A stretch of DNA of 64,000 nt from Symmetrospora coprosmae (lineage: Eukaryota; Basidiomycota; Cystobasidiomycetes; Symmetrosporaceae): contig VUYT01000007.1 of assembly GCA_008802785.1 (NCBI GenBank), positions 310,001 to 374,000 on the forward strand, given 5' to 3'. Below, piece after piece: positions 1-64,000 of this stretch (position 1 is its first letter; each line of letters starts with the position of its first letter). The notes under the pieces were generated by a model. The model had not been told where the DNA came from, searched no databases, and was given only the letters and a program-made list of their open reading frames with translations. A program made the position numbers and the translations under genes.

Positions 1-29
1 ACCAGCGGCTCGGCCGCAGCTCAGCTCAC

Positions 30-563
30 ATTGTCAATCATGTACGCGTAGGTAATGTAGTCGAGAAACTTTGCGAGGTCACCGCCGGCATTGCTCTTGA
101 TGTAGTTGAACTCGTCGACGAGGCGCAGTGTAGCCTTCTCTGCGATGGTCGACGTAGAGATTGGGGGCGGCTCGTTGGCGAGGAAGTTGCCATAGTCGGT
201 CTGGCTGAGCTGGAGCTTGAAGTCTGCGGGTGTGATAGCCATCCATCAGCTGCTGCGCTTGCAGCATTCCATCCATCCATCGTCCTTCCCTCACCGTCGA
301 GCGTCTCGCACTGCGTCAGGTTCGTGTACTGCCCCTGGCTGAGCAGGCCGGCCTTGTAGCCTCTGCGGAGTGGGTCACTCAGTTGGTCAGTCAGTCGCAG
401 AGCATCGCATCATATCATATCATGCGCTCGCTCGCTGTCGTCGTTGCCCGTTGATGGCGGGTCGCACGGCCTGAGCCACGCTCGCTCGCTGCCCCCGTCC
501 ACGCACGCACCGGATGACGCCCTCGAGGTATCCCGCAGAGGCGTTGAAGAAGAGGGCCTCCAT
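30..563 (-). CDS. VMA6: V-ATPase subunit d (Vma6), 5' part, runs off window
   Basis: Subunit d of the vacuolar H+-ATPase links the membrane V0 ring to the central stalk. Three exons are visible: 563..511, 362..295 and 223..30. The ATG is at 563..561, and the first residues read [18 protein letters not shown], the conserved family start. Exon 3 carries [15 protein letters not shown] and [13 protein letters not shown], both near-invariant in Vma6. Phases join cleanly (2, 1, 0), and a GTGAG donor follows base 30, so the gene continues beyond the left edge. About 105 residues of a protein usually near 350 are seen. Nothing looks broken. Confidence 0.95.
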
Positions 564-810
564 GGTGGTGATGCTCCGAAGAGTGATGTGATGGCAACGA
601 TATGCTGCTCTATATGTTGCGCGTGGTTAGATGAAGCGGAGCCAACCCTTGCCCTTGCCCTTGCCCTTTGGGTGTGCCCAGTGCCACCGGATAGAGAGTC
701 GCGGGCATCCATCCACCACTCACCTCTTGCTCTTCTCCCAACACCACGCACCATATCAACTATACAACACCACGCAGACCTCAGTCGTCACAGGTACACG
801 CACGCTGACC

Positions 811-2553
811 ATGGCCAACCATCGCGGCCCCACCTCCGGCTCTGTCGCACTCTCCACCTCGCACGCGGACCTCATCACATCCCTGTCCTTCTCCCTCTCG
901 TCTCCCTCCCTCCTCGCTTCCACCTCGCTCGACGGCTGGATACGCATACACGCGCGCACAACGACGACGGCAACGGGCACGGCAACACCGAGCGCCGCAC
1001 CTGGTCCGAGCGGGGGCAGCAGCAGGCGCACCAACAGGACAAAGAGTCAAAGGCATCATCTGACATCAGGTGCCAACACGGCTGTGACTGCACGCGTAGG
1101 GAGCAGACAGAGACCCGGTCATGCTGCTGGCGCGTACACGGACGAGTCCATGACCGGAGACGAGGACGAAGGCGCCGACGAAGCCGGCGGAGAGGACGAC
1201 GGCGCGGAGGAAGAGCGAGACGAGTGGGTCGAGGTCGGATCAGTCAAAGCCAACGAGGGTCCCGTGTGGAGAGCAGCATGGGCGCCGAGAGAGTACGGGA
1301 CGACGCTCCTCGTATCCATAGCGGGGAGCGTGGTGAATGTCTGGGGTGAGTCGAGAGACGCCATCGAGAATCGCACACACAGAACGGCTGACCGTTCCAC
1401 ATCACTGTTCTCACAGAAACGCAAATACAGCAGGGCGGGAGCAGCAAAATCACAATTACTCCCCGAGCGACACTGGTAGAAGCGCGGGGCAGCCTGCGCG
1501 ACGTGGCTTTTGCACCATCAGAGTTCGGCATGAAACTCGTGAGCACACGCGAGAGCTGGCCATCAAGACAAAAGACGCAAGACCGTGTGCTGATGCCTCC
1601 TGCTACACTCGCCAGGCATCCATCGCTGCAGACTCGCATCTCCGCGTCTACGAGTGCCTCGATCCTTCGCCCGCGGGTCTCGCCTCGTGGTCGCTCCTCG
1701 AAGACATTGACCTCCTCGCTCTGCCGGATGGATACTATTCCTCGGCGGCCGCAAATCACCCGCAAAGCACGCATCACCACCAGGCGCAGACGCAGCTCAT
1801 CAAAGGCTTCGACGACTCCAGCCGCGCACTGGGCGCAGCCGGCGGCAGCTCGGGCTCCCTCGGCGCGCAATCTGGTTCGTCCAACTCGGACGGCAACACC
1901 GCGGGCCGCCCGAACGGCGCCGTGGGCCGGATAGAGAGCACGGGCGCGTGGGCGCTCGCGTACTGCCAGGAGGCGTGGTGGGGAGAGGTCGCGGCCGTGT
2001 CGGCGGGGAAGGACGGCTCCATCCGGGTGAGTCAGGGCTGCGGACGTGCCTTCTGCAGATCGGCGCGCCTCGAGTCTCACGCGCGCAGTGGTCCCGTATG
2101 GCGCCACAGATCATCCATTTCGCGCCGCCATCGTACTGGTCCCAGCTCGCTGTCCTCACGCCACCCTCTGGGCACTCATCGCCGGTTGCAACCCTCGCAT
2201 GGGCGCCGTCCTGCGGCCGATCTTACCATCTGATCGCCTCTGGCGCACGCGACGGCGTCGTCCGGATCCACAAGCTCGTCCCGCCCGCGGAAGGCACTGC
2301 TGGGAGGGAATGGCAAACGAGCCTCGTCGCCGAGATCACAGACCATGTCGAAGGCAGCGGTGGCGGGGGTGGCGGGGTGGGCCGCGTGGAGTGGAACGTC
2401 ACAGGCACCGTGCTCAGTACCGCCGGGTGCGACGGGCGCGTCAGGCTCTGGAAGGCCGGGTACTCGGGCGAGTGGCGCGTCATGTCGACTATCTCGTGCG
2501 AGGGCAAGTCAGGCGATGGGTCGCAGCCACAGAGTCATCACCAGAGGCGATAG
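811..2553 (+). CDS. SEH1: Seh1-type WD40 nucleoporin / SEACAT subunit
   Basis: Seh1 is a beta-propeller shared by the nuclear pore Y-complex and the SEA/GATOR2 complex at the vacuole. Probable exons are 811..1345, 1417..1538, 1616..2026 and 2059..2553, with 2089 an equally in-frame acceptor for the last exon. The product is about 520 aa, longer than yeast Seh1 (349 aa), because of low-complexity insertions: a Thr/Ala/acidic stretch after blade 1 and a Gly/Ser stretch near residue 200. Diagnostic segments are LRDVAFAPSEFGMKL, SHLRVYECLD, AWAPSCGRSYHLIASGA and RVEWNVTGTVLSTAGCDG followed by VRLWKA. Sec13 is the main alternative, but the RSYHLIASGA and WNVTGTVLS wording fits Seh1 better. The extreme C-terminus may be mis-called if another short intron exists. 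Confidence 0.85.
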
Positions 2554-2804
2554 ATGCAGGCATAGCGCGCAATGTAGACGAATTGGAGTCGGGAATGATT
2601 TGTCCGCGGGGAGCTGCACTTCTGCTCGGCTGAGCGGCAGGGAACCCAAAACCGCTCGCTCCGGAAGAACAGCACGGTATGACACGCGGTTGCGGCAAGA
2701 TTGTCAGACATGAAGATGGTTCGACGGGGAAGTGCAAAGGTATGGTCCAGGCAATCTTCTGGTCTTTCTACAGTAGTGCATAACTTCTGTCTTTTTGGCG
2801 CTGT

Positions 2805-3715
2805 TCAGTACTCTGCATTCGCAGGCAGAAGTTTGTCGAGCGCCTGCAGGGAGGCGCCCTCAAGCCGCATGCCGTCCCATTCCTCGCCAAGCGACTCTGC
2901 TCCGAGCGTCTTGTAGAAGGCGATAGATGGCTGACAGTGTGAATGGCAGGCTCAGCTTGTGCTCTTCCGCTCAGCTGATTGACAAGCCTAAGGCAACTCA
3001 CTGCGTTCCACTATCGATACCCGCGCGATCGGACAGACCGGTATCAGCTGAAGATGGCCGTCATTGAATCCTCCACCACACAGGAGGCAGCTTACCCGGA
3101 GGACAGACCACTCGAGACGTCCGCAGTCCCGCTCCTTCGCGAGCTTGCCGAGGTAGCCGAACAGGGCCTTTCCGATGCCCTTGCCGCGCTGCGATTCCTG
3201 GACGTAGAGGTCTGTGGTTGCGGATGAGAATGTGTGGTCAGCTTGGTATACTTAACGGTGCGGATGTTGCGGAGCGTACCCTCTAGGTAGATACCAGGCT
3301 TCCCCAGCCAGGTCGAATAGTTGTGGAACTGCATGGCAAGCAACGCATAAGGGGACGTCCGGGCATGTGCTCGTTCGCAGGGATACGGAGATGGCGACCG
3401 AAGCAGAAGCGGCGACGCTACGCACAAAGAGCGCCATTCCGACGGCCGTCTCGCCGTCGACGGCCAGCACGACCTCAGCGTAAGGGCGGGCGCCGTACAG
3501 CGTCTTACGGAGAGACTCCTCAGTCGCCTCGACTCGCTCAGGAGCCTTTTCGTAGCTACAAAGAGGCGACAGAGCGTACAGCGCGTCAGCTGACAATTAG
3601 TCGTAAGACCGGTCTTCCCATGATGTACGCACAGGGCAAGCTCCTTGATGAGCCCGAGGATGTGGGAGATGTCCGCTTCCGTTGCGGGACGAAGCTTCCA
3701 GCTAGATTGTGACAT
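2805..3715 (-). CDS. GNAT N-acetyltransferase, spermidine/thialysine acetyltransferase-like
   Basis: This is a 170-aa GNAT enzyme transferring acetyl from acetyl-CoA to a small amine, most like the SSAT/thialysine branch. Exons are 3715..3633, 3555..3426, 3328..3280, 3211..3096, a 9-nt exon 3010..3002, and 2930..2805. Splicing yields ELALYEKAPERVEATEESL, then FHNYSTWLGKPGIYLEDLYV, the acetyl-CoA loop QESQRGKGIGKALFGYL, and RLEWSVLRWNAPSIAFYKTL. The 9-nt exon supplies only W-N-A, exactly the residues needed between VLR and PSIAFY in this family. The gene converges on SEH1. The substrate cannot be decided from sequence. Confidence 0.85.
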
Positions 3716-3890
3716 GCTGTCTCTGCTCCTAGGTTCTTGTGCGTGTTGCTGCGAATTCAGTACACGAGTACGTAGATGGCAAATCGCGTCGGAGCTTAAC
3801 CGACCTGGAAAGCTGAACGGAGCACAACCCTCGCCCGAGTCGACACTCGCTGTCCTCCTGAACGAGCAGCAAACCGATATTGAGGGGAAG

Positions 3891-4518
3891 ATGGTCAAAG
3901 CTACACTCAACGGACAGACGCTCGCCGAGAGCTACGAGACCGTCTTTGTGTGCGCTTTCGGCGGTTTGCGTGTTCTCCGCACCGGCCGCGCGACTGACGA
4001 ATTGCCCCAAACCACCATATCCTGTCCGTTCCGTCTGACCTCCATAGTGAAGGCAACCATTAGTGCGTCTGGCACACCGGGGCTTTGCTTGGCAGGCCAT
4101 CCTGGCAGAGCAGGCGCGTTCAGGCTGACATATGCTCGGCAACCCTCGGACACGCTCAGCTTCCCGCCCAGCAGCGTCAAGTGGTCGCTCTTCACCGATT
4201 CGGACACACATACTACATGCGGCTGGAAGGGCGTCGCTACGTGCGTTTTCCAACGGTCCCTGAACATGAGCCCTGTCCCCCGCTGACATGTGCGCAACGG
4301 GCAGGTACAAGAACGCCAACCTCGAAGACGGGACGAAGATCAACGATGCCATGTGGTACTATCCGCAGTGCCATGTGCGCCCGAACTCTCGGCCTGAACA
4401 GTGTTACGTGCATGTAGCCCTGGCTGATTAGGTCGCGTCTGCGGACCAGGACACACCCCGAGCCAAGGCCATTGAGGGCTATGTCGCCTTCTACAAGAAC
4501 AAGGTGAACATCGCATGA
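3891..4518 (+). CDS. DUF427 family protein
   Basis: This is a small beta-rich DUF427 protein of about 110-120 aa, function unknown in fungi. Exon 1 is 3891..3949 (MVKATLNGQTLAESYETVFV). A 15-nt exon 4048..4062 supplies EGNHY. Exon 3 is 4160..4240 (FPPSSVKWSLFTDSDTHTT, then CGWKG) and exon 4 starts at 4305 (YKNANLEDGTKINDAMWYYP). The last exon ends AIEGYVAFYKNKVNIA and stops at 4516-4518. The EGNHYFPP, HTTCxWKG, AWYYP-like and HVAFY-like signatures are those of DUF427. The last intron is uncertain: a donor near 4373 with an acceptor near 4431 keeps the frame but leaves a longer loop than usual. Confidence 0.8.
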
Positions 4519-4775
4519 GCCGCTTGCCGCAGTGTCCTGCTCTGCCAACCGAGCGCCATCCGCATAAGTCTTCGTTCACACGAGCAGCGTTCATGCCCTG
4601 CCAATCAACTTGGGTATTACTGCAACTGCAAGCGAGATAATGACTCTGCTGTTGTCATCCGGTCGTAGAGCAGTACAACATGCTCAGCCTATACAGGACA
4701 GTTGCAGCCCTGGCCCTCTTCTACACTGATGTCTACTCGGTCCCGTCGTCAGAGCTTTCCCTTGCTTCTCGCCGC

Positions 4776-7700
4776 CTAGTACCGCAACCACTCGCCGTAC
4801 TGCGGGAAATGATGCAGTCATCAATACTTAGGCCTAACGTAGTCACTGAGAACGGACTTACCATGTTTGGCGCCTCCTCGCGTAGGTACTGCTCAAATGT
4901 CCTCTTGAGAACCGTGGCCCAGCCGAGGTCCTTTTCGTCATCGCGCACATCATCGTCGTCGATCCGGATATCGTCTGGGTCGACATACGCATCTGTCCTG
5001 TGGGCCGAGCGCCCCTTCTCCGCGCCTGCGCCGCTCTGCTGCTGCTGCTGCTTCTGGGCGCCCGTGGGACCGGCCACAGGCGCATTGACGGGCGGCTGCG
5101 TCGGCGAAGGCGGCCGCTTGCCTCCGGCTGCAGAGTGCGACGATGCAGACGCGGCGGCGGCCCGCTCAGTCGCTAGTCGTGCCTGCACTGCCCGAGCGCG
5201 CGCGACTCGCTCGCCCGCTACAAAACGAGGACCGAGATCCGGCCAGTTGCGCGCAGGGTCAAAGGGGATCCACCAGAAGTTGTGGAAGTGGTAGCTGAAT
5301 GCGCCTCGGAAGAAGCCCTCGAAGCCGAGTGCGAGTGGTGCTGCACTATCCTCCTTTGGCGGATCGAAGAACTGGGTTTGAGGGTGAGCACGTCAGCTAC
5401 TCTGCGGTTATCCATCGCAAGCTGCGGTTCGATCGAGCCCACTCACATCCTCGAAACGCTTAAAGTACGGGTACGGCGGACGGTCGCGTTGGTAGTACTC
5501 AGTATTGAGCCATGCCGAGTCAAACAGGGCGTCTGGCAAGCGCAGCAGCAAACCCTCGACGTTCGCATCCTTCGTGTATCGCGAGATGGTCATGGGGTGG
5601 AAGTCCAGCCCATTCGCCAGGGCAGACTTGAAGAGAAAGCTGCCGATGGCCGAATTCCTCTGCATCTTGAGCACCGCCGTATTGTACTTTTCGAGCCGAC
5701 TCCAGCGGTACGCAAAGGCGCCCTTCCAGCCCCAGAGCTCCTCCCAGTCCCGCAGGAAGATGGTGTCGGCGTCCAGGTACACGCCGCCGAAGCGGTGGGT
5801 GAGCACGAAGCGCGCCATGTCGGACAGGACAACGGTGAGGCGGTCGTAGCCGGAGCTGGATGTCGATCCGATCCGGTTGATGAGCTCGTCGTCCTTCTTC
5901 TTTTGAGGCCTGGACGGAGACGTGATGCGCGGGTTGCGCTTGGTGACGGACTCAGGCGCGGCTGTGGCATTCATTGCGCCTCCTTTGACGGCTAGCGCCG
6001 CGTCGACATGATCCGCCTCCGTACCGAACCGACCCCGCTGCTCCTCCTCTGCCTGTGGTACGACGCCCTCGCCCTCCGTCGCGCTGTCCTGCTCCGCCGT
6101 GGCTGCCTCCTCCTCCTCATCGTCTGCAGGCTGCTGCTGCGACGGAGTCCCGTACTTGACGCCGCCAGAGTTGAACAGCGGGAGCGAGCGCCAGTGGTCC
6201 CGAAGCTCCGGGATGCCATCGAGCTGCTCGGTCGTGTTCCACATGCGGAACTTGACGGCCTGGCTGAAGCGGTCGTGCAGGAACGGCGCCGACCAGGGGT
6301 TGTCCCGCAGCGATTCGAACATCTGGCTCCGTGCGTGCGGGTTGGGGAGGGACGCGGCTGGGCCAGGGTTGATCCACACCCATAGCTGCGGGCGGCATGT
6401 TGTCTGCAGGAACTCGCGCATCTGGGCAGAGTTGGGGTCGAGGTGCAGCCCGAGGTTCTGGGTATAGAGGAACGACTGCACCGCGAGATACGGCTTGTCG
6501 GTAAAGGGACCGGCCCAGAAGATGTGGAAGATCTTGGGGTAGTCCGGGTCGCACATAGGGTCTGCCGTCGGGTGCGTTGGATGCGGGCGCGCCTCGCTCC
6601 CGTGGCCGACGATGTTCTGCCTGAGTGGCAGGTTTGGCGGCCGCAGATTCTTCTCCACCTGTGCATGCGAGACTCCAGTACCTGTGCTGTGTGCAATAAA
6701 CGTCCTCTGGTGCTCCCGAGCTGCTCCTGGGTTGAGCGCGTGCGGGTCCTTCTGGACGTAGCCCAGGCCTGCAAGGACATCTTTCCCGTCCTCGGTGATG
6801 ACCGAGTCGCTCCCTCCTGCTTCGCGCGCGCTGACGAGCTTCCTCTCTTCGGTATAGAGATGCTTCCAGTGATCCATCTTGCCCCTGCGCAGACGGTGCT
6901 GCTTGTCCAGACCGGCACCTGTCCGCAGGACCTCCAGGCAGTCGCGCACGTAGCGATTGGCTGTGAAATCGCAGTGATCCATGACAATGTCGAGGTCGAG
7001 GATACTGTTGGGTTCCGGCCGGGGAGGGTACGGCGAGGGTGGTGCTGCAAGTGCGTGCCTCTGCGGCTCGCTGATGTTCAGGTAGTGCCGCTTGGGACCG
7101 ACAGGCCGCACTGCGTCGATGCCAGGGAACTCTGCCGGGAAGCGCGAAGGGCCCTTCGGCAAGCCCGCTGTCTTTGCATCGCCAGGCAGTGGGTGGAAAT
7201 CCCACGAGCTGGCGTCGACGCCTGGGTTGTTCAGGCCGCCCAGATTGAGCGAGCTCGGCGTCCGCCTCGAGCTCGGGTAGTGTCCCCGTCCAATCTCCCA
7301 TTGCCACAGCCGTGCTATCTGCTCATCGTCGAGAATGTTTGTCGAAGAGGGCACGAACGGGATTGTGATGTTTGGGCGGTGGTGCCGCAGGCGGAGTATG
7401 CAGAAGAGCGTGACGAGGAAGAGGACGAGGTACCCTAGCAACGATGGACGCTTCCGGGGGGGCTGCAGCGGGTTGTAGCTGCCGTGCCCTTGGCTCCCAA
7501 TGCCTGTGGCAGGGCCCCGCCGCGGTGTGTGCGGCGAGGTGAAGTTGGGGGATCTGGGCGAGTTGTGCGCATAGTTGGACGTGGAGACGAGCGCCGAAGG
7601 TATGGGAATGAGCAGGACTTTGCCTGTGCGCGGTATGCGCACGTTCAGAGAGGTAAAATGGGGCGCCAGCGCTCTGAGGGACCTGGGGAGGGGGCCCGAC

Positions 7701-7918
7701 CCGGAGCCCGACGGTCCACCCAAGCTGTGATTGGAGCTGTGCCTCGAAGTCGAGGTGAGGTGCTGCTTTTCGAGCACGGCCGGGTTCTCTGCGTCCTGCA
7801 CCAGGCCGGAGAGCATGGACGGTATCGAACGAGCGAACTTGCTAGGGGTCCCCGGTCGCGAGAGGTTGAGAGGGGTCCCCGGATGGGAGGACGACGGGGA
7901 AGAGTACGGCAGGGCCAT
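4776..7918 (-). CDS. GT32-like glycosyltransferase, type II membrane protein
   Basis: Predicted 1001-aa Golgi-type glycosyltransferase. Exons are 7918..5447, 5371..4862 and a 24-nt terminal exon 4799..4776. The N-terminal ~150 residues are a Ser/Pro-rich cytosolic tail. One hydrophobic anchor follows RKRPSLL at about residues 157-177. The catalytic region carries PKIFHIFWAGPFTDKPYLA, a DXD site in FGGVYLDADTIFLRDW, and a downstream FHNFWWIPFDP block, the wording of GT32 (Och1/Sur1-like) fungal enzymes. Two inserts, one rich in Glu/Ala near residue 590 and a poly-Gln/Asp tail, are larger than in yeast relatives. It may act in cell-wall or capsule glycan synthesis, like the GT90 gene nearby. 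The donor and acceptor sugars are unknown. Confidence 0.8.
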
Positions 7919-8591
7919 TGTGGATGCCGTCTTGCAGATGTGGCAGTCTAAGGCAGCTACAGTGCCTCCTCCCTGTGGATGCGCCTAGCGGGTCCGTGCG
8001 GTGCGTACTGTACTCGCTCTAGGCTGGGCAGTGGCAGCAGGCGCGCGCGTGAAGGCGGAGGCGAGCAGCAGCAGCAAACAAAGGCGACAGATGGACTTCA
8101 GCATTACAAGTATCTTCTGCACACATGAGCGAGTGTGCGCTGCTCACCTGCCCTGTGCGTGCCGTGCTCTTCTACGAGGGTCACAGAGTGCCCACCGCGC
8201 TCTCTTCTGCCGATGGTACTGCTGCCCTGCCAGCCGTCCTCGCTGGAGTGCAGCAAAGCGAGACGCCAGTCTCCTTCTCAATTCCTGCTCGCTTCTGTGC
8301 AGCTGCGCTGCTGTATATGTTCCTGTGCTTCCTTCTCTTCTCTTCGTTGCCGTCGCCGCCGCCGTCGTCGTCGTGGCTGCTGACGTGCTTCTGCTGGAGC
8401 GGTGCCAGGCAGGGGCAGCAACAGGGCAAGGGGGCAGGGACACCGCAACACCCCTCTGCTAACCTCCACCACAGCAAAAAGACTGATCACTGAAGCATTG
8501 ATGCACAACTAACGCTGACCAGAGCCACCACTAACGTTCATACTGATGATCCGCGTGCCCGGACTGAGCTCGCCCGCGCCCCATCTGCCCC
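7919..8591. promoter_or_regulatory. Intergenic region, probable divergent promoter
   Basis: This 670-bp stretch separates the start of the minus-strand GT32-like gene from the plus-strand small protein. It contains short CAG- and CGT-rich runs and pyrimidine-rich patches. The open frames crossing it have no recognisable motif. No specific site was identified. Confidence 0.3.
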
Positions 8592-8927
8592 GTGGCCTGC
8601 AAAATCGAATGGCGACACAACTTAGCTGGGTCGTATCCCGAGCCTCAGGTACCGCAGTCCTCGAGCCACTTCCCTAAGCATTATCACGACCGCCGTAGTT
8701 TCTCATGTACAGCCCCGACGCGGTCTGACGCCTCCCCCTCTCTGCAGCACAAGCTTCATGTGAGAGCCCCCGCTCGGACTGATGTCCCTCCCCCTCTTGA
8801 CTCTCCTCGGCCGAGTCGTCCCATCTGGAGTCCATCATTCGGCAGTCCACCAAGTCTGCCTTTTGGCACTCCCCCTAAAGAGAGGACTAATCCATCCAGA
8901 TTCCACCTCAGCCCATCCGTTCCGGAC

Positions 8928-9539
8928 ATGTCGCGCACACCCTCACAGGACAGAGGACGCTCCCCTCGGACGAGGTCGCCTGCATTATCACACACGAGGG
9001 CGCGATCAGAGGACAGTCGTGACGTGGGCTGGACCGTAGACTACCGGGACACATGGCTCTCGGAATGGGGTCCAGGAGGAATCCTGCTAGCAGATTACAA
9101 TGGGCAGGCGTACGCGCTCGTAGACGAAGACGGTAATCGGTACACTGACAGGCCACCCAGCTGGCAACATGCAAGGATCAGGACCGGCCGCCCAAGACCG
9201 TCAAGAGATGGAACAGACCAGGTGCTCCCAGTGAGGGAGGTCTTACCTGGCCTCGCGCCCCCTACCCCTGTACGCGCCCGCTCCTCTACAGCACCTGGCC
9301 GCTCCGCCTCTGTCGGTGCTCCGCGGCTAAACCGGCGCACCGCATTCCACAACGCGGCTACGGCTGCCATGAACGCGCGCAGCCGTGGCTTGGATCCCGC
9401 CCCTTGGCTTAGAAGAGTTCTCCAGAGAGTGAAAGACTCCAGCCAGGGGAGAGGGACTGGAGATACCGCGCAAAACACACTGCCATCGGTTCTGAATAGC
9501 GTACTGCCCATAGTCAACGAGACCCTCCGGCGACGGTAG
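8928..9539 (+). CDS. Hypothetical protein, first member of a tandem paralogue pair
   Basis: I do not recognise this gene. The frame is open from 8592 (315 aa), but the ATG at 8928 (203 aa) aligns with the start of the related gene at 10342, so 8928 is preferred. The shared core is a short beta-like segment: GGILLADYNGQAYALVDEDG, then NRYTDRPPSW here, against a similar sequence ending LVVDPSGNPYT in the second copy. The N-terminus is Arg/Ser/Pro-rich and a Pro/Arg linker follows the core. The C-terminal LPSVLNSVLPIVNETL is mildly hydrophobic. No signal peptide is visible. It lies between two glycosyltransferase genes, but nothing links its function to them. Confidence 0.55.
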   Translation: MSRTPSQDRGRSPRTRSPALSHTRARSEDSRDVGWTVDYRDTWLSEWGPGGILLADYNGQAYALVDEDGNRYTDRPPSWQHARIRTGRPRPSRDGTDQVLPVREVLPGLAPPTPVRARSSTAPGRSASVGAPRLNRRTAFHNAATAAMNARSRGLDPAPWLRRVLQRVKDSSQGRGTGDTAQNTLPSVLNSVLPIVNETLRRR

Positions 9540-10341
9540 AAGCTTGCGAGCGCACAGGCTAGCATGCTCAGTGTTGAGAGCGGCGAGTATGCCATGCGGG
9601 CTGTGCAACTGCTTGGAGGTATTTTACATGGCTCGCGGCTGCTGCATAAACCCGCTCATTACGCTTGACACGACTGTGCAGAGGCAACACGCGAGGAATT
9701 GCACCATGCGCTCGCTGCACTGAGGAATTGGCGAGTCCATCACATCCTCGATGCTTGTCACCAGGCCACCAGGCCCGACCTCTGTCCCTAGCCGGTCGGA
9801 ACAGGCAGGAACCATATGTCAGCACATAACGCCATCACCGCAGTGGAACGCTCAGCTGCGTGCGGCTACCGGGATCTTTCGGGGAATTTAGCAGGTCAGG
9901 AGGCAGCTGCCGGGAACACGGACCCTCAGGTACAAGACACACCCCTCCGATTCGCTCTATGGTCCTATCAGTCCACGTGCTGTGAATGTTGCTAGTTCTG
10001 CCGAGTGTCGACTGTCCTGAGCGCTCTCCTAGCCAAGACGGGATGCCATTCTGGTGTTACACCTGCCTTTCCTCTGGGCTAGCCGACAATGTTTTCTCAC
10101 GCGCAGCTCAGACATCCGTCGGACCGGCGCATCAGCTGATGCACGTCCTGAAGGTACATGCTTCTCAGCAAGATGTGTCAACTGCAAGGCATAGCAAAGA
10201 CGAGGCTCGGCTTCCATCCGTCTGCTTTCTACCAGCGAGACCCTGTTGAAAACAGCGTCTCTACGGCAGACCTTCCGTCTCCTCTGCAATTTCAGTCCTG
10301 CTATACTCCACTCCACTTCTGCACTTCGCCGTCCCGACACT
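9540..10341. other. Intergenic stretch between the two paralogues
   Basis: About 800 bp without a convincing gene. The frame of the second paralogue is open back to 10246, but the aligned start is 10342. No repeat, tRNA or strong promoter element was recognised. Confidence 0.3.
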
Positions 10342-10704
10342 ATGCCAGCTACTCCGTCCCGGGGAAGGTCGCCAAGCCAAATCGCAGCAATCGCAGTACG
10401 ACGCAATGATTTGTTTGTCGCCTTCGGCACCGAAGGAAACCAGTTGTCGGTCTTACACGACGGCCAGACATACCTTGTCGTCGATCCAAGCGGGAACCCA
10501 TACACTACAGCAACGCGCGATGCCGAGATCCGCAGAGGGCAAGACCGACCATTGAGAATAGCCTCACCGCCTGAACATCGCACGGACACCTCGCTTGCGA
10601 TACTTCCGGAGCCTTCAGGCGCCAGCCCGAGCACCAGCCCATCGCCGGAGAGGGGCACGACGTCTATCATTACCGTGGCTATCGGGGCTTTGCGATTGGC
10701 TTGA
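10342..10704 (+). CDS. Hypothetical protein, second member of the tandem pair
   Basis: This gene is unrecognised. From ATG 10342 it encodes 120 aa, opening MPATPSRGRSPSQ, like the first copy's MSRTPSQDRGRSP. The matching core is LHDGQTYLVVDPSGNPYT, then RDAEIRRGQDRP, aligned with ARIRTGRPRP of the first copy. The linker is Pro/Ser-rich. The C-terminus TSIITVAIGALRLA is hydrophobic and could be a weak tail anchor. It is much shorter than its neighbour, so one copy has gained or lost its middle. No intron is needed. Function unknown. Confidence 0.5.
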   Translation: MPATPSRGRSPSQIAAIAVRRNDLFVAFGTEGNQLSVLHDGQTYLVVDPSGNPYTTATRDAEIRRGQDRPLRIASPPEHRTDTSLAILPEPSGASPSTSPSPERGTTSIITVAIGALRLA

Positions 10705-10859
10705 TAGGGCTACTTCCTGTACAAGCGTCTAGATGACCTACACATGATCACCTCCAGTACATCCATTGCAAGGAATAGCAGAGCACTTGCATATAACTAT
10801 GACCAAGCGCTACACGTCACCCTCGGTCCAGGATATCGAAAGTCCGTGCGGACAGGGTA

Positions 10860-13248
10860 TCACTCATTCACAGCAAAGAACAGCTCCGGCTCGGTCTGCG
10901 CTGATTTGCCTCGCGGTCGCGACTGCATGCGAAAGACCTGCACGTTGTCGCTTGGCGCCCCGTCCTCCAAAAATGGGTCCGATGATCTGGCCACCCAGTC
11001 TGCGCCTCTGTATAGCCGCGCCCATTCGAGTGCTAGCCTGTGTGCTCGTCCAGATGTCAGAGAGGGGCAGACCGCCATCGCGGCGGTGTCCACTTACCGC
11101 CACGTGTACATATGCAGATCGGTCTGCCTAAAGTGCCTAGCCGCAAAGTCTTGACCGCTCCGCCCGACGCGTTGCAGCAACGCTTCTCTGCCAGCTCTCG
11201 CAACCGTCTCTTCTGGTGTGGCATGCGAATGCGGCTGGTCTCCGTCGCCATCCACGCCCAGGAAGAAGGCAAAGATGCTGTAAATCTCGTGGAAATCGTT
11301 CGAAAGTGGGATGTAATGCTTCCACGGCTGGATCCACTCGCTGAAGAATTCTTGGTACACCGTCGACTTGATGACGGCCCCTCCGCTTTGCAGCAGGGCA
11401 GCAAAACGCGCAGAATAGGCCAGACCGTCCAGATCCAACAGCAGCTTGTACTTTCGCACAGCTTCGATAGCGTCTCGGTGCGCGAAGCGGTAGTTGCCGT
11501 GCTTGGCAGCGTCACACTCTGCCTGTGGACCACAATTCCAGACGTTTGTAAAGGCGACATCCATGATTTCCTCGTTCAGTGCGGTGGAGTTCAGCTTCAC
11601 CAGCTGGACGAATGAGGACTGTCATAAGACATGTTGTGAGCTTACTTCTCCTGCTCAGCTTGACACAATCTTAAGCTCACAGTATCATTCAAGACAGCCA
11701 CGTCGAGCCAGTCCTCTGTGATTGGCCGGGTTGCGGTCATCTCGAGGAAGCGCCGGCGCGGGAAGTCTTGCTGATGATGAGTTGGCTTGTCGTAGCCCGG
11801 GTTTGTGACACCGCGCCAGTAGACCTTGTTCGTCTTCGTGCTCCATGCATCCTCGTGGTCCTTGCCTTGGTCGTCCGCGAGGTGGTAATTGGCGGCGTAC
11901 CCCGAGTCGAGGTAGTAATCTGACGGAAACGGGACGTCGCCAAAGCCATCTTGAGTGCAGACGGAGAAACACGGCCAAAGACCGTCCAGCGGCCTGTAAT
12001 CGTCAAAGAATTGGCTGTGCCGCAGATGTCTGTCCGGATGCAGGCACATCTCGTCGTGTGTCATCGCAAAGCGCCCTTCCAGGAACTGCGGTGTCCGTAC
12101 TGGGTCGTCGCGTCCAAGCTTTTCGATGGGCAGATGTGATTTCTGTCCACTCTCCCACCCTTCCGTGCCCCGAGCTGGTGAGCCGGCAGGGCATGTCCGT
12201 CTGTATAGGTGCCAAACCGACTCCTCCCCTTGCAAGAGGGCTGTGGGGAAGTGCAGGACTGCATAGCGCAGGGTATTTCAATCAGAAAGATGCGTGCTGC
12301 ACTCAGATATGCTCCGTACCATCTTCTGGTGTCCAATCGAGGCTATCGCCGGACATACTCCACGGCTGTATATTCCGAGGCTCGGGCAGCTCGTTTACCG
12401 CGACTGGGCAGATTGTTGTCAGCGTTGTACTGCTTAGCTCGATCCGATACTGGCTTGTCTCGGCGTACAGGTCATGTCCGGGAGGAGGTGTGCAATAGGT
12501 GCTAGGAGTGCCGCTAGACCTTCTGCGCGCTTGATGTTGCGACCGTGTTTCTGCAGTGGCGAGAGTACAGTTTAGACCGCGCTTGGCAATGTACACCGAT
12601 ACAGAAACTCACGGAATGATGCGAAGGCATCGGCTGTGACACTGTCACGTTTCCGTCGGTGACCTGCACAAGTGAGAATGTCTCGGCAGAGCCGACTTGC
12701 CAGGTCCTGCGTCTGATCTCCTCTGGTGGCATGGTCATGAAAGGCGCCAGCTTGGAAAATAGGAGGTCATGCTTGTCAATGAAGGAGTAACCGTTGTCTG
12801 CCGCGCTTGAGAGGCTGATCAGCCTCTGAAAGCACGCTATACCGCGAGCATGAAGCCCACCTTCTGCTGCCTGCCACCAATCGTCGTACCCTTGCGGCGG
12901 ATCGATGCCGTACTTGAGCTCGTAAGCATCGCGAGCAGCCTGCAGCGAGTCTGTGCGGTCGTCGAGTGCCTGCTGCCAGGTCGCCTCGGCTGCTTCCAGC
13001 AGCTCGTAGATAGGGTGATCGTCGATAGAGCGCGGGTATGTAGCTGCACTGCCGGGCCGGGGTGACCAAGACCAGAGCGTACTAGCCAGCTGCTTCTGTC
13101 TGATGGCTGCAAAGGTCAATCTCGCACTGTGAGTGAGCGAGGACGCCGAGCTATGCAGGGTCGACCGTGATGAAAGAGTCGCCAGAACCACGAAAAGCAG
13201 GGCGAGGGTGAGCAGGCGCACAACGACGCCCGCTGAAAGGCGAGCCAT
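10860..13248 (-). CDS. CAP10-like glycosyltransferase (GT90)
   Basis: A 665-aa GT90 enzyme of the family that includes Cryptococcus Cap10 and beta-1,2-xylosyltransferase. Exons are 13248..12861, 12797..12613, 12550..12469, 12403..12320, 12240..11681, 11618..11098 and 11037..10860; every junction is in phase. A single N-terminal anchor follows MARLSAG at about residues 8-28, typical of a type II Golgi protein. Family blocks are YGIDPPQGYDDWW, HGRNIKRAEGLAALLAPIAH followed by LLPDM, NKVYWRGVTNPG (GT90 core), YRFAHRDAIEAVRKYKLLLD and FFSEWIQPWKHYIPLSNDF. It probably builds a surface or wall polysaccharide. The linkage made is not readable from sequence. Confidence 0.9.
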
Positions 13249-13622
13249 GTCGGCTACCGAAAGAAGGGAGTGTGAATGGAAGGAGTGTGGTACGTGCTAC
13301 GGGCGTATCAGCGGTCAAGTCGTGCGAATATAAGTCGGACGGAGGAACCAGTCAGAAGATGTCAAGGAAGCGAAGCCGGTACAAGCCAAGCGGCACCGTG
13401 TCAGTATACAGTCATCCCGCGCGCACGATCCTATCCGGCTGTCTCTGTGGTCGTTTCAGGTGGAACGGTGCGCTGTGGTCGGACCTGCTCCATCTGGACC
13501 TGGACGGCCTGAGCGCTCAACGTCCGAATTGAGCGAGCTTCTCTTTTGTCGACACATCTCGAAAGACCTCCATAGAACGTTGCCTGCTTCCTCCTCTCTG
13601 AAGAAGCGGAAGCTAGGAGAAA
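13249..13622. promoter_or_regulatory. Divergent intergenic region between GT90 and RPC11
   Basis: A 374-bp region lies between two divergent starts and must hold both promoters. No distinct TATA or repeat was identified, and no convincing ORF lies in it. Confidence 0.35.
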
Positions 13623-14464
13623 ATGATCTTGTGCGTTTGCGGTGCCATTGGCGTCTGAGCGAAGAGCTTTCCAGGGCCGCTCGGGCTGAAGCCGACCTTT
13701 TCGACCTGTGCTTCAATGACACTCTGGCCGGACAACACCGTGTCTGCGAACCATCTGGAATATATGCTCTACGATATGTGTGCGACGCGGATACTGTCCA
13801 CGCTCCAGCTGTCCCGTCTGCGCGAACATGCTCACTGTCGACCGAGTTCGAGGCGATGAGCAGTACGGCTTTGTATGCAAGACGTGCCCATACGACTACC
13901 CAATTGAAGGGAAGCAGGTGCGTCTTAGATCGCTGGAACTGAGTGATTGGGTGCCGCGCTATGTGCGAAGGTGACTTAACCTCTGTCCCGCCCTCCACCA
14001 GTACGTCGAGACAAATTACCTGACGCGAAAGCAAGCAGACGATGTCCTAGGTGGAGAGGACAGCTGGAAGAACGTCGACTCGATGGAGAGTAGGTCTAAC
14101 GCTGTCCTGCCTGCGACGTTGTTTCGCAAACACCGCGCGACTGACCTTTCTGAATCTCGTTTCTGCTTCACGCAGCGACATGTCCAAAGTGCGACAACCG
14201 CCGCGCGTTCTACATGCAGATCCAGATCCGAAGTGCAGGTGTGTCAGCTCCTACTGGTGCTAGCATCCACCTACTACTAGCTGACATGCTTCACAATTCG
14301 CCATCCCGTCAGACGAGCCGAGCACGACCTTCTACGTGAGTGAGGCGTGTGGCCGCACTAGCCCTTCCCGTCACGCAACTGTGCAGGCACTTATGAACTC
14401 ATTCTCTTCGCTTATTCAGCGCTGCACGCAGCCCGCTTGCGCCTGGCAGTGGAAGGAGAACTAG
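13623..14464 (+). CDS. RPC11: RNA polymerase III subunit C11 (TFIIS-like zinc ribbons)
   Basis: Rpc11 supports RNA cleavage, termination and reinitiation by RNA polymerase III. The gene has six exons for 111 aa, the usual family size: 13623..13630 (8 nt), 13809..13917, 14002..14089, 14176..14238, 14313..14335 and 14420..14464. The first exon is ATG ATC TT, which joins to C TGT to give MIFCPVCANML. The N-terminal ribbon is CPVCANML...FVCKTCPYDYPI. The C-terminal TFIIS-type ribbon is TTCPKCDNRRAFYMQIQIRS, then DEPSTTFY and CTQPACAWQWKEN, including the catalytic acidic RSADE-type hairpin. The translation starting downstream at the ATG of ANML would lose the first zinc ligands, so the 8-nt first exon is preferred. 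Confidence 0.92.
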
Positions 14465-14709
14465 GAGGGCTGTTCGAACTTGATCAATCTTCTGCACTAC
14501 TTGAGCATCTTTGTTGTTGCGCCCTTTCCCACATTCTGCAAACCACTCCGATGAGGCTCGCAGCCTCTTCTTCTCACGCTACGCATCGTCTGTTCATATG
14601 ACTGCATGCCGAAACAGCTTCACTTCAGGAGGTATAGACATAGATGGCAGTCGAGAGTCAGGGTACACCGTGCCCGCCGAAAGGATCTCCTCATCTATAA
14701 GGACCGACT

Positions 14710-17003
14710 TCAATTATCTGGATTCCTGCATTGCAAAGACGAGTGCTCTAGTAGAGCGATGCCGGCTCCCAATGCCCTGCAACAAAGTCCAAAGTCCCTG
14801 TCAGTCCAGGCCCGCATGTACGGAGGAGGACGAGAAGACACAGCCACCACTCACCAGCCAAGCTCGACATCGTTGATCTTCTTGCCCGTGACGAGCTCCC
14901 TCTCCTCTGCAAGCTCATAGCCAAGGCTGAGCAGACTGTACATGAAGCTGAGGTCGAGGCAGTACTCTGGCCTGTCGTCCAGCTCGGCCATGGCTTCCGC
15001 GTTGCCCTTGAACCTGCTCCAGCCCTTGCTGATGCTCGCAAGATAGCCCGTTGGTTTGGGTCCCGCGCACACGTCGTTCGACAAGGTGCGCAGGTCGGCA
15101 ATGGTGAATGGCGCGCTGTCCTTGCCGAGACCGAGCGGCACGATGCGGTCGTAGAAGTACGACAGGGCGTAAATCGGCCCGGAGCCGAACGTCTCCATCA
15201 GTCGAGGCTGGTACACGCCGCCGAATGCGCAGGGCTCGACGTCGCACAGCGCGTCTTTCGCCATGACGACATCAACAACGCGCCGACACGCATCAAAGCC
15301 AGCTCCCGTGCCCACAAACGTCACCTCGACGGCAGGGCGACCGGGCGGGTCGAGCGTCACTGTCTTCCTGCCGCCTTTCACCAGGCACGGGTTCGGAATC
15401 TCGTCGGCTTTCGACAGATCCTCCCATTCCTTGGCCTTGCCTGCCTTTGTTACAGACTGCCAGACGTGCGTGAAGGCGACAAGGTTGTGCACTGACCGCC
15501 GAGCTTGCATCAAACCGTAGCCGAGGTGCGAGTGCTGGTAGAGCGTGTGATCTGTCGAAGCGAAATTGAGGTCGTAGACGTGGTCTCCGGGCGAGAGCTT
15601 TGCGCTTGATGGGAAGGATGGCTCAAAGACAATCTGTGTGGATGCGCCTCCGAGATCCATGACGGCTGCAGACGAGCCTGCGTCTTTGCCGGGTCCCACC
15701 AGGCCGAGGAGCTGCACCGGACGGGAAAGCACCGAGGCGTGGTCAGTCGTCGTCTCACGATCATGGCGCCAACGGTTCAGGCATGACTCACGTAGTTGAT
15801 GGTGATCCAAGCATAGACGCCTTCGTCCTTACCATCCATAATGGTAACGCCATCCTCGACGACGTGGAAAGGCCACTCGCTCTTGAGCCAGCTCTCAACC
15901 TCGTCGAGGATCTCCTGCGACTCTGTCTTGCCGAGCAGGCGCAATCCCGCTGTAGCCTTGACGGCTACGGGTGTACAGCTCCGCTCGGACTGCGGCACGC
16001 CCTTCATCGCCGCATCCATGAGCTTCCGAAGGGATTCTGCGGCTTCCTTCGGCCGGCCCTTGTACGAGCTGAGTCCGGGCTGGACAGCAAGGAAGATCTC
16101 GTCCTTGAGCGTGGGCAGGCTCGCTGCTCCTCCGGCGGATACGCCCTCCGGCAGGCAGTTTGAGAATTTGTACACGTGGATCCGCGAGCCCGTGCTGCCA
16201 GCGTCAATCATGAGCGCGTACTGGGTCTCGCTCTTGCCCTCTGGCAGCCTGCAGGTGCCAGCTTGCCCAGGGCTGCCAGTCGCGCTCCCAGAGCCCGTCT
16301 GATACGCGCCACCATCTGCGATCTCGGCTTTCGTGGTTGCGTGCGCGGCGCCTCTGCTGATGCCGAGCGAGCCGACCTTCTGCTCCTGCCAGTCCTGCTT
16401 CGTGACGAGGTCCGTGCCTCGCGCACCATCACTGGCCGTGCCGGTGCTGGGCCCGCTTCCCGAGCTCTGCAGCACGAACAGCCCGACGAGGAAGAGAGCT
16501 GCCGCAATCAAGGCGTTACGCTGCCATGGCTTGAGCAGACCTGCTGCACCACTGCGGCCGCCAGGAGAAGAGTAGCTGCTCCTTCCCGCGCGGGCACTGT
16601 ATGACCCGCTGGTGTTGGTCGGCAGCGACGAGTACGCTGATCCGCTGCCCATGTCTAGCTCGAGGTGCTCGTCGCCGTGGTGGCTGCTGAGCAGACTCTC
16701 GTTGTCTGGGTCGCCTGCGCGTCCGTTGCCCGAGCTGTATGGCGGGTATGCAGAGGAAGAGGACGATGAAGAAGCCAGCTTGTTGATGCTATTGCCGTCG
16801 AGCAGGGTGGACGAGGATATCGAGCTGGACCGTCCTGGAGCTCGAGCGGGCTGTTGCTGTTGAGGAGGAGCCGAGCGGATGGAGAGCGACGTGCGATGGC
16901 GCAGGAGGTGCGAAGAGTCGCCGCCGTCAATGCTGCTGCTATCGATGATGCTATTGTCTGCGATGCCGCTGCTCTGCTGCTGCTGCTGCTGGTGCTCGAG
17001 CAT
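14710..17003 (-). CDS. GDA1: Golgi guanosine diphosphatase (GDA1/CD39 family)
   Basis: Gda1 hydrolyses GDP to GMP in the Golgi lumen, allowing GDP-sugar/GMP exchange for glycosylation. Exons are 17003..15792, 15711..14855 and 14776..14710, giving 711 aa. All apyrase conserved regions are present in order: DAGSTGSRIHVYKF (ACR1), VAVKATAGLRLLG (ACR2), DGKDEGVYAWITINY (ACR3), VMDLGGASTQIVFEP (ACR4) and KKINDVELGWALGAG (ACR5, split by the last intron). One membrane anchor lies near residues 163-180 (RNALIAAALFLVGLFVLQ). The N-terminal tail starts with a Gln run and Ser-rich sequence and is longer than in yeast (518 aa in total). The frame is open upstream to 17159, but MLEHQQ at 17003 is the more natural start. 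Confidence 0.93.
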
Positions 17004-17505
17004 GTATGGACAAGGGCGGCTGCAGTCGTGCAGGAACAGAGCGAGGCACGAGCACGCGACGGGAATACAGTATGCGCGCCGAAGCAGTCTTGTTGGGAAG
17101 ACGGAAACATCGAAGGATAGCAGACGACTGCTAAGTGCCATTGCCATTTGCACTGACACACTACACTATCATTCGCTTTTTGTCGTGAGGATACCGGCCG
17201 CAGGTTGCTGTAGCTCGAGCCGGCGAGGATATCTAGAACGAAAAGGTCTATCGTGCACTGGAGAGGTGCTCCTAACCGCACTCTCCGCGTGTGCCTCCAG
17301 TGTGTTACAATTTCGCATCGTCTCCTCCTGCTTGCTCGCCGTTTCTGTTGCTATGCCTGGTGACCAAGTCCAACAACACCCGTCATTTCTCCTCATGATC
17401 TCCATTTCTTGCATCCGTATGAGATTGCTGCTTCTTATCTTGCGTGTCTTCATGTCCTGCTCGCGCCGCGGACGCAGCGAAGGCAGAACCTCCAGAGCTT
17501 CGAGC
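17004..17505. other. Intergenic region upstream of GDA1
   Basis: About 500 bp between the GDA1 start and the 3' end of the zf-PARP gene, both on the minus strand. It should carry the GDA1 promoter and the zf-PARP 3' UTR. No gene or defined element was recognised. Confidence 0.3.
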
Positions 17506-19197
17506 CTACTCATCGTCGTCCTCGGCAGCCTCCTCGTCCTTGACTTTGCTGCCTCGCGACGACTTTCGAGCGCCCTGCGCCTTGGACTTGGAAGCCTGTG
17601 GTGGTATGTGTTCGTCAGTACTCGAACATGCATTCACGCGCGCCCTCAAACAGGGCACCATCCATGAGCACCCACCGCCTTCTTCTTCTTTGCGGGCTTC
17701 TCGTCAGCAGACTCCTCCTTCGCCTCGGCCTCGTCAGCGTCCGAAGCAGGCTCCTCCTTCTTGGCTTTCTTGGTAGTCTATCGAGACAGACGCGGTCGAA
17801 GGGCGTCAGCGGGGTGCCGGACTTGTGCGCGGGTGCGCCAGGACCGGCAAGTGGCCGCACCTTGCGCTTCTTTGGCGCGGGCTTGGCCTCCTCCTCAGCC
17901 TCAGCCTCGCTGTAGTGCTGCTCCTCGGCGCTTGCAACAGCCTCACTCTCTTCCTTCTTGGCCTTCTTCTTTGCGGGCTGGGTACGCAGTTCAAGAATGA
18001 GGTCGTCAGAGCGCGAGGTGCGGATGAGTCCTGGAAGGGCTTCGACGTGCATCGCGCGAAACACGCACAGCTCGCTTCTTCTTGGGCTTTGGCTCGTCTG
18101 ACCCGTCCCCACCATTCTCGCCGTCCTCCTCATTCTTCTTGGGCTTCCTCTGTTGATCGAGAGTCCGGTCAGTAATGCAAACAGAGATACAGCAGTGTCG
18201 AAGAGCACGCACCTTCTTGGTGGGCGCCTTTTTGGGCTTCATGGCCGATGTGCCCTCGCCATTCTCGCCGTCGCCCTCCTGGGGCTCAGGCTGGGGCTTC
18301 CTGGCAGTGTCGGGGATGTCTGCATCATCGACTGGTACCAGGTGTGCGCAGAGCGACAACAATTAGCTTTCAGGATTTTGTGCGTGGCCGAGCAGATGAC
18401 TGCAGCCAAAAGCGTAGAGGCGCTGTCGCAGCGGAACTCACCGTGACCCTCCTCAATGGCCTTCGATACCTTTGCCTGGTCTCCCTTGCTCAAGTCCTCG
18501 TAGCCGTCCTGTACAAGTGAACGGACGTCACGGGCAGCGAAAGCATTAATAGTGGCCTCTGATATCGCGGCGTCCAAGCAGGTCACAGACTGACGATGTC
18601 CTCGGCGTTTCCGACGGCTTTGATGATGTTGGCAATCTGGCGTGCGGTGAGGCATCCTACACGAAGTGAGGGGTGCGGGCGAAGAGTGTATCGATATCAG
18701 CGTCCCTGCTGCTACATCTCTCGAGTACGCGGTGGCTAAGCCGCTCGCTCCGCCGCCACTACTCACCCCCTGGAAGTCAGAACAGCGCGAAGGTCAGCGA
18801 GATGCACTCGGACTGCAGGAAAGCAGAACGTCACTGAAAATGTCTCCAGGCCATCGATTGATGCTCCTTGATTGTAACGAGCGTCCCAATGCGTAGCTCG
18901 CCCTTCTCGAACTTGGTGCCTTTGCATGGCTGTTGACGGCGGCGCGTCAGGACCGACCCAGACCAACGAGACCAGACACAGGGAGCGCAGACGCACCTCC
19001 GGGGCCTTGCATGCTGCGCGCCTGTCTTTCGCGTATTCTGCGTGCGCCGTAGGAGCGCGAAATCAGCCAGCTGAATGCCGCATCTTGTGAGGCTGTTGTC
19101 GGTGGCGCCCACCCAGTCGATACGCCTGGCGGTGGGGAGGGCCGCTCATCAGCTGGCGGTCACAGAGAAATTGGGCGGCACAATGCAGTCTCACCAT
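17506..19197 (-). CDS. zf-PARP domain nuclear protein with Lys/acidic tail
   Basis: A PARP-type zinc finger binds DNA breaks; in fungi such small proteins are nuclear and poorly studied. The start codon is an exon by itself (19197..19195), followed by exon 2 at 19125..19113 (13 nt), exon 3 at 19037..18997 and exon 4 from 18929. Together these give MAYRLEYAKDRRAACKAPE and PCKGTKFEKGELRIGTLV, the family N-terminus, then QSMAWRH. The next exons carry CLTARQIANIIKAVGNAEDI, DGYEDLSKGDQAKVSKAIEE and VDDADIPDTARKPQPEP. The tail is built of several exons rich in KPKK and Glu/Asp, ending at the TAG at 17508..17506. The junction after WRH (18843 to 18656) is not resolved; see the finding. A histone-like or HMGA-like role for the tail is only inference. 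Confidence 0.85.
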
Positions 19198-19753
19198 GTC
19201 GCCTGCTTGCTGACTCCCTTTCTGTGCTGCTGGAGATGTTCGGACTGTATATCGATGCAAGCTCGCCGAGATGGTGGAAGCAGAAGAGGAGAGGCTGTGG
19301 GGCGTGTGTCACTCGTCCTTCATCTCACAACAACATGTACGGCGACATGGTCTAAAAACGCATAGATGCGAAAGCCACAACGTAGTGATAAGCCAACACT
19401 CTCGCTGAACGACGGTGGGCCTTTGCGCGGCCATGCATGACTGAGGCCCACGCGGAGACGTCTACCCGAAGAGTCTCAGTCCAATTGCCAATGACAAAGA
19501 CGCCGAAGTATGCACAACCCCATCAAAAAGGGCGGATAGGACGTCTCTGAGCGAGCACTTGACCAAAAGCGTGCCAGCCCTCCTGGCTTCCTTTCATTTC
19601 GGATAGGCGCGATACCTGCACTAAACGCTTCCGGAGCCTCAAAGGCCGACTGCAGATACACCCGCACTCTGCTCCTCCCACACCCTCCTCCGATCCGCAC
19701 TGAGTCGCTCTTGTCCTATCATCCCGCCCCATCGCGCTCACTCCACCGCCAGG
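19198..19753. promoter_or_regulatory. Divergent intergenic region
   Basis: 556 bp between the zf-PARP start on the minus strand and the next plus-strand locus. No specific element was recognised. Pyrimidine-rich sequence precedes 19754. Confidence 0.3.
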
Positions 19754-20817
19754 ATGAACGGCCCATCGACCATCATGGACGCACTGGCCAGGTCGGACGT
19801 CGTTACATACTGCACCCGCCTTTTCAACGACTATTGTGATTCTGGTCTCGTCTCGTGCATCATTGGCTCGGCCTACAGCGTCTATATACAACTCACCAAG
19901 CGCAGTAAGGCCCTCGACGCTCTGCCCGCAAGGACGGTTGTCGCGCCTTGCATTACTGACCTGCCTCTGCTGACGGACGTGGACACGGCCATGTCCAAGT
20001 GGGCATGAGCGATCAGCTTCATCACACTGATAGCCCTGGGCTACATCACCTCCTCCGCGAGCCTGTTCAGCATCATCATCAGGTGTCTGCACTGCGGCAC
20101 AGTGGCAATCTTTTTGGTGCTCGACCTCTTCGTTTTCTACTGTGGGTGTACCGATACCATCATGCCTCACTTCTACCGCCTGTCGAGCTCTGGCTTCCAT
20201 GCTAAAGCTGACTATGCTCGTCGCTGTCTACAGCTTCACCACGCTCCTTTCGCACCACCCTCGCATCCTTCGCCCTGTTATCTGTCGCCTTGCACCACGG
20301 TCCCTTCAACCCATCTATCGTCACGCGGAGACCGGCCCTGTACTCGAATTCAACAAGATGGTAGGTTTGAAGCGCGCGGCATCGCCAGAACCCTCTAAGG
20401 ATAAGCTGACAACCTGCCGTCCCCCTTGTTCTTCAGATGCAACTCCTGGACGAGACTGATGCGCTTCTCGCCGACCCCAAGGCCAGGGCGCGACTAGAGA
20501 AGAGCGACCCGGTGCTGCTGACTGCGGGAGAAGGAAGCCAAGGAGATGAAGGACCTGCACCTCAAGGTTCGCGGTTTCCCCTGGAAGGGGCACCTGGGAC
20601 AGCTTGAGTGCCAGCAACATCCCGATCGTCGTTGCGCTTCTCTTCAGTCCGCTTGACACCAGCAAGCGGCATCTGCACAGACTTTCTTCTCTCTCTTGCG
20701 GCAGTCTTATCTACTTTGGCACGCATTTCATCTGCTTCGGCTCGAGTAACGATGCGACTCGTTGTCTTCCTTGCAAGGGTGCTCTCGCGTCACAGTCTGG
20801 TATACGTACATTGGTAA
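19754..20817 (+). CDS. Unrecognised multi-pass membrane protein locus, structure unresolved
   Basis: I do not recognise this protein. Exon 1 probably runs 19754..19902 (MNGPSTIMDALARSDVVTYC start). A second exon near 20010 reads ISFITLIALGYITSSASLFS, then GTVAIFLVLDLFVFY, at least two hydrophobic spans. After the tctacag acceptor near 20231, two frames both look coding: one gives RTTLASFALLSVALHHGPF and the other FTTLLSHHPRILRPVI. The latter joins smoothly to QLLDETDALLADPKARARLE, then EKSDPVL. Downstream, EKEAKEMKDLHLKV is in a frame that I could not join to it. The gene is either intron-dense or decaying. Its 3' end lies close to the convergent mL57 gene. Confidence 0.35.
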
Positions 20818-20825
20818 GCAACCGC

Positions 20826-22082
20826 CTATGGCTCTTTTACACCTTCCGCCTGCTCGCCGGATGCCTCGCGTGCAGTTGCTGATAGATCACCGTGCGCTTT
20901 CGCGAGCTGCACAGCCGGGCCCCGCAGTTCTTGCGGCAGGGGTAGGAAGGGGAGTATGCGCGAGTTGAAGACCTGGAGGGCCGTGGCCGCGCCCTGTTTC
21001 ATTCCGAGGGGAACGTACACGTCAGCAGCACGTAAGACAAGCATGCATGAGAGAGCACGGACGCACGTATTGACGAAAGACGCCACCGATGATGGCCTCG
21101 ACTGCCTGTCCAGAGATCTTTGTCAGGCCCGTTGGCCGGCCGTCCCTCCCAGTCATTGCGCGCCAGACCATATTGTCCTCGAGCTCCCACCGCGACCCGA
21201 CGTATCTGCCGAGTGCGCGGCTGTCGAGGGCTTCTTCGAGGGTGGCCTCGCACAGCTTGAGCGAGGCCAGCGTGCTCGAGGACGGCGTGGGGAAATTTGG
21301 GTTGGCGTGGCGCTGGTCGCGCGCCTGCTCGAGGAGGGAGGCGTGGGCGTGGTAGAAGATGGAGAGGTAGAGCCGGAGTATGCGACGGCCTGCATGTGCG
21401 CGCAGCACCAGACCTCATCAGCACCGTGTATGCCGGCCGTGCACGGCGAAAGCAGAGAAGCGGGCCTATGCGCGCACGCACCAAGAAAGCTCAGCTTGGC
21501 ATTGTGCTGTGAGCGCGCTGCGTCGGCATTGGGCGATATTGCGCCCTTGTGAGTGACCATGCGCGTTGCTAGCTCGGTCGAGAGCGGGGGCTGCAAGCCT
21601 TCGAGGAGGGCATTCAGGTGCGACGTGACTTTGGCGGGCTCTGGCTCGAAGAGGGTAGCGCCGAGCTGAGGATCGGATGGCGAGGAAGGGGATGAGGGTG
21701 AGGATGTATACGGAGGAGGCGCATATGGGGAGCTTGGTGTGGTCGTCGCAGCGGAGAGCGATGAGCTGGCGTAGAGGCGCGGAGGTGCCGAGGTGTGCAG
21801 GAAGCTTGCGCGCATCGCGGCTGGCGCTTCTGCCGGGCGATGCTGCGGGCGACGACGAAGACGCCTAGCTGTCGAGGTAGATGGTTGCGATGCACTGCTA
21901 TGCGACAAAGTCAATGGTGCGATTGCAGCAGCAGTAGCAGCAGTTGCGCTGGCAGTGCCCAAGCTCGAGCTCGAGCTGGCTGCCTGGGTCGAGAAGGAGG
22001 CAGCCGCAGCCCGCCTGCAGCACGAGGCCGCTGCCATCATGGCGGCAGCGACACTGGATGCAGAGGATGACGGGAATGCCAT
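20826..22082 (-). CDS. Mitochondrial large ribosomal subunit protein mL57 (RNase III-like fold)
   Basis: mL57 (yeast Mrpl15) is a structural mitoribosome protein with a catalytically dead RNase III fold. Exons are 22082..21482, 21389..21067 and 20993..20826, giving 363 aa. The first ~130 residues are Ala/Ser/Arg-rich and suit a mitochondrial presequence plus a linker. The fold begins with LSTELATRMVTHKGA and HNAKLSFLGRRILRLYLSIF. It continues with ALGRYVGSRWELEDNMVWRA, GLTKISGQAVEAIIGGVFRQ and ALQVFNSRILPFL. The RNase III catalytic signature is not conserved, as expected for mL57. The low-complexity leader is unusually long. The gene is divergent from TIF35. Confidence 0.85.
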
Positions 22083-22415
22083 AACGTCAAGTGTCGTCCT
22101 CCTGCGTCTGATGCTTATATGCGCGAAGCAATAGTGTCCAGGGCGAGAGGAGACGGGGGCGCGCCCTGTAAATTTGGGAGGAGCGGGCGGATGAGGCAGA
22201 GGGGGGACGGACACTGGGACAGGGACAGGGACGGATATGGGGGGGTTGGACTGCTTCCAACTGCATCTGCATCTGTATCTGCATCTGCATCTGCATTGCG
22301 CACATACACCTCTACAGACACGCACAGCAGTCATGACGTGAGGGCGCATGCTGCTTCGTTGGTGAGGATTGCACGCAGTTGACGCGCAACTCATCGTCGC
22401 CTCTGCAGAGACACG
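22083..22415. promoter_or_regulatory. Divergent promoter mL57 / TIF35 with a hexamer repeat
   Basis: 333 bp between two divergent translation-related genes. Around 22258-22297 there is a short tandem array of a TGCATC-type hexamer with one variant unit (TGTATC). The rest is a GGGACAGG-like purine-rich run. The array is a plausible shared regulatory site, but this is inference. Confidence 0.45.
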
Positions 22416-23591
22416 ATGCCATCCGGGAACATCAACTGGGCAGACGACGCCGCAACAGGTGGGCTGGGCCGCACCGTGCTGCATCGTCCCTGTTCCATTC
22501 GAGATGCCCGGCTGACAATACCCTCTTCTGCCTCCCTCCCGGGTCCTCCTGTGCGGATCGGACGCCCTTTTGTGGTGCTGAACCTCGATCCGACCACGCA
22601 CACTCGCAGGCGATGACAACACCTCCTCCAAGAACCTGCCCCCGCGCACAGAGACGGACTTTGACGAGAATGGCATCAAGACGATTGTCGAGTACCGCAT
22701 CGACGAGCACGGCAAGAAGATCAAGGTGGGTGGCGGCGGCCAAAGGCTCCTCGGCTGACTAGCTTCTGCTCTGCAACTTCAGTCTCTGTGACTAATAAGA
22801 GATGCGCCCCGGCCCGACACGACACGCAGGTAACGCGCAAGATCAAGCGCACACTCACAACCAACAAGGCCACCCCGGCCATGGCGCAGCGGCACCAGTG
22901 GACAAAGTTCGGGCAGGAGGCGGGCAAGAAGGCCGGGGCCGACAAGAGCACGACGTCGCTGGGAAGCGAGAGCATGCGCATCAAGCTCACCGTGGGCGCC
23001 GACAAGGAGCAGGAGAAGCAGGACGAGAAGAATGAGGCCGCAAAGGTCAAAGCCGAGCTCGGGGGTAAAAAAGTCTCGTGCAGGCTGTGCCAGGGCGACC
23101 ACTTCACCGCGCGCTGCCCGTACAAGGACACGCTCGGCTCCACGGACGACGCGGCGGGCAATGCAGCTGGCGGCCCGGGCGACGACGACCTCGGTGCAGG
23201 CGGCGACGGCATCGGAGCAGCCACGGGCGCGGGTGCGGGCGGCGCGGGCGGGAAGTACGTCCCGCCCTCGATGCGCGCGGGCGCACGCGGCGGCGGAGAG
23301 ACGATGAACGGCCCCAGGAACAGGGACGACCTCCCCACCCTGCGCGTCACCAACCTGGCAGAGGAGACGGAGGAGGAGGACCTCTGGGGCATCTTTGGCC
23401 GCTTCCAGACGCGCGGAAGAATCTCGAGAATCTACATTGGTCGCGACCAGGAAGGGCTGTGCAGGGGTTTCGCCTTTGTCAGCTTCGAATTCAAGGAGGA
23501 CGCAGAAAAGGCAATGGCCAAAGTCGACGGACTACCCTTCTCGCATCTCATCCTCTCGTGCACATGGTCGGTGCCAAAGGAGAAGGCTTAG
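22416..23591 (+). CDS. TIF35: Translation initiation factor eIF3 subunit g
   Basis: eIF3g is an RRM subunit of eIF3 that supports scanning and reinitiation. Exons are 22416..22458, 22610..22725 and 22830..23591, encoding 306 aa. The N-terminus MPSGNINWADDA and the block DFDENGIKTIVEYRIDEHGK are family markers. KIKRTLTTNK follows, then the CCHC-like knuckle VSCRLCQGDHFTARCPYKD. A Gly/Ala-rich linker ends in GGKYVPPSMRAGA. The C-terminal RRM has RNP2 TLRVTNL and RNP1 CRGFAFVSFE and ends near HLILSCTWS. All features are intact. Confidence 0.95.
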
Positions 23592-23805
23592 GTGGTGTGC
23601 TTGTCGGTCTGCGTGTCTCTTCCCTCTGTACTGTTAGTCGCTTCGGTGCAATACACAATAGCTTGTGTCCAGCAGGCGCGGACGTGTCCATCTTCGTCTG
23701 CAAAGAAGAAAATGCAAGGAGCAATACGTTGCAAAGTTTCCCATTCCATCTGACATGAAGTCTGTAGGACTAGACAAGATGACGTGATGCCGTACATCGT
23801 TGCCC

Positions 23806-25863
23806 CTATGCGATACCCAGATCCTTCTTGACAAACTTGGCAATCGTGATGAGCTGAATGTTCGACGTGCCCTCGTAGATCTGACGGAACAAAAGTCAAG
23901 GGTCAGCCTGCGTGCAAGAAAGGGTTGTGTATCATCGAATGAATGGAGCCCGCACCGATCCAATGAGCGCGTCCCTGTAGTACTTCTCGACTGTATGCGC
24001 ACATCACCGCAAAGTCCGGAGTCAGCATCGGGCGGGCTGTGCGGACAGTGAGGGGGGAAGGCACGTACTGCCCGTCTCGCGCGTATACCCGACGCCGCCG
24101 CACCACTCGATGCACTTCTGCGAGACCTGGTTGGCGACCTGCGACGCGTACCATTTGGCCATTGCGGCCTCCTTGGTGAATGGCTTCTTCTCCTCCTTGA
24201 GGCGCGCAGCGTTGTACGTCAGCAGGCGGGCGGCTGAAGAGCGACGTACGACACAGGCAGGCCAACAGGCGGTTGTCGGGTTGAGTCAGCAACGCTCGCT
24301 AAGCACGCAGCGCGCGAGATGTCATGACTGGATCGGGACCCACCCTCAATCTTGATGGCCGCCTCTGCCATCTGGACCTGCATGGCCTGGAACTCTCCGA
24401 CGGGTTTCCCAAACTGCTTGCGGTCATACGTGTACTTGACGGCCTTGTCAAACACGCCGCGGGCGAGTCCGAGCATCTGCGCGGCAATCCCGATGCGCCC
24501 CTCGTTCAGAATCTCAATGGCAATCTTGTAGCCCTTGCCGACCTCGCCAACGACGTTGGCGGCGGGGACGCGGAGGTCGTCAAAGTTGAGCGTGCAGGTG
24601 GAGGAGGCGCGGATGCCGAGCTGCGGACACCACGGCGCAGCTCCTCAGTCAGCAGAGGCCCTATCTTTCCGACAGCTAGGAAGAGGAACAGAGTGAAACC
24701 CGCACCTTTTGCTCCTTCTTTGCGATCTCGATGCCCATGCTCTTCTCGACGAGGAAGCAGGTAATGCCCTTGTACCCCTTGCTTGGGTCGACCGTGGCAA
24801 AGACGAGGAAGATGTCTGCCTCGGCCGAATTGGTGATCCACATCTGCGTTTTCGCGCGCGTCTCTGATTAGGTGAGTCAAGTATTGCTTCGGCGGGCGCG
24901 CACATGGTTTCACACACCTTGGACCCGTTCAGAATGTAGTCGCCGTTGTCCTGCTTGACGGCCCGCGTCTGCAGCGCAAAGGCGTCAGAGCCGGACGCGG
25001 GCTCGGAAAGGCAGAACGATCCGAGCTGGCGGACGGGTGCGGCGCAGTGTCAGCGGGAGTGGACACGGGCTCGACTTGACCCCTTCCGTATCGAGAAGCA
25101 CACCTTGCTAGTGCTGAGCTCTGGCAGGTACTTGTCTTTGAGCTCCTGTGTGGCATATGTCCGCAAGACTGTGTTGACGAGAGTGTTGTGGACGTCGCAG
25201 AGGACCGAGACGGACGGGTCGACCTTTGCGAGTTCTGCGACAGGGAGGCGCATTCACGTCAAGGGAGCTCTCGGGTATAGGCAGCTGGCGACAGTGTGGA
25301 CCCACCCTCAATGACAATGATGGCGCTGGTGAAGCCGCAGTCTGCGCCCCCGTGATCCGACGATGTCTCGATGCCCATGAACTGCGAGAGCGGTCCGGCT
25401 CAGATACATCAGCATGCTGCTTCAATCTATGACACGAGATTTGCGCATTGAAGCGATGATGCCTCACGCCCTGCTCGAACAAGCCCTTGATGATCTCGGG
25501 GTCCATCTTTTCTGCCTCGTCCATCTCGCGGACTTTGGGCTCTACGACGTCCGTGCTGAACTTGAGGACCGTCTCGCGGAGGAGGTCCTCCTCCTCGGTA
25601 AAGTTGTTGAGCGAGGGCATGATGGGGTTCTCCGACTGGTCTACTGCCTCGGCCGCAGGTGTGGCGTACCTGGATCGCGGGGTCGAGGAGAGGGAGCGGG
25701 CGGAGCATGAGGTTGCGGAGGACGAGGAAGAGGAGGATGAAGCGAAAAGTGACGGCGAGGGTCGGACGGTGCTGAGTGCACGACTGCTGGGTCCAGCGGT
25801 CGCAGCAGGGATGGCCCTGAAGGGGCTACTGCTTCGAGGTGCGCGGCGGAGTGAGGCGAGCAT
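23806..25863 (-). CDS. Mitochondrial acyl-CoA dehydrogenase, short/branched-chain type
   Basis: An FAD-dependent acyl-CoA dehydrogenase, probably acting on short or branched acyl-CoAs in valine/isoleucine or fatty-acid breakdown. The ATG is at 25863..25861 and the stop at 23808..23806, with about nine exons. The Ser/Arg-rich leader [16 protein letters not shown] fits mitochondrial import. Visible blocks are [100 protein letters not shown] and [14 protein letters not shown]. The catalytic base region ends with [16 protein letters not shown], where the E of YEGTS is the family's active-site Glu. The match is to SBCAD/ACADSB more than to isovaleryl-CoA dehydrogenase. Confidence 0.9.
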
Positions 25864-26189
25864 GGTGCGCGGATGCGATGATGAGATGCGATGTGAATGA
25901 GGTGAGGATCCTGACTGCTGTGGAATATACGTTCGTACGTTGACAATAAACTGTATATTATATGGATGAGGCACAGAAGAAGCCAAGCTCCGCTCCGAGG
26001 CTCCACGCTGGAATCCGCGTGATGGTCGTTTGCTGTACTGCGACTCTCCGGTGAGGCCCGGAGCCCGACCGGGCCGAGGGCGACCCTGGACGCCACCGTG
26101 ACACTTGCTCTTCTCCTGTGGATGACACGTCCCTACATACGACACCGGCATAGCAGAGCAGCATCCATCGACTGCGCAGCGTAGCGGAC
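25864..26189. promoter_or_regulatory. Divergent promoter, acyl-CoA dehydrogenase / MED10
   Basis: 326 bp between two divergent starts. An AT-rich patch (ataaactgtatattatatgg, near 25947-25966) is a plausible TATA region for the minus-strand gene. Nothing else was recognised. Confidence 0.4.
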
Positions 26190-27147
26190 ATGGCACACGC
26201 TCAGCCCACCCAGGTAGACACGCTCGAGGCGCACATCCAGACCCTGCTCGAGTCCCTCCTCGAGCTCGGGATATGTGCGTGAAGGCGCCTGGGCTACTAC
26301 AGGCTGTCTGAGAGCCACACGGCGCACATTGAGCTCATCCTATCTTGCGGCCCGCTGCTGTCTCAATTGGAAATGGTCTGCAGGCACCAGCGAGGTCCAC
26401 TCATCGGCCCTCGAGCATGCCCCCACTGCCGCGGTCAATGGGAGCAACGGCGTACACGACGATAGCCACGAGCAACGGCAGCAAGCGCAGGCTCGGCAGC
26501 TAGGGCCGGGAGGCCTCGTGGGCAGGAAAGCGTAAGCAATGTCACCTTCTCTCGTCTACCGAAAGCCCTGTTCGCTCAGCACGCAACGCCTCCCCTGCCA
26601 TTCAGCCAGGACACGGTCGAAGCCATGGCTGCCTTATTCGACTCGCACCGCCAGCTCCCAGAGACACGAGAGCTGCTCCTGCTTCCGAACGAAGTGATAG
26701 AGTGAGTCCCGCCAATCTCGCTCTCTCTCTCGTTCGCCTCCGTCGCTCTGGGCCAAAGCTGACCGGGAGCTTCCTCTGCGCGACAGCTATGTTGACCAGG
26801 GCAGAAACCCAGACATCTACGCCCGGGAGCTGGTGGAGCGCGTCGCGGGCGAGAACATGTACACGCATGGTATCCTCGACGCCGTGTCTGTGAGCCTGCA
26901 CTCCTCTTGCTGTGTACCTTTCGCGCACTCGTCGGAGCCTGACGTTCCTGGCACCGCGCACATGCAGAGCTACCGGGAACTCCTGGCGTTGGAGATGAAG
27001 ATCGCCTTCCCTGCCATGAGCAGCGCTATCGATGAGCTTGACATCACCGGACTGCATGGCGCTAGCGGCGGCGCCAGTGCAGCAGCGGCGGCCCGAGGGC
27101 AGCCCAACAACGCATCGCCCAGCAACGACATCAAGATGGAGGGCTGA
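26190..27147 (+). CDS. MED10: Mediator subunit 10
   Basis: Med10 (Nut2) is a middle-module Mediator subunit needed for RNA polymerase II transcription. Probable exons are 26190..26274, 26384..26531, 26606..26701, 26787..26889 and 26968..27147, giving 203 aa. It opens TLEAHIQTLLESLLELGI. The family core is GLVGRKAQDTVEAMAALFDS, then LPNEVIEYVDQGRNPDIYAR and ELVERV. The C-terminal helix is SYRELLALEMKIAFPAM. The first intron could end at an earlier acceptor near 26306, which would add about 25 poorly conserved residues. A Gln/His-rich insert sits between the first two conserved parts. Confidence 0.88.
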
Positions 27148-27706
27148 GGGTCTCTGAAAGTACCAGCGGCAGGATCTAAGATCCATGAGCATGCTTTCAG
27201 GCCGGCTGTAATTGCGTCCGTGCGCAGCGCCCGCTTGCGCGGGCACGCCAGCAAACGCGGCTTTCGGCTGCTGCTGCAGTCAGGCACAAGAGCCAACATC
27301 AGCACGCGCCTCTCGCGGAGATGTCCCTATATAGAGCACCCTATGGAGGGAGGCGTCTCGAGACTTCATCGACGGCGAACAAGGGCTAGATAGCGGCGAA
27401 CGGGGACGCTTAAGGAGCTCGTCAGCCAATCTGCACCTCTCCATAGGATAGCAGGATCATTTACATGTCGAGGCCAGATTCGCCCTATCCAACCTCACTC
27501 ATTGGCACACATGTCATCCACTCAGAGGATCTCGACACCCAAGCAGCATATACAATTCTCCGCATATTCTATTTCTCGTGGAACGCCTAGCCTACATGAT
27601 GCAATACTGCCAAGAGGCGCCTTGACATCTTCCAAGCTCAGACAGTACTTCTACACATCATTCTTGCCGTCGCCATTCCAGCTCGCGGTCTTGAGCCCGC
27701 TTCTCG
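27148..27706. other. Convergent intergenic region, no gene seen
   Basis: 559 bp between the 3' ends of MED10 and the disordered protein below. It is less GC-rich than its surroundings and contains no convincing ORF. It probably holds the two 3' UTRs. Confidence 0.35.
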
Positions 27707-30357
27707 TCAACCCGCCCATGATGCTCGGCAGCCTTGTGTCTGCGTAGCGGCATATCGTCGCATGTCCTGCGGCCCCCCTCTCTCGCCCTTGGCGGCTTCC
27801 CCGTTGGACACGCCGTCCAGTGCTTTCCACGCGGTGGTGCCCGCCCGAACATCCCGATACGACGGAGGAGCAGGGGCGCCCTCGCTGGTCCAGGACAGGG
27901 GCGGCGGGCGCGCCCACTGCTGAGCCGCTGCGTTCATCGATTGGGCCCGGCTGCGCACCCTCGCGTCGCCCACGCCTGCGGCACCGTCATCTACCATGCG
28001 CCAGTTTGCCCCCATCGAGCCCTGCATCCCAGTATTGGTATGAGTATGTGCGTGGTTCGGCTCGCGCACAAGGGCGCTGCGGCCAGGCTCAGGGCCAGGG
28101 CTCAGCTTGCTGGGGGCTGCTGAGGTGCGAGGCTGGAAGAGAATTGGCAGGGGCGAGTCGGCGCGCGAGCGGGTGCTGCTGGTCTTGTTCAGGTTCATGC
28201 CGGGGACGGACCAGGGGTAAAGGCCCGGTTGAGCTTGCTCATTGATAGCGGCAGGCTGGCCAGATGAGGACGCTGCAGCACTCGCTGGCAGGGGCTTGGG
28301 TGCCGGAGGTGACAGAGCCGCCCCGCTCCGCTTGACGGGCGTATTCGGCCACGATGTAGGGGCGCGCTTCGTGCCAGATGTGAAACGCGCACTGTCCCCT
28401 GAACCTGCTCCAGGCGCTGAGATTGAGATCGGCGGGGGCGCGAGGGCGCTGTACAGCGCTGATGTGTGTGGCGGCGGGACTGGCTTGCCCTTCGTCTTTC
28501 GCAGCAGCCGTCGTGAAGCAGGACTGCCCTGCGCCAACGATCCTACCTCCGGAGTCGACCGCAGGCGGCGTACCGCGTGCCGGCGATCTGGCTCCCCCAG
28601 GCTGTCTGCGGGCTGTGGCTGCTCTAGTGTCTGCTCGACTAGGTCCGTCGGCAGATCAGGCTCCATCTCATCACCTGAAGTCGAGTCGTCCTCCGAGTCG
28701 CTGCTGAAAGGGCTGAAACCATGCTCGCTGCTCGACCCACCCTGTGCAGCGCGGGCCAGAGGGACGAGACCCGTATTGCCGGGCGCCATGAGAGGCGCCT
28801 GCGCTGCCACTATCGTTGTGCTGGACCTCGGAGCGAGCTTCGAGACAGGTTGAGGCGGGTAGTCTGCAGATGGCCGAGGCCCAGAGGTCGAGTGACTCCC
28901 CACAGGCGCGTCCATCGACCAGCCGTCTGACGGGTGAGCGCGAGGATCATATTCTCTGTCGTAAGCTACGAGAAACCCCTGGCTCGCATGCTTCCGGATG
29001 GGTGAAGGCGCAGCGAGCGCTGGCCCAGGTGAAGACGAGGGGCCCGTTGCGCCGCGGTCTGCACGCCTCATGGGCTGCATAGAAGCGCGGCGACGGTCAA
29101 GCAAATTATTGCCAACGGTGGACGTATCAGCATAGCCAAGATCGTGCATCGAAGATCTGTGCTGGGAGGCTGGTGCTGTGTAGCCGCTTTTGGAAGACGG
29201 GACGTACGGGCTGCTGTAGACTGCCGGATCGCCATTTGTGTACGCATGATACGACCGGAGGGGCGTCTCGTGAAAGTCAGGCCCGGCCAAAGCCGCAGAG
29301 GTAGGGTTATGCCACTGAGTACCCTGAAAGGTGGCGTAGCTGTCGGTCTGCAGCGGATGCGAGTGCGAAGGATGCCGGTAGTCCTCGACTTGCATCGAGG
29401 CTGTTAGGGGACCGGTCCAGCTCGGCCGATGTGACGTATTGCCGGGGGGGTAACCAGGTTGGAAGTTGTCTCGCCGATCCGGAGGATGAGATGCGGTGTC
29501 ACGACAAGCCTGATGCTCGCCTTGAGCTGCAGAGTCTCTGCTCGTGGGCTGTTGACCTGGATGTACGTCCTGCGATGTCGAAGAGAGAGGCGGAGAGGGC
29601 AAAACTGATCCGGCAATGATAGCATTAGCGGCAAGTCGAGGCAGTAAGAGGGCCGAGCGGATGTCCCAGACTCACCCGAGTGGAAAAAGCCGGGCGTATG
29701 GTCCGATTGTAGGGCATTGCCATGCCGGCCCGCATAGGGATGGCGATTCTGCCTCCACCCATCGACGTCGACCTGCATGGGTCCGGTCGCGGCTTGCGCG
29801 AAGTGGGCGCGGAGCCCGTCCCTGCTGCTGCTCCCGCCGCTCACGTCACTGCTGTCCCTGCCACGATGCGTCACGACAACCTGCAGGACGGCGCCTGCCT
29901 CGAGGCGGCGCCACTTGTTGGAGCGAATCTCGACGACCTCCGTTCCAAGCTGCGTGCAGAAGGCAATGTCGCTGCTCGTGAAGCCGCGTTCGGAGAGCTC
30001 CTGTAGATCATTGATGACGTCCTGCTTGGCTTGCTGTGTGGATGGACGGACGAAAGAAGCGAGAAAGCGCGTCAGGACTTGCGGGATGCCCGGATCGCAA
30101 CGCCGCCCCGGGCGGTCGCGAGCCGTTGCACACCCACCTCGATGCTTTCGCACGGCAGGTCCATGAGGACGCGCGTGTCTCCGAAGCACACGAGTGTGCT
30201 GCGCTCTTGCAAGTTCGGCTGCGCGTGAGCCTGACCATTTCGATGCAGCATGTGGTGTGGCTGTTGCTGTCGCTGTTGCTGTTGCGTTGCTTGCATGGTA
30301 TCGACGGAGTTCTGCGGCAGAGCTCAGCAGACTCGCAGGCTCAAGCTGCTGGCTCAT
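27707..30357 (-). CDS. Unrecognised, mostly disordered protein with a conserved-looking N-terminal part
   Basis: I do not recognise this protein. A long frame from 29602 down to the stop at 27707 is Ser/Pro/Gly-rich (about 600 codons), with only short ordered-looking patches such as GFLVAYDREYDP and TSALYSALAPPPISIS. Upstream minus-strand segments look coding and should be earlier exons: MSQQLEPASLLSSAAELR at 30357, ERSTLVCFGDTRVLMDLPCE near 30200, and RGFTSSDIAFCTQLGTEVVE plus RSNKWRRLEAGAVLQVVVTH near 29900. A further segment, ASIRLVVTPHLILRIGETTS, lies near 29480. The exon joins between these were not settled. The alternation of beta-like blocks and a very long disordered tail suggests a fungal regulator. 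A velvet-type factor was considered, but its signature is missing. Confidence 0.45.
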
Positions 30358-31135
30358 ACGGTTATGACGATGCGCTTGCGAGAAGCAGTGGAGCGAAGCC
30401 AAGCAGGCGTACATGTCGAACCATGAGGCGCGGGCTTCGGCGTCGTCGACGTTGTGAGACCCTCGGCGTACAATCTCCTAGATTTGAAAGAAGAAGCGCG
30501 AAGACGGACGCGGAGAAGGGTTTTCCGAAGGCCTGTGCAAGACGTCGGACGGGCCTCCGAGGGACCTAGGGCGCCGGCACGACCGGGAACCACGCTGGTG
30601 CATACTTGCGATTCAGTTGTGAGGTGATTCGTCCACGCCTGCTCATCGTCCCATCGAAGCACGGATGTGCGGTGGGTCCGTCCGCCAAGAGGCGACCCCA
30701 GCAGAGTCGCAACAGCGAACCCCTTTATTGCCTCTTGTTTGGCATTCGATTTCCGTGACTCGGAGAAGAACAGAAGGACGGAGTCGCGGGCGAGCGGCCC
30801 GTGCGACTGGACTCGGTGGTCGGGTCATCGGCGTCGTGACGGTCAGCTCTTGATGCGGAAAGCCATTTCCCGTCGTGCGAATGGCAGGCTGCCCGTCGGA
30901 AGGCGCGCTGCTGGCCTCTTTACTCGATGGAATTGATGTCAGTTGCAGCAGGGGGCGGAGGCTCGAGTGTGCTCAGATCCCTTGAGCTCTTCCAGCTACT
31001 ACAGACTGCACTGCTTCCAGGACCTGCTGGTACATGCTACCACGTCGGATGGTGCTCTATCCGTACTTGCCTACCAGCTGAGCAGTGCCGCGATCATACG
31101 CAACGCATCCGATAGTGCCCTTGTGGACCCGATCC
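30358..31135. other. Intergenic region, no gene seen
   Basis: Nearly 800 bp between the start of the disordered-protein gene and the 3' end of the DsbA-like gene, both on the minus strand. Several short frames cross it, but none has a motif, good codon use or splice logic that I could support. Confidence 0.3.
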
Positions 31136-32027
31136 CTACTTGCTAAGCCCGTACGCTCGGCTCAAAACATCGAACGCCTTGTACCATGCTTCGGGCTTCA
31201 TGGCGTCGGAGAAACTGTCCGTCTCGTCGAGGATGTATGTGGGGACGCTATCGATGCCCTGGTAGCGGGTCTTCTCGAGTGCCTTGTCGACCTCGTAGGC
31301 GAGCTCATCGCTCTTGACGAAAGCCAGAGCCTCTTCGTACGGCAAGAAGCCTTCAGCACTGCTCGACACCTTGGCAAGCGTCTCCGGATCGCCGACATCC
31401 AGGCCGTCCTCGTTGAAGGCCTTGTAGAGGGCGTCCGCAACTCTTGATTGCAGCTCCCAGCCGCCAATCTCCCAAGCTTTCTCGATGACTCTGTGCGCTG
31501 GCGTAGTCTGGCGGACCATCTTGTCCTTGTCCCAGTTGAAATGGATCCCCTCGCTTTCGCCCTCTCGAGAGATCCTGCTGCGCACGGCCGTAGCATTGTC
31601 TCCACCTGAGAAGAATGGTCACAAAGGAGAAGGAGGAGGGCCACGGATGCGGGGTCGTAGGGTAGGAGCAAAGCGTCAGGCAAGTGGAAGCATCCGGGCT
31701 CGAGCGAATCCCATCGCGCCCGCACCCATGAACTTTGCCTCATAGAGCTCGGCTTTCGTGACGGGCTTCTCGTCCAGGCTTTCGTTGATGAGGTAGGGAT
31801 AGTACCGCGGCTTGAGGGTGAAGCCGAAGTCCTTCATCTTGTCGGACTCCAGCGTCTGCGCAAGCACGACAGAGGAAGGTAATGAGATGAGAGCGATCTT
31901 TCAGCTCCTCTGTGCGGAGACAGTTTGTATAGCGCGGGTAGCGCACTCGTTTGAGCCGCTTGCTGCCAATGTAGCACCACGGGCAGGCCACATCGCTGTA
32001 TATTTTAATCTCGAATTCGCGGGACAT
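31136..32027 (-). CDS. DsbA-family (FrnE-like) thioredoxin-fold oxidoreductase
   Basis: A 226-aa DsbA/FrnE-like protein. Exons are 32027..31947, 31855..31726 and 31605..31136. The thioredoxin fold opens EIKIYSDVACPWCYIGSKR with a CPWC redox pair. The central helical insertion includes HFNWDKDKMVRQTTPAHRVI and EIGGWELQSRVADALYKAFN. The cis-Pro strand reads YQGIDSVPTYILDETDSFSD, with Pro in VPTY. The substrate is unknown; relatives are annotated as 2-hydroxychromene-2-carboxylate isomerase-like or disulfide oxidoreductases. The gene is divergent from SUB2 and separated from it by about 820 bp. Confidence 0.9.
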
Positions 32028-32846
32028 GGTAAAAGTAGCTGTGTGCTAGCTGTACTGCGATATTCGCAAGAGAAGAAGCGGGCATCGACGCCACAGCTCG
32101 GTCGAGGCCGGCAAGCTCCGCTGATGGCAGAAACTTAGACATTGCGGCAGAAACCCCCAATTTCGTCAGACGAAAATGCGGTCCCTCGAGGTCGAGGGCG
32201 GCCCTCTCTCAGCTTCTCTCGTCCTCGCACCAATCCATCCACCCAAGAGACCCATCAACGAGGTACGCGATTTATCCAGCACATCAGCGTCATACTGCAC
32301 GGCGGACCGTCATCGTCATGGTGGTTCATCGTCGTCGTGGCCGCCGCCGGTCAATGCCAACGCGGATAGGCTAGACGGCACCCTGGAGCCGCGGCAGAGG
32401 GCAGACTAGGGCGGGACAAGGGGAAATTGACAGCCCAAAGGCAAGGGATGAAGGGACCGATGGCACGGGGAGAGATGGCCTGGTTCGACGTCTATCCCTG
32501 TCGCTGCGTCGCCAGCTCTACTCATCGTCCAGCAGCCGGGCTCGGGCAGGCAGAACAGGCAGCGGTCAAAACCCCTGCGGCACGATGGCCCGAATCCGTC
32601 ATCTGCCTGGACGGGCAGAGACAGTGACAAGCCCCCAGTACCGACACGACCACCATGACGATGATGGGCCTGTGGATGTCGCACGCGGTGGAAGGCCGGC
32701 CTTCAAGCGCCAGAACTTAAAGCTAACAGTGCATGAAATCGTCGGCTCTCTTTCGCTTTCCCTGCTCGTCCTGGTATCCGCTACGGCCTCAACACCTCGA
32801 CCATTGACCCCTCTCCCTCCCCTACACAAGCCTAATCACTTCAAGC
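32028..32846. promoter_or_regulatory. Divergent intergenic region upstream of SUB2
   Basis: 819 bp with no supported gene. Short CGT/CAT-rich runs occur near 32290-32345. The last 100 bp before SUB2 are pyrimidine-rich (cctctccctcccctacaca), typical of a fungal core promoter and 5' UTR. Confidence 0.4.
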
Positions 32847-35107
32847 ATGTCCGCCGCTCACCCCGAGGAGGATCTCATCGATTACGAGGAGGATGACACC
32901 ACCACCACCACGGCCGTAGCCGCACCGTCGAACGGAACTGGCGCAGCGGCCACGGACGGCGCTGCGACAGAGTCCAAGGACCAGAAGGGGTCATACGTCG
33001 GCATTCACTCGACCGGTTTCAGAGACTTCCTCCTCAAGCCCGAATTGCTCAGAGCCATCTCTGACCTCGGTTTCGAGCACCCTTCCGAGGGTGAGTACCG
33101 TTCGATGGCATGGCTCGTGCAGAAGCCTGAGCAAGAGCTGACGTGTTGCAACAAACACTCACAGTCCAGCAGGAGTGCATCCCGCAGGCTATTCTCGGAA
33201 TGGACGTTCTCTGCCAGGCAAAGTCTGGAATGGGTGAGCCAGATCCAGTGAACCCGTTCTCTAGCGAACTTCGACGACTGACAATGTCCCTCGCTATCGC
33301 AGGTAAAACTGCCGTCTTTGTCATCAGCACGCTGCAGCAGATTGAGCCCGTCGCAGGGCAGGTTGGCGTCATTATCCTGTGCCACACGCGTGAGCTGGCG
33401 TACCAGATCAAGAACGAGTACGCACGATTCAGCAAGTACCTGCCCGAAGTCCGCACTTCCGTTTTCTACGGAGGCACGAGCCAGAAGACCGACACCGAGA
33501 CGCTCAAGAACAAGGACACCTGCCCGCACGTCGTCGTGGCCACGCCCGGACGACTCAATGCCCTCGTCCGCGACAAGAGCCTCAACGCCTCCAATGTCAA
33601 GCACTTCGTCCTCGACGAATGCGACAAGCTCCTAGACACCGTCGGTCAGTTCATCGCGTCTCTTCGGTCTCTACTCCCTTTGGCCTTTCCTTGGCCTTCC
33701 TCCTGCGTCGCGGGCTGGGCCACGATGCGCACCTGTGACCGAGCCACATCGACACTGCGCGAGATGCACACATTGTGCAGCTGCATCTCGCTGGCTAAAT
33801 GGCTTTGAAGGCAAATCGACGTCGCGAAGACACATGCGCCGCACGGCGGTCAGCCCAAAAGAGGGCTGCACATCGTCGGTCATAGTCACCATCGTCGGCA
33901 CTGCATTCTACCCCGATACAGTCGCGTACGAGAGGCATCGCGCATCAGCAGGCTTAGCGCCCATTCATATACGTGTGTGCACGCACCCACCCGGTCCAGC
34001 TCGCGATCGCATCTGTGCCCGCTTCCTGCACCCACCTCCTCACACGCGCTGCCGGCGCAGCCTCGAGAAGATCAAGAGCTTACTCTCCGTGACTTGTTCC
34101 CACCGCTCTGGCAATCGATGTACAACGCGTTTCGACGATATTGCAACGCAGACATGCGCCGAGATGTTCAGGAGATCTTCCGAGCCATCTCTGGTAACAA
34201 GCAGGTCATGATGTTTAGCGCCACTCTCTCCAAGGAGACGCGAGTGACTTGCAAGAAATTCATGCAGAACGTAAGCAATGCCTGAAATCTGATTGGCATC
34301 GAGGCTGGCTGTGCTGACCCTCCAACCTTCATCCTGCTCACAGCCCCTCGAGATCTACGTCGACGACGAGACCAAGCTCACCCTGCACGGTCTCCAGCAG
34401 CACTACGTCAAGCTGGCTGAGGCGGCAAAGAACCGCAAGTTGAACGACCTGCTCGACTCGCTCGAGTTTAACCAGGTCTGCATTTTTGTCAAGTCGGTCA
34501 ATCGCGCCACGCAGCTCGATGCTCTGCTCCGCGACTGCAACTTCCCCTCGATCTGCATCCACTCCGGCCTGCCTCAGGCGGAGCGAATCAAAAAGTACCA
34601 GCAATTCAAGGCCTTCGAGAAGCGTATCCTGGTCGCAACGGACATCTTCGGTCGAGGTATCGATGTCGAGCGTGTCAACAGTGCGTTCTGCTCTTTCCAG
34701 TCTGTATTTTCTGGACCGATACCAAACTCACCGCCTGTCCCCCCTTCCCGTCTGCAGTCGTCGTCAACTACGATACACCTGGAGATGCCGATTCGTACCT
34801 GCACCGAGTCGGGTAAGTGCCCGCGTCTGCATCGTTCATGGGCTGCATTGCTTACGCACAGTGCCGCATCTCTTTGACAGTCGTGCTGGGCGATTCGGTA
34901 CCAAGGGTCTGGCCATCACCTTTGTCTCGACCGAGGATGACCAGAAGGTCCTCGACTCCATCCAGGCGCGGTTCGAGGTTGCCATCCCCGACCTGCCCGA
35001 GACGATCGATTCGAGCACGTACAGTGAGTTTCACCTCTGAGCACGAGGCGCTGAGACACCCTGGCTGACCTTGCGCTCTGTCGTGACCGCATCCAGTGAA
35101 CGCCTAA
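32847..35107 (+). CDS. SUB2: DEAD-box RNA helicase Sub2 (UAP56)
   Basis: Sub2 remodels mRNPs during splicing and loads the TREX export machinery. Exons are 32847..33090, 33165..33233, 33303..33644, 34152..34270, 34344..34680, 34758..34812, 34881..35023 and 35097..35107, giving 439 aa, the family length. Motifs in order are QQECIPQA (Q), AKSGMGKTAVF (I), [11 protein letters not shown] (Ia), ATPGRL (Ib), LDECDKLL (II, DECD as in UAP56), MFSATLS (III), [13 protein letters not shown] (V) and YLHRVGRAGRFG (VI). The final exon is only 11 nt and encodes M-N-A-stop. Intron 3 is 507 bp, against about 60-80 bp for most others here; it interrupts the conserved [13 protein letters not shown] block. Confidence 0.97.
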
Positions 35108-35459
35108 ACAAACGGGAAAGGGTCGTGCCTCGTTGTCAGAATAGTGGTCTCGCTGTGCTCAGATTGAAAAGATATCAGACCGTGGCTATCGACCTGCGCT
35201 GCTCAATTGTCGTACTCTCTCGCTTCACCGAATCCTCCCCGCCTCATGCATTGCGCTCATGAATCGCGCCGCATCAGGCAATATGGATGCATGCAGTTCA
35301 AGGTGTGAGGGTTGCATGTGTCTGTGTGTGTCTATCCTGGCGGTCAGCACGGAAGCGCTCCGTTCAGCGCAGACCGATTAGGAACTGCGAATGCCGTCTT
35401 GTTCCTCCTAACCGGCGCGCCAATAGCACACGGCTGCAAAGCGCGTAGCTCTTTTGAGC
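35108..35459. other. Intergenic region between SUB2 and the PCI gene
   Basis: 352 bp of SUB2 3' UTR and downstream promoter. No distinct element was seen. Confidence 0.35.
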
Positions 35460-37400
35460 ATGCTAGATGCGGACACCTACCTGGGTGCGCTTCGCGACGC
35501 CTACAGAGCGGGTGACGCTTGGCAGCTCGGAACGCTGCTGGACCCGCTGGATGCACCAACCCGAGACAGCCTCTGTCAGAATCTACAGGTAATAGCTCTC
35601 TGTTGCCGTTCGCAGCCTCTCGCCATCCTCTGACGTACGAGGGCCGGTCATTCTGCAGTCTGCTCCGAACCTCCGCCCTTCCTCATACAGTTCTCTGGCG
35701 AAGAGCTTCTTCCCTGACAACCCGGCGTTCGCGGACTTCGTAGCCGCTTATCTCCTCTTTGTACGCGACAGTCACTTCACGAACGAAGCAGACGGCGATG
35801 AGTCGTATACTTTCGAGCTATTCAGCGCAAGCTACAGGTCAGCTTGTGCGGGTTTTATCGGACGCGCGTGCGAGTAAGGAAGACCGCCTACTCACGCCTG
35901 TATGTCGCACCTCGATAGGGCAGCAAATACCGTTCTTGCCGGTCAAGAGGCAGTCTGGTTTGTGCCGGCTCTGCGGCATCTGTCGAATGCTCTGGCAACG
36001 TTGGCGCTTCAAGTGAGCGTGACTTCGAGGACCCGCTTCGGGCTAATGCTGAGGGACATTTCAATGTGGCCCACTCCTTCCTGACAGGCTGATGCTGCGG
36101 CAGAAGACCCCAAAGGGACGCAAGCAGGAGTGGCTGCAATGCTCCTGACGCGATCCCTTAGCATCGCGGCAACGGAAAGGTGCGCGATGGCTGCCATGGG
36201 CCAGGATATACATAGATGCCCTGACGTGCTCACTGAGCTGTTCCCCCGCATGCAATTCATACTTTAACAGGAGTACCGAGTGGCCATCCAAGCGGAACGC
36301 TGTCATCTACTTGGCTAATCAGTCATTTAGGATCTACTTCAGCGTGCGTGGAGTGGGCCGGTCGCCTTGACCATAGCTACAAGCTGACGCGCGAGGTCAC
36401 CGCAGCTTAACAACCTTCGCATGTGTGACACTGTGGTGAAGAACACGCGAGACGCTCGAGACTACCTGGAGATGCAGTATCCGAAAGCGGATCAAGTGAC
36501 GTTCGCTTACTACATGGGACGGATGTACCTATACCAGCGACGGATGCGCAAAGTGAGGATGAGACTCAGGAGAGAGGCGGCATCTGACAGTGCAGAAGGC
36601 TGATACGACAGGTGATACCAGGCAATGCTGGAACTCCGCAAAGCATTCGACATGTGCACAAATCAGAATTGGAAAAACAAGAGGCTTATACTCGTATACC
36701 TCGTCGCGGCGTCTCTACCTCTAGGAATCTTCCCTCGCGAGGAGCTCCTGGCGGAGTTTGATCTGCAAGAGCCCTTCGCACCGCTCATCCATGCAGCCAA
36801 GGTGGGTAGTGCCATGGGAGCGTGGCTTAATGATAACGGTGGCACGAAAATTGATGCACGACCACAGGTGGGCGACTACCAAGAATGCCTGCATTGGCTA
36901 GGCTCGTACCAGGACTGGCATATTCAGAAAGGGACCTTCCTCATCCTGCGAGACAAGCTGGAGCTCGTCTGTTGGCGAAACCTGCTGCGGCGAACGTAAG
37001 TCATTGTGCCCTCTGTCCTTTCAGCCAGCTGGTACAACTGACAGCCCCTCCTTCTCGGTCTTGAAATACAGCTTCGTCATCTCGCAAGCCCTAGGTCCCG
37101 CGACTAGCGGGCCTCCTCTTCTGCGCCTCGCCGACCTACTGGTGACTGCGCAGATTGCCTTCAACGACGCTTCGCTCGATCTGGATGACATAGAGGCCAT
37201 GTGCGCAAGCCTTCTGGATCAAGTGAGTCGCTGCCGTTCTGCCGTCGAGTGCGTGCCATTGTCACTGACAGTCCGGCTGCAACAAGGGCTACCTCAAGGC
37301 GTACATCCAGCAAGAGCGCGGCATCCTAGTACTCCAGCGTGGAGAGCAGTCTGGCTTTCCGCCAATGAGCACGGTCAGAATGCTGGGAGACGACGCTTAA
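35460..37400 (+). CDS. PCI-domain protein, CSN12 / THP1 (PCID2) family
   Basis: A Csn12/Thp1-family protein; relatives work in the TREX-2 mRNA export complex or a COP9-linked PCI complex. The start MLDADTYLGALRDAYRAGDA is at 35460 and the stop at 37398-37400, with several short introns between. Conserved blocks are NNLRMCDTVVKNTRDARDYL (just upstream at 36411-36475), VTFAYYMGRMYLYQRRMRK, MLELRKAFDMCTNQNWKNKR with LILVYLVAASLPLG, and FLILRDKLELVCWRNLLRR. The C-terminal winged-helix end is NKGYLKAYIQQERGILVLQR. The neighbour SUB2 is also an export factor. The 5' exons before 36400 are only partly resolved. Confidence 0.82.
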
Positions 37401-37464
37401 GCCAGGAGCGGGACGGCATAATAGATTTAGTTCAATCTGTTGTTGTCAATATTTGGGTCATCTA

Positions 37465-38799
<1,335 letters not shown>

Positions 38800-39086
38800 G
38801 GTGAGTAGTGGTGCAATTGGAAAGACAGAGACGGTCGCATCGGATCACACCCGCAACCTAGGGCAGATCGACACGCGCCCAATGTGGCGAGGCAACATGA
38901 TGCTGTACAGAGCGTTGACACGACGACACATGCACGCAGATCTTCAAGGTCCACCAATCTGTCGCTCGTCATGTGGGAAGGCCCGCCTGGTTTGCTTACC
39001 AACCACAATGACGGCCGCACTGCCCAGCTGAAATGGGTCTTACTACACATCGCACAGCAGCCTCTCTAGCTCGGCATCTATATCGT

Positions 39087-40537
39087 CTATATCGTCGCTG
39101 TCCAGAAACTGGAGAAATATGTGTACCTCATCGTGCTCTCGGGATTGGCGGTGTATGCCATCTCCAGGTCGTCAATCTCGTTCTGGAACGACCGTGTCTG
39201 AAATCAGCTCGACTTAGTGAGCACTCTACCGCGGAGACCTGGCTCACCTGCAGCTTGAAACCCATCCTCGTTGCTAGCTTTTTGATCTCGCTCAATGGCA
39301 AGTCGATCGATCCGCTTGCATTGCCTTCGAAGTGCCACAGTGACGGGCCGAGGTTGATCCAGACACTAGGCAGACTGGCTGTCAGCGCCATTCTCTGTTC
39401 TGGCTTCGGCCTGAATGCGAGTTTCGCCTACCCTCCTGGCTTGAGAAGCTTTCGTATCCGTTCGAGGTAGTCGATGACGTTGTGGGCAGTGTCAATGAAA
39501 AAGCAGGTGACGAGGGCGTCCCATTGGCCAGCCTCGTCCCTGTAGATGTCCAGCCAATCTCCAGCTGCCATCGACATGCTGCCGCCACCCTTGAGGAGCT
39601 CGTCTGCCGGGGCAACATCGGGCACAGGGATTCTTCGCGTTGCACCTTCCAGAGTCCGGATGTTCGAGAGAGAGTGGCAGAATGGGTAAATGAGGAATTC
39701 GTTTGCGGCTGACGAGGAGTTGAGTATGTAGGCGGAGGTGAATAGCATGAAGAGGCTGAATTCGTTACCCTGAGCGGAGAAGCCTCTCCGAGCAATCTCG
39801 AAAGGCAGCCGGCCCAGCCCGCATCTACCAACGCGTCAGCTTGTACACCCCGTGGGATGTATGGAGGCTGCGGCGCTTACCCTGGGACGAGAACTCGGAC
39901 ATCCGAGCGGTTGGACGTGCCAAAGTGCCGCTCGAGTGCCTCAAGGATAGGCAGATACGCTTTGTCCCGCTCCGTGCGGCCTTCCTCGGACCAGTCGCGG
40001 TGTATCTGCCTCAGGGTTGACCGCAACTTCTCCATCTCGTTGTCCGTAATCTTCGGCTTCACTGTATGCGCAGCATGCCCCGTGTGCGAAGAGTGCGAAT
40101 GCCCGTCTCCACATGCCGTGAGCAAAGGTCCTTCCTTCGCGGCTGCCGCGACATCCTCGAGGAACTCGGCATTTGCGACGATGCAATGATCAAGGACCTA
40201 GGTGTCGTGTCGAAGCGAGGAGAGTCAGCGCGTCGTACAGGGAGGAAATCGTGCATCGGAAGAGGCCCACCGTCAGCAAGGCCGACTGGTCCGGCAGTAG
40301 AGCTTGCTGCGCTGCGGGAAGCGCTGCCAGGGCCTGTCTTCGGAGATTGTTCCCGCTCAGGTGCTGATAGCGGTAGGCATTGAATGAGCGTAGGATGTGA
40401 TCTTGATGCGCCGCTTCGCGGTGTTCCTCCGTCATGAGTTTGGAGTCGGGTGAAGCCGGGAAGTTGAGCTGGCCGTGGGAGACATCCTTCAACAGAGGTC
40501 CGAAGCGTCTCTTTGCCTTTTGCTCCATCGGATCCAA
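39087..40537 (-). CDS. N2227-family methyltransferase (carnosine N-methyltransferase-like)
   Basis: A SAM-dependent methyltransferase of the N2227/CARNMT1 family. Histidine-containing substrates such as carnosine are known for animal members; the fungal substrate is not established. The start is at 40537 (MDPMEQKAKRRFG) and the stop TAG at 39089..39087. Blocks in order are ILRSFNAYRYQHLSGNNLRR, LRQIHRDWSEEGRTERDKAY, DVRVLVPGAGLGRLPFEIAR (SAM motif I), GNEFSLFMLFTSAYILNSSS, DALVTCFFIDTAHNVIDYLE and VWINLGPSLWHFEGN. The last is the family's WINLGPLxxH-type motif. It ends in a segment like the family C-terminus, MRYTYFSSFWTATI. Several short introns are present. Confidence 0.88.
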
Positions 40538-40562
40538 TCGTTACCTCTGAAGTCGAATAGAC

Positions 40563-41855
40563 ATGGCGGACGCAATGGACACAGATGCTGAACGAAGCGT
40601 GCCTCGCAGAAAGCGCTTGACGCTCGAGCAATTGCCGCCCGAGGTGAGCCGTCGCATAACCACCGGGCAGCCATAAGTCCGAGAGACTGACGGACACTCA
40701 TCGAACTCTGCTCCTCAGTGCCTGCTTCACGTCTTTGCGGAGCTCTCTGCCATCACGAGCCATCGCGAGCGTCAGAACGATCTCACCGCCATCTCACGCG
40801 TCTCTCGCGCACTGCGGTCTCCTGCACAAACAACCCTGTTCGCCCAGGCATTCATCCGGGCAGAAGGTCGCGCATCGCTTCTGAAGAGGTCGCTGAGCGA
40901 CAGCAAGGAACTCGCAAACGCCACGACCAGCCTTGCGTGGACTTTCAGGACTGGGTCTGCAAGCCCAGCGCTGCTGGCGGCCCTGATCCGCTTAGCCGGC
41001 CCAAATACCCTTACCATCGGGAACGGCTTCTTCGAACAAGATAGCCAGGAGGTCATGGAGCTAGGAGACGCTCTGTCTGGTCTACAATCCCTCAGGGCTT
41101 TCGCCTTCGGAGCATACGATCAAGATCGCGATCACGACAGATCGACGTCCTCTGATTACATTGCCCACCATCTGGTCGAATGGAAGCACCTTAAGCGTCT
41201 CGATCTTGACAAAGTCAGCTTCTGTCGCTCCTACTGGAGCTTCCGGGACAGGCAGAGGAACACTTTCTGGGAGACGTACGCCGCTCCAGAAATGCAGCTG
41301 GAACATTTAGGCATCACTTTCGGTCTCGTGAGCGGGCCGCCAACGCTCCACAATGCCTGGGGCAGCTCAGAGCGGAGTTGGCTTTACTGGCTTCTCGCCA
41401 ATTCCGCCTCCTCCCTGCGCAGCGTCGCATTCGACCGTCTGAAGACGGACCTCCCTACCGATGCGCTGGCGATACTGGAGGCAGCCGCCCCGCGCCTCCA
41501 CAGCGTCTCTCTCATCAATATCTGCAACCCATCTGCTCTCGCGATCAAGCTCTGTCGAGGTGCACAGGCTCTCGTGTCGCTCACGCTTGGCGACGGCGAT
41601 GGACCTTCTTGGACGGAGCTCCAAGAGCCAGTCGCGATCAATACCCTCCTCCATCATCGCCGGAAACTTCAGTACCTCGAGCTCCAGTCGATCCGTCTCC
41701 TTGAGCAGTTGGATGTTCAAGGGGCGCTGGAGGCTGGCCACTTGCCATCCTTGCGATACATTGTGCTCACGAAGGCATCGCGAGTATTGACTGTGGTGCA
41801 GCAGCTGCACAAGTATTGCGAGAGACACGGCATCGACCTCACCGTCAAGAGGTAG
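40563..41855 (+). CDS. F-box/leucine-rich protein
   Basis: Probable F-box protein: an N-terminal F-box-like helix pair followed by a repeat-rich solenoid, as in SCF substrate receptors. Exons are 40563..40643 and 40719..41855. The F-box region reads LTLEQLPPECLLHVFAELSA, with ISRVSRALRSPA as its second half. Later LRR-like segments include HLVEWKHLKRLDLDKVSFCR, QLEHLGITFGLVSG, AAAPRLHSVSLINICN and HHRRKLQYLELQSI. It is intact. A truncated, inverted, almost identical copy of its middle (40825-41280) lies at 57491-57919, on the far side of the unusual gene cluster. Confidence 0.75.
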
Positions 41856-42641
41856 ACAAAAGGTGCACTCAGAGGAGCTCGTGCATCGGAAAGGATCAAG
41901 CTGTTTGATAGACGTTCTTACATAGTGGCGAGCGCGTGCGGGGCCTGTTCAGAGCAGCGAGAGGCAGGGCCTAGTTTCTATGACGCGCTTGTGCCATCAT
42001 GTAGCTTTATCTCTTGGAATATGGTGTATAGCAGCTAGTGCGTCTCACCACCCCTCACGGAGGTGAGCAGGAGTGCGAAATGAGGGCGTTTTGAGCGACG
42101 CCAGCTCAGCGCGCAGACTGTCTATGCTGATACTTCGACTGCTCTGCTGTATCTTTCTGTCGCCGTTCCACCTGCTTAGCCTCAGCCGAGCGAAGCGCGC
42201 CTCCCGACCCAATCGGCATGTCTCGGCTGGCTCGAACTCGCCTGAAGCGCGACAGCATCTCTAACAGTTCCACCTCATCAGGGAACAGCCCTTCTTCATT
42301 ACTAACAGAAACATTGGGTCAAAGGTAGATTGCTGCGCAGGACAGCGTGCTCGATGCTCCTGCGACCGTGTTGGTGAGTCGCAACTGCTGGCCTGGAGAA
42401 ATCCCGCACAGAGCGGCTCGCTGATGATTGGCTGGCGCAGTAATAACGCTATCCGTGCAATACAGGGTTGACACGAACTGTGCAGTGCACTCTGAGTGTC
42501 TCTTTGCAAGACTAATATACCTTTTGCCCTTCTCGGGCCTCCCGTTCGCGAGACTCATTCAGCGTGCTCGTAGCGGGCAACGAGGTGAGGCGATGCAATT
42601 CTGCATTGCACTAGCGAGTACAATGCAACTACAATGATGGC
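41856..42641. other. Left boundary region of the 42.6-57.4 kb cluster, no gene seen
   Basis: 786 bp between the F-box gene and the first gene of the cluster. Near 42590-42635 the sequence repeats an AATGCA/TGCATT-type word several times on both strands (around tgcaattctgcattgca), immediately next to the end of the small basic protein gene. No terminal inverted repeat matching the right side was found by eye. Confidence 0.35.
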
Positions 42642-43351
42642 CTACTCATCCACAACAGCATCTCCTATCACAAGTCGAAGCATCTCCTTCGCAATCAACC
42701 CGGCCACGCACGGTTCCGCACTCGAAGCTGCGCGTGTCATCAAGGTCAGTACGGGCGAACGTGCAGGCACGCTTGCAAGGCGAGGCTAGCTCACCTGCTT
42801 CCCACCCAGCTGCCTCAGTCTCAAACTCCTTTCGTCGAGCATCCTTGTCAATCGGCCTGAAGTCGGCGTCCGAGATGGGGACGTGCCTCGCAGTGAGCAG
42901 GCGGGCGGTCTCGGAGTCTCGCTTGGCCAAATCGAGAACGGTGAGCTGTTAGGAGCAGTGTAGCGAACGCGTCAGGGAAGAGATCTCAATGGAGGCAGGG
43001 CTGGAGTCTCACCTTCTTGAGTGAAGGCTTGGCCGCGGTGCCGGCGTTGTGCTCGGCAGAGACGCTGCCAGGCGCGTCAGGCTGGCCGAGGGCAGGAGGG
43101 AGGGTGAAGGACTCGGACTCGGGGCTCATGGGCGGCGTGATGGTGCCCACTGCGAACGGATCCATGGTAGACCCCTCTCTGGCGGCTGCCTGCTGGAGGT
43201 ACTCGGCCTGGCGCAAACTGCGCTGCTGCTTGTTCCGACCCTTCGCCTTCTTCTGCACCGGCTGTGCTTCTGGCTGTCCTGCCCCCATGTCTGCCGCTGA
43301 CCGCTTGTTTCCTTGATTCTCTTTTCCTTTTCCCTTCTTCTGCTTGGCCAT
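42642..43351 (-). CDS. Small basic Lys/Gln-rich protein of unknown function
   Basis: This gene is unrecognised; it encodes 191 aa in exons 43351..43013, 42945..42795 and 42727..42642, all in phase. The N-terminus MAKQKKGKGKENQGNKRSAA is strongly basic with a nuclear-localisation character, and KKAKGRNKQQRSLRQAEYLQ continues it. The C-terminal half is ordered-looking: LTVLDLAKRDSETARLLTAR, HVPISDADFRPIDKDARRKE and CVAGLIAKEMLRLVIGDAVV. It is transcribed away from the helicase gene, with repeat-rich DNA between. It may belong to the same cluster. The sequence gives no enzyme motif. Confidence 0.6.
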
Positions 43352-44018
43352 TGCCTCGACGTTGTTGGTCTCAGGCGAACGAGAGGCAGCCACGGCAAAG
43401 ACCGAACCCGACCGCCTCCAGGACGGCGAGCCGACGCTCTGACAACGACCAACACAGCAGCAGCAACAACAGCAATAGCAGCAGCAGCAACAGTGTATCA
43501 GCAGCAGCAGCATATACGACATACAAGGTGTGTGTGCGCGCCCGTGTGCGTGTTTGTGTCTGGTGTTGTTTGACTGCAGGCTAGCACCAGGCGGACGCTG
43601 ACGCCCAGCTCTGCCAGTCTCTCCCACCCCTCGCTCACAGCAGCGGCAACAGCAGTAGCAGCAAGACGTGCAGCTCATCGACGAGTGCACGGAATAGGTG
43701 CGTGCTGCTGCTGTGCATTGCATGCCGGGAGCGTAGCCCCGTCGTGAGCATCGTGCCGGCGGACAGAGCCCGCTGACACCCTGTCTGCCTCCCCCTCCCG
43801 CAGAGCAGCACAGCAGCAGCAGCAGCAGCCAGAGTAGCAGGCAGGAGCGCACAGAGCAGCGCCGTACCTGCTCGTCAACGGTGCGTCCCGGCATTGTCCT
43901 CGGCGCCGACTGTCCGCCTCCCTCTGCAGAGCCCGCTCTCTGCCGTATGCTGACGCCGTCTTCTCTCCCCCCTGCCCACAGACACACAGACACACCCGCC
44001 CACCACACCACAAACCAC
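43352..44018. repeat. CAG/CTG- and CA/GT-rich divergent intergenic region
   Basis: The region between the small basic protein and the helicase gene holds CAG/CAA triplet runs at about 43453-43512, a GT-rich tract at about 43526-43560, further CAG/CAA runs at about 43635-43665, a CAG run near 43812-43835, and a C/A-rich tail leading into the CA tract at 44019. Minus-strand frames across it translate as low-complexity sequence and are not believable genes. Confidence 0.6.
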
Positions 44019-44084
44019 ACACCACACACACACACACAAAGTAGATCCAGTAGCTCTTAGAGCTCGGTGACACTAGTTGGTCCA
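44019..44084 (+). promoter_or_regulatory. CA tract plus perfect 13-bp palindrome upstream of the helicase gene
   Basis: A CA-dinucleotide tract (about 44019-44038) is followed by AGCTCTTAGAGCT at 44052-44064, a perfect palindrome with 6-bp arms and one central base. The ATG lies 20 bp further on. The same order (CA tract, then palindrome) precedes the next two plus-strand genes. It could be an operator, a transcription start element or an RNA hairpin; the sequence does not say which. Confidence 0.6.
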
Positions 44085-47078
44085 ATGGTCGCCAGACTCG
44101 AGCACAAGCTGCAGGATGACGGGCTGCTCCTATGCAACGAGACCCTCGCAAGCAAAGGGCGCAACATCTACAATGTCGTCGACGAGGTGCTCAGCCCTGC
44201 CGCGACGCTGCGCAAGCACCTGCTCGAGGCGCCTCTCGACCTCCTCAGCGGACCGACCGCCCCCTCCGCCAGGGTGCCATTCCCCCTCGCACAGCTCGAG
44301 ACGCCGGGCAAATACGGCTCTTACACGCAGCTCAGCGCCCGCCTAGCCGCCAACCTGCTCAACGAGCGCATCCAGAGCATCGACGCTGGCTGTCGTGCCG
44401 GCCTTGCCTGGTACCACGCGCACGTCAACCAGCGCGAGACCGGCCAGTACGCCGAGTACAGCCTGGCGCAGGTGAAGAAGGTCTTTCCCCAATACAGCAA
44501 CACGGAGGACCTGCCAGAGGATCTCGACCTCCACCCCTCGGACATCCTTCCCGGTCCATACGTCAAGGCCAAGGTCGCCTTTCGGAATTTTGCAATCCAG
44601 AACATGTGGAGCGACAGCATGACTCCACACACCCCAGTGCTCATCTTCGTCAAGCGCGTGAAGCCTGTGCTGGAGCACATGGTCATGGCTGCCTATACAG
44701 TCCTTGGCGAGACGTCCGACCGTCCCAAGCAAGATGGCAAGCAGGAGCACGCGTCACGCCGGCGCTCCAAAGGCAAGGGCAAGGCGACCGAGGGAGGAGA
44801 TCTCGACGAGCTGCAGGCGCTGAAGGACGAAAAGGAAGAGGAGGACGAGCAGGACAAGAGGAACAAGGGCTTTGCGAAGGAGATCTGGCTTCGGGTCTCG
44901 GACACGGCTTACCGCTCAGACGCCGCATTCGACAACCTGCGGCCCTCGACCCGCGCACAACCCTATGATGTGCTCAGGACGCCGGAAATCGAAATCAAGG
45001 TTGTGCGCCTCGACACGCTCTTCTTCGCCGAGTACGATCTCTCCTTGCTGTCGCGGCTTGCTCCTATCAAGCAGCGCGCGCTCCTCCGCCCTGCCGACTA
45101 CGCCGTCAAGCCCGACACCTTCCGGCTCAGCGATGCCGAGTTTGCGCAGTTCAGGTCTGAGGCGCAGCCTTACACCAAGCAGCAGCTCGCGCCCCAACAG
45201 CTGCGCTACGCCTTCAACTACGTCGCCTTCATTGTCATGCGCGCGCTTGCTGCACAGGATACCTACGGCTTCCTCGCGCTCGGCGGTCCGCCTGGCACGG
45301 GCAAGACGAGGACGATGTGCCAGGCCATTATATACAGCCGCCAGCGCAGCCTGCTTCGCCACGTCGTCCGGTACCTGCTGCAGTACCACCACATCCAGCC
45401 CCACGACGTCGAGAGCATTGTCGGGCGCGCACTCCAGCAGCCAGTCGTCTACATGGCGCCTACGAACGAGGCGGTCGACGAAGCGCTAGACACCCTCATC
45501 GCCATGCTCAACGACTTGCCGCCTGAAGCCAGCCTATACCTCACGGGCGTGCGCATCTGCAACTTTGACCGGGCGCAGAGGAAGCCAGAGCACATCCGGC
45601 ACCATGCGATCTATGCTGCTGCCAGTGAGCTTCTGACAGAATGGCACAATGAGATCGCCTCCATCAACGGCCAGCAGGGAGTGACTCAGAAAGCGGTGGA
45701 CGCGCTTCAGGCCAGGCTCAACGCCAAGGAGATTGGGCAAGAGGCGTTCGAGGAAGAGAAGCAGAGGATTTACGCGCAGCGCCAGGAACCTGACGCCGCT
45801 CGGTCCACGAGGCTGAACCAGCGCAAGCAGAAGCTCGAGAGCCGTGACTTTCTGCCTTGTCTGGACGCTTTCGTCAAGGATCCCGCCAGCTTTGGCAGCG
45901 CGGAGCTGACTGGCAGCCGGAAGTGCTTTACCAAGAGCATGTTGGCCTTGCTGGAACGGCGAGTCGCCGAACAGGTCATGAAGGACTGGAAAGTCATCTG
46001 CTTCATGACGACCGGCTACCCTACTCCATATCAGGAGGCCGCTCTCGACGTCCTCAACCTGGCCGTCGCAGTGTTGGACGAGGCCTCGCAGGAGCAGCTC
46101 AGCGACCTGGTGCGCATCCTGCTCGACACCATTGGGCTGGTTGCCTGCGGAGACGCCAAGCAGCTGGGCGCAGTCGTCAAGGGCGCAGAGGAAGGCTCGG
46201 TCGACCTGCGGATCAACCTCATGGACAAGCTAGCAGAGCAGACGCTATGGCTCACTCTGTGCTTCCGACTGCCCTGCGAGGTCACGTACTTCCTCGACGA
46301 GTACCGCTACAGTCAGTCGCGGCTGCACTCGGTGAAAGGGCAGAACATTCTGCGCTGGTCGCCGCTGCACACCATCGAGCTCTTTATGCCGGTGGTCTTG
46401 CTCGACAGCAAGGAGAGCAAGGAGGAATCGGTGGGCACCAGCAAGATCAACAAGAATGAAGCAGAGATCATCCGCAACTACCTCTTCCATCGGCACCGAG
46501 CGGGCGTGAGCGCCCGACAGCCTCCCATCGACGTCCGCATCATCACTCCGTACGCCGCGCAGGTCGAGCAGCTCAAGGTGACCTGCGGCGTCTTTGCAGG
46601 CTGCCCGAGCTTCAAGTCTTTCCGCATTGGGTCTATCGAGACGGCGCAGGGCTCCACGACGGACCTGTGCATCGTGTCCATGGTCGCCGCTCGGAACGCC
46701 GAGAACATCCTGCCGAACATTGGCTTCATCGACGAGAAGAGGCTCACAGTCGCCATCTCCCGCGCCCGCATCAACCTCCTCGTCGTTTGCAATGTGAGCG
46801 CGCTGAAAGAGGCCAACGATGGCAGCAATCCGCTGCTTGCGTCTCTCCTCGAACCCAACCTGGGGCCAATCCTCTACAGCCACCCCTCGGCTCTGAGCGC
46901 AGCGGCAAGCGGAGCGATGCACCGCAATCTGGTGTCGCTCGACAAACCGAGCGCGTGCGGTGCTCCGGTGTCGACGCTAGAGTGGCTCGCTCAGGGAGAG
47001 TCATCGGACGGCGCAGATTCGGCGGAGCGCATTGCGGCGCGGGTGGCAGAGCTCACTGAATGCCTGGCTGTACTCTAG
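44085..47078 (+). CDS. SF1 superfamily (UPF1-like) helicase, intronless
   Basis: A 997-aa protein in one exon starting at ATG 44085; the frame is open to 44067, but no ATG lies there. The first ~400 residues are a family-specific region with a Lys/Glu-rich insert near residue 240. Helicase motifs are AFNYVAFIVMRALAAQ (Q-like), ALGGPPGTGKTRTM (I), VVYMAPTNEAVDEAL (Ia), VAVLDEASQEQLSDLV (II), VACGDAKQLGAVVKGA (III), TLCFRLP (IV), IGSIETAQGSTTDLCIVSM (V) and RLTVAISRARINLLVV (VI). This is the UPF1/DNA2-like SF1B layout; no UPF1 CH domain is present. Its absence of introns contrasts with the rest of the window. It is co-oriented with the BRCT-like and nuclease genes, so DNA unwinding in a shared process is likely but inferred. 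Confidence 0.88.
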   Translation: MVARLEHKLQDDGLLLCNETLASKGRNIYNVVDEVLSPAATLRKHLLEAPLDLLSGPTAPSARVPFPLAQLETPGKYGSYTQLSARLAANLLNERIQSIDAGCRAGLAWYHAHVNQRETGQYAEYSLAQVKKVFPQYSNTEDLPEDLDLHPSDILPGPYVKAKVAFRNFAIQNMWSDSMTPHTPVLIFVKRVKPVLEHMVMAAYTVLGETSDRPKQDGKQEHASRRRSKGKGKATEGGDLDELQALKDEKEEEDEQDKRNKGFAKEIWLRVSDTAYRSDAAFDNLRPSTRAQPYDVLRTPEIEIKVVRLDTLFFAEYDLSLLSRLAPIKQRALLRPADYAVKPDTFRLSDAEFAQFRSEAQPYTKQQLAPQQLRYAFNYVAFIVMRALAAQDTYGFLALGGPPGTGKTRTMCQAIIYSRQRSLLRHVVRYLLQYHHIQPHDVESIVGRALQQPVVYMAPTNEAVDEALDTLIAMLNDLPPEASLYLTGVRICNFDRAQRKPEHIRHHAIYAAASELLTEWHNEIASINGQQGVTQKAVDALQARLNAKEIGQEAFEEEKQRIYAQRQEPDAARSTRLNQRKQKLESRDFLPCLDAFVKDPASFGSAELTGSRKCFTKSMLALLERRVAEQVMKDWKVICFMTTGYPTPYQEAALDVLNLAVAVLDEASQEQLSDLVRILLDTIGLVACGDAKQLGAVVKGAEEGSVDLRINLMDKLAEQTLWLTLCFRLPCEVTYFLDEYRYSQSRLHSVKGQNILRWSPLHTIELFMPVVLLDSKESKEESVGTSKINKNEAEIIRNYLFHRHRAGVSARQPPIDVRIITPYAAQVEQLKVTCGVFAGCPSFKSFRIGSIETAQGSTTDLCIVSMVAARNAENILPNIGFIDEKRLTVAISRARINLLVVCNVSALKEANDGSNPLLASLLEPNLGPILYSHPSALSAAASGAMHRNLVSLDKPSACGAPVSTLEWLAQGESSDGADSAERIAARVAELTECLAVL

Positions 47079-47763
47079 CTGCAGACCTGCAATACACAAC
47101 TACACTGCTCTGTATGTCTGCTGATGTTTGTGTACTCTGACGCGTCGTTGTCACTTTCTCCGTCTGCGCGGGGTTTCGGTGGCGGCGCGTCCCCGTGCCC
47201 CGGTGCTGCTTCTCCTCCCCCAAGTCCACAGCTCGACCTCTGGCACCCACCACAATACAGCAGCAGGGCAGCAAAGGACGGCTGTTCTGCAACTACAGGG
47301 ACATGTGAGTGACATTGCGACTGCTCCCTCCTCGCTGCCTAGCTCGCTGCGGCCCCGGCTGACCTGGCCTCGCGCGTCATCCACCCCTCCCACGCACCCG
47401 ACCTCTGGACGCCTTCAAACGGCCACTCCGCCAACAACAACAACACTGCACACACACACACACACACTAAGCAAGACCAGATCTGTCACAGATCGGTCGA
47501 GCTACATCGAGCTCGAGCTTGCTCGAGAGCCTCACCGCTTCGCAGCTTCCAGGGACGCCCCCGCCTGGAGCGAGGTCCCGCGCCGCCCATTTCGAGAAAA
47601 CGGCGACCGCGACACCTTGGTCGCCCGGGCAGCTACGGCTTCGACACCACCCTTGTTAGAACTGTACGGGAAGCAGCTACAGATTGGTGCTGGTCGCATC
47701 ACGCCTCCTCCGACTTCATCTTCCACTTCCCCCTCCGGCCCTCGGCCTTCGCCATCGCCCAAA
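47079..47763 (+). promoter_or_regulatory. Upstream region of the BRCT-like gene: CA tract and 15-bp palindrome
   Basis: Contains CAAACGGCCAC at 47416-47426, a CA tract at about 47449-47468, then GATCTGTCACAGATC at 47480-47494 (a perfect palindrome with 7-bp arms and one central base), followed by GGTCGAGCTACATCGA. The region before the nuclease gene at 51.9 kb repeats this arrangement almost word for word. The leader to the first ATG (47764) is then about 270 bp and GC-rich. Confidence 0.65.
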
Positions 47764-50700
47764 ATGCCCTCGACCTCGTTGACGAGATCGAGTCGACAGC
47801 GGAAGACACAGTCCGCATCCGAACCTGCGGCATCCAGTCTCGATGATGGCGCCAGCGCCGTTCCTGCTGCTGCTGCTGCTGCTGCTGCTGCGTCCATCCC
47901 TGCTGCGCCGTCACCTCCACCGAAGATGGCCGGCACCTCCGCGTCTGACGGAATGGACTGCGACCAGCACAGTGAGCGCTTCACAGCAGCAGAGAAGGAA
48001 AAGGGACCCGCACGCCCGCAAGACGGCGACGGTGCAGGAACGGGCGAGGACGACCAGAGCGCGCAGCTGCGCCTTCGCAAGATGCTGCGCCTGAACAAGT
48101 GCAACAGGTGCTGGAAACCTCTGCCAGAGCCAGAGGATAACAAGCAGTCTGAAGGCAAGCACCGTATGTTGATCTCTGTCTGATCTGGCCCACATGCGAG
48201 CCCAGACGACATGCTAAATGCTCCTCCTCTCTCAGTGCACTGCTACATCGCAGAGCAGATTGTCCATGGCAACCCTTCCGATATCAAGCTCGCACTACAC
48301 TTTGGTGTCGACGACGCGGATGGCTTGGCCGGTTTCTGCAAGCTGCTGATCCCGCGGATCTACGGCGAATGCAGCATCGAGGAGCCTGAAGAGATCCAGC
48401 ACGCGATCAGCGCACCCAAAAAGCCCCGCCCAGTAGCGGCTCCTCTCGACAAGTTGAGCCTCGGCGACTCGCGCATCCTGGAGAACGTCCACTTCTTCGA
48501 ACAGATCTTCTCCACCGTTCAGATCTGGCAGCACTTTGGCGGCGACCTGCTCGCGGACAAGGAACTGCAGCAGAAGCTGGTCGTCAAGCTTCTCGAGGAG
48601 ATCGGGCAGGTCTTTGCCGACTCCAGGTCGTACATGCCCGACGTCCAGCTGTACTCCCTTTCGGCGCATCTCGTGGGCGTACTCCGTTGGCTCGCCAAGG
48701 GCACCGCCGACCTCTGCAGCTCCCTCCACGGCGACGACCTCCTCCAAGCGATGGAAGCGTACTGGCAGGAGACCAGCATCAAGCAGATCATGCTGGGCAT
48801 GACGAGGCACAGCAGATGGCAAGTCGAGGAGCGAGATCTCTGCCTCTGGCAGCAGCCGCCTCCCGTGCGAGCCTCTCTAGCACCGGATGCCTACATGGCT
48901 GCCGCAACTCGCCTAGAGGAGCTCATCTATGGCAGCTCGACTGCCTGCTCTGACAACGCCGTCAAGATTCACGCCATGCTGAGCGGCATCAACGCCCGAA
49001 CTCGAGTGTACGACGAGCGACCGATCTCGTACAGCACGCTCAAGATCCAGCGGACCGTCAAGCAGACGAAGACTGAATCCGCGGCACCTGACTCGGTTGA
49101 GGCAGGAGCGGGGGATCAGGTCGAAGCGGGTGTCGCCGCAGACGACGCGGGGGAGAAGAAGAAGAAGAAGACCAAGAAGGAGAAGGAGCCCGAGCCCGTG
49201 GTCCCGCTCAGCGACTGGCCTGCGCCGGAGCCCTCTGCACCCTTCGACCCAGAGGTAGCGGCAAAGGCCGCAGCAGAAGCAAAAGCCAAGGCCGAGGCGG
49301 CAGCGGCGGCGAAAGCGTCAGCAGCAGGCCAGCCGGCACGTGCAGGAAAGCGGGGCGGTAAAGCTCCTCCGACCACGTTACGCAAGCAGCGCAAGCCTGC
49401 CCAGAGGAAGTCAGGCGCCTCCGCTTCCAGCTCCAGCAAGAAGCCTGGCACGAAGAGATCACGCTCGGCCGTCGATGAGGAGGACGAGGTGCAAGACTGG
49501 GAGGAGGAGGGCGAGCAGGACAGTGATGCTCGGCCTGTCAAGTCGAGAAAGAAGGCGAAAGGAAAGGCTGCGGGGGTGACGACATCCGCGCCGGCGCCGA
49601 CCAGGGCATCTAGAAGCTCGAGAGCTGCCGCCGCAAACAAGGTGAGTGTCTATGGCCGGGATCCCATCAGAGGCGGCACCCTGACACTGCGCCGCAGTCC
49701 TACCGCGAAGCAGCAGACGACGACGAGGCAGCGGTGGACGACCAGGCAGCAGACGACGATCAGCCAGAGCAGCCGGCGCGGAGGCAGCGTCTGCAGCCTT
49801 CCCCTGCGCCCCTGCAGACCCTCTCCCCGAACAAAGGACTCCCAGCCAGACACGGCGGCAGATCTGTTCCTGCATCTCCGGTTCCTGCCAGCCCCGCTCG
49901 TCTTTCTACAGCATCTCCCGCTCCTGCTCTCTCTGTGACGAGCGCCGGACCCCGCGTCGCACCCCGCATCGTCAGCGCTGCGCCTTCAGCCCTCCTCGTC
50001 ACGCGAGCGGGTGCGACATCGACAGCCACGGCGTCCACCATCCAGACACGCGCAGACGCTGCCTCGCTACCGGTCCTGGCCGTGGTGCCCAAGGCAGCAG
50101 TCGCAGCAGCAGCAGCAGCAGCAGCGAACCCCACTATCGTGGGATCCACAGAAGGTCCGCCTTCGCTGCCAGCAAAGGTCGAGTCGGGAGCCGGGCCATC
50201 TCGAGTCGGCAAAGATCGCGGCCCGGCAGGCGGAGCAGCTGCAAACGGGCGCTCCTCCAGCTTACGACCCCTGCCCGACCAGTCTGAGCCAGAGCAGGAA
50301 GCTGCAGCCCGCAGCACGAGTAGGAGCAAGCGCGTTGGTGCTCTCAGCGAGGCCAGCGCGTCGACGTCGGGCGCTCCGGTAGCGCCAGTTGTGCCTGCCA
50401 AACGAACACGAAAAGAGCAAGCAGGCGAGCAGGTCAGTCGAGAGGGGGGCTCCCACGCATCGAGCAAGGCTGACTGAGCTCCTGGTCTTCAGAATGAGGC
50501 CCCAAAGGGAGCCGAGCAGAAGCGGCCGGCGCCCGCGAAGAAAGCTAAGACGCTCGCTGTCCAGAAGGTCGGTTCCCATCTCCGTCGCTATCACCCGCTC
50601 GCCTAAAGCTGATGGCGCGACTTTTCCATAGAACGAGCAAGATCATCAAGACGCCCAGACGTCCAGCGAGACGCAGGTTGTTCACAAAGTGGGTCGCTTG

Positions 50701-51423
50701 CGGCACAGTCAGCAAGTATACATGCTGAGCTCGCATGCGCCTTGCCTACCTTTCAGCTGTACATTTCGACAAGCTCCATAGAGCTGCGTGCTGCCGTCAA
50801 ACGCACACCCAACATGACCCTCACCGAAGATGTCGCCGAGGCCGACTACTTCGTCCTCAATCCGGCATTTGCGCCCGCGAACTGCATTCAGGCCATCATC
50901 AGCGACGTCGAGATCATCAGTGAGGCAGATCTCGCCGACTGGATGGCTTATTACAAAGATCGAGGTAGGCAATGCCGCACCTCCTGACCTTCCCCGCTTG
51001 GACTGAACAGGGTCTCCTGACAGACGGGCCGACGAAAGGAGCCTTTGCGACTCCAGCGTACGAAACGAAGGGCGGGTGTGACCTGTCCGCAGCCGTGCAG
51101 AACCGACATAAGAAGCCGGACTTCCTGGCTGGTCGATTCTTTGCGCTGGCGGACGATGTCATTGGCCCCGAGAAGAAAAACCTCGCGGGCGACATCACAA
51201 GGTACATCGAGGCTGCAGGCGGAGCTATGGCCGATCCAGCAAAGACCAGACCTGTGAGCCTCCCCGCAACGCACTCTGCACGAGAGACGAGCTGGCGCTG
51301 AGACAGGCCCTGCCTCGCGCTCAGGCTCGGGTCGAGACAATCTACAGGAAGACGGCTCCCTCCAAGGGAAAGAGCATTCATGTAGATGCATTCATGAAGA
51401 TGCTATATGCACAGAAGGCATAA
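47764..51423 (+). CDS. Large chromatin-type protein with Cys motif and BRCT-like C-terminal segments
   Basis: Predicted 1069 aa. Exons are 47764..48163, 48236..49641, 49698..50432, 50493..50567, 50632..50688, 50757..50964, 51024..51253 and 51325..51423; the total is in frame throughout. The N-terminal 100 residues are Ala/Ser-rich. A possible zinc-binding stretch is MLRLNKCNRCWKPL followed by HLHCYIAEQIVHG (Cys/His pattern). An alpha-helical region follows, then a long Lys/Glu, Ala/Pro and Ser-rich linker with several basic clusters. Two C-terminal segments look like BRCT modules: KLYISTSSIELRAAVKRTPN to IISEADLADWM, and RFFALADDVIGPEKKNLAGD with ITRYIEAAGGAMADP. BRCT domains usually bind phosphoproteins in DNA repair. 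Assignment rests on pattern only. Confidence 0.6.
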
Positions 51424-52043
51424 GCACAGGTACAAACGGTTTTCCTCTCTATCACACAACAGAAGCATTAGCATGTATCATTCTCCTCTCGGGTCCTACA
51501 GCTTTCACATCTTTCACATCTTTCTTTCTTTCTCCCTTTCTTCTTACTTCTCACTCGTTCTTCCTCCTTTCCTCTACTCTCCTCTGATGAGCGCCTTCTC
51601 GCCCTGATTGTGTCTGCCAGTAGGGCGTCTCCCTTTGTGCTCCGCGAAGCTTTGGGCGCGCGGAGATCCCCCCTTTGCAAATTCGGATGCGCCGTTGTCC
51701 CCAGAGGTCGGTCTGCTTTGCTCCAAACCACTGATATTGCACTGGCAGAGACGCCTGCGCACCCTTCAAGAAGCTGTGAGTGCAGCCGTCGCTCGTGGAC
51801 GGGTCTCGCTGCCGGTGCTTCCAGCCGTGCGTCAGCGCTGCCGCTGACCCTGTCCCCTTTCCACCTCCCGCCCGCCCAAACGGCCACATCACCAATCACA
51901 CACACACACACACACCCTCGACTCGACACACAAACCACAATAGCGTCGATCAGATCTGTACCAGATCGGTTGTGCTACATCGACCACCCCTCAAGACTCG
52001 ACAGCTCGCGCCCGTCCTCCAGAGGGCGGGCCGCACCTCGACC
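51424..52043 (+). promoter_or_regulatory. Upstream region of the nuclease gene: CA tract and 15-bp palindrome
   Basis: Carries CAAACGGCCAC at 51877-51887, a CA tract at about 51896-51915, then GATCTGTACCAGATC at 51953-51967 (6-bp arms, three-base centre) followed by GGTTGTGCTACATCGA. The same four elements in the same order precede the BRCT-like gene. A pyrimidine/TTC-rich stretch at 51500-51580 probably belongs to the upstream gene's 3' end. The ATG at 52044 is 76 bp past the palindrome. Confidence 0.65.
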
Positions 52044-55000
52044 ATGGGCGTCAACAAGGGCCATCCCTCTAAAGAGGGCAGGCAGAAGAGACTGGTAAAG
52101 AACCGCCGCAACCCGCTCTACGCAGCAGCCACCTTCCCAGACATCGAGACACCCCACCCGCACCTGCAGAGTGCCGTCACTGGCGCCAAGAGCGGCGCGA
52201 CTCGCGCGGGCCAGCCGCTCGGTGGGCAGCAGGCCGATTGAGGCACTGATACGTGGCGCTACATCTAACCCAGTCTGCTCTTCTGCTGCTCCATCCCACA
52301 CAGCCGTTGTTGTCGACGTCTTCGGCCATCTCGGATACCTGCGCCATTCCCTGCCGGGCGACATCTACGAGCGACGCGTCAAGGCCGCCTTCTGGAAGCC
52401 GAACGGTACCTTCGACCTACAGAGCGTCCTCGCCGATGCCAGCGGAGAGTACTCGAAGGCCTTCAGTCGGCACCTGCAGGACCTTGATGACTCGCTCAGA
52501 AAGGGGCAGCGTGCGGTGCTCAGCGGGCAGGACAAGCTCGTGCGTGCTCCCTAGGGCAGCGAATAGCTCCGTTGTACATGTACTCATGGCCTTCTGCTGC
52601 ATCACACAGATCTACTTTGTCGACAACAGCTTGCAAACGACGGGCGCAAAGCTCCGCGAGGCCCTGCTGCGGAAGGCAAAGGACGACAAAGGTCGCCAGC
52701 TCTTCGATGCAGCCACGAAGGAGCTCGTCAGCCTGCACGCACAGCAGCTGCCGCAGTCAGCGACGAAGGCTGAGCGAAACAAGCGGGCGTCCCGTGTCAA
52801 GCATCTGCTCAAACACGTGCGCCAGAACGCCGCGACGCGCGCCCCTCTCACCATCATCCCGCCCCGAGACGCCAGGATCGTCAACGAGAACCCGCTCGGC
52901 CTGCAGGCCACTCCTCCGACTCCTCTGCAGCGCAAGGACGTTGCAGACGCGTACGCTGCAACGAACCCAGATCTCGTCAGCGTCGCGGCAATGCAGCAGC
53001 CGGTCTACGTCAAATGCCTCGATGAGGCCGATATCTCCATCTACCGATGGGCAGCCGTGGCGAGCGCATCCCACACTGTCGTCGTCCTCAGTGGGGACAG
53101 CGACTTTAACTATATCCCTCGCCCAGAGGAGGTCCGCTATACCATCGGCTACCGCAGGAGAGAGGAGAAGCACATCCTCACAAACAACACCTCCTTCCAT
53201 GAGTTCCACATCGACCGGCCGTGGACGTCGCCAAAGGAAGCCAGGATGACCGCGCTCCTCGTCGGGCACGACTATTGGCCCACCGGGCTGAGCGGCCTTG
53301 GAATGAAGCGCCTGATTGCGGACAAGGCTCTCGTACGAGGAGTAAGTGCCAACCACAGACCTTCCTGATCTACGCTGACCAGTGGCTTGGTCCTCTTGTA
53401 CCGCAGGCTAGCTGGAGCATGACCAGGGCGCGTCTAATCACGCTGGCAGGAAGGCAGGGCGCCCCGCGCATCTGGAAGCTCGCTCAGGAACAGCTAGACG
53501 ATCATCGCGAGCAGCTGCAGCATGCGCTGGACGTGATGAATCTTTACTACCATCCGCCAGAGCGACACGCCACGGCGGAGCAGCTCGCCAGAGAGCCGCT
53601 GCCGGAAATCGAGATCCCGGCAGAGGGCACGGCGCCCACACCTGATCCACGCCTGTCTCTACGCTTCCCTGGGCACAGGAAGGAGCCGCGACCGGTTGTC
53701 GCCATGAACAGCAAAGACGAGGTGGATGCCGCGAGCCGTTCCGCAAGCCGCCGTCCCGCTAGATGCAAGAACTTGACGCTGCACAGCGGCCGCAACGCGC
53801 ACGCAGCCTTCTCTGCAGCTCACATGGAGCATCTCGAAGCGCCTCTGCTCGATCTACGCCGCCCTCATCACCGCCCACCGTACGACCCCGCTATCGACGG
53901 CTTTGCGTCAGCAAACGACCACCCTGCGCGCCGAGAGCGACAGTCGCTCTTTGCAGGCATGGGCGGTCATGCAAACACGGCACCAGCCTCAGCAGGAGCA
54001 ACAGCAGCAGGCCCGCAAGCAGCAGCAGCAGCAGGCCAGCAAGCAGCAGCGGCCGCACAAGGCGAAGAGGACGCTGCTCCAGCGCAGGAGGAGGAGGAGG
54101 AGGAAGAGGAGGCAGTCGAGCCACCTAGTAGCTCGGAATTTTCCGGGGGTATGTACGAGGTTCACACCAGCAAAGTACGGCTCCGCAAGGCGATGCGTGC
54201 CTTCAAGCCTCACCACCTCGGCGCCAACAACCCCCTGGAGCCTCTCGTCAAGCTCGTCGTCCTCGGCAAGCGAGAGATGATAGCGGTGCTCAACGCAGCC
54301 GCGCGGTGCTATGCTCGCGAGCTCTGCCTGCCGGACGCCAGCGACATCGGCAAAGTCCGGTTCTGCGCCTCTGTGCAGCAGGCTCAGGATCCTTTGCGCC
54401 AGCTGGTGCAGCTCTTCTTCGCCCCGCCTCCCCTAAGCGCCGAACCGGTGATGAGGGTCACTCTGGACGATCTCATCAATGACTGGGTGGCTCAGTTTAC
54501 TCCGGTTGACGGCAGCAGCGCCGAGTGCAGACTGCGCATCAGCCGGTACATAGAGCAGCACCCTATCAGCCCGACCGTGCTTGAGCGCTACCTCATTCGT
54601 GTCCGTGGCGGTGTCATGAATCCAGACCACGCCGATCCTTGCCTCCTGCAGATCGCGTCGCGCTTCCTCGGCGATCATCTATCGCTGTACCCAGATCTGC
54701 CTGGCGAGAAGGACAAGTGGGTCAACGAGATGATGCGCATCGGCGTGCACCAGAAGCGTATGAGGTCTCAGGCCGCCCTGAAGCAGTGGCTCAAGAGCGA
54801 GCTCAAGCGAAGGTGTGGAGCAGACCTCTGCGACCCAGCTCTGCAGCTCTTGTGGGATGCCGAGCACCACGCCATTGTCGACGTGAGCTGGGCCAGCCAG
54901 GTCCATGGTCAGCTTGGGACCACCGCCGAGAACGACAGCTCGCTCCACGAGTTCTTGCTGCTTTTCCGGGACCGTCACCACTTCTTGCCGCTTCGAGGAG

Positions 55001-57410
55001 ACCACCAGTCGCTTGCTCGTCTTTTCGCTCGGCCTTCTCAGTCCTACGGGCAGCTTGTGCCCTTCTTCGGAATGCTTGGACGTGACTTCTCTGTCGTGAG
55101 TTTCTCTCACCCGCGAAGGCGTGAACGATGGCTGATTGTTCGCCCTCACAGAATATTCGCCCCTTGTTCGTTCACTTCAACTTCAAGCACACTTACAACC
55201 TGCTCAATAACTGCAAGGCGATTGTCATTCGTCTGCTGGAGTGGCTGAATGGTCGCCCGGCACTCTCGAGACGCCACCCTCGTGCGGCCACCGCATCGAA
55301 CCGTCGCGCTGGGGTCCTCGAGCAGAGCAGGCGGGCGTTCGTCAAGATAAGCGGCCTTTGGGTTGCCAGGAGCGACTGGTTAGCGGAGATAGAACACCTC
55401 GGACAAGACATCCTGCGGCGAGCTGGGGCCACCAACGGCACCAACATCTTCTGCCGCATCCCGTTGATGGATGTCCTCTTCGACGACCGCTGCTTGCGGT
55501 CGGGTCACATCTGGCAGGGCACCTGGCATACGGACGGCGTCACTGTGGGGTTGGGCATGCTCGACGTGCGCACCATCACACTGCCAGAAGAAGGAGGTGC
55601 GCCGGGCAAGCCAAATGTACGTGACCGAGTTCAGCGTGGCAACCCGGCATCGTCAACCGTGCCCAACCCGACTCCCCTCGAGAGTAGGACTATCTCGCAC
55701 ATGTTCCTGTCCGCTGTCGCGGCCGGCGTCGATAGCTCGTTCTGCAGAATCGACGCCATCAAGAAGAGGACGCTCGGCTACTCCTACCGTCGTTCGGCAG
55801 ATCCGAAGAAGAAGTTCGGCATCCGCACTCTCATCCACAACACATACGACCGGCTGGAGCGTCCTCGCCGTCCCGCAGCCCCGAAGAACAACGTTTCGCA
55901 GGAACGCTACAAGGCCGAGGCGAAACGGGCTGCCCGCCGCGAGAACTTTCCACACTTCGGGACACGGACAGTGCTCATTGCGACCAAGTCCTCCCGTAAG
56001 CAGAAGAACGGTCTTCCCGCGTCCGTCCTTCACGTCAGCCGAGATCGTCCGGCCATTCTCGAGGAGATGAAGAGGCTCGTCGACACCTACCACCACAAGA
56101 TCGCGGCGGTACAAGGGGCTGCGCCGGCTGCACCAAATGTGCCCGAGGCTGCCTCTGATACCGACATGCCAGCAGCTTCTACGTCCACGCCCGCCAGTGC
56201 TCCCCTGCCAACAGCTGCTGCCTCGACGTCTGCTCCACCTCATCAAACGCCCGCTGTGCCTCAGCCCGCACCACCGCAGACTCACGCTGCGCCTTCGCCT
56301 CCTCTCTTCAGCACAGATCGCCCGCGAGAGCTCATCGAGCAGTTCATCCGGTTCGGTCTCGACGAGGGAGTCGCCTTTGTCGCCTGCGTCGCCAAGCAAG
56401 ACAGTCAGCTCGACCAGAGCGCCGGTCTCGCGCTCTGCTCAAAAGGCCTCGATGCCATTCGCCGAGAAGGCAACACGCGCCAGTCCGGCCTCGAAAACAG
56501 CTTTTCCTGCGACTTCAAGCAGCTATGGGCGGAAATGAAGGAAGCTCAGGATGCCATCGACGCCCTAGAGGGTCAAGCGAACAATGCAGCAGATCGACAG
56601 CGTACCACTCTGTCCGCTCGAGTGCTGGAGAGCCAAGCTATGGACGAGGGCAAGCGCCGGCTTCTCCAATCCGACCATCAGTACGGCCTGAACAAGTTCA
56701 CAGCATACCGCGCAAGGTCCTCTATCTTTTCTCGCTTCGCTCAGCAGCTGGCGGAGTTCCTGTGGACGGATCTGAAGGGTCCTCTCCGGCCCGTCTTCGG
56801 CGCTCTCGGAGACGGCTGCGGCTTTGGCCACGATGGCCGCAAGAACAGGAACCCGCCCTTTGCCAAACCTCTCATCAAGTACGTCATGGACTGGATGAAG
56901 GGTCGTGGCTACCCCTTTTTCGTTGCCTGGACGGACGAAGCGTTCAGCTCTCAATGCTGCCCCGACCCGCTTTGCCGTCGTCCGCCGGGAGCAAACGATG
57001 ACGATGGGAGCTGGCGTGAGGAGCTTAGGCAGGCGGGACCCTGCACAATCGAGAACCTCGCACAGCGCCTGCACTGGATCCGCAGTCGGTGAGTACCGCT
57101 CTGGCGCTCCTGTTTGGCCTCCTCTAATCCTACTCCCCCCCGCAGCATGTTCAAGCCATATCGGAACGGCAGCAACACGCCCGTCTATCGGATTCTGCAG
57201 TGCGAGACGTGCTTCCGTACATGGAACCGCGACATCAGCGCGTCGTTCTGCATCGTGCAGATTGCTGAACACCAGCTCGTGCACAATGGCCTCCATCCTT
57301 TCAGGAGGACTGACGAGGAGGTCAATGCAGGAAACGGCGAGGAGAACGCAGTTGCAGCAGCAGCCGTGGGCCTTGATACAGAAGCGGAATATTATAGCAG
57401 AGAGTCGTGA
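52044..57410 (+). CDS. FEN1/XPG-type nuclease fused to a Fanzor/TnpB-like RuvC nuclease
   Basis: Predicted 1678 aa. Exons are 52044..52221, 52304..52539, 52610..53341, 53407..55095, 55152..57088 and 57146..57410; lengths sum to a whole frame. Residues ~60-370 match an XPG/FEN1 PIN nuclease. Acidic positions appear in order: AVVVDVFGHLG, IYFVDN, CLDEADISIY, VVVLSGDSDFNYI, then the helix-hairpin-helix-like LLVGHDYWPTGLSGLGMKR. After a Gln/Ala/Glu-rich linker (~600) and an unassigned helical region, the C-terminal third resembles Fanzor. RuvC-I-like HTDGVTVGLGML is near 1073, and GALGDGCGFGHDGRKNRNPP near 1498. It continues with WTDEAFSSQCCPDPLCRR, then ILQCETCFRTWNRDISAS, with paired Cys of a zinc ribbon and the RuvC-III Asp. 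Both nuclease cores look intact. TnpB relatives are RNA-guided; that is inference here. Confidence 0.72.
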
Positions 57411-57490
57411 TGACCTCTAGGGGAGAGTTTCGTAAAGGTCTCCTTGTACTTAACAGCTGCCACGTCGTCGTAATGCAGCACGGGCGTGAT

Positions 57491-57919
57491 CGTACGTCTC
57501 CTCTGCCTGTCCCGGAAGCTCCAGTAGGAGCGACAGAAGCCGACTTTGTCAAGATCGAGACGCTTGAGGTGCTTCCATTCGACCAGATGGTGGGCAATGT
57601 AATCAGAGGATGTCGATCTGTCGTGATCGCGATCTTGATCGTATGCTCCGAAGGCGAAAGCCCTGAGGGATTGTAGACCAGACAGAGCGTCTCCTAGCTC
57701 CATGACCTCCTGGCTATCTTGTTCGAAGAAGCCGTTCCCGATGGTAAGGGTATTTGGGCCGGCTAAGCGGATCAGGGCCGCCAGCAGCGCTGGGCTTGCA
57801 GACCCAGTCCTGAAAGTCCACGCAAGGCTGGTCGTGGCGTTTGCGAGTTCCTTGCTGTCGCTCAGCGACCTCTTCAGAAGCGATGCGCGACATTCTGCCC
57901 GGATGAACAGGGTTGTTTG
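57491..57919 (-). pseudogene. Truncated inverted copy of the F-box gene
   Basis: The minus strand here repeats 40825-41280 of the F-box gene almost exactly: the translation runs RASLLKRSLSDSKELANATT through HLVEWKHLKRLDLDKVGFCR. Relative to the source it has a 12-bp deletion after the CCTGTTC word, a second small deletion of about 14 bp near its 57.5 kb end, and only a few substitutions. It lacks the F-box start and the whole C-terminal repeat region. A 187-aa frame (57392-57955) crosses it, but this is read-through into flanking DNA, not a credible gene. The close identity suggests a recent duplication. Confidence 0.9.
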
Positions 57920-58038
57920 TGTGCGCCACCGTGCACCGAAATCTTCGAAGCCCAAGACGGCGAAAGAGCATACTCAGCTTCGCACTACAATCAGAGGCAA
58001 CCATAACCAGTCACAGCCTCACTACAGCCGTCTTCATC

Positions 58039-59127
58039 ATGTCCATGATCTTCCGCAAAGCTGCTGGCGCGAACAGCACGACGTTGTTGCGCTCGCTCCT
58101 TGCGGCGCCGACCACCTCGTCAGCTGCAGCTGCCGCGTTCTCGCGGCCCATGTCGGTCTCAGCCATGATCCAGGCTGGTCGAGGTGGCTTCCAGTCGTAC
58201 GGCTCTCGAGAGCCTTCTGCGCCGTCAAAGACGCTCTTTGTTGGCGGCCTCAGCTGGGACACGACCTCTGACGAGCTCCGGGAGGCATTCGAGAGGAACT
58301 ACGGCGAGAGCGTCGCCAGCTCCAAGCTCATCTGGGACCGCATGCAGGACAGGAGCAAAGGGTCAGTTGATCTCAGTCCGCGCTCACTCCCGGCCGCCTC
58401 GAGCTGGCTGCGCCTGGACTACAAGCTGATGGTGTCGTCTATCTTTTGCCTCCGCGTCAGATTCGGCTACGTCGAGTTCATCGACGAGGCAACAGCCACG
58501 CAGGCGAAGGAGGACATGAATGAGGCGCTGCTCGGCGGCCGACGGATCCGACTCGACTACGCCAACGCGGACCCAGCAGCCAGCAGTACCGGCCGTGGCG
58601 CTGGCAGACGCGACCGTGGCGATCGCCCACCATCGCCGCCCTCGCCCACTCTCTACTTTGGCAACTTGCCCAACGCAATGAGCACATCCGAGCTGAGCGA
58701 GATCCTGACCGAGGAGCTCGGCAGCGAGGCTGCGCCCGTCGATGTGCGGATGCCCATGGGCCGCGATGGCGGCGACGGCGATGCGCAGAACAAGGGCTTT
58801 GGCTACGTTCAGTTCCAGAGCACCGAGGAGGCCACCGCAGCGCTCACCAAGCTTCGCGAAAAGGCCGAGTCCGGCGAGTTCACCCTCGAAGGCCGCGAGC
58901 CGAGGATCGACTACGAGACGCCTAGGAAGGAGTTCAGTGCCGACGGCGGGCGAGGCGGTCGTGGAGGATTCGGAGGATTCGGCGGAGCGAGGGAAGGCCG
59001 CGGAGGCAGCTACGGAGGCAGGCGTGACAGCGACCGTTTCGACCGGGCCCGCAGTGACAGGGGCGGCCGTTCGGACAGGTACAGTGGCGGCGGCGGCGGT
59101 CGCAGGGGCTCCGACTACGATCTCTAA
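58039..59127 (+). CDS. Two-RRM, RGG-tailed RNA-binding protein, possibly mitochondrial
   Basis: A 329-aa protein in exons 58039..58361 and 58461..59127. The first 50 residues (MSMIFRKAAGANSTTLLRSL, then Ala/Ser/Arg-rich) look like a mitochondrial presequence. RRM1 has RNP2 TLFVGGLSWDTTSDELREAF and RNP1 KGFGYVEFID, split by the intron. RRM2 has PTLYFGNLPNAMSTSELSEI and NKGFGYVQFQSTEEATAAL. The tail is an RGG/GGF region with repeated DR/RS dipeptides, as in nucleolin/Gar2-like proteins. The promoter starts next to the truncated F-box copy. A nucleolar role (Nsr1-like) is possible if the leader is not cleaved. Confidence 0.85.
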   Translation: MSMIFRKAAGANSTTLLRSLLAAPTTSSAAAAAFSRPMSVSAMIQAGRGGFQSYGSREPSAPSKTLFVGGLSWDTTSDELREAFERNYGESVASSKLIWDRMQDRSKGSVDLSPRSLPAASSWLRLDYKLMVSSIFCLRVRFGYVEFIDEATATQAKEDMNEALLGGRRIRLDYANADPAASSTGRGAGRRDRGDRPPSPPSPTLYFGNLPNAMSTSELSEILTEELGSEAAPVDVRMPMGRDGGDGDAQNKGFGYVQFQSTEEATAALTKLREKAESGEFTLEGREPRIDYETPRKEFSADGGRGGRGGFGGFGGAREGRGGSYGGRRDSDRFDRARSDRGGRSDRYSGGGGGRRGSDYDL

Positions 59128-59355
59128 CCGCTTCGCGCGACAGACAGAAAAGAGTTGCGGTTGCGGCAATGGCCATGCACAGACAGATCTATGAAGGAGG
59201 AAGCAGGCCTACTTCGACTCTTCGACTGATAATCGCCGATTGCCTCAAAGCGCAGTGAATGTTGTAGCGATATTGGGCACGAGAAATGCATGACAACCAG
59301 GAACGAAAGCTCCATTCCCTATGACCCGCTGCCTCTTTCAACAATGCCTTGCTAT

Positions 59356-60716
59356 CTAGTTCGACGTAAAGTAGCGGTCGCCAAAATCTCCCAATCCAGG
59401 GCCTGTTGAGAGAGGTGGCATGAGCATTAGCGAGAGATATAGCGAAAGCAGCCTCGACCTCCGGAATGACGCACTAATGTACTTGTGCTCATCGAGCTGG
59501 TTGTCTACCCAGGCCGAGATGACCTTGGCTTTTGGAAACTTCTCGCAGACATTCTGCAGACCTTCCGGGCTGGCGATGAGGTTGAGGAAGATGATGCGCT
59601 GTTCGAGGACACCTTGTTCCAGGAGGACCTCGATGGCCTTGATGGCGGATCCTCCCGTGGCTGTGAATGCAAACGGAGGGTGGAGAAAAGGGTAAGTGGG
59701 AGCCAAACAGGCGGGTCATGAGAGGAGATGCCTGCTGTTGGTGAAAGCTCCTCACCCAGCATCGGATCAAGCAAGAGCACCCAGCGCTCCGCAATGTCAT
59801 CCGGCATCTTTGAGTAGAAGCTGAGGGCAGTATCAGCAGGGGTCAGCTTTGGAGCGACTGGCGGGGCGATTTGTCGAGAGACCTCACAGCTTGGGCAGGG
59901 CTGTTGCTTCGTCCTGCGGGTTAGGACGGGTCAGCCAAAGCACATAGCCTGTGGTGCCGGAATCAGAAGCTACTGTGACGAAGCTCACCCTCTGTATCAA
60001 GATCTTGCCAATGCGAACGGATCTAGGCAAGTTTGTTGCATCATTAGCCAATGTTCACCGAGTAGGAACGTCTCGCAATGGGCAGCAACAGACCTGCAAC
60101 ATTCCCGCAGACCGGCTTCCATTGCTTCGCCTGCTCGCATGACTGGAAGATGTAGACGAACAGATCCATCAGTTCACTCATGGCAGACTGCCTATCTGCC
60201 GCCTGCGCGAGCAGACCCACTTGACACGCCGGCAATCTTGCCGCAAAATCCGACCCCATCGTAGTTGGCGCCCGTGGGTGTCTCGACGGTCTTCTCGACG
60301 ACGGGCAGGTGGTTGAGTCCCTCTTCGACGAGCAAGCGGATGCTGCGACACGACACGGCCGGACCTCAGACAGGTCAGCCAAGGGACCTCGCTCGTCGGG
60401 AGCGCGGATCCAGGTGCCCGGCGCGGTGGGCAGGCAGGACGCACACGCGGTCCGAGTAGAAGATGAATTCGCCGCGCTGTGTCTTTACGTCTCTGATGAT
60501 TGTGAGCAGGCTTTCGAGCTGCGAGGATGGGCGCAGCGTGTACGAGTTGCTGGGCAGGGACGAGACGGCTGTGGGTGCGGGCGTGCGGGGTTCCACCGAG
60601 CTCGACGTAGAGCCGAGGGTCGCGCTGGGCACCGAGTTCATCTGGTGGTTGTGCTGCGATGCCGTAGAGGGCGAGCGAGCTGGTCTCGAGCTGGTGGGTA
60701 CCTGCATTGTTGCCAT
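59356..60716 (-). CDS. FUR1: Uracil phosphoribosyltransferase
   Basis: Fur1 salvages uracil with PRPP to make UMP. The start ATG is at 60716..60714 and the stop at 59358..59356, with several introns. The N-terminus is an added Ser/Thr/Pro-rich extension of about 65 residues before YTLRPSSQLESLLTIIRDVK. RGEFIFYSDRVIRLLVEEGL and HLPVVEKTVETPTGANYDGV follow, then AGESMEAGLRECCR and VRIGKILIQR. Later exons give YSKMPDDIAERWVLLLDPML, the PRPP-site ATGGSAIKAIEVLLEQGV, and the family C-terminus PGLGDFGDRYFTSN. All catalytic parts are present. The initiator could also be a later Met, shortening the extension. Confidence 0.94.
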
Positions 60717-60959
60717 GTCTATGTTGGCTCGGTGTTGGCGGGAGCGAGAGATAGAGAGATTGCGCCCAGGCAGCGATAAGGCAGAGGCACCGGACAATCG
60801 AGAAGCACAGGCTCGCACAGACGGAAGGATTGCGCACGAGCAACGGGAGCACAAACACGACTGATACACTGCGCTGTAGTACACACGAGTGGCTGTCTGC
60901 GATGGGAGAGCCGTATGCATGGCTGGACCTTCACATGCCTGCAGGTCCACAGTGAGAGC

Positions 60960-62073
60960 CTAGGAGAAGAGGGATGCTACCGCGCCGCCGCCACCTAGAA
61001 TCGCAGCAGATCAGCACCGAATAGATCCAACAAAGGCAGTCACTGACTCACCTGGGCGCTGTCGGACCTTGCGAACGGGGACGTGGTCGTCTGTACCAAA
61101 GAGGTCAGCACGTGACTTTGCGCAGACGCGTTGAGATAGCGCTTACCGGCAGCCGTCGTCGTAGTGGCCTCCGGCTGATGAGCAGCAGCAGCAGCGGTAG
61201 TTGGACTTGGATTGGATGGGCGAGGGACTGGTGATGGTGCTGCTGGTGCCGCTTGAGGCTCTTCCGCACCGAACAGTGCGTATATCTTGGCCGAGCCCCC
61301 GCCTGAACGCGTAGCACGAGCATGCTATAGTCATCAGTCTCGTGAGATAATATTCAGGTGTACATGAATGCACATACCAGGGCGCTGGCTGACCTTGAAG
61401 ACGGGTGTGTGACCCGGGATTCCTGAAGACGCGGCGTCAGGCACGGTGCGGTTTGAGCAGAACAGGGCTGGAGTGGTGCAGCACGCGACCCACCAGAAGG
61501 AGCAGAGGCAGAACTATGTGCAGGTGGGTCGTGTGTCTCCTCTTTGGCTGTTCGCCCAAGCTGCTTCAGCCATTTTGAGCAGACGTGTGGCAATGGTTGA
61601 CATCCAAGGCCCGCTCACCGACATCTGCCGTCCTTGACGACGGAGCAGCAGCAGCAGCAGCAGCAGCAGAGGAAGCAGCAGCAACGGTAGCAGCAGCAGC
61701 ATCTCTCGGAGCAGCATCCGACGCCGCATCCGCAGACAGCTCGATGGGCGTGACCTGGCCTATCTGGGCGAAACGCGGCAGCGAGCGCAGTTCTGGACAA
61801 GGGCTGCAGCCATCAGCTTCCGCTCACCTCGAGTGTCCAACGATGCCGACGACACGGTAGAAATGTGCACCTCTATTCACTCCACTTACGGGTCAGATTC
61901 ATGTCGACGTCCACACCGAGCGTCTTGAGGAACGCCGTCAGGGCTGCGAGATCCTTGAACTGAACCGTACTCTGCGACGGATACAGCAGTCCCAAATCGC
62001 CAGCCCACATCTTTGGGTTGTCCGACAACGGCGCGGGCGTGAACAGCTGCGCTTGAGGCTCCCGAGATGACAT
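60960..62073 (-). CDS. Protein with duplicated RPGGG...LF motif, function unknown
   Basis: Not confidently assigned. The ATG is at 62073..62071 (MSSREPQAQLFTPAPLSDNP); exon 1 ends at 61890 and joins LRSLPRFAQIGQVTPIELSA, then an Ala-run. Further exons give HTPVFKVSQRPGGGSAKIYA with LFG, and, after a Pro/Ala/Thr linker, DHVPVRKVRQRPGGGGAVAS with LFS at the C-terminus. In both copies an intron falls at the same point, right after RP and one base of the next Gly codon, so the repeat looks like an exon-pair duplication. The PGGGS...LFG wording resembles the short motif of microtubule-associated HN1/Jupiter and SPIRAL1 proteins. That link is only a resemblance. Confidence 0.55.
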
Positions 62074-63007
62074 GGTGACGGCACGAATCGTCAACAAACG
62101 TCTTCTGGACGGGATCAAAGGAGTGGCCACGGCACGTCGCGTCTACGCTGGTCTGCCGCACGTGCGACGGTCTGCAGCCTTGACTCCCAAACGATCTGTA
62201 TGCATTTGAGGGGTACTAGTAGCTTCGGCAGCCCTCCCATGCATCTCCGCCGACCTCCGAATGCTCCTAGCCGCCCTGTTCTCGCTTCACGCGGCCAGGG
62301 CGACATGACCCAGTTCGCCCGGACCAGCGGGACGACCTGATCCGTTGACTACCTGTGCCCGAGACGGACACCCAGATGCAGCTTACATCCTTTACCTCTC
62401 TCTCTCTCTCTCCTCGGCTGTCGTCTGCACAGGGCACTGGGTCACCCGTAGTTCGCGGATTTCACCGAAGCACTATTACGCGCTGTACACGGGCAACCAA
62501 TATGCCCGTCCGGCGCGCACGGATACATTGTGTGGCAGCTGACATCCGGATCAGATGCGCGTCCGCAGCCAATCGCTACAGCTGACCTCATTTGTTCGGG
62601 CGTCTGCCGGAGGTGCCTGACAGATCAAAGGGGACCCCCACATTATCGGCAGTGGCCTGACCCTCAATATGGAGGTCAAGGGGAAGCTTCAGCATCGCTG
62701 ACGAAAGGATAGGGAGGGGGAGAGTATAAGGGCACGCGGCACTGCCGCTTGAGCCATCCGCCACTACTCCTCGAGCGGGCAGCCGCTCTCGCTGCAGCCT
62801 GCAGTACGCATAAAGCGCCGATAGCCAGCTCTCTCCCTCTACTCTCCAATTTCATCCTCGCACATCGACCGCTCAACTCCCAAAAGAAGTAGCCTGCGGC
62901 TTCACTTCACCTCTCAGTCTCGCGCTTCTGCCCGTCTGCCCATTGCCTTCTAGTCACCCTCCGCTCAACTCGCCAACCAGCAGCTCGTTGAAACGAGCTG
63001 ACCCAAC
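62074..63007. promoter_or_regulatory. Divergent intergenic region with TATA-like box
   Basis: 934 bp with no supported gene. A CT-dinucleotide run lies near 62396-62412. A TATA-like gagtataaggg occurs near 62722-62732, about 280 bp before the downstream ATG. The following pyrimidine-rich DNA is a typical leader. Confidence 0.4.
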
Positions 63008-64000
63008 ATGCCTGTTCTCAACCAAGCTCGTGCCTGGCTCGAGACCTCGACGACGCTCAAGGTCCCCGAATTCAACCCCACCGTCGACGCAGAAACCAAT
63101 ACTGCGTCCTCGTACATTGCTGCTCGACCCTCTGAGAACTTCAGCTTGCGATATGACCACACGCCCGTTGAGGGCTACGACCTTGCTTGGAAGCTCACAA
63201 TCACAGATGAGGAGGGCAAGAATGCTGTCGAGCAGTGGGGAGGGTGAGCACAGGCTCCTCCTGTCCTCCTTACGCCAGTTGACTAAGAGGATAGGCACCA
63301 ACCTACAGACCTCCAATGGAGATGCGCAAGACGAAAGGCGTCGTAAAGGTTCGCGCGATGCGAGTCAGCGAAGATGGCACCCGCTTCCGGGAGTTCGCCT
63401 GGTCCGACGATCCCAGCAACGCCCTGAAAGGCACCATCACGCTCTCCTTGCATCTGTGCCATTTCGCCGAGGCGACTGTCGACGTCACTCCGCCTGCCAA
63501 GGCTGCCGCTGCACCCGCAGGTACTGGCGGGAACATGATGAACCCAGCTGGCAGCAAGGACGGCATTAATCACCCAGAGGCTGAGCATCCCGTCCTCGCT
63601 CCCTCGGTGGTCAGGCCGCAGAAGAGCAAGCTTTGGACGTGGTACTGGCGGTCCGAGGAACCGAAGGATGTCTTCCAGTTCAAGTTCGCGCGAAAGGAGG
63701 ACCTTCAAGCCGAGGGCATCATTCCTGTTGCTGGTGCGCTGTCTCCGGACGCTCCACTCATAAGACCTGATCTAACGTACTTCATTCATGATCGGCAGTC
63801 GCGTCGGTCGAGCCGTCCCTCACGTACAAGAGCTCGGTCATGTCGGCAAGTACAGGCGCACCGACGCAGCCCAAATCAGCCGTGTACACGCACAAGGCAA
63901 AGAACTCGACCGGCTCCCTCTTCGCCTCTTCCCCTCGCGACCTCATCAAGCGCAAGCAGAGCCTGTCCATCGCAAACGGCTTTACTGCTGGCTTCGGGCG
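63008..64000 (+). CDS. DUF7918-like basidiomycete protein, 5' part, runs off window
   Basis: Probable member of the DUF7918-type basidiomycete family; function unknown. Exon 1 is 63008..63243, exon 2 is 63310..63733, and exon 3 starts at 63799 and continues past the window. The N-terminus is MPVLNQARAWLETSTTLKVP. Later parts include YIAARPSENFSLRYDHTPVE, MRKTKGVVKVRAMRVSEDGT, GTITLSLHLCHFAEA and KSKLWTWYWRSEEPKDVFQF followed by FARKEDLQAEGIIPV. The layout (N-terminal beta part ending in a LxxEGIIP-like segment) suits that family. The exon 3 segment is Ser/Lys-rich. Confidence 0.65.

Follow-up and report, generated by a model that had tools for sequence, protein, structure and literature searches.

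In the 64,000-nucleotide stretch of apparently fungal DNA analysed here (the window), positions 52044-57410 of the plus strand are, as modelled from the DNA, a single gene (gene C) whose product joins a FEN1/XPG-like N-terminus to a Fanzor1-like C-terminus; the fusion and its motifs are almost certainly genuine. Gene C is the last (3') gene of a cassette of ~13.5 kb that encodes, in this order, an SF1 helicase, protein B and the fusion protein. Judging by its sequence, the cassette, which recurs at dispersed loci, is probably a mobile element, a reading we hold with good confidence, and as an overall explanation we lean towards a mobile fusion-gene cassette that would combine guided cutting with flap processing. 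Its features are the following, copies elsewhere in the genome being designated by C numbers:

44061..47078, plus strand: gene A, encoding in a single exon an SF1 helicase of the SEN1/UPF1/SMUBP2-like kind (frame given from stop to stop, with its first ATG at 44085)
47475..47510, plus strand: 36-nt leader motif upstream of gene B, resembling the gene C leader
47475..51423 (approximate limits), plus strand: gene B, multi-exon, with no Pfam match in the three stretches scanned; C17, C55 and C15 carry homologous pieces in the corresponding place
51948..51983, plus strand: 36-nt leader motif upstream of gene C, with a predicted hairpin (z -3.04)
52044..52221, plus strand: gene C exon 1, with a Met-Gly start as in FEN1/XPG
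52304..52539, plus strand: gene C exon 2, holding D64
52610..53341, plus strand: gene C exon 3, the FEN1-like core (D143, E277/D279, D301/D303, D359, G..GxG)
53407..55095, plus strand: gene C exon 4, the FEN1-like tail, linker and conserved middle region (640-945)
55152..57088, plus strand: gene C exon 5, with TDG (1072), RuvC-I D1349, GDG 1498, the relocated Glu E1541 and the half-ribbon C1548, C1553
57146..57410, plus strand: gene C exon 6, with C1610, C1613 and R1619-D1620 (RuvC-III)
57403..57479, plus strand: right end and candidate omegaRNA scaffold, ending in ..CAGCTGCC-N-GTAATGCAGC at 57479
57491..57907, plus strand: right flank, outside the element, repeating window positions 41280-40851 in inverted orientation

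The six exons of gene C give one frame of 1678 codons plus stop, divided by five introns that are all GT-AG and 56-82 nt long, and the splicing is inferred from the DNA and from paralogues, with modelled intron phases of 1,0,0,0,2 in the window, C17 and C55 alike. The preliminary description had proposed a continuous frame of ~1678 codons over six exons in which FEN1-like and Fanzor/TnpB-like parts share one protein, and both proposals are borne out by the GT-AG introns and by copies in which the exon structure, the architecture and both catalytic sets recur. The full-length architecture is also present in C17 (57% identity in the N-terminal part) and C55 (38%), and contig-end pieces are found in C45 (N-terminal) and C10 (C-terminal). 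These two pieces were considered as halves of one gene; their orientation is compatible, but there is no 9-200 nt end overlap, and they are kept separate because neither an overlap nor a junction can be demonstrated. The copies are only 33-61% identical in the RuvC part and keep the gene C motifs, the single exceptions being TNG in C55 and Ala at E277 in C45. A chance origin of the motifs is unlikely because they recur in such diverged paralogues of the same genome. Among other public sequences, close relatives were found in P0001 (92%) and P0003 (96%), and P0002 and P0004 resemble C17 as judged by eye. A whole-protein search of a protein database yielded 7998 scored candidates, none at E<=1e-3, and of the 21 and 93 pattern matches in viral contigs, 0 were confirmed.

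The N-terminal part is, on sequence, very probably FEN1/XPG-like. It contains seven acidic residues in the order of the FEN1/XPG active site (D64, D143, E277, D279, D301, D303 and D359), which we take to be the counterparts of those in FEN1, and the motifs that had been listed for it were all located in order (VVVDVFG at 61, FVDN at 141, DEADIS at 276, GDSDFN at 300 and GHDY at 357). M1, G2, D64, D143, D279, D301, D303 and D359 are invariant in 5/5 rows of the alignment, as is GxDY..G..GxG, and E277 is kept in 4/5, with C45 as the exception. The Met-Gly start, the ordered acidic residues and GxDY..G..GxG are all shared with the 5' nucleases FEN1, XPG and GEN1; unlike these, gene C lies below Pfam XPG detection and is fused to a Fanzor-like nuclease. 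When a five-sequence N-terminal profile was compared with the PDB (E<=10), FEN1 and GEN1 chains made up 7/8 matches (best E 0.0097), short and modest as these were. Weak support also came from hhalign against host FEN1/EXO1 pieces (E 0.0034, with a probability of only 9.4%), the score being equalled by 0/100 column shuffles of the profile. The XPG_N, XPG_I and FEN1 models of Pfam and NCBIfam did not match the N-terminus, C9-type copies included, and PF00867 run over the genome found five other places, none of them a gene C copy. An AlphaFold2 model of exon 3 alone had a mean pLDDT of 42.5, too low to be informative about a PIN/FEN1 fold.

With comparably high confidence, and again from sequence, the C-terminal half is Fanzor1-like. 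The preliminary description had taken the TDG at 1072 (TDG also in C17 and C10, TNG in C55) for RuvC-I, wrongly: this is excluded by the DxG at 1349-1351 (LDEGVAF), which is RuvC-I, together with the description of TDG in PMC10711439 as a feature of the Fanzor1 WED domain, and by this comparison the TDG is the WED motif. RuvC-I reads DEG or DTG in 4/4 RuvC rows compared, and DPG, which PMC10711439 gives as nearly exclusive in Fanzors, is absent from all four. In Fanzors, according to the same paper, six residues separate the RuvC-II Glu from the zinc-finger Cys that follows it, a spacing kept in 4/4 rows (E1541, six residues, then C1548). The other C-terminal motifs that had been named were located at GDG 1498, DEAFSSQCC 1540, CETC 1610 and RDISAS 1619, and the order RD..AAFNI is present. 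The published Fanzor/TnpB motif, D-x(125,275)-[TS][TS]xx-[C4]-x(5,50)-RD (PMC3627910), is matched by D1349, 194 residues, S1544-S1545, C1548/C1553/C1610/C1613, 5 residues and R1619-D1620, and a looser regular expression for this order also matches C17 and C55. PF07282 (TNB domain) matches 4/4 rows, over its curated cut-off of 26.3 bits in pieces from C55 (27.1) and C10 (31.7) and under it in the window copy (12.6-15.0 bits); run exon by exon across the genome at E<=0.001, it returned nothing. NCBIfam guided_TnpB matches 2/4 rows (best 7.1e-4). The middle region (640-945) is assigned to the Fanzor half by position alone. Gene C is like Fanzor1 (SpuFz1, GtFz1, PpFz1 and relatives) in its WED TDG and split RuvC, in a C4 ribbon preceded at six residues by the Glu, in its RD, and in adjoining the right end of the element, and unlike Fanzor1 in its long N-terminal FEN1-like domain, its large insertions, its DEG/DTG in place of DPG, and its position in a three-gene helicase cassette with no recognised transposase.

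The repeated three-gene cassette and its sharp right end had been missed by the preliminary description. Cassette order and strand are the same in C17 and C55, and C15 holds gene A and the start of gene B. Gene A matches the Pfam families AAA_12 (1.4e-23) and AAA_11 (4e-11) and, in the PDB, SEN1 (7.1e-14) and UPF1 (3.9e-12); its copies are 60% (C17), 41% (C55) and 36% (C15) identical to it. An HUH motif in its N-terminus was considered and rejected, since the HAHV there is not conserved across the copies in an alignment judged by eye. Gene B has a low-complexity middle and a conserved C-terminal region that is BRCT-like by eye only, and Pfam found no match in three gene-B stretches. The leader at 47475..47510 has one mismatch to a pattern built from both leader sites, where shuffles expect 0. 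No DDE transposase family was recognised in gene A or in the gene-B stretches scanned, and Rfam gave no match in window positions 43000-58500 at E<=0.5.

The right end (..GTAATGCAGC) has exactly seven occurrences in 20 Mb, as compared with 0 for the reversed control. Its last ~50 nt are alike in 7/7, with longer likeness in closer copies, such that about 50-80 nt are conserved, and the flanks at these sites are unrelated to each other. It also lies beside a relic at C12 and at two contig ends, with 97% identity, and relic fragments are found at C14, C11, C5, C12 and C17:248k. The flank at 57491..57907 is, as read from its sequence, a junction scar; its repeat of the inverted segment is 99% identical over 409 bp from 57499, the remainder being judged by eye. 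For the right end, the predicted fold is no more stable than those of shuffled sequences (z 0.32 and -0.32), and 1/18 of its predicted pairs is changed on both sides. A possible 5-bp hairpin was noticed at the element's 3' end. A search upstream, on the left, for the right end in inverted form found nothing, and no terminal inverted repeats were found; a left end and a target duplication were likewise searched for and none was found. C2:849-916 proved to be a match of CA repeats.

These features can be accommodated in the following scheme. A transcript that runs through gene C and across the right end would yield an omegaRNA composed of the right-end scaffold and a guide from the flank beyond 57479, and with it the Fanzor half could cut the empty site that matches the guide, whether the locus is a sister, a homologous or a vacated one. 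Since the FEN1-like domain is tethered to the Fanzor half, flap processing would, we propose, be placed at the guided cut, where unwinding by the helicase and trimming by the 5'-flap nuclease may act on the break or on the displaced strand of the element, and repair would then copy the element in or back. We infer that guided cutting and flap processing help the element to spread or persist; the chances that the element is retained, or homes, under RNA guidance and with flap processing tethered to the cutter appear to us about even. A bolder version, which we consider rather doubtful, makes the cassette a new class of element without a classical transposase, in which helicase, protein B and dual nuclease would carry out RNA-guided homing by cut-and-copy, the right end would be both terminus and guide-RNA scaffold, and end-joining scars would lie just beyond it.

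Alternatively, the element could rely for its transposition on the FEN1-like domain and the helicase, whether or not gene B also encodes a transposase that went unrecognised, much as Academ carries a nuclease or a helicase, and the Fanzor half could serve only to guard against loss of the element. Academ transposons have an XPG-like nuclease, a DDE transposase and terminal inverted repeats. The cassette is like them in being, on our reading, a eukaryotic transposon that carries a nuclease or helicase, and its helicase and FEN1-like part are conserved along with it. According to PMC10045372 (2023), AcademX carries the nuclease and AcademH the helicase, and target-duplication lengths of two Academ lineages are linked to the encoded helicase and nuclease. 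However, unlike in Academ, scanning gene A and stretches of gene B revealed no DDE family, and no terminal inverted repeat was found in the cassette, nor an inverted right-end copy on the left; its helicase is of the SF1 SEN1/UPF1-like kind, and a TnpB-type nuclease is present. Moreover, because the FEN1-like and Fanzor halves are fused in one protein, joint action of the two is suggested, and we regard separate roles as unlikely. Helitrons, for their part, have an HUH nuclease, a Pif1-like helicase and a CTRR 3' end. The cassette is like Fanzor1-carrying Helitrons in combining a helicase with Fanzor1, in the possible 3' hairpin of 5 bp and in the lack of inverted repeats found, and differs in a helicase that is UPF1/SEN1-like and not Pif1-like, in a gene A without conserved HxH (by eye) and in ending in GCAGC as opposed to CTRR.

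It is less probable still that the cassette is an old domesticated host gene family and the right end a conserved 3' regulatory sequence. The low identity of the copies in the RuvC part and their retained introns would fit such a family, as would purifying selection on gene C, which the window and C17 show by codon position, third positions differing 1.9x as often as second ones in the FEN1-like part and 2.7x as often in the RuvC part. But the same right end recurs at the C12 relic and the two contig ends, and the scattered relic fragments and unrelated flanks point instead to a mobile element. An RNase-H-like DDE transposase as the C-terminal half, in place of a TnpB/Fanzor nuclease, would fit the facts that TnpB and DDE folds are related, that RuvC profiles matched no TnpB or Fanzor chain in the PDB and that RuvC-I is not DPG; the reading is nonetheless very improbable in view of PF07282 scoring over its cut-off in two paralogues, guided_TnpB matching 2/4 rows, the WED TDG, the relocated Glu and the RD..AAFNI order. 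Finally, the gene C model rests on DNA, its link to the clear Fanzor motifs crosses intron 4, and exon 4 reaches from the FEN1-like tail no further than the middle region, yet an erroneous joining of two adjacent genes is scarcely tenable given the paralogues C17, C55 and C45, as in the window, C17 and C55 exon 4 runs without a stop up to a GTGAGT donor and has its end at an identical residue and phase, the whole order recurs in C17 and C55, and in C45 a 731-aa open frame (intron 3 read through) spans the FEN1-like core and the middle region.

Fanzors, as RNA-guided cutters, occur in eukaryotic transposons of widely differing kinds, and the question is what they do for their carriers. One that is fused to a 5'-flap nuclease and carried beside a helicase would be a natural experiment in which evolution used end processing at a guided cut. 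It offers usable pieces, namely a defined right end, seven natural flanks as possible guides and two active sites that can be killed separately, and a single protein that cuts and trims may be a lead for editing tools. If it is true that no transposase exists, the cassette would represent a novel mode of mobility among eukaryotic elements.

The preliminary description proposed that gene C, the fusion gene at 52044-57410, reads as one continuous spliced frame, and this was confirmed: six exons with GT-AG borders, separated by introns of 56-82 nt, give 1678 codons without a stop. Within the genome searched (20.05 Mb, 77 contigs; this size and the intron lengths would suit a fungus), exon 3 finds nine places and exon 5 eight, self included in both counts. 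Copies on contigs C17 and C55 have the same architecture over their full length and the same modelled intron phases (1,0,0,0,2), C55 intron 3, with its unusual GC donor, being the least sure; an N-terminal piece on C45 and a C-terminal piece on C10 each lie at a contig edge, and degenerate pieces occur on C14, C11, C5, C12 and at C17:248k. Identity to the window protein is 57% (C17), 38% (C55) and 32% (C45) in the N-terminal part, and 61% (C17), 34% (C55) and 33% (C10) in the RuvC part. Between window and C17, the FEN1-like part differs at codon positions 1/2/3 at rates of 0.33/0.27/0.52 and the RuvC part at rates of 0.20/0.18/0.48, which we read as purifying selection acting on each of the two. 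At ~3708-4060 of locus L023 (C5), in degraded surroundings, lies a C-terminal piece that is Fanzor-like but has diverged further (DEAYTSQCC and CEKC..RDTSGAF).

The FEN1 acidic positions had likewise been claimed in order, and all seven are present, six invariant in the five aligned sequences (four paralogues and C9) and E277 kept in four, with Ala in C45. The invariant set comprises M1, G2, D64, D143, D279, D301, D303, G357, D359, Y360, G364, G367 and G369; with E277 added, its acidic residues correspond in order and kind to the seven FEN1 carboxylates, and its Met-Gly start to FEN1's own. Against PDB, FEN1/GEN1 made up five of the nine matches of a four-sequence profile at E<=10 (best 0.057) and seven of the eight of a five-sequence profile (best 0.0097), the latter covering mostly the GxDY..GxG block. 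The score of the N-terminal profile against two-row host FEN1/EXO1 pieces was reached by 0 of 100 column shuffles, but the profile comparison gave a match probability of just 9.4%. Against the assignment, none of the FEN1/XPG models of Pfam and NCBIfam matches this domain, and a genome search with PF00867 finds five other places, none of them gene C or its paralogues. The AlphaFold2 model of exon 3 alone (pLDDT 42.5) is too poor to speak either way. A second, more distant FEN1-like family, starting MGVKGLLPILRD, has two copies at contig ends (L026 on C9, L027 on C17) that are 95.5% alike and carry no Fanzor half in their assembled part; P0005 and P0006 are relatives.

In the C-terminal domain, the earlier placing of RuvC-I at TDG did not hold, as TDG (1072) is the motif that PMC10711439 describes for the WED domain of Fanzor1. 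RuvC-I is D1349 (DEG or DTG in 4/4 rows, none with DPG), followed by 194 residues, SS, C1548, C1553, C1610, C1613, five residues and R1619-D1620, an order that agrees with the Bao and Jurka motif (PMC3627910) and bears out the proposed zinc-ribbon start and CxxC...RD; E1541 precedes C1548 by six residues, the same as in Fanzors. PF07282 matches all four C-terminal rows (best 1.3e-6), the C55 and C10 pieces passing the Pfam cut-off and the window row scoring under it; guided_TnpB matches two of the rows and IS607_TnpB one. For the whole protein the single Pfam match is PF07282, sub-threshold, at residues 1539-1627 (E 0.16). An exon-by-exon genome-wide scan with PF07282 gave no match, and the C-terminal profiles found no TnpB/Fanzor in PDB; both results, like the absence of DPG and the low score of the window row, speak against the Fanzor assignment. 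By its position only, the middle region (640-945) is assigned to the Fanzor half.

We file the gene C product as a nuclease of the Fanzor1 type that has gained a FEN1-like domain, its element being left outside any class. Fanzor and XPG are not mentioned together in open PMC full text, and among the matches listed there no title names a Fanzor–flap endonuclease/XPG fusion or such an element. In the accessible parts of PMC10711439, PMC3627910 and PMC10432273, no Fanzor is described as naturally fused to a nuclease ('fusion' or 'fused' being absent or referring to tagged constructs), nor, judged by the word 'fused' only, in that of PMC11423790. Other public sequences contain P0001 (92%), P0003 (96%) and the C17-like P0002 and P0004, so at least two of these genes have close relatives in another strain or species; two scans of viral contigs found no relative.

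Upstream of gene C lie an SF1 helicase gene like SEN1/UPF1/SMUBP2 (gene A, 44061-47078), with copies on C17, C55 and C15, and between the two gene B, pieces of which recur on C17 and C55 with order and strand kept. The whole A-B-C cassette is thus present in the window, C17 and C55, and spans about 13.3-14.2 kb from helicase to right end. At C15:303705-309149, another helicase (36%) and the start of gene B, in the order and strand of the window, run up to the contig end; this is a fourth cassette lineage. Genes B (47475-47510) and C (51948-51983) share a 36-nt hairpin leader after a CA-repeat, for which shuffles give an expectation of 0 with a pattern written from these two sites themselves; the gene C hairpin is more stable than shuffles (z -3.04). 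Window and C17 also have in common a stretch of about 27 nt immediately ahead of the gene A start. A hairpin at 44040-44070, also in C17, loosely resembles the B/C leader, and the three leader hairpins may serve to control the cassette. On the left, DNA similarity between window and C17 ceases at about 43987; the 0.8-2.3 kb upstream of the four helicase copies hold neither a common left terminus nor a right-end copy in either orientation, and scans of gene A and of stretches of gene B turned up no recognisable transposase family.

The right end, the block directly after the gene C stop (last nucleotide 57479), has a similarity of 78-89% in C17, C10 and C55, and of 94-97% at C73, C34 and C12, three places that have no intact gene C next to them in the assembly. 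All seven right ends finish ..GTAATGCAGC, with differing letters beyond. The exact pattern CAGCTGCC-N(4-20)-TAATGCAGC, which any copy with a mismatch would escape, occurs seven times in the genome (reversed control 0). C73 and C34 are contig ends that break off within the right end, which is what a repeat that interrupts the assembly would produce. Since the right end folds no better than shuffles (z 0.32 and -0.32) and its consensus fold has a double change in one of 18 pairs, it is from position and conservation, not structure, that we infer that it yields an omegaRNA.

Two of the seven right ends run, within 2-20 nt, into a segment with a second copy on its own contig:

Window, 57491-57907: right flank repeat, with an inverted copy at 41280-40851
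C17, 162033-162117: right flank repeat, with a direct copy at 162592-162677

By eye, the element-side copies of both carry a small indel about 10-22 nt away from the end, and the C73 junction has a 15-nt tandem copy. For C55, C10, C12, C34 and C73, the 200-nt flank has no match in the genome other than itself. The window and C17 repeats look like end joining with templated filler, at a distance that would suit a guided cut; since there are two cases, this is no more than a hint.

Fanzors are RNA-guided DNA cutters (PMC10432273), and in IS200/605 TnpB elements the guide begins at the flank adjoining the right end (PMC10711439). With the right end directly 3' of gene C, the same logic suggests that the fusion protein could cut the empty site and spare the filled one. 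Each step beyond the sequence anatomy stays conditional. The substrates of a FEN1-like nuclease are 5' flaps, which arise when a helicase drives strand displacement. Tethering both nucleases in one protein would couple DNA cutting to end processing.
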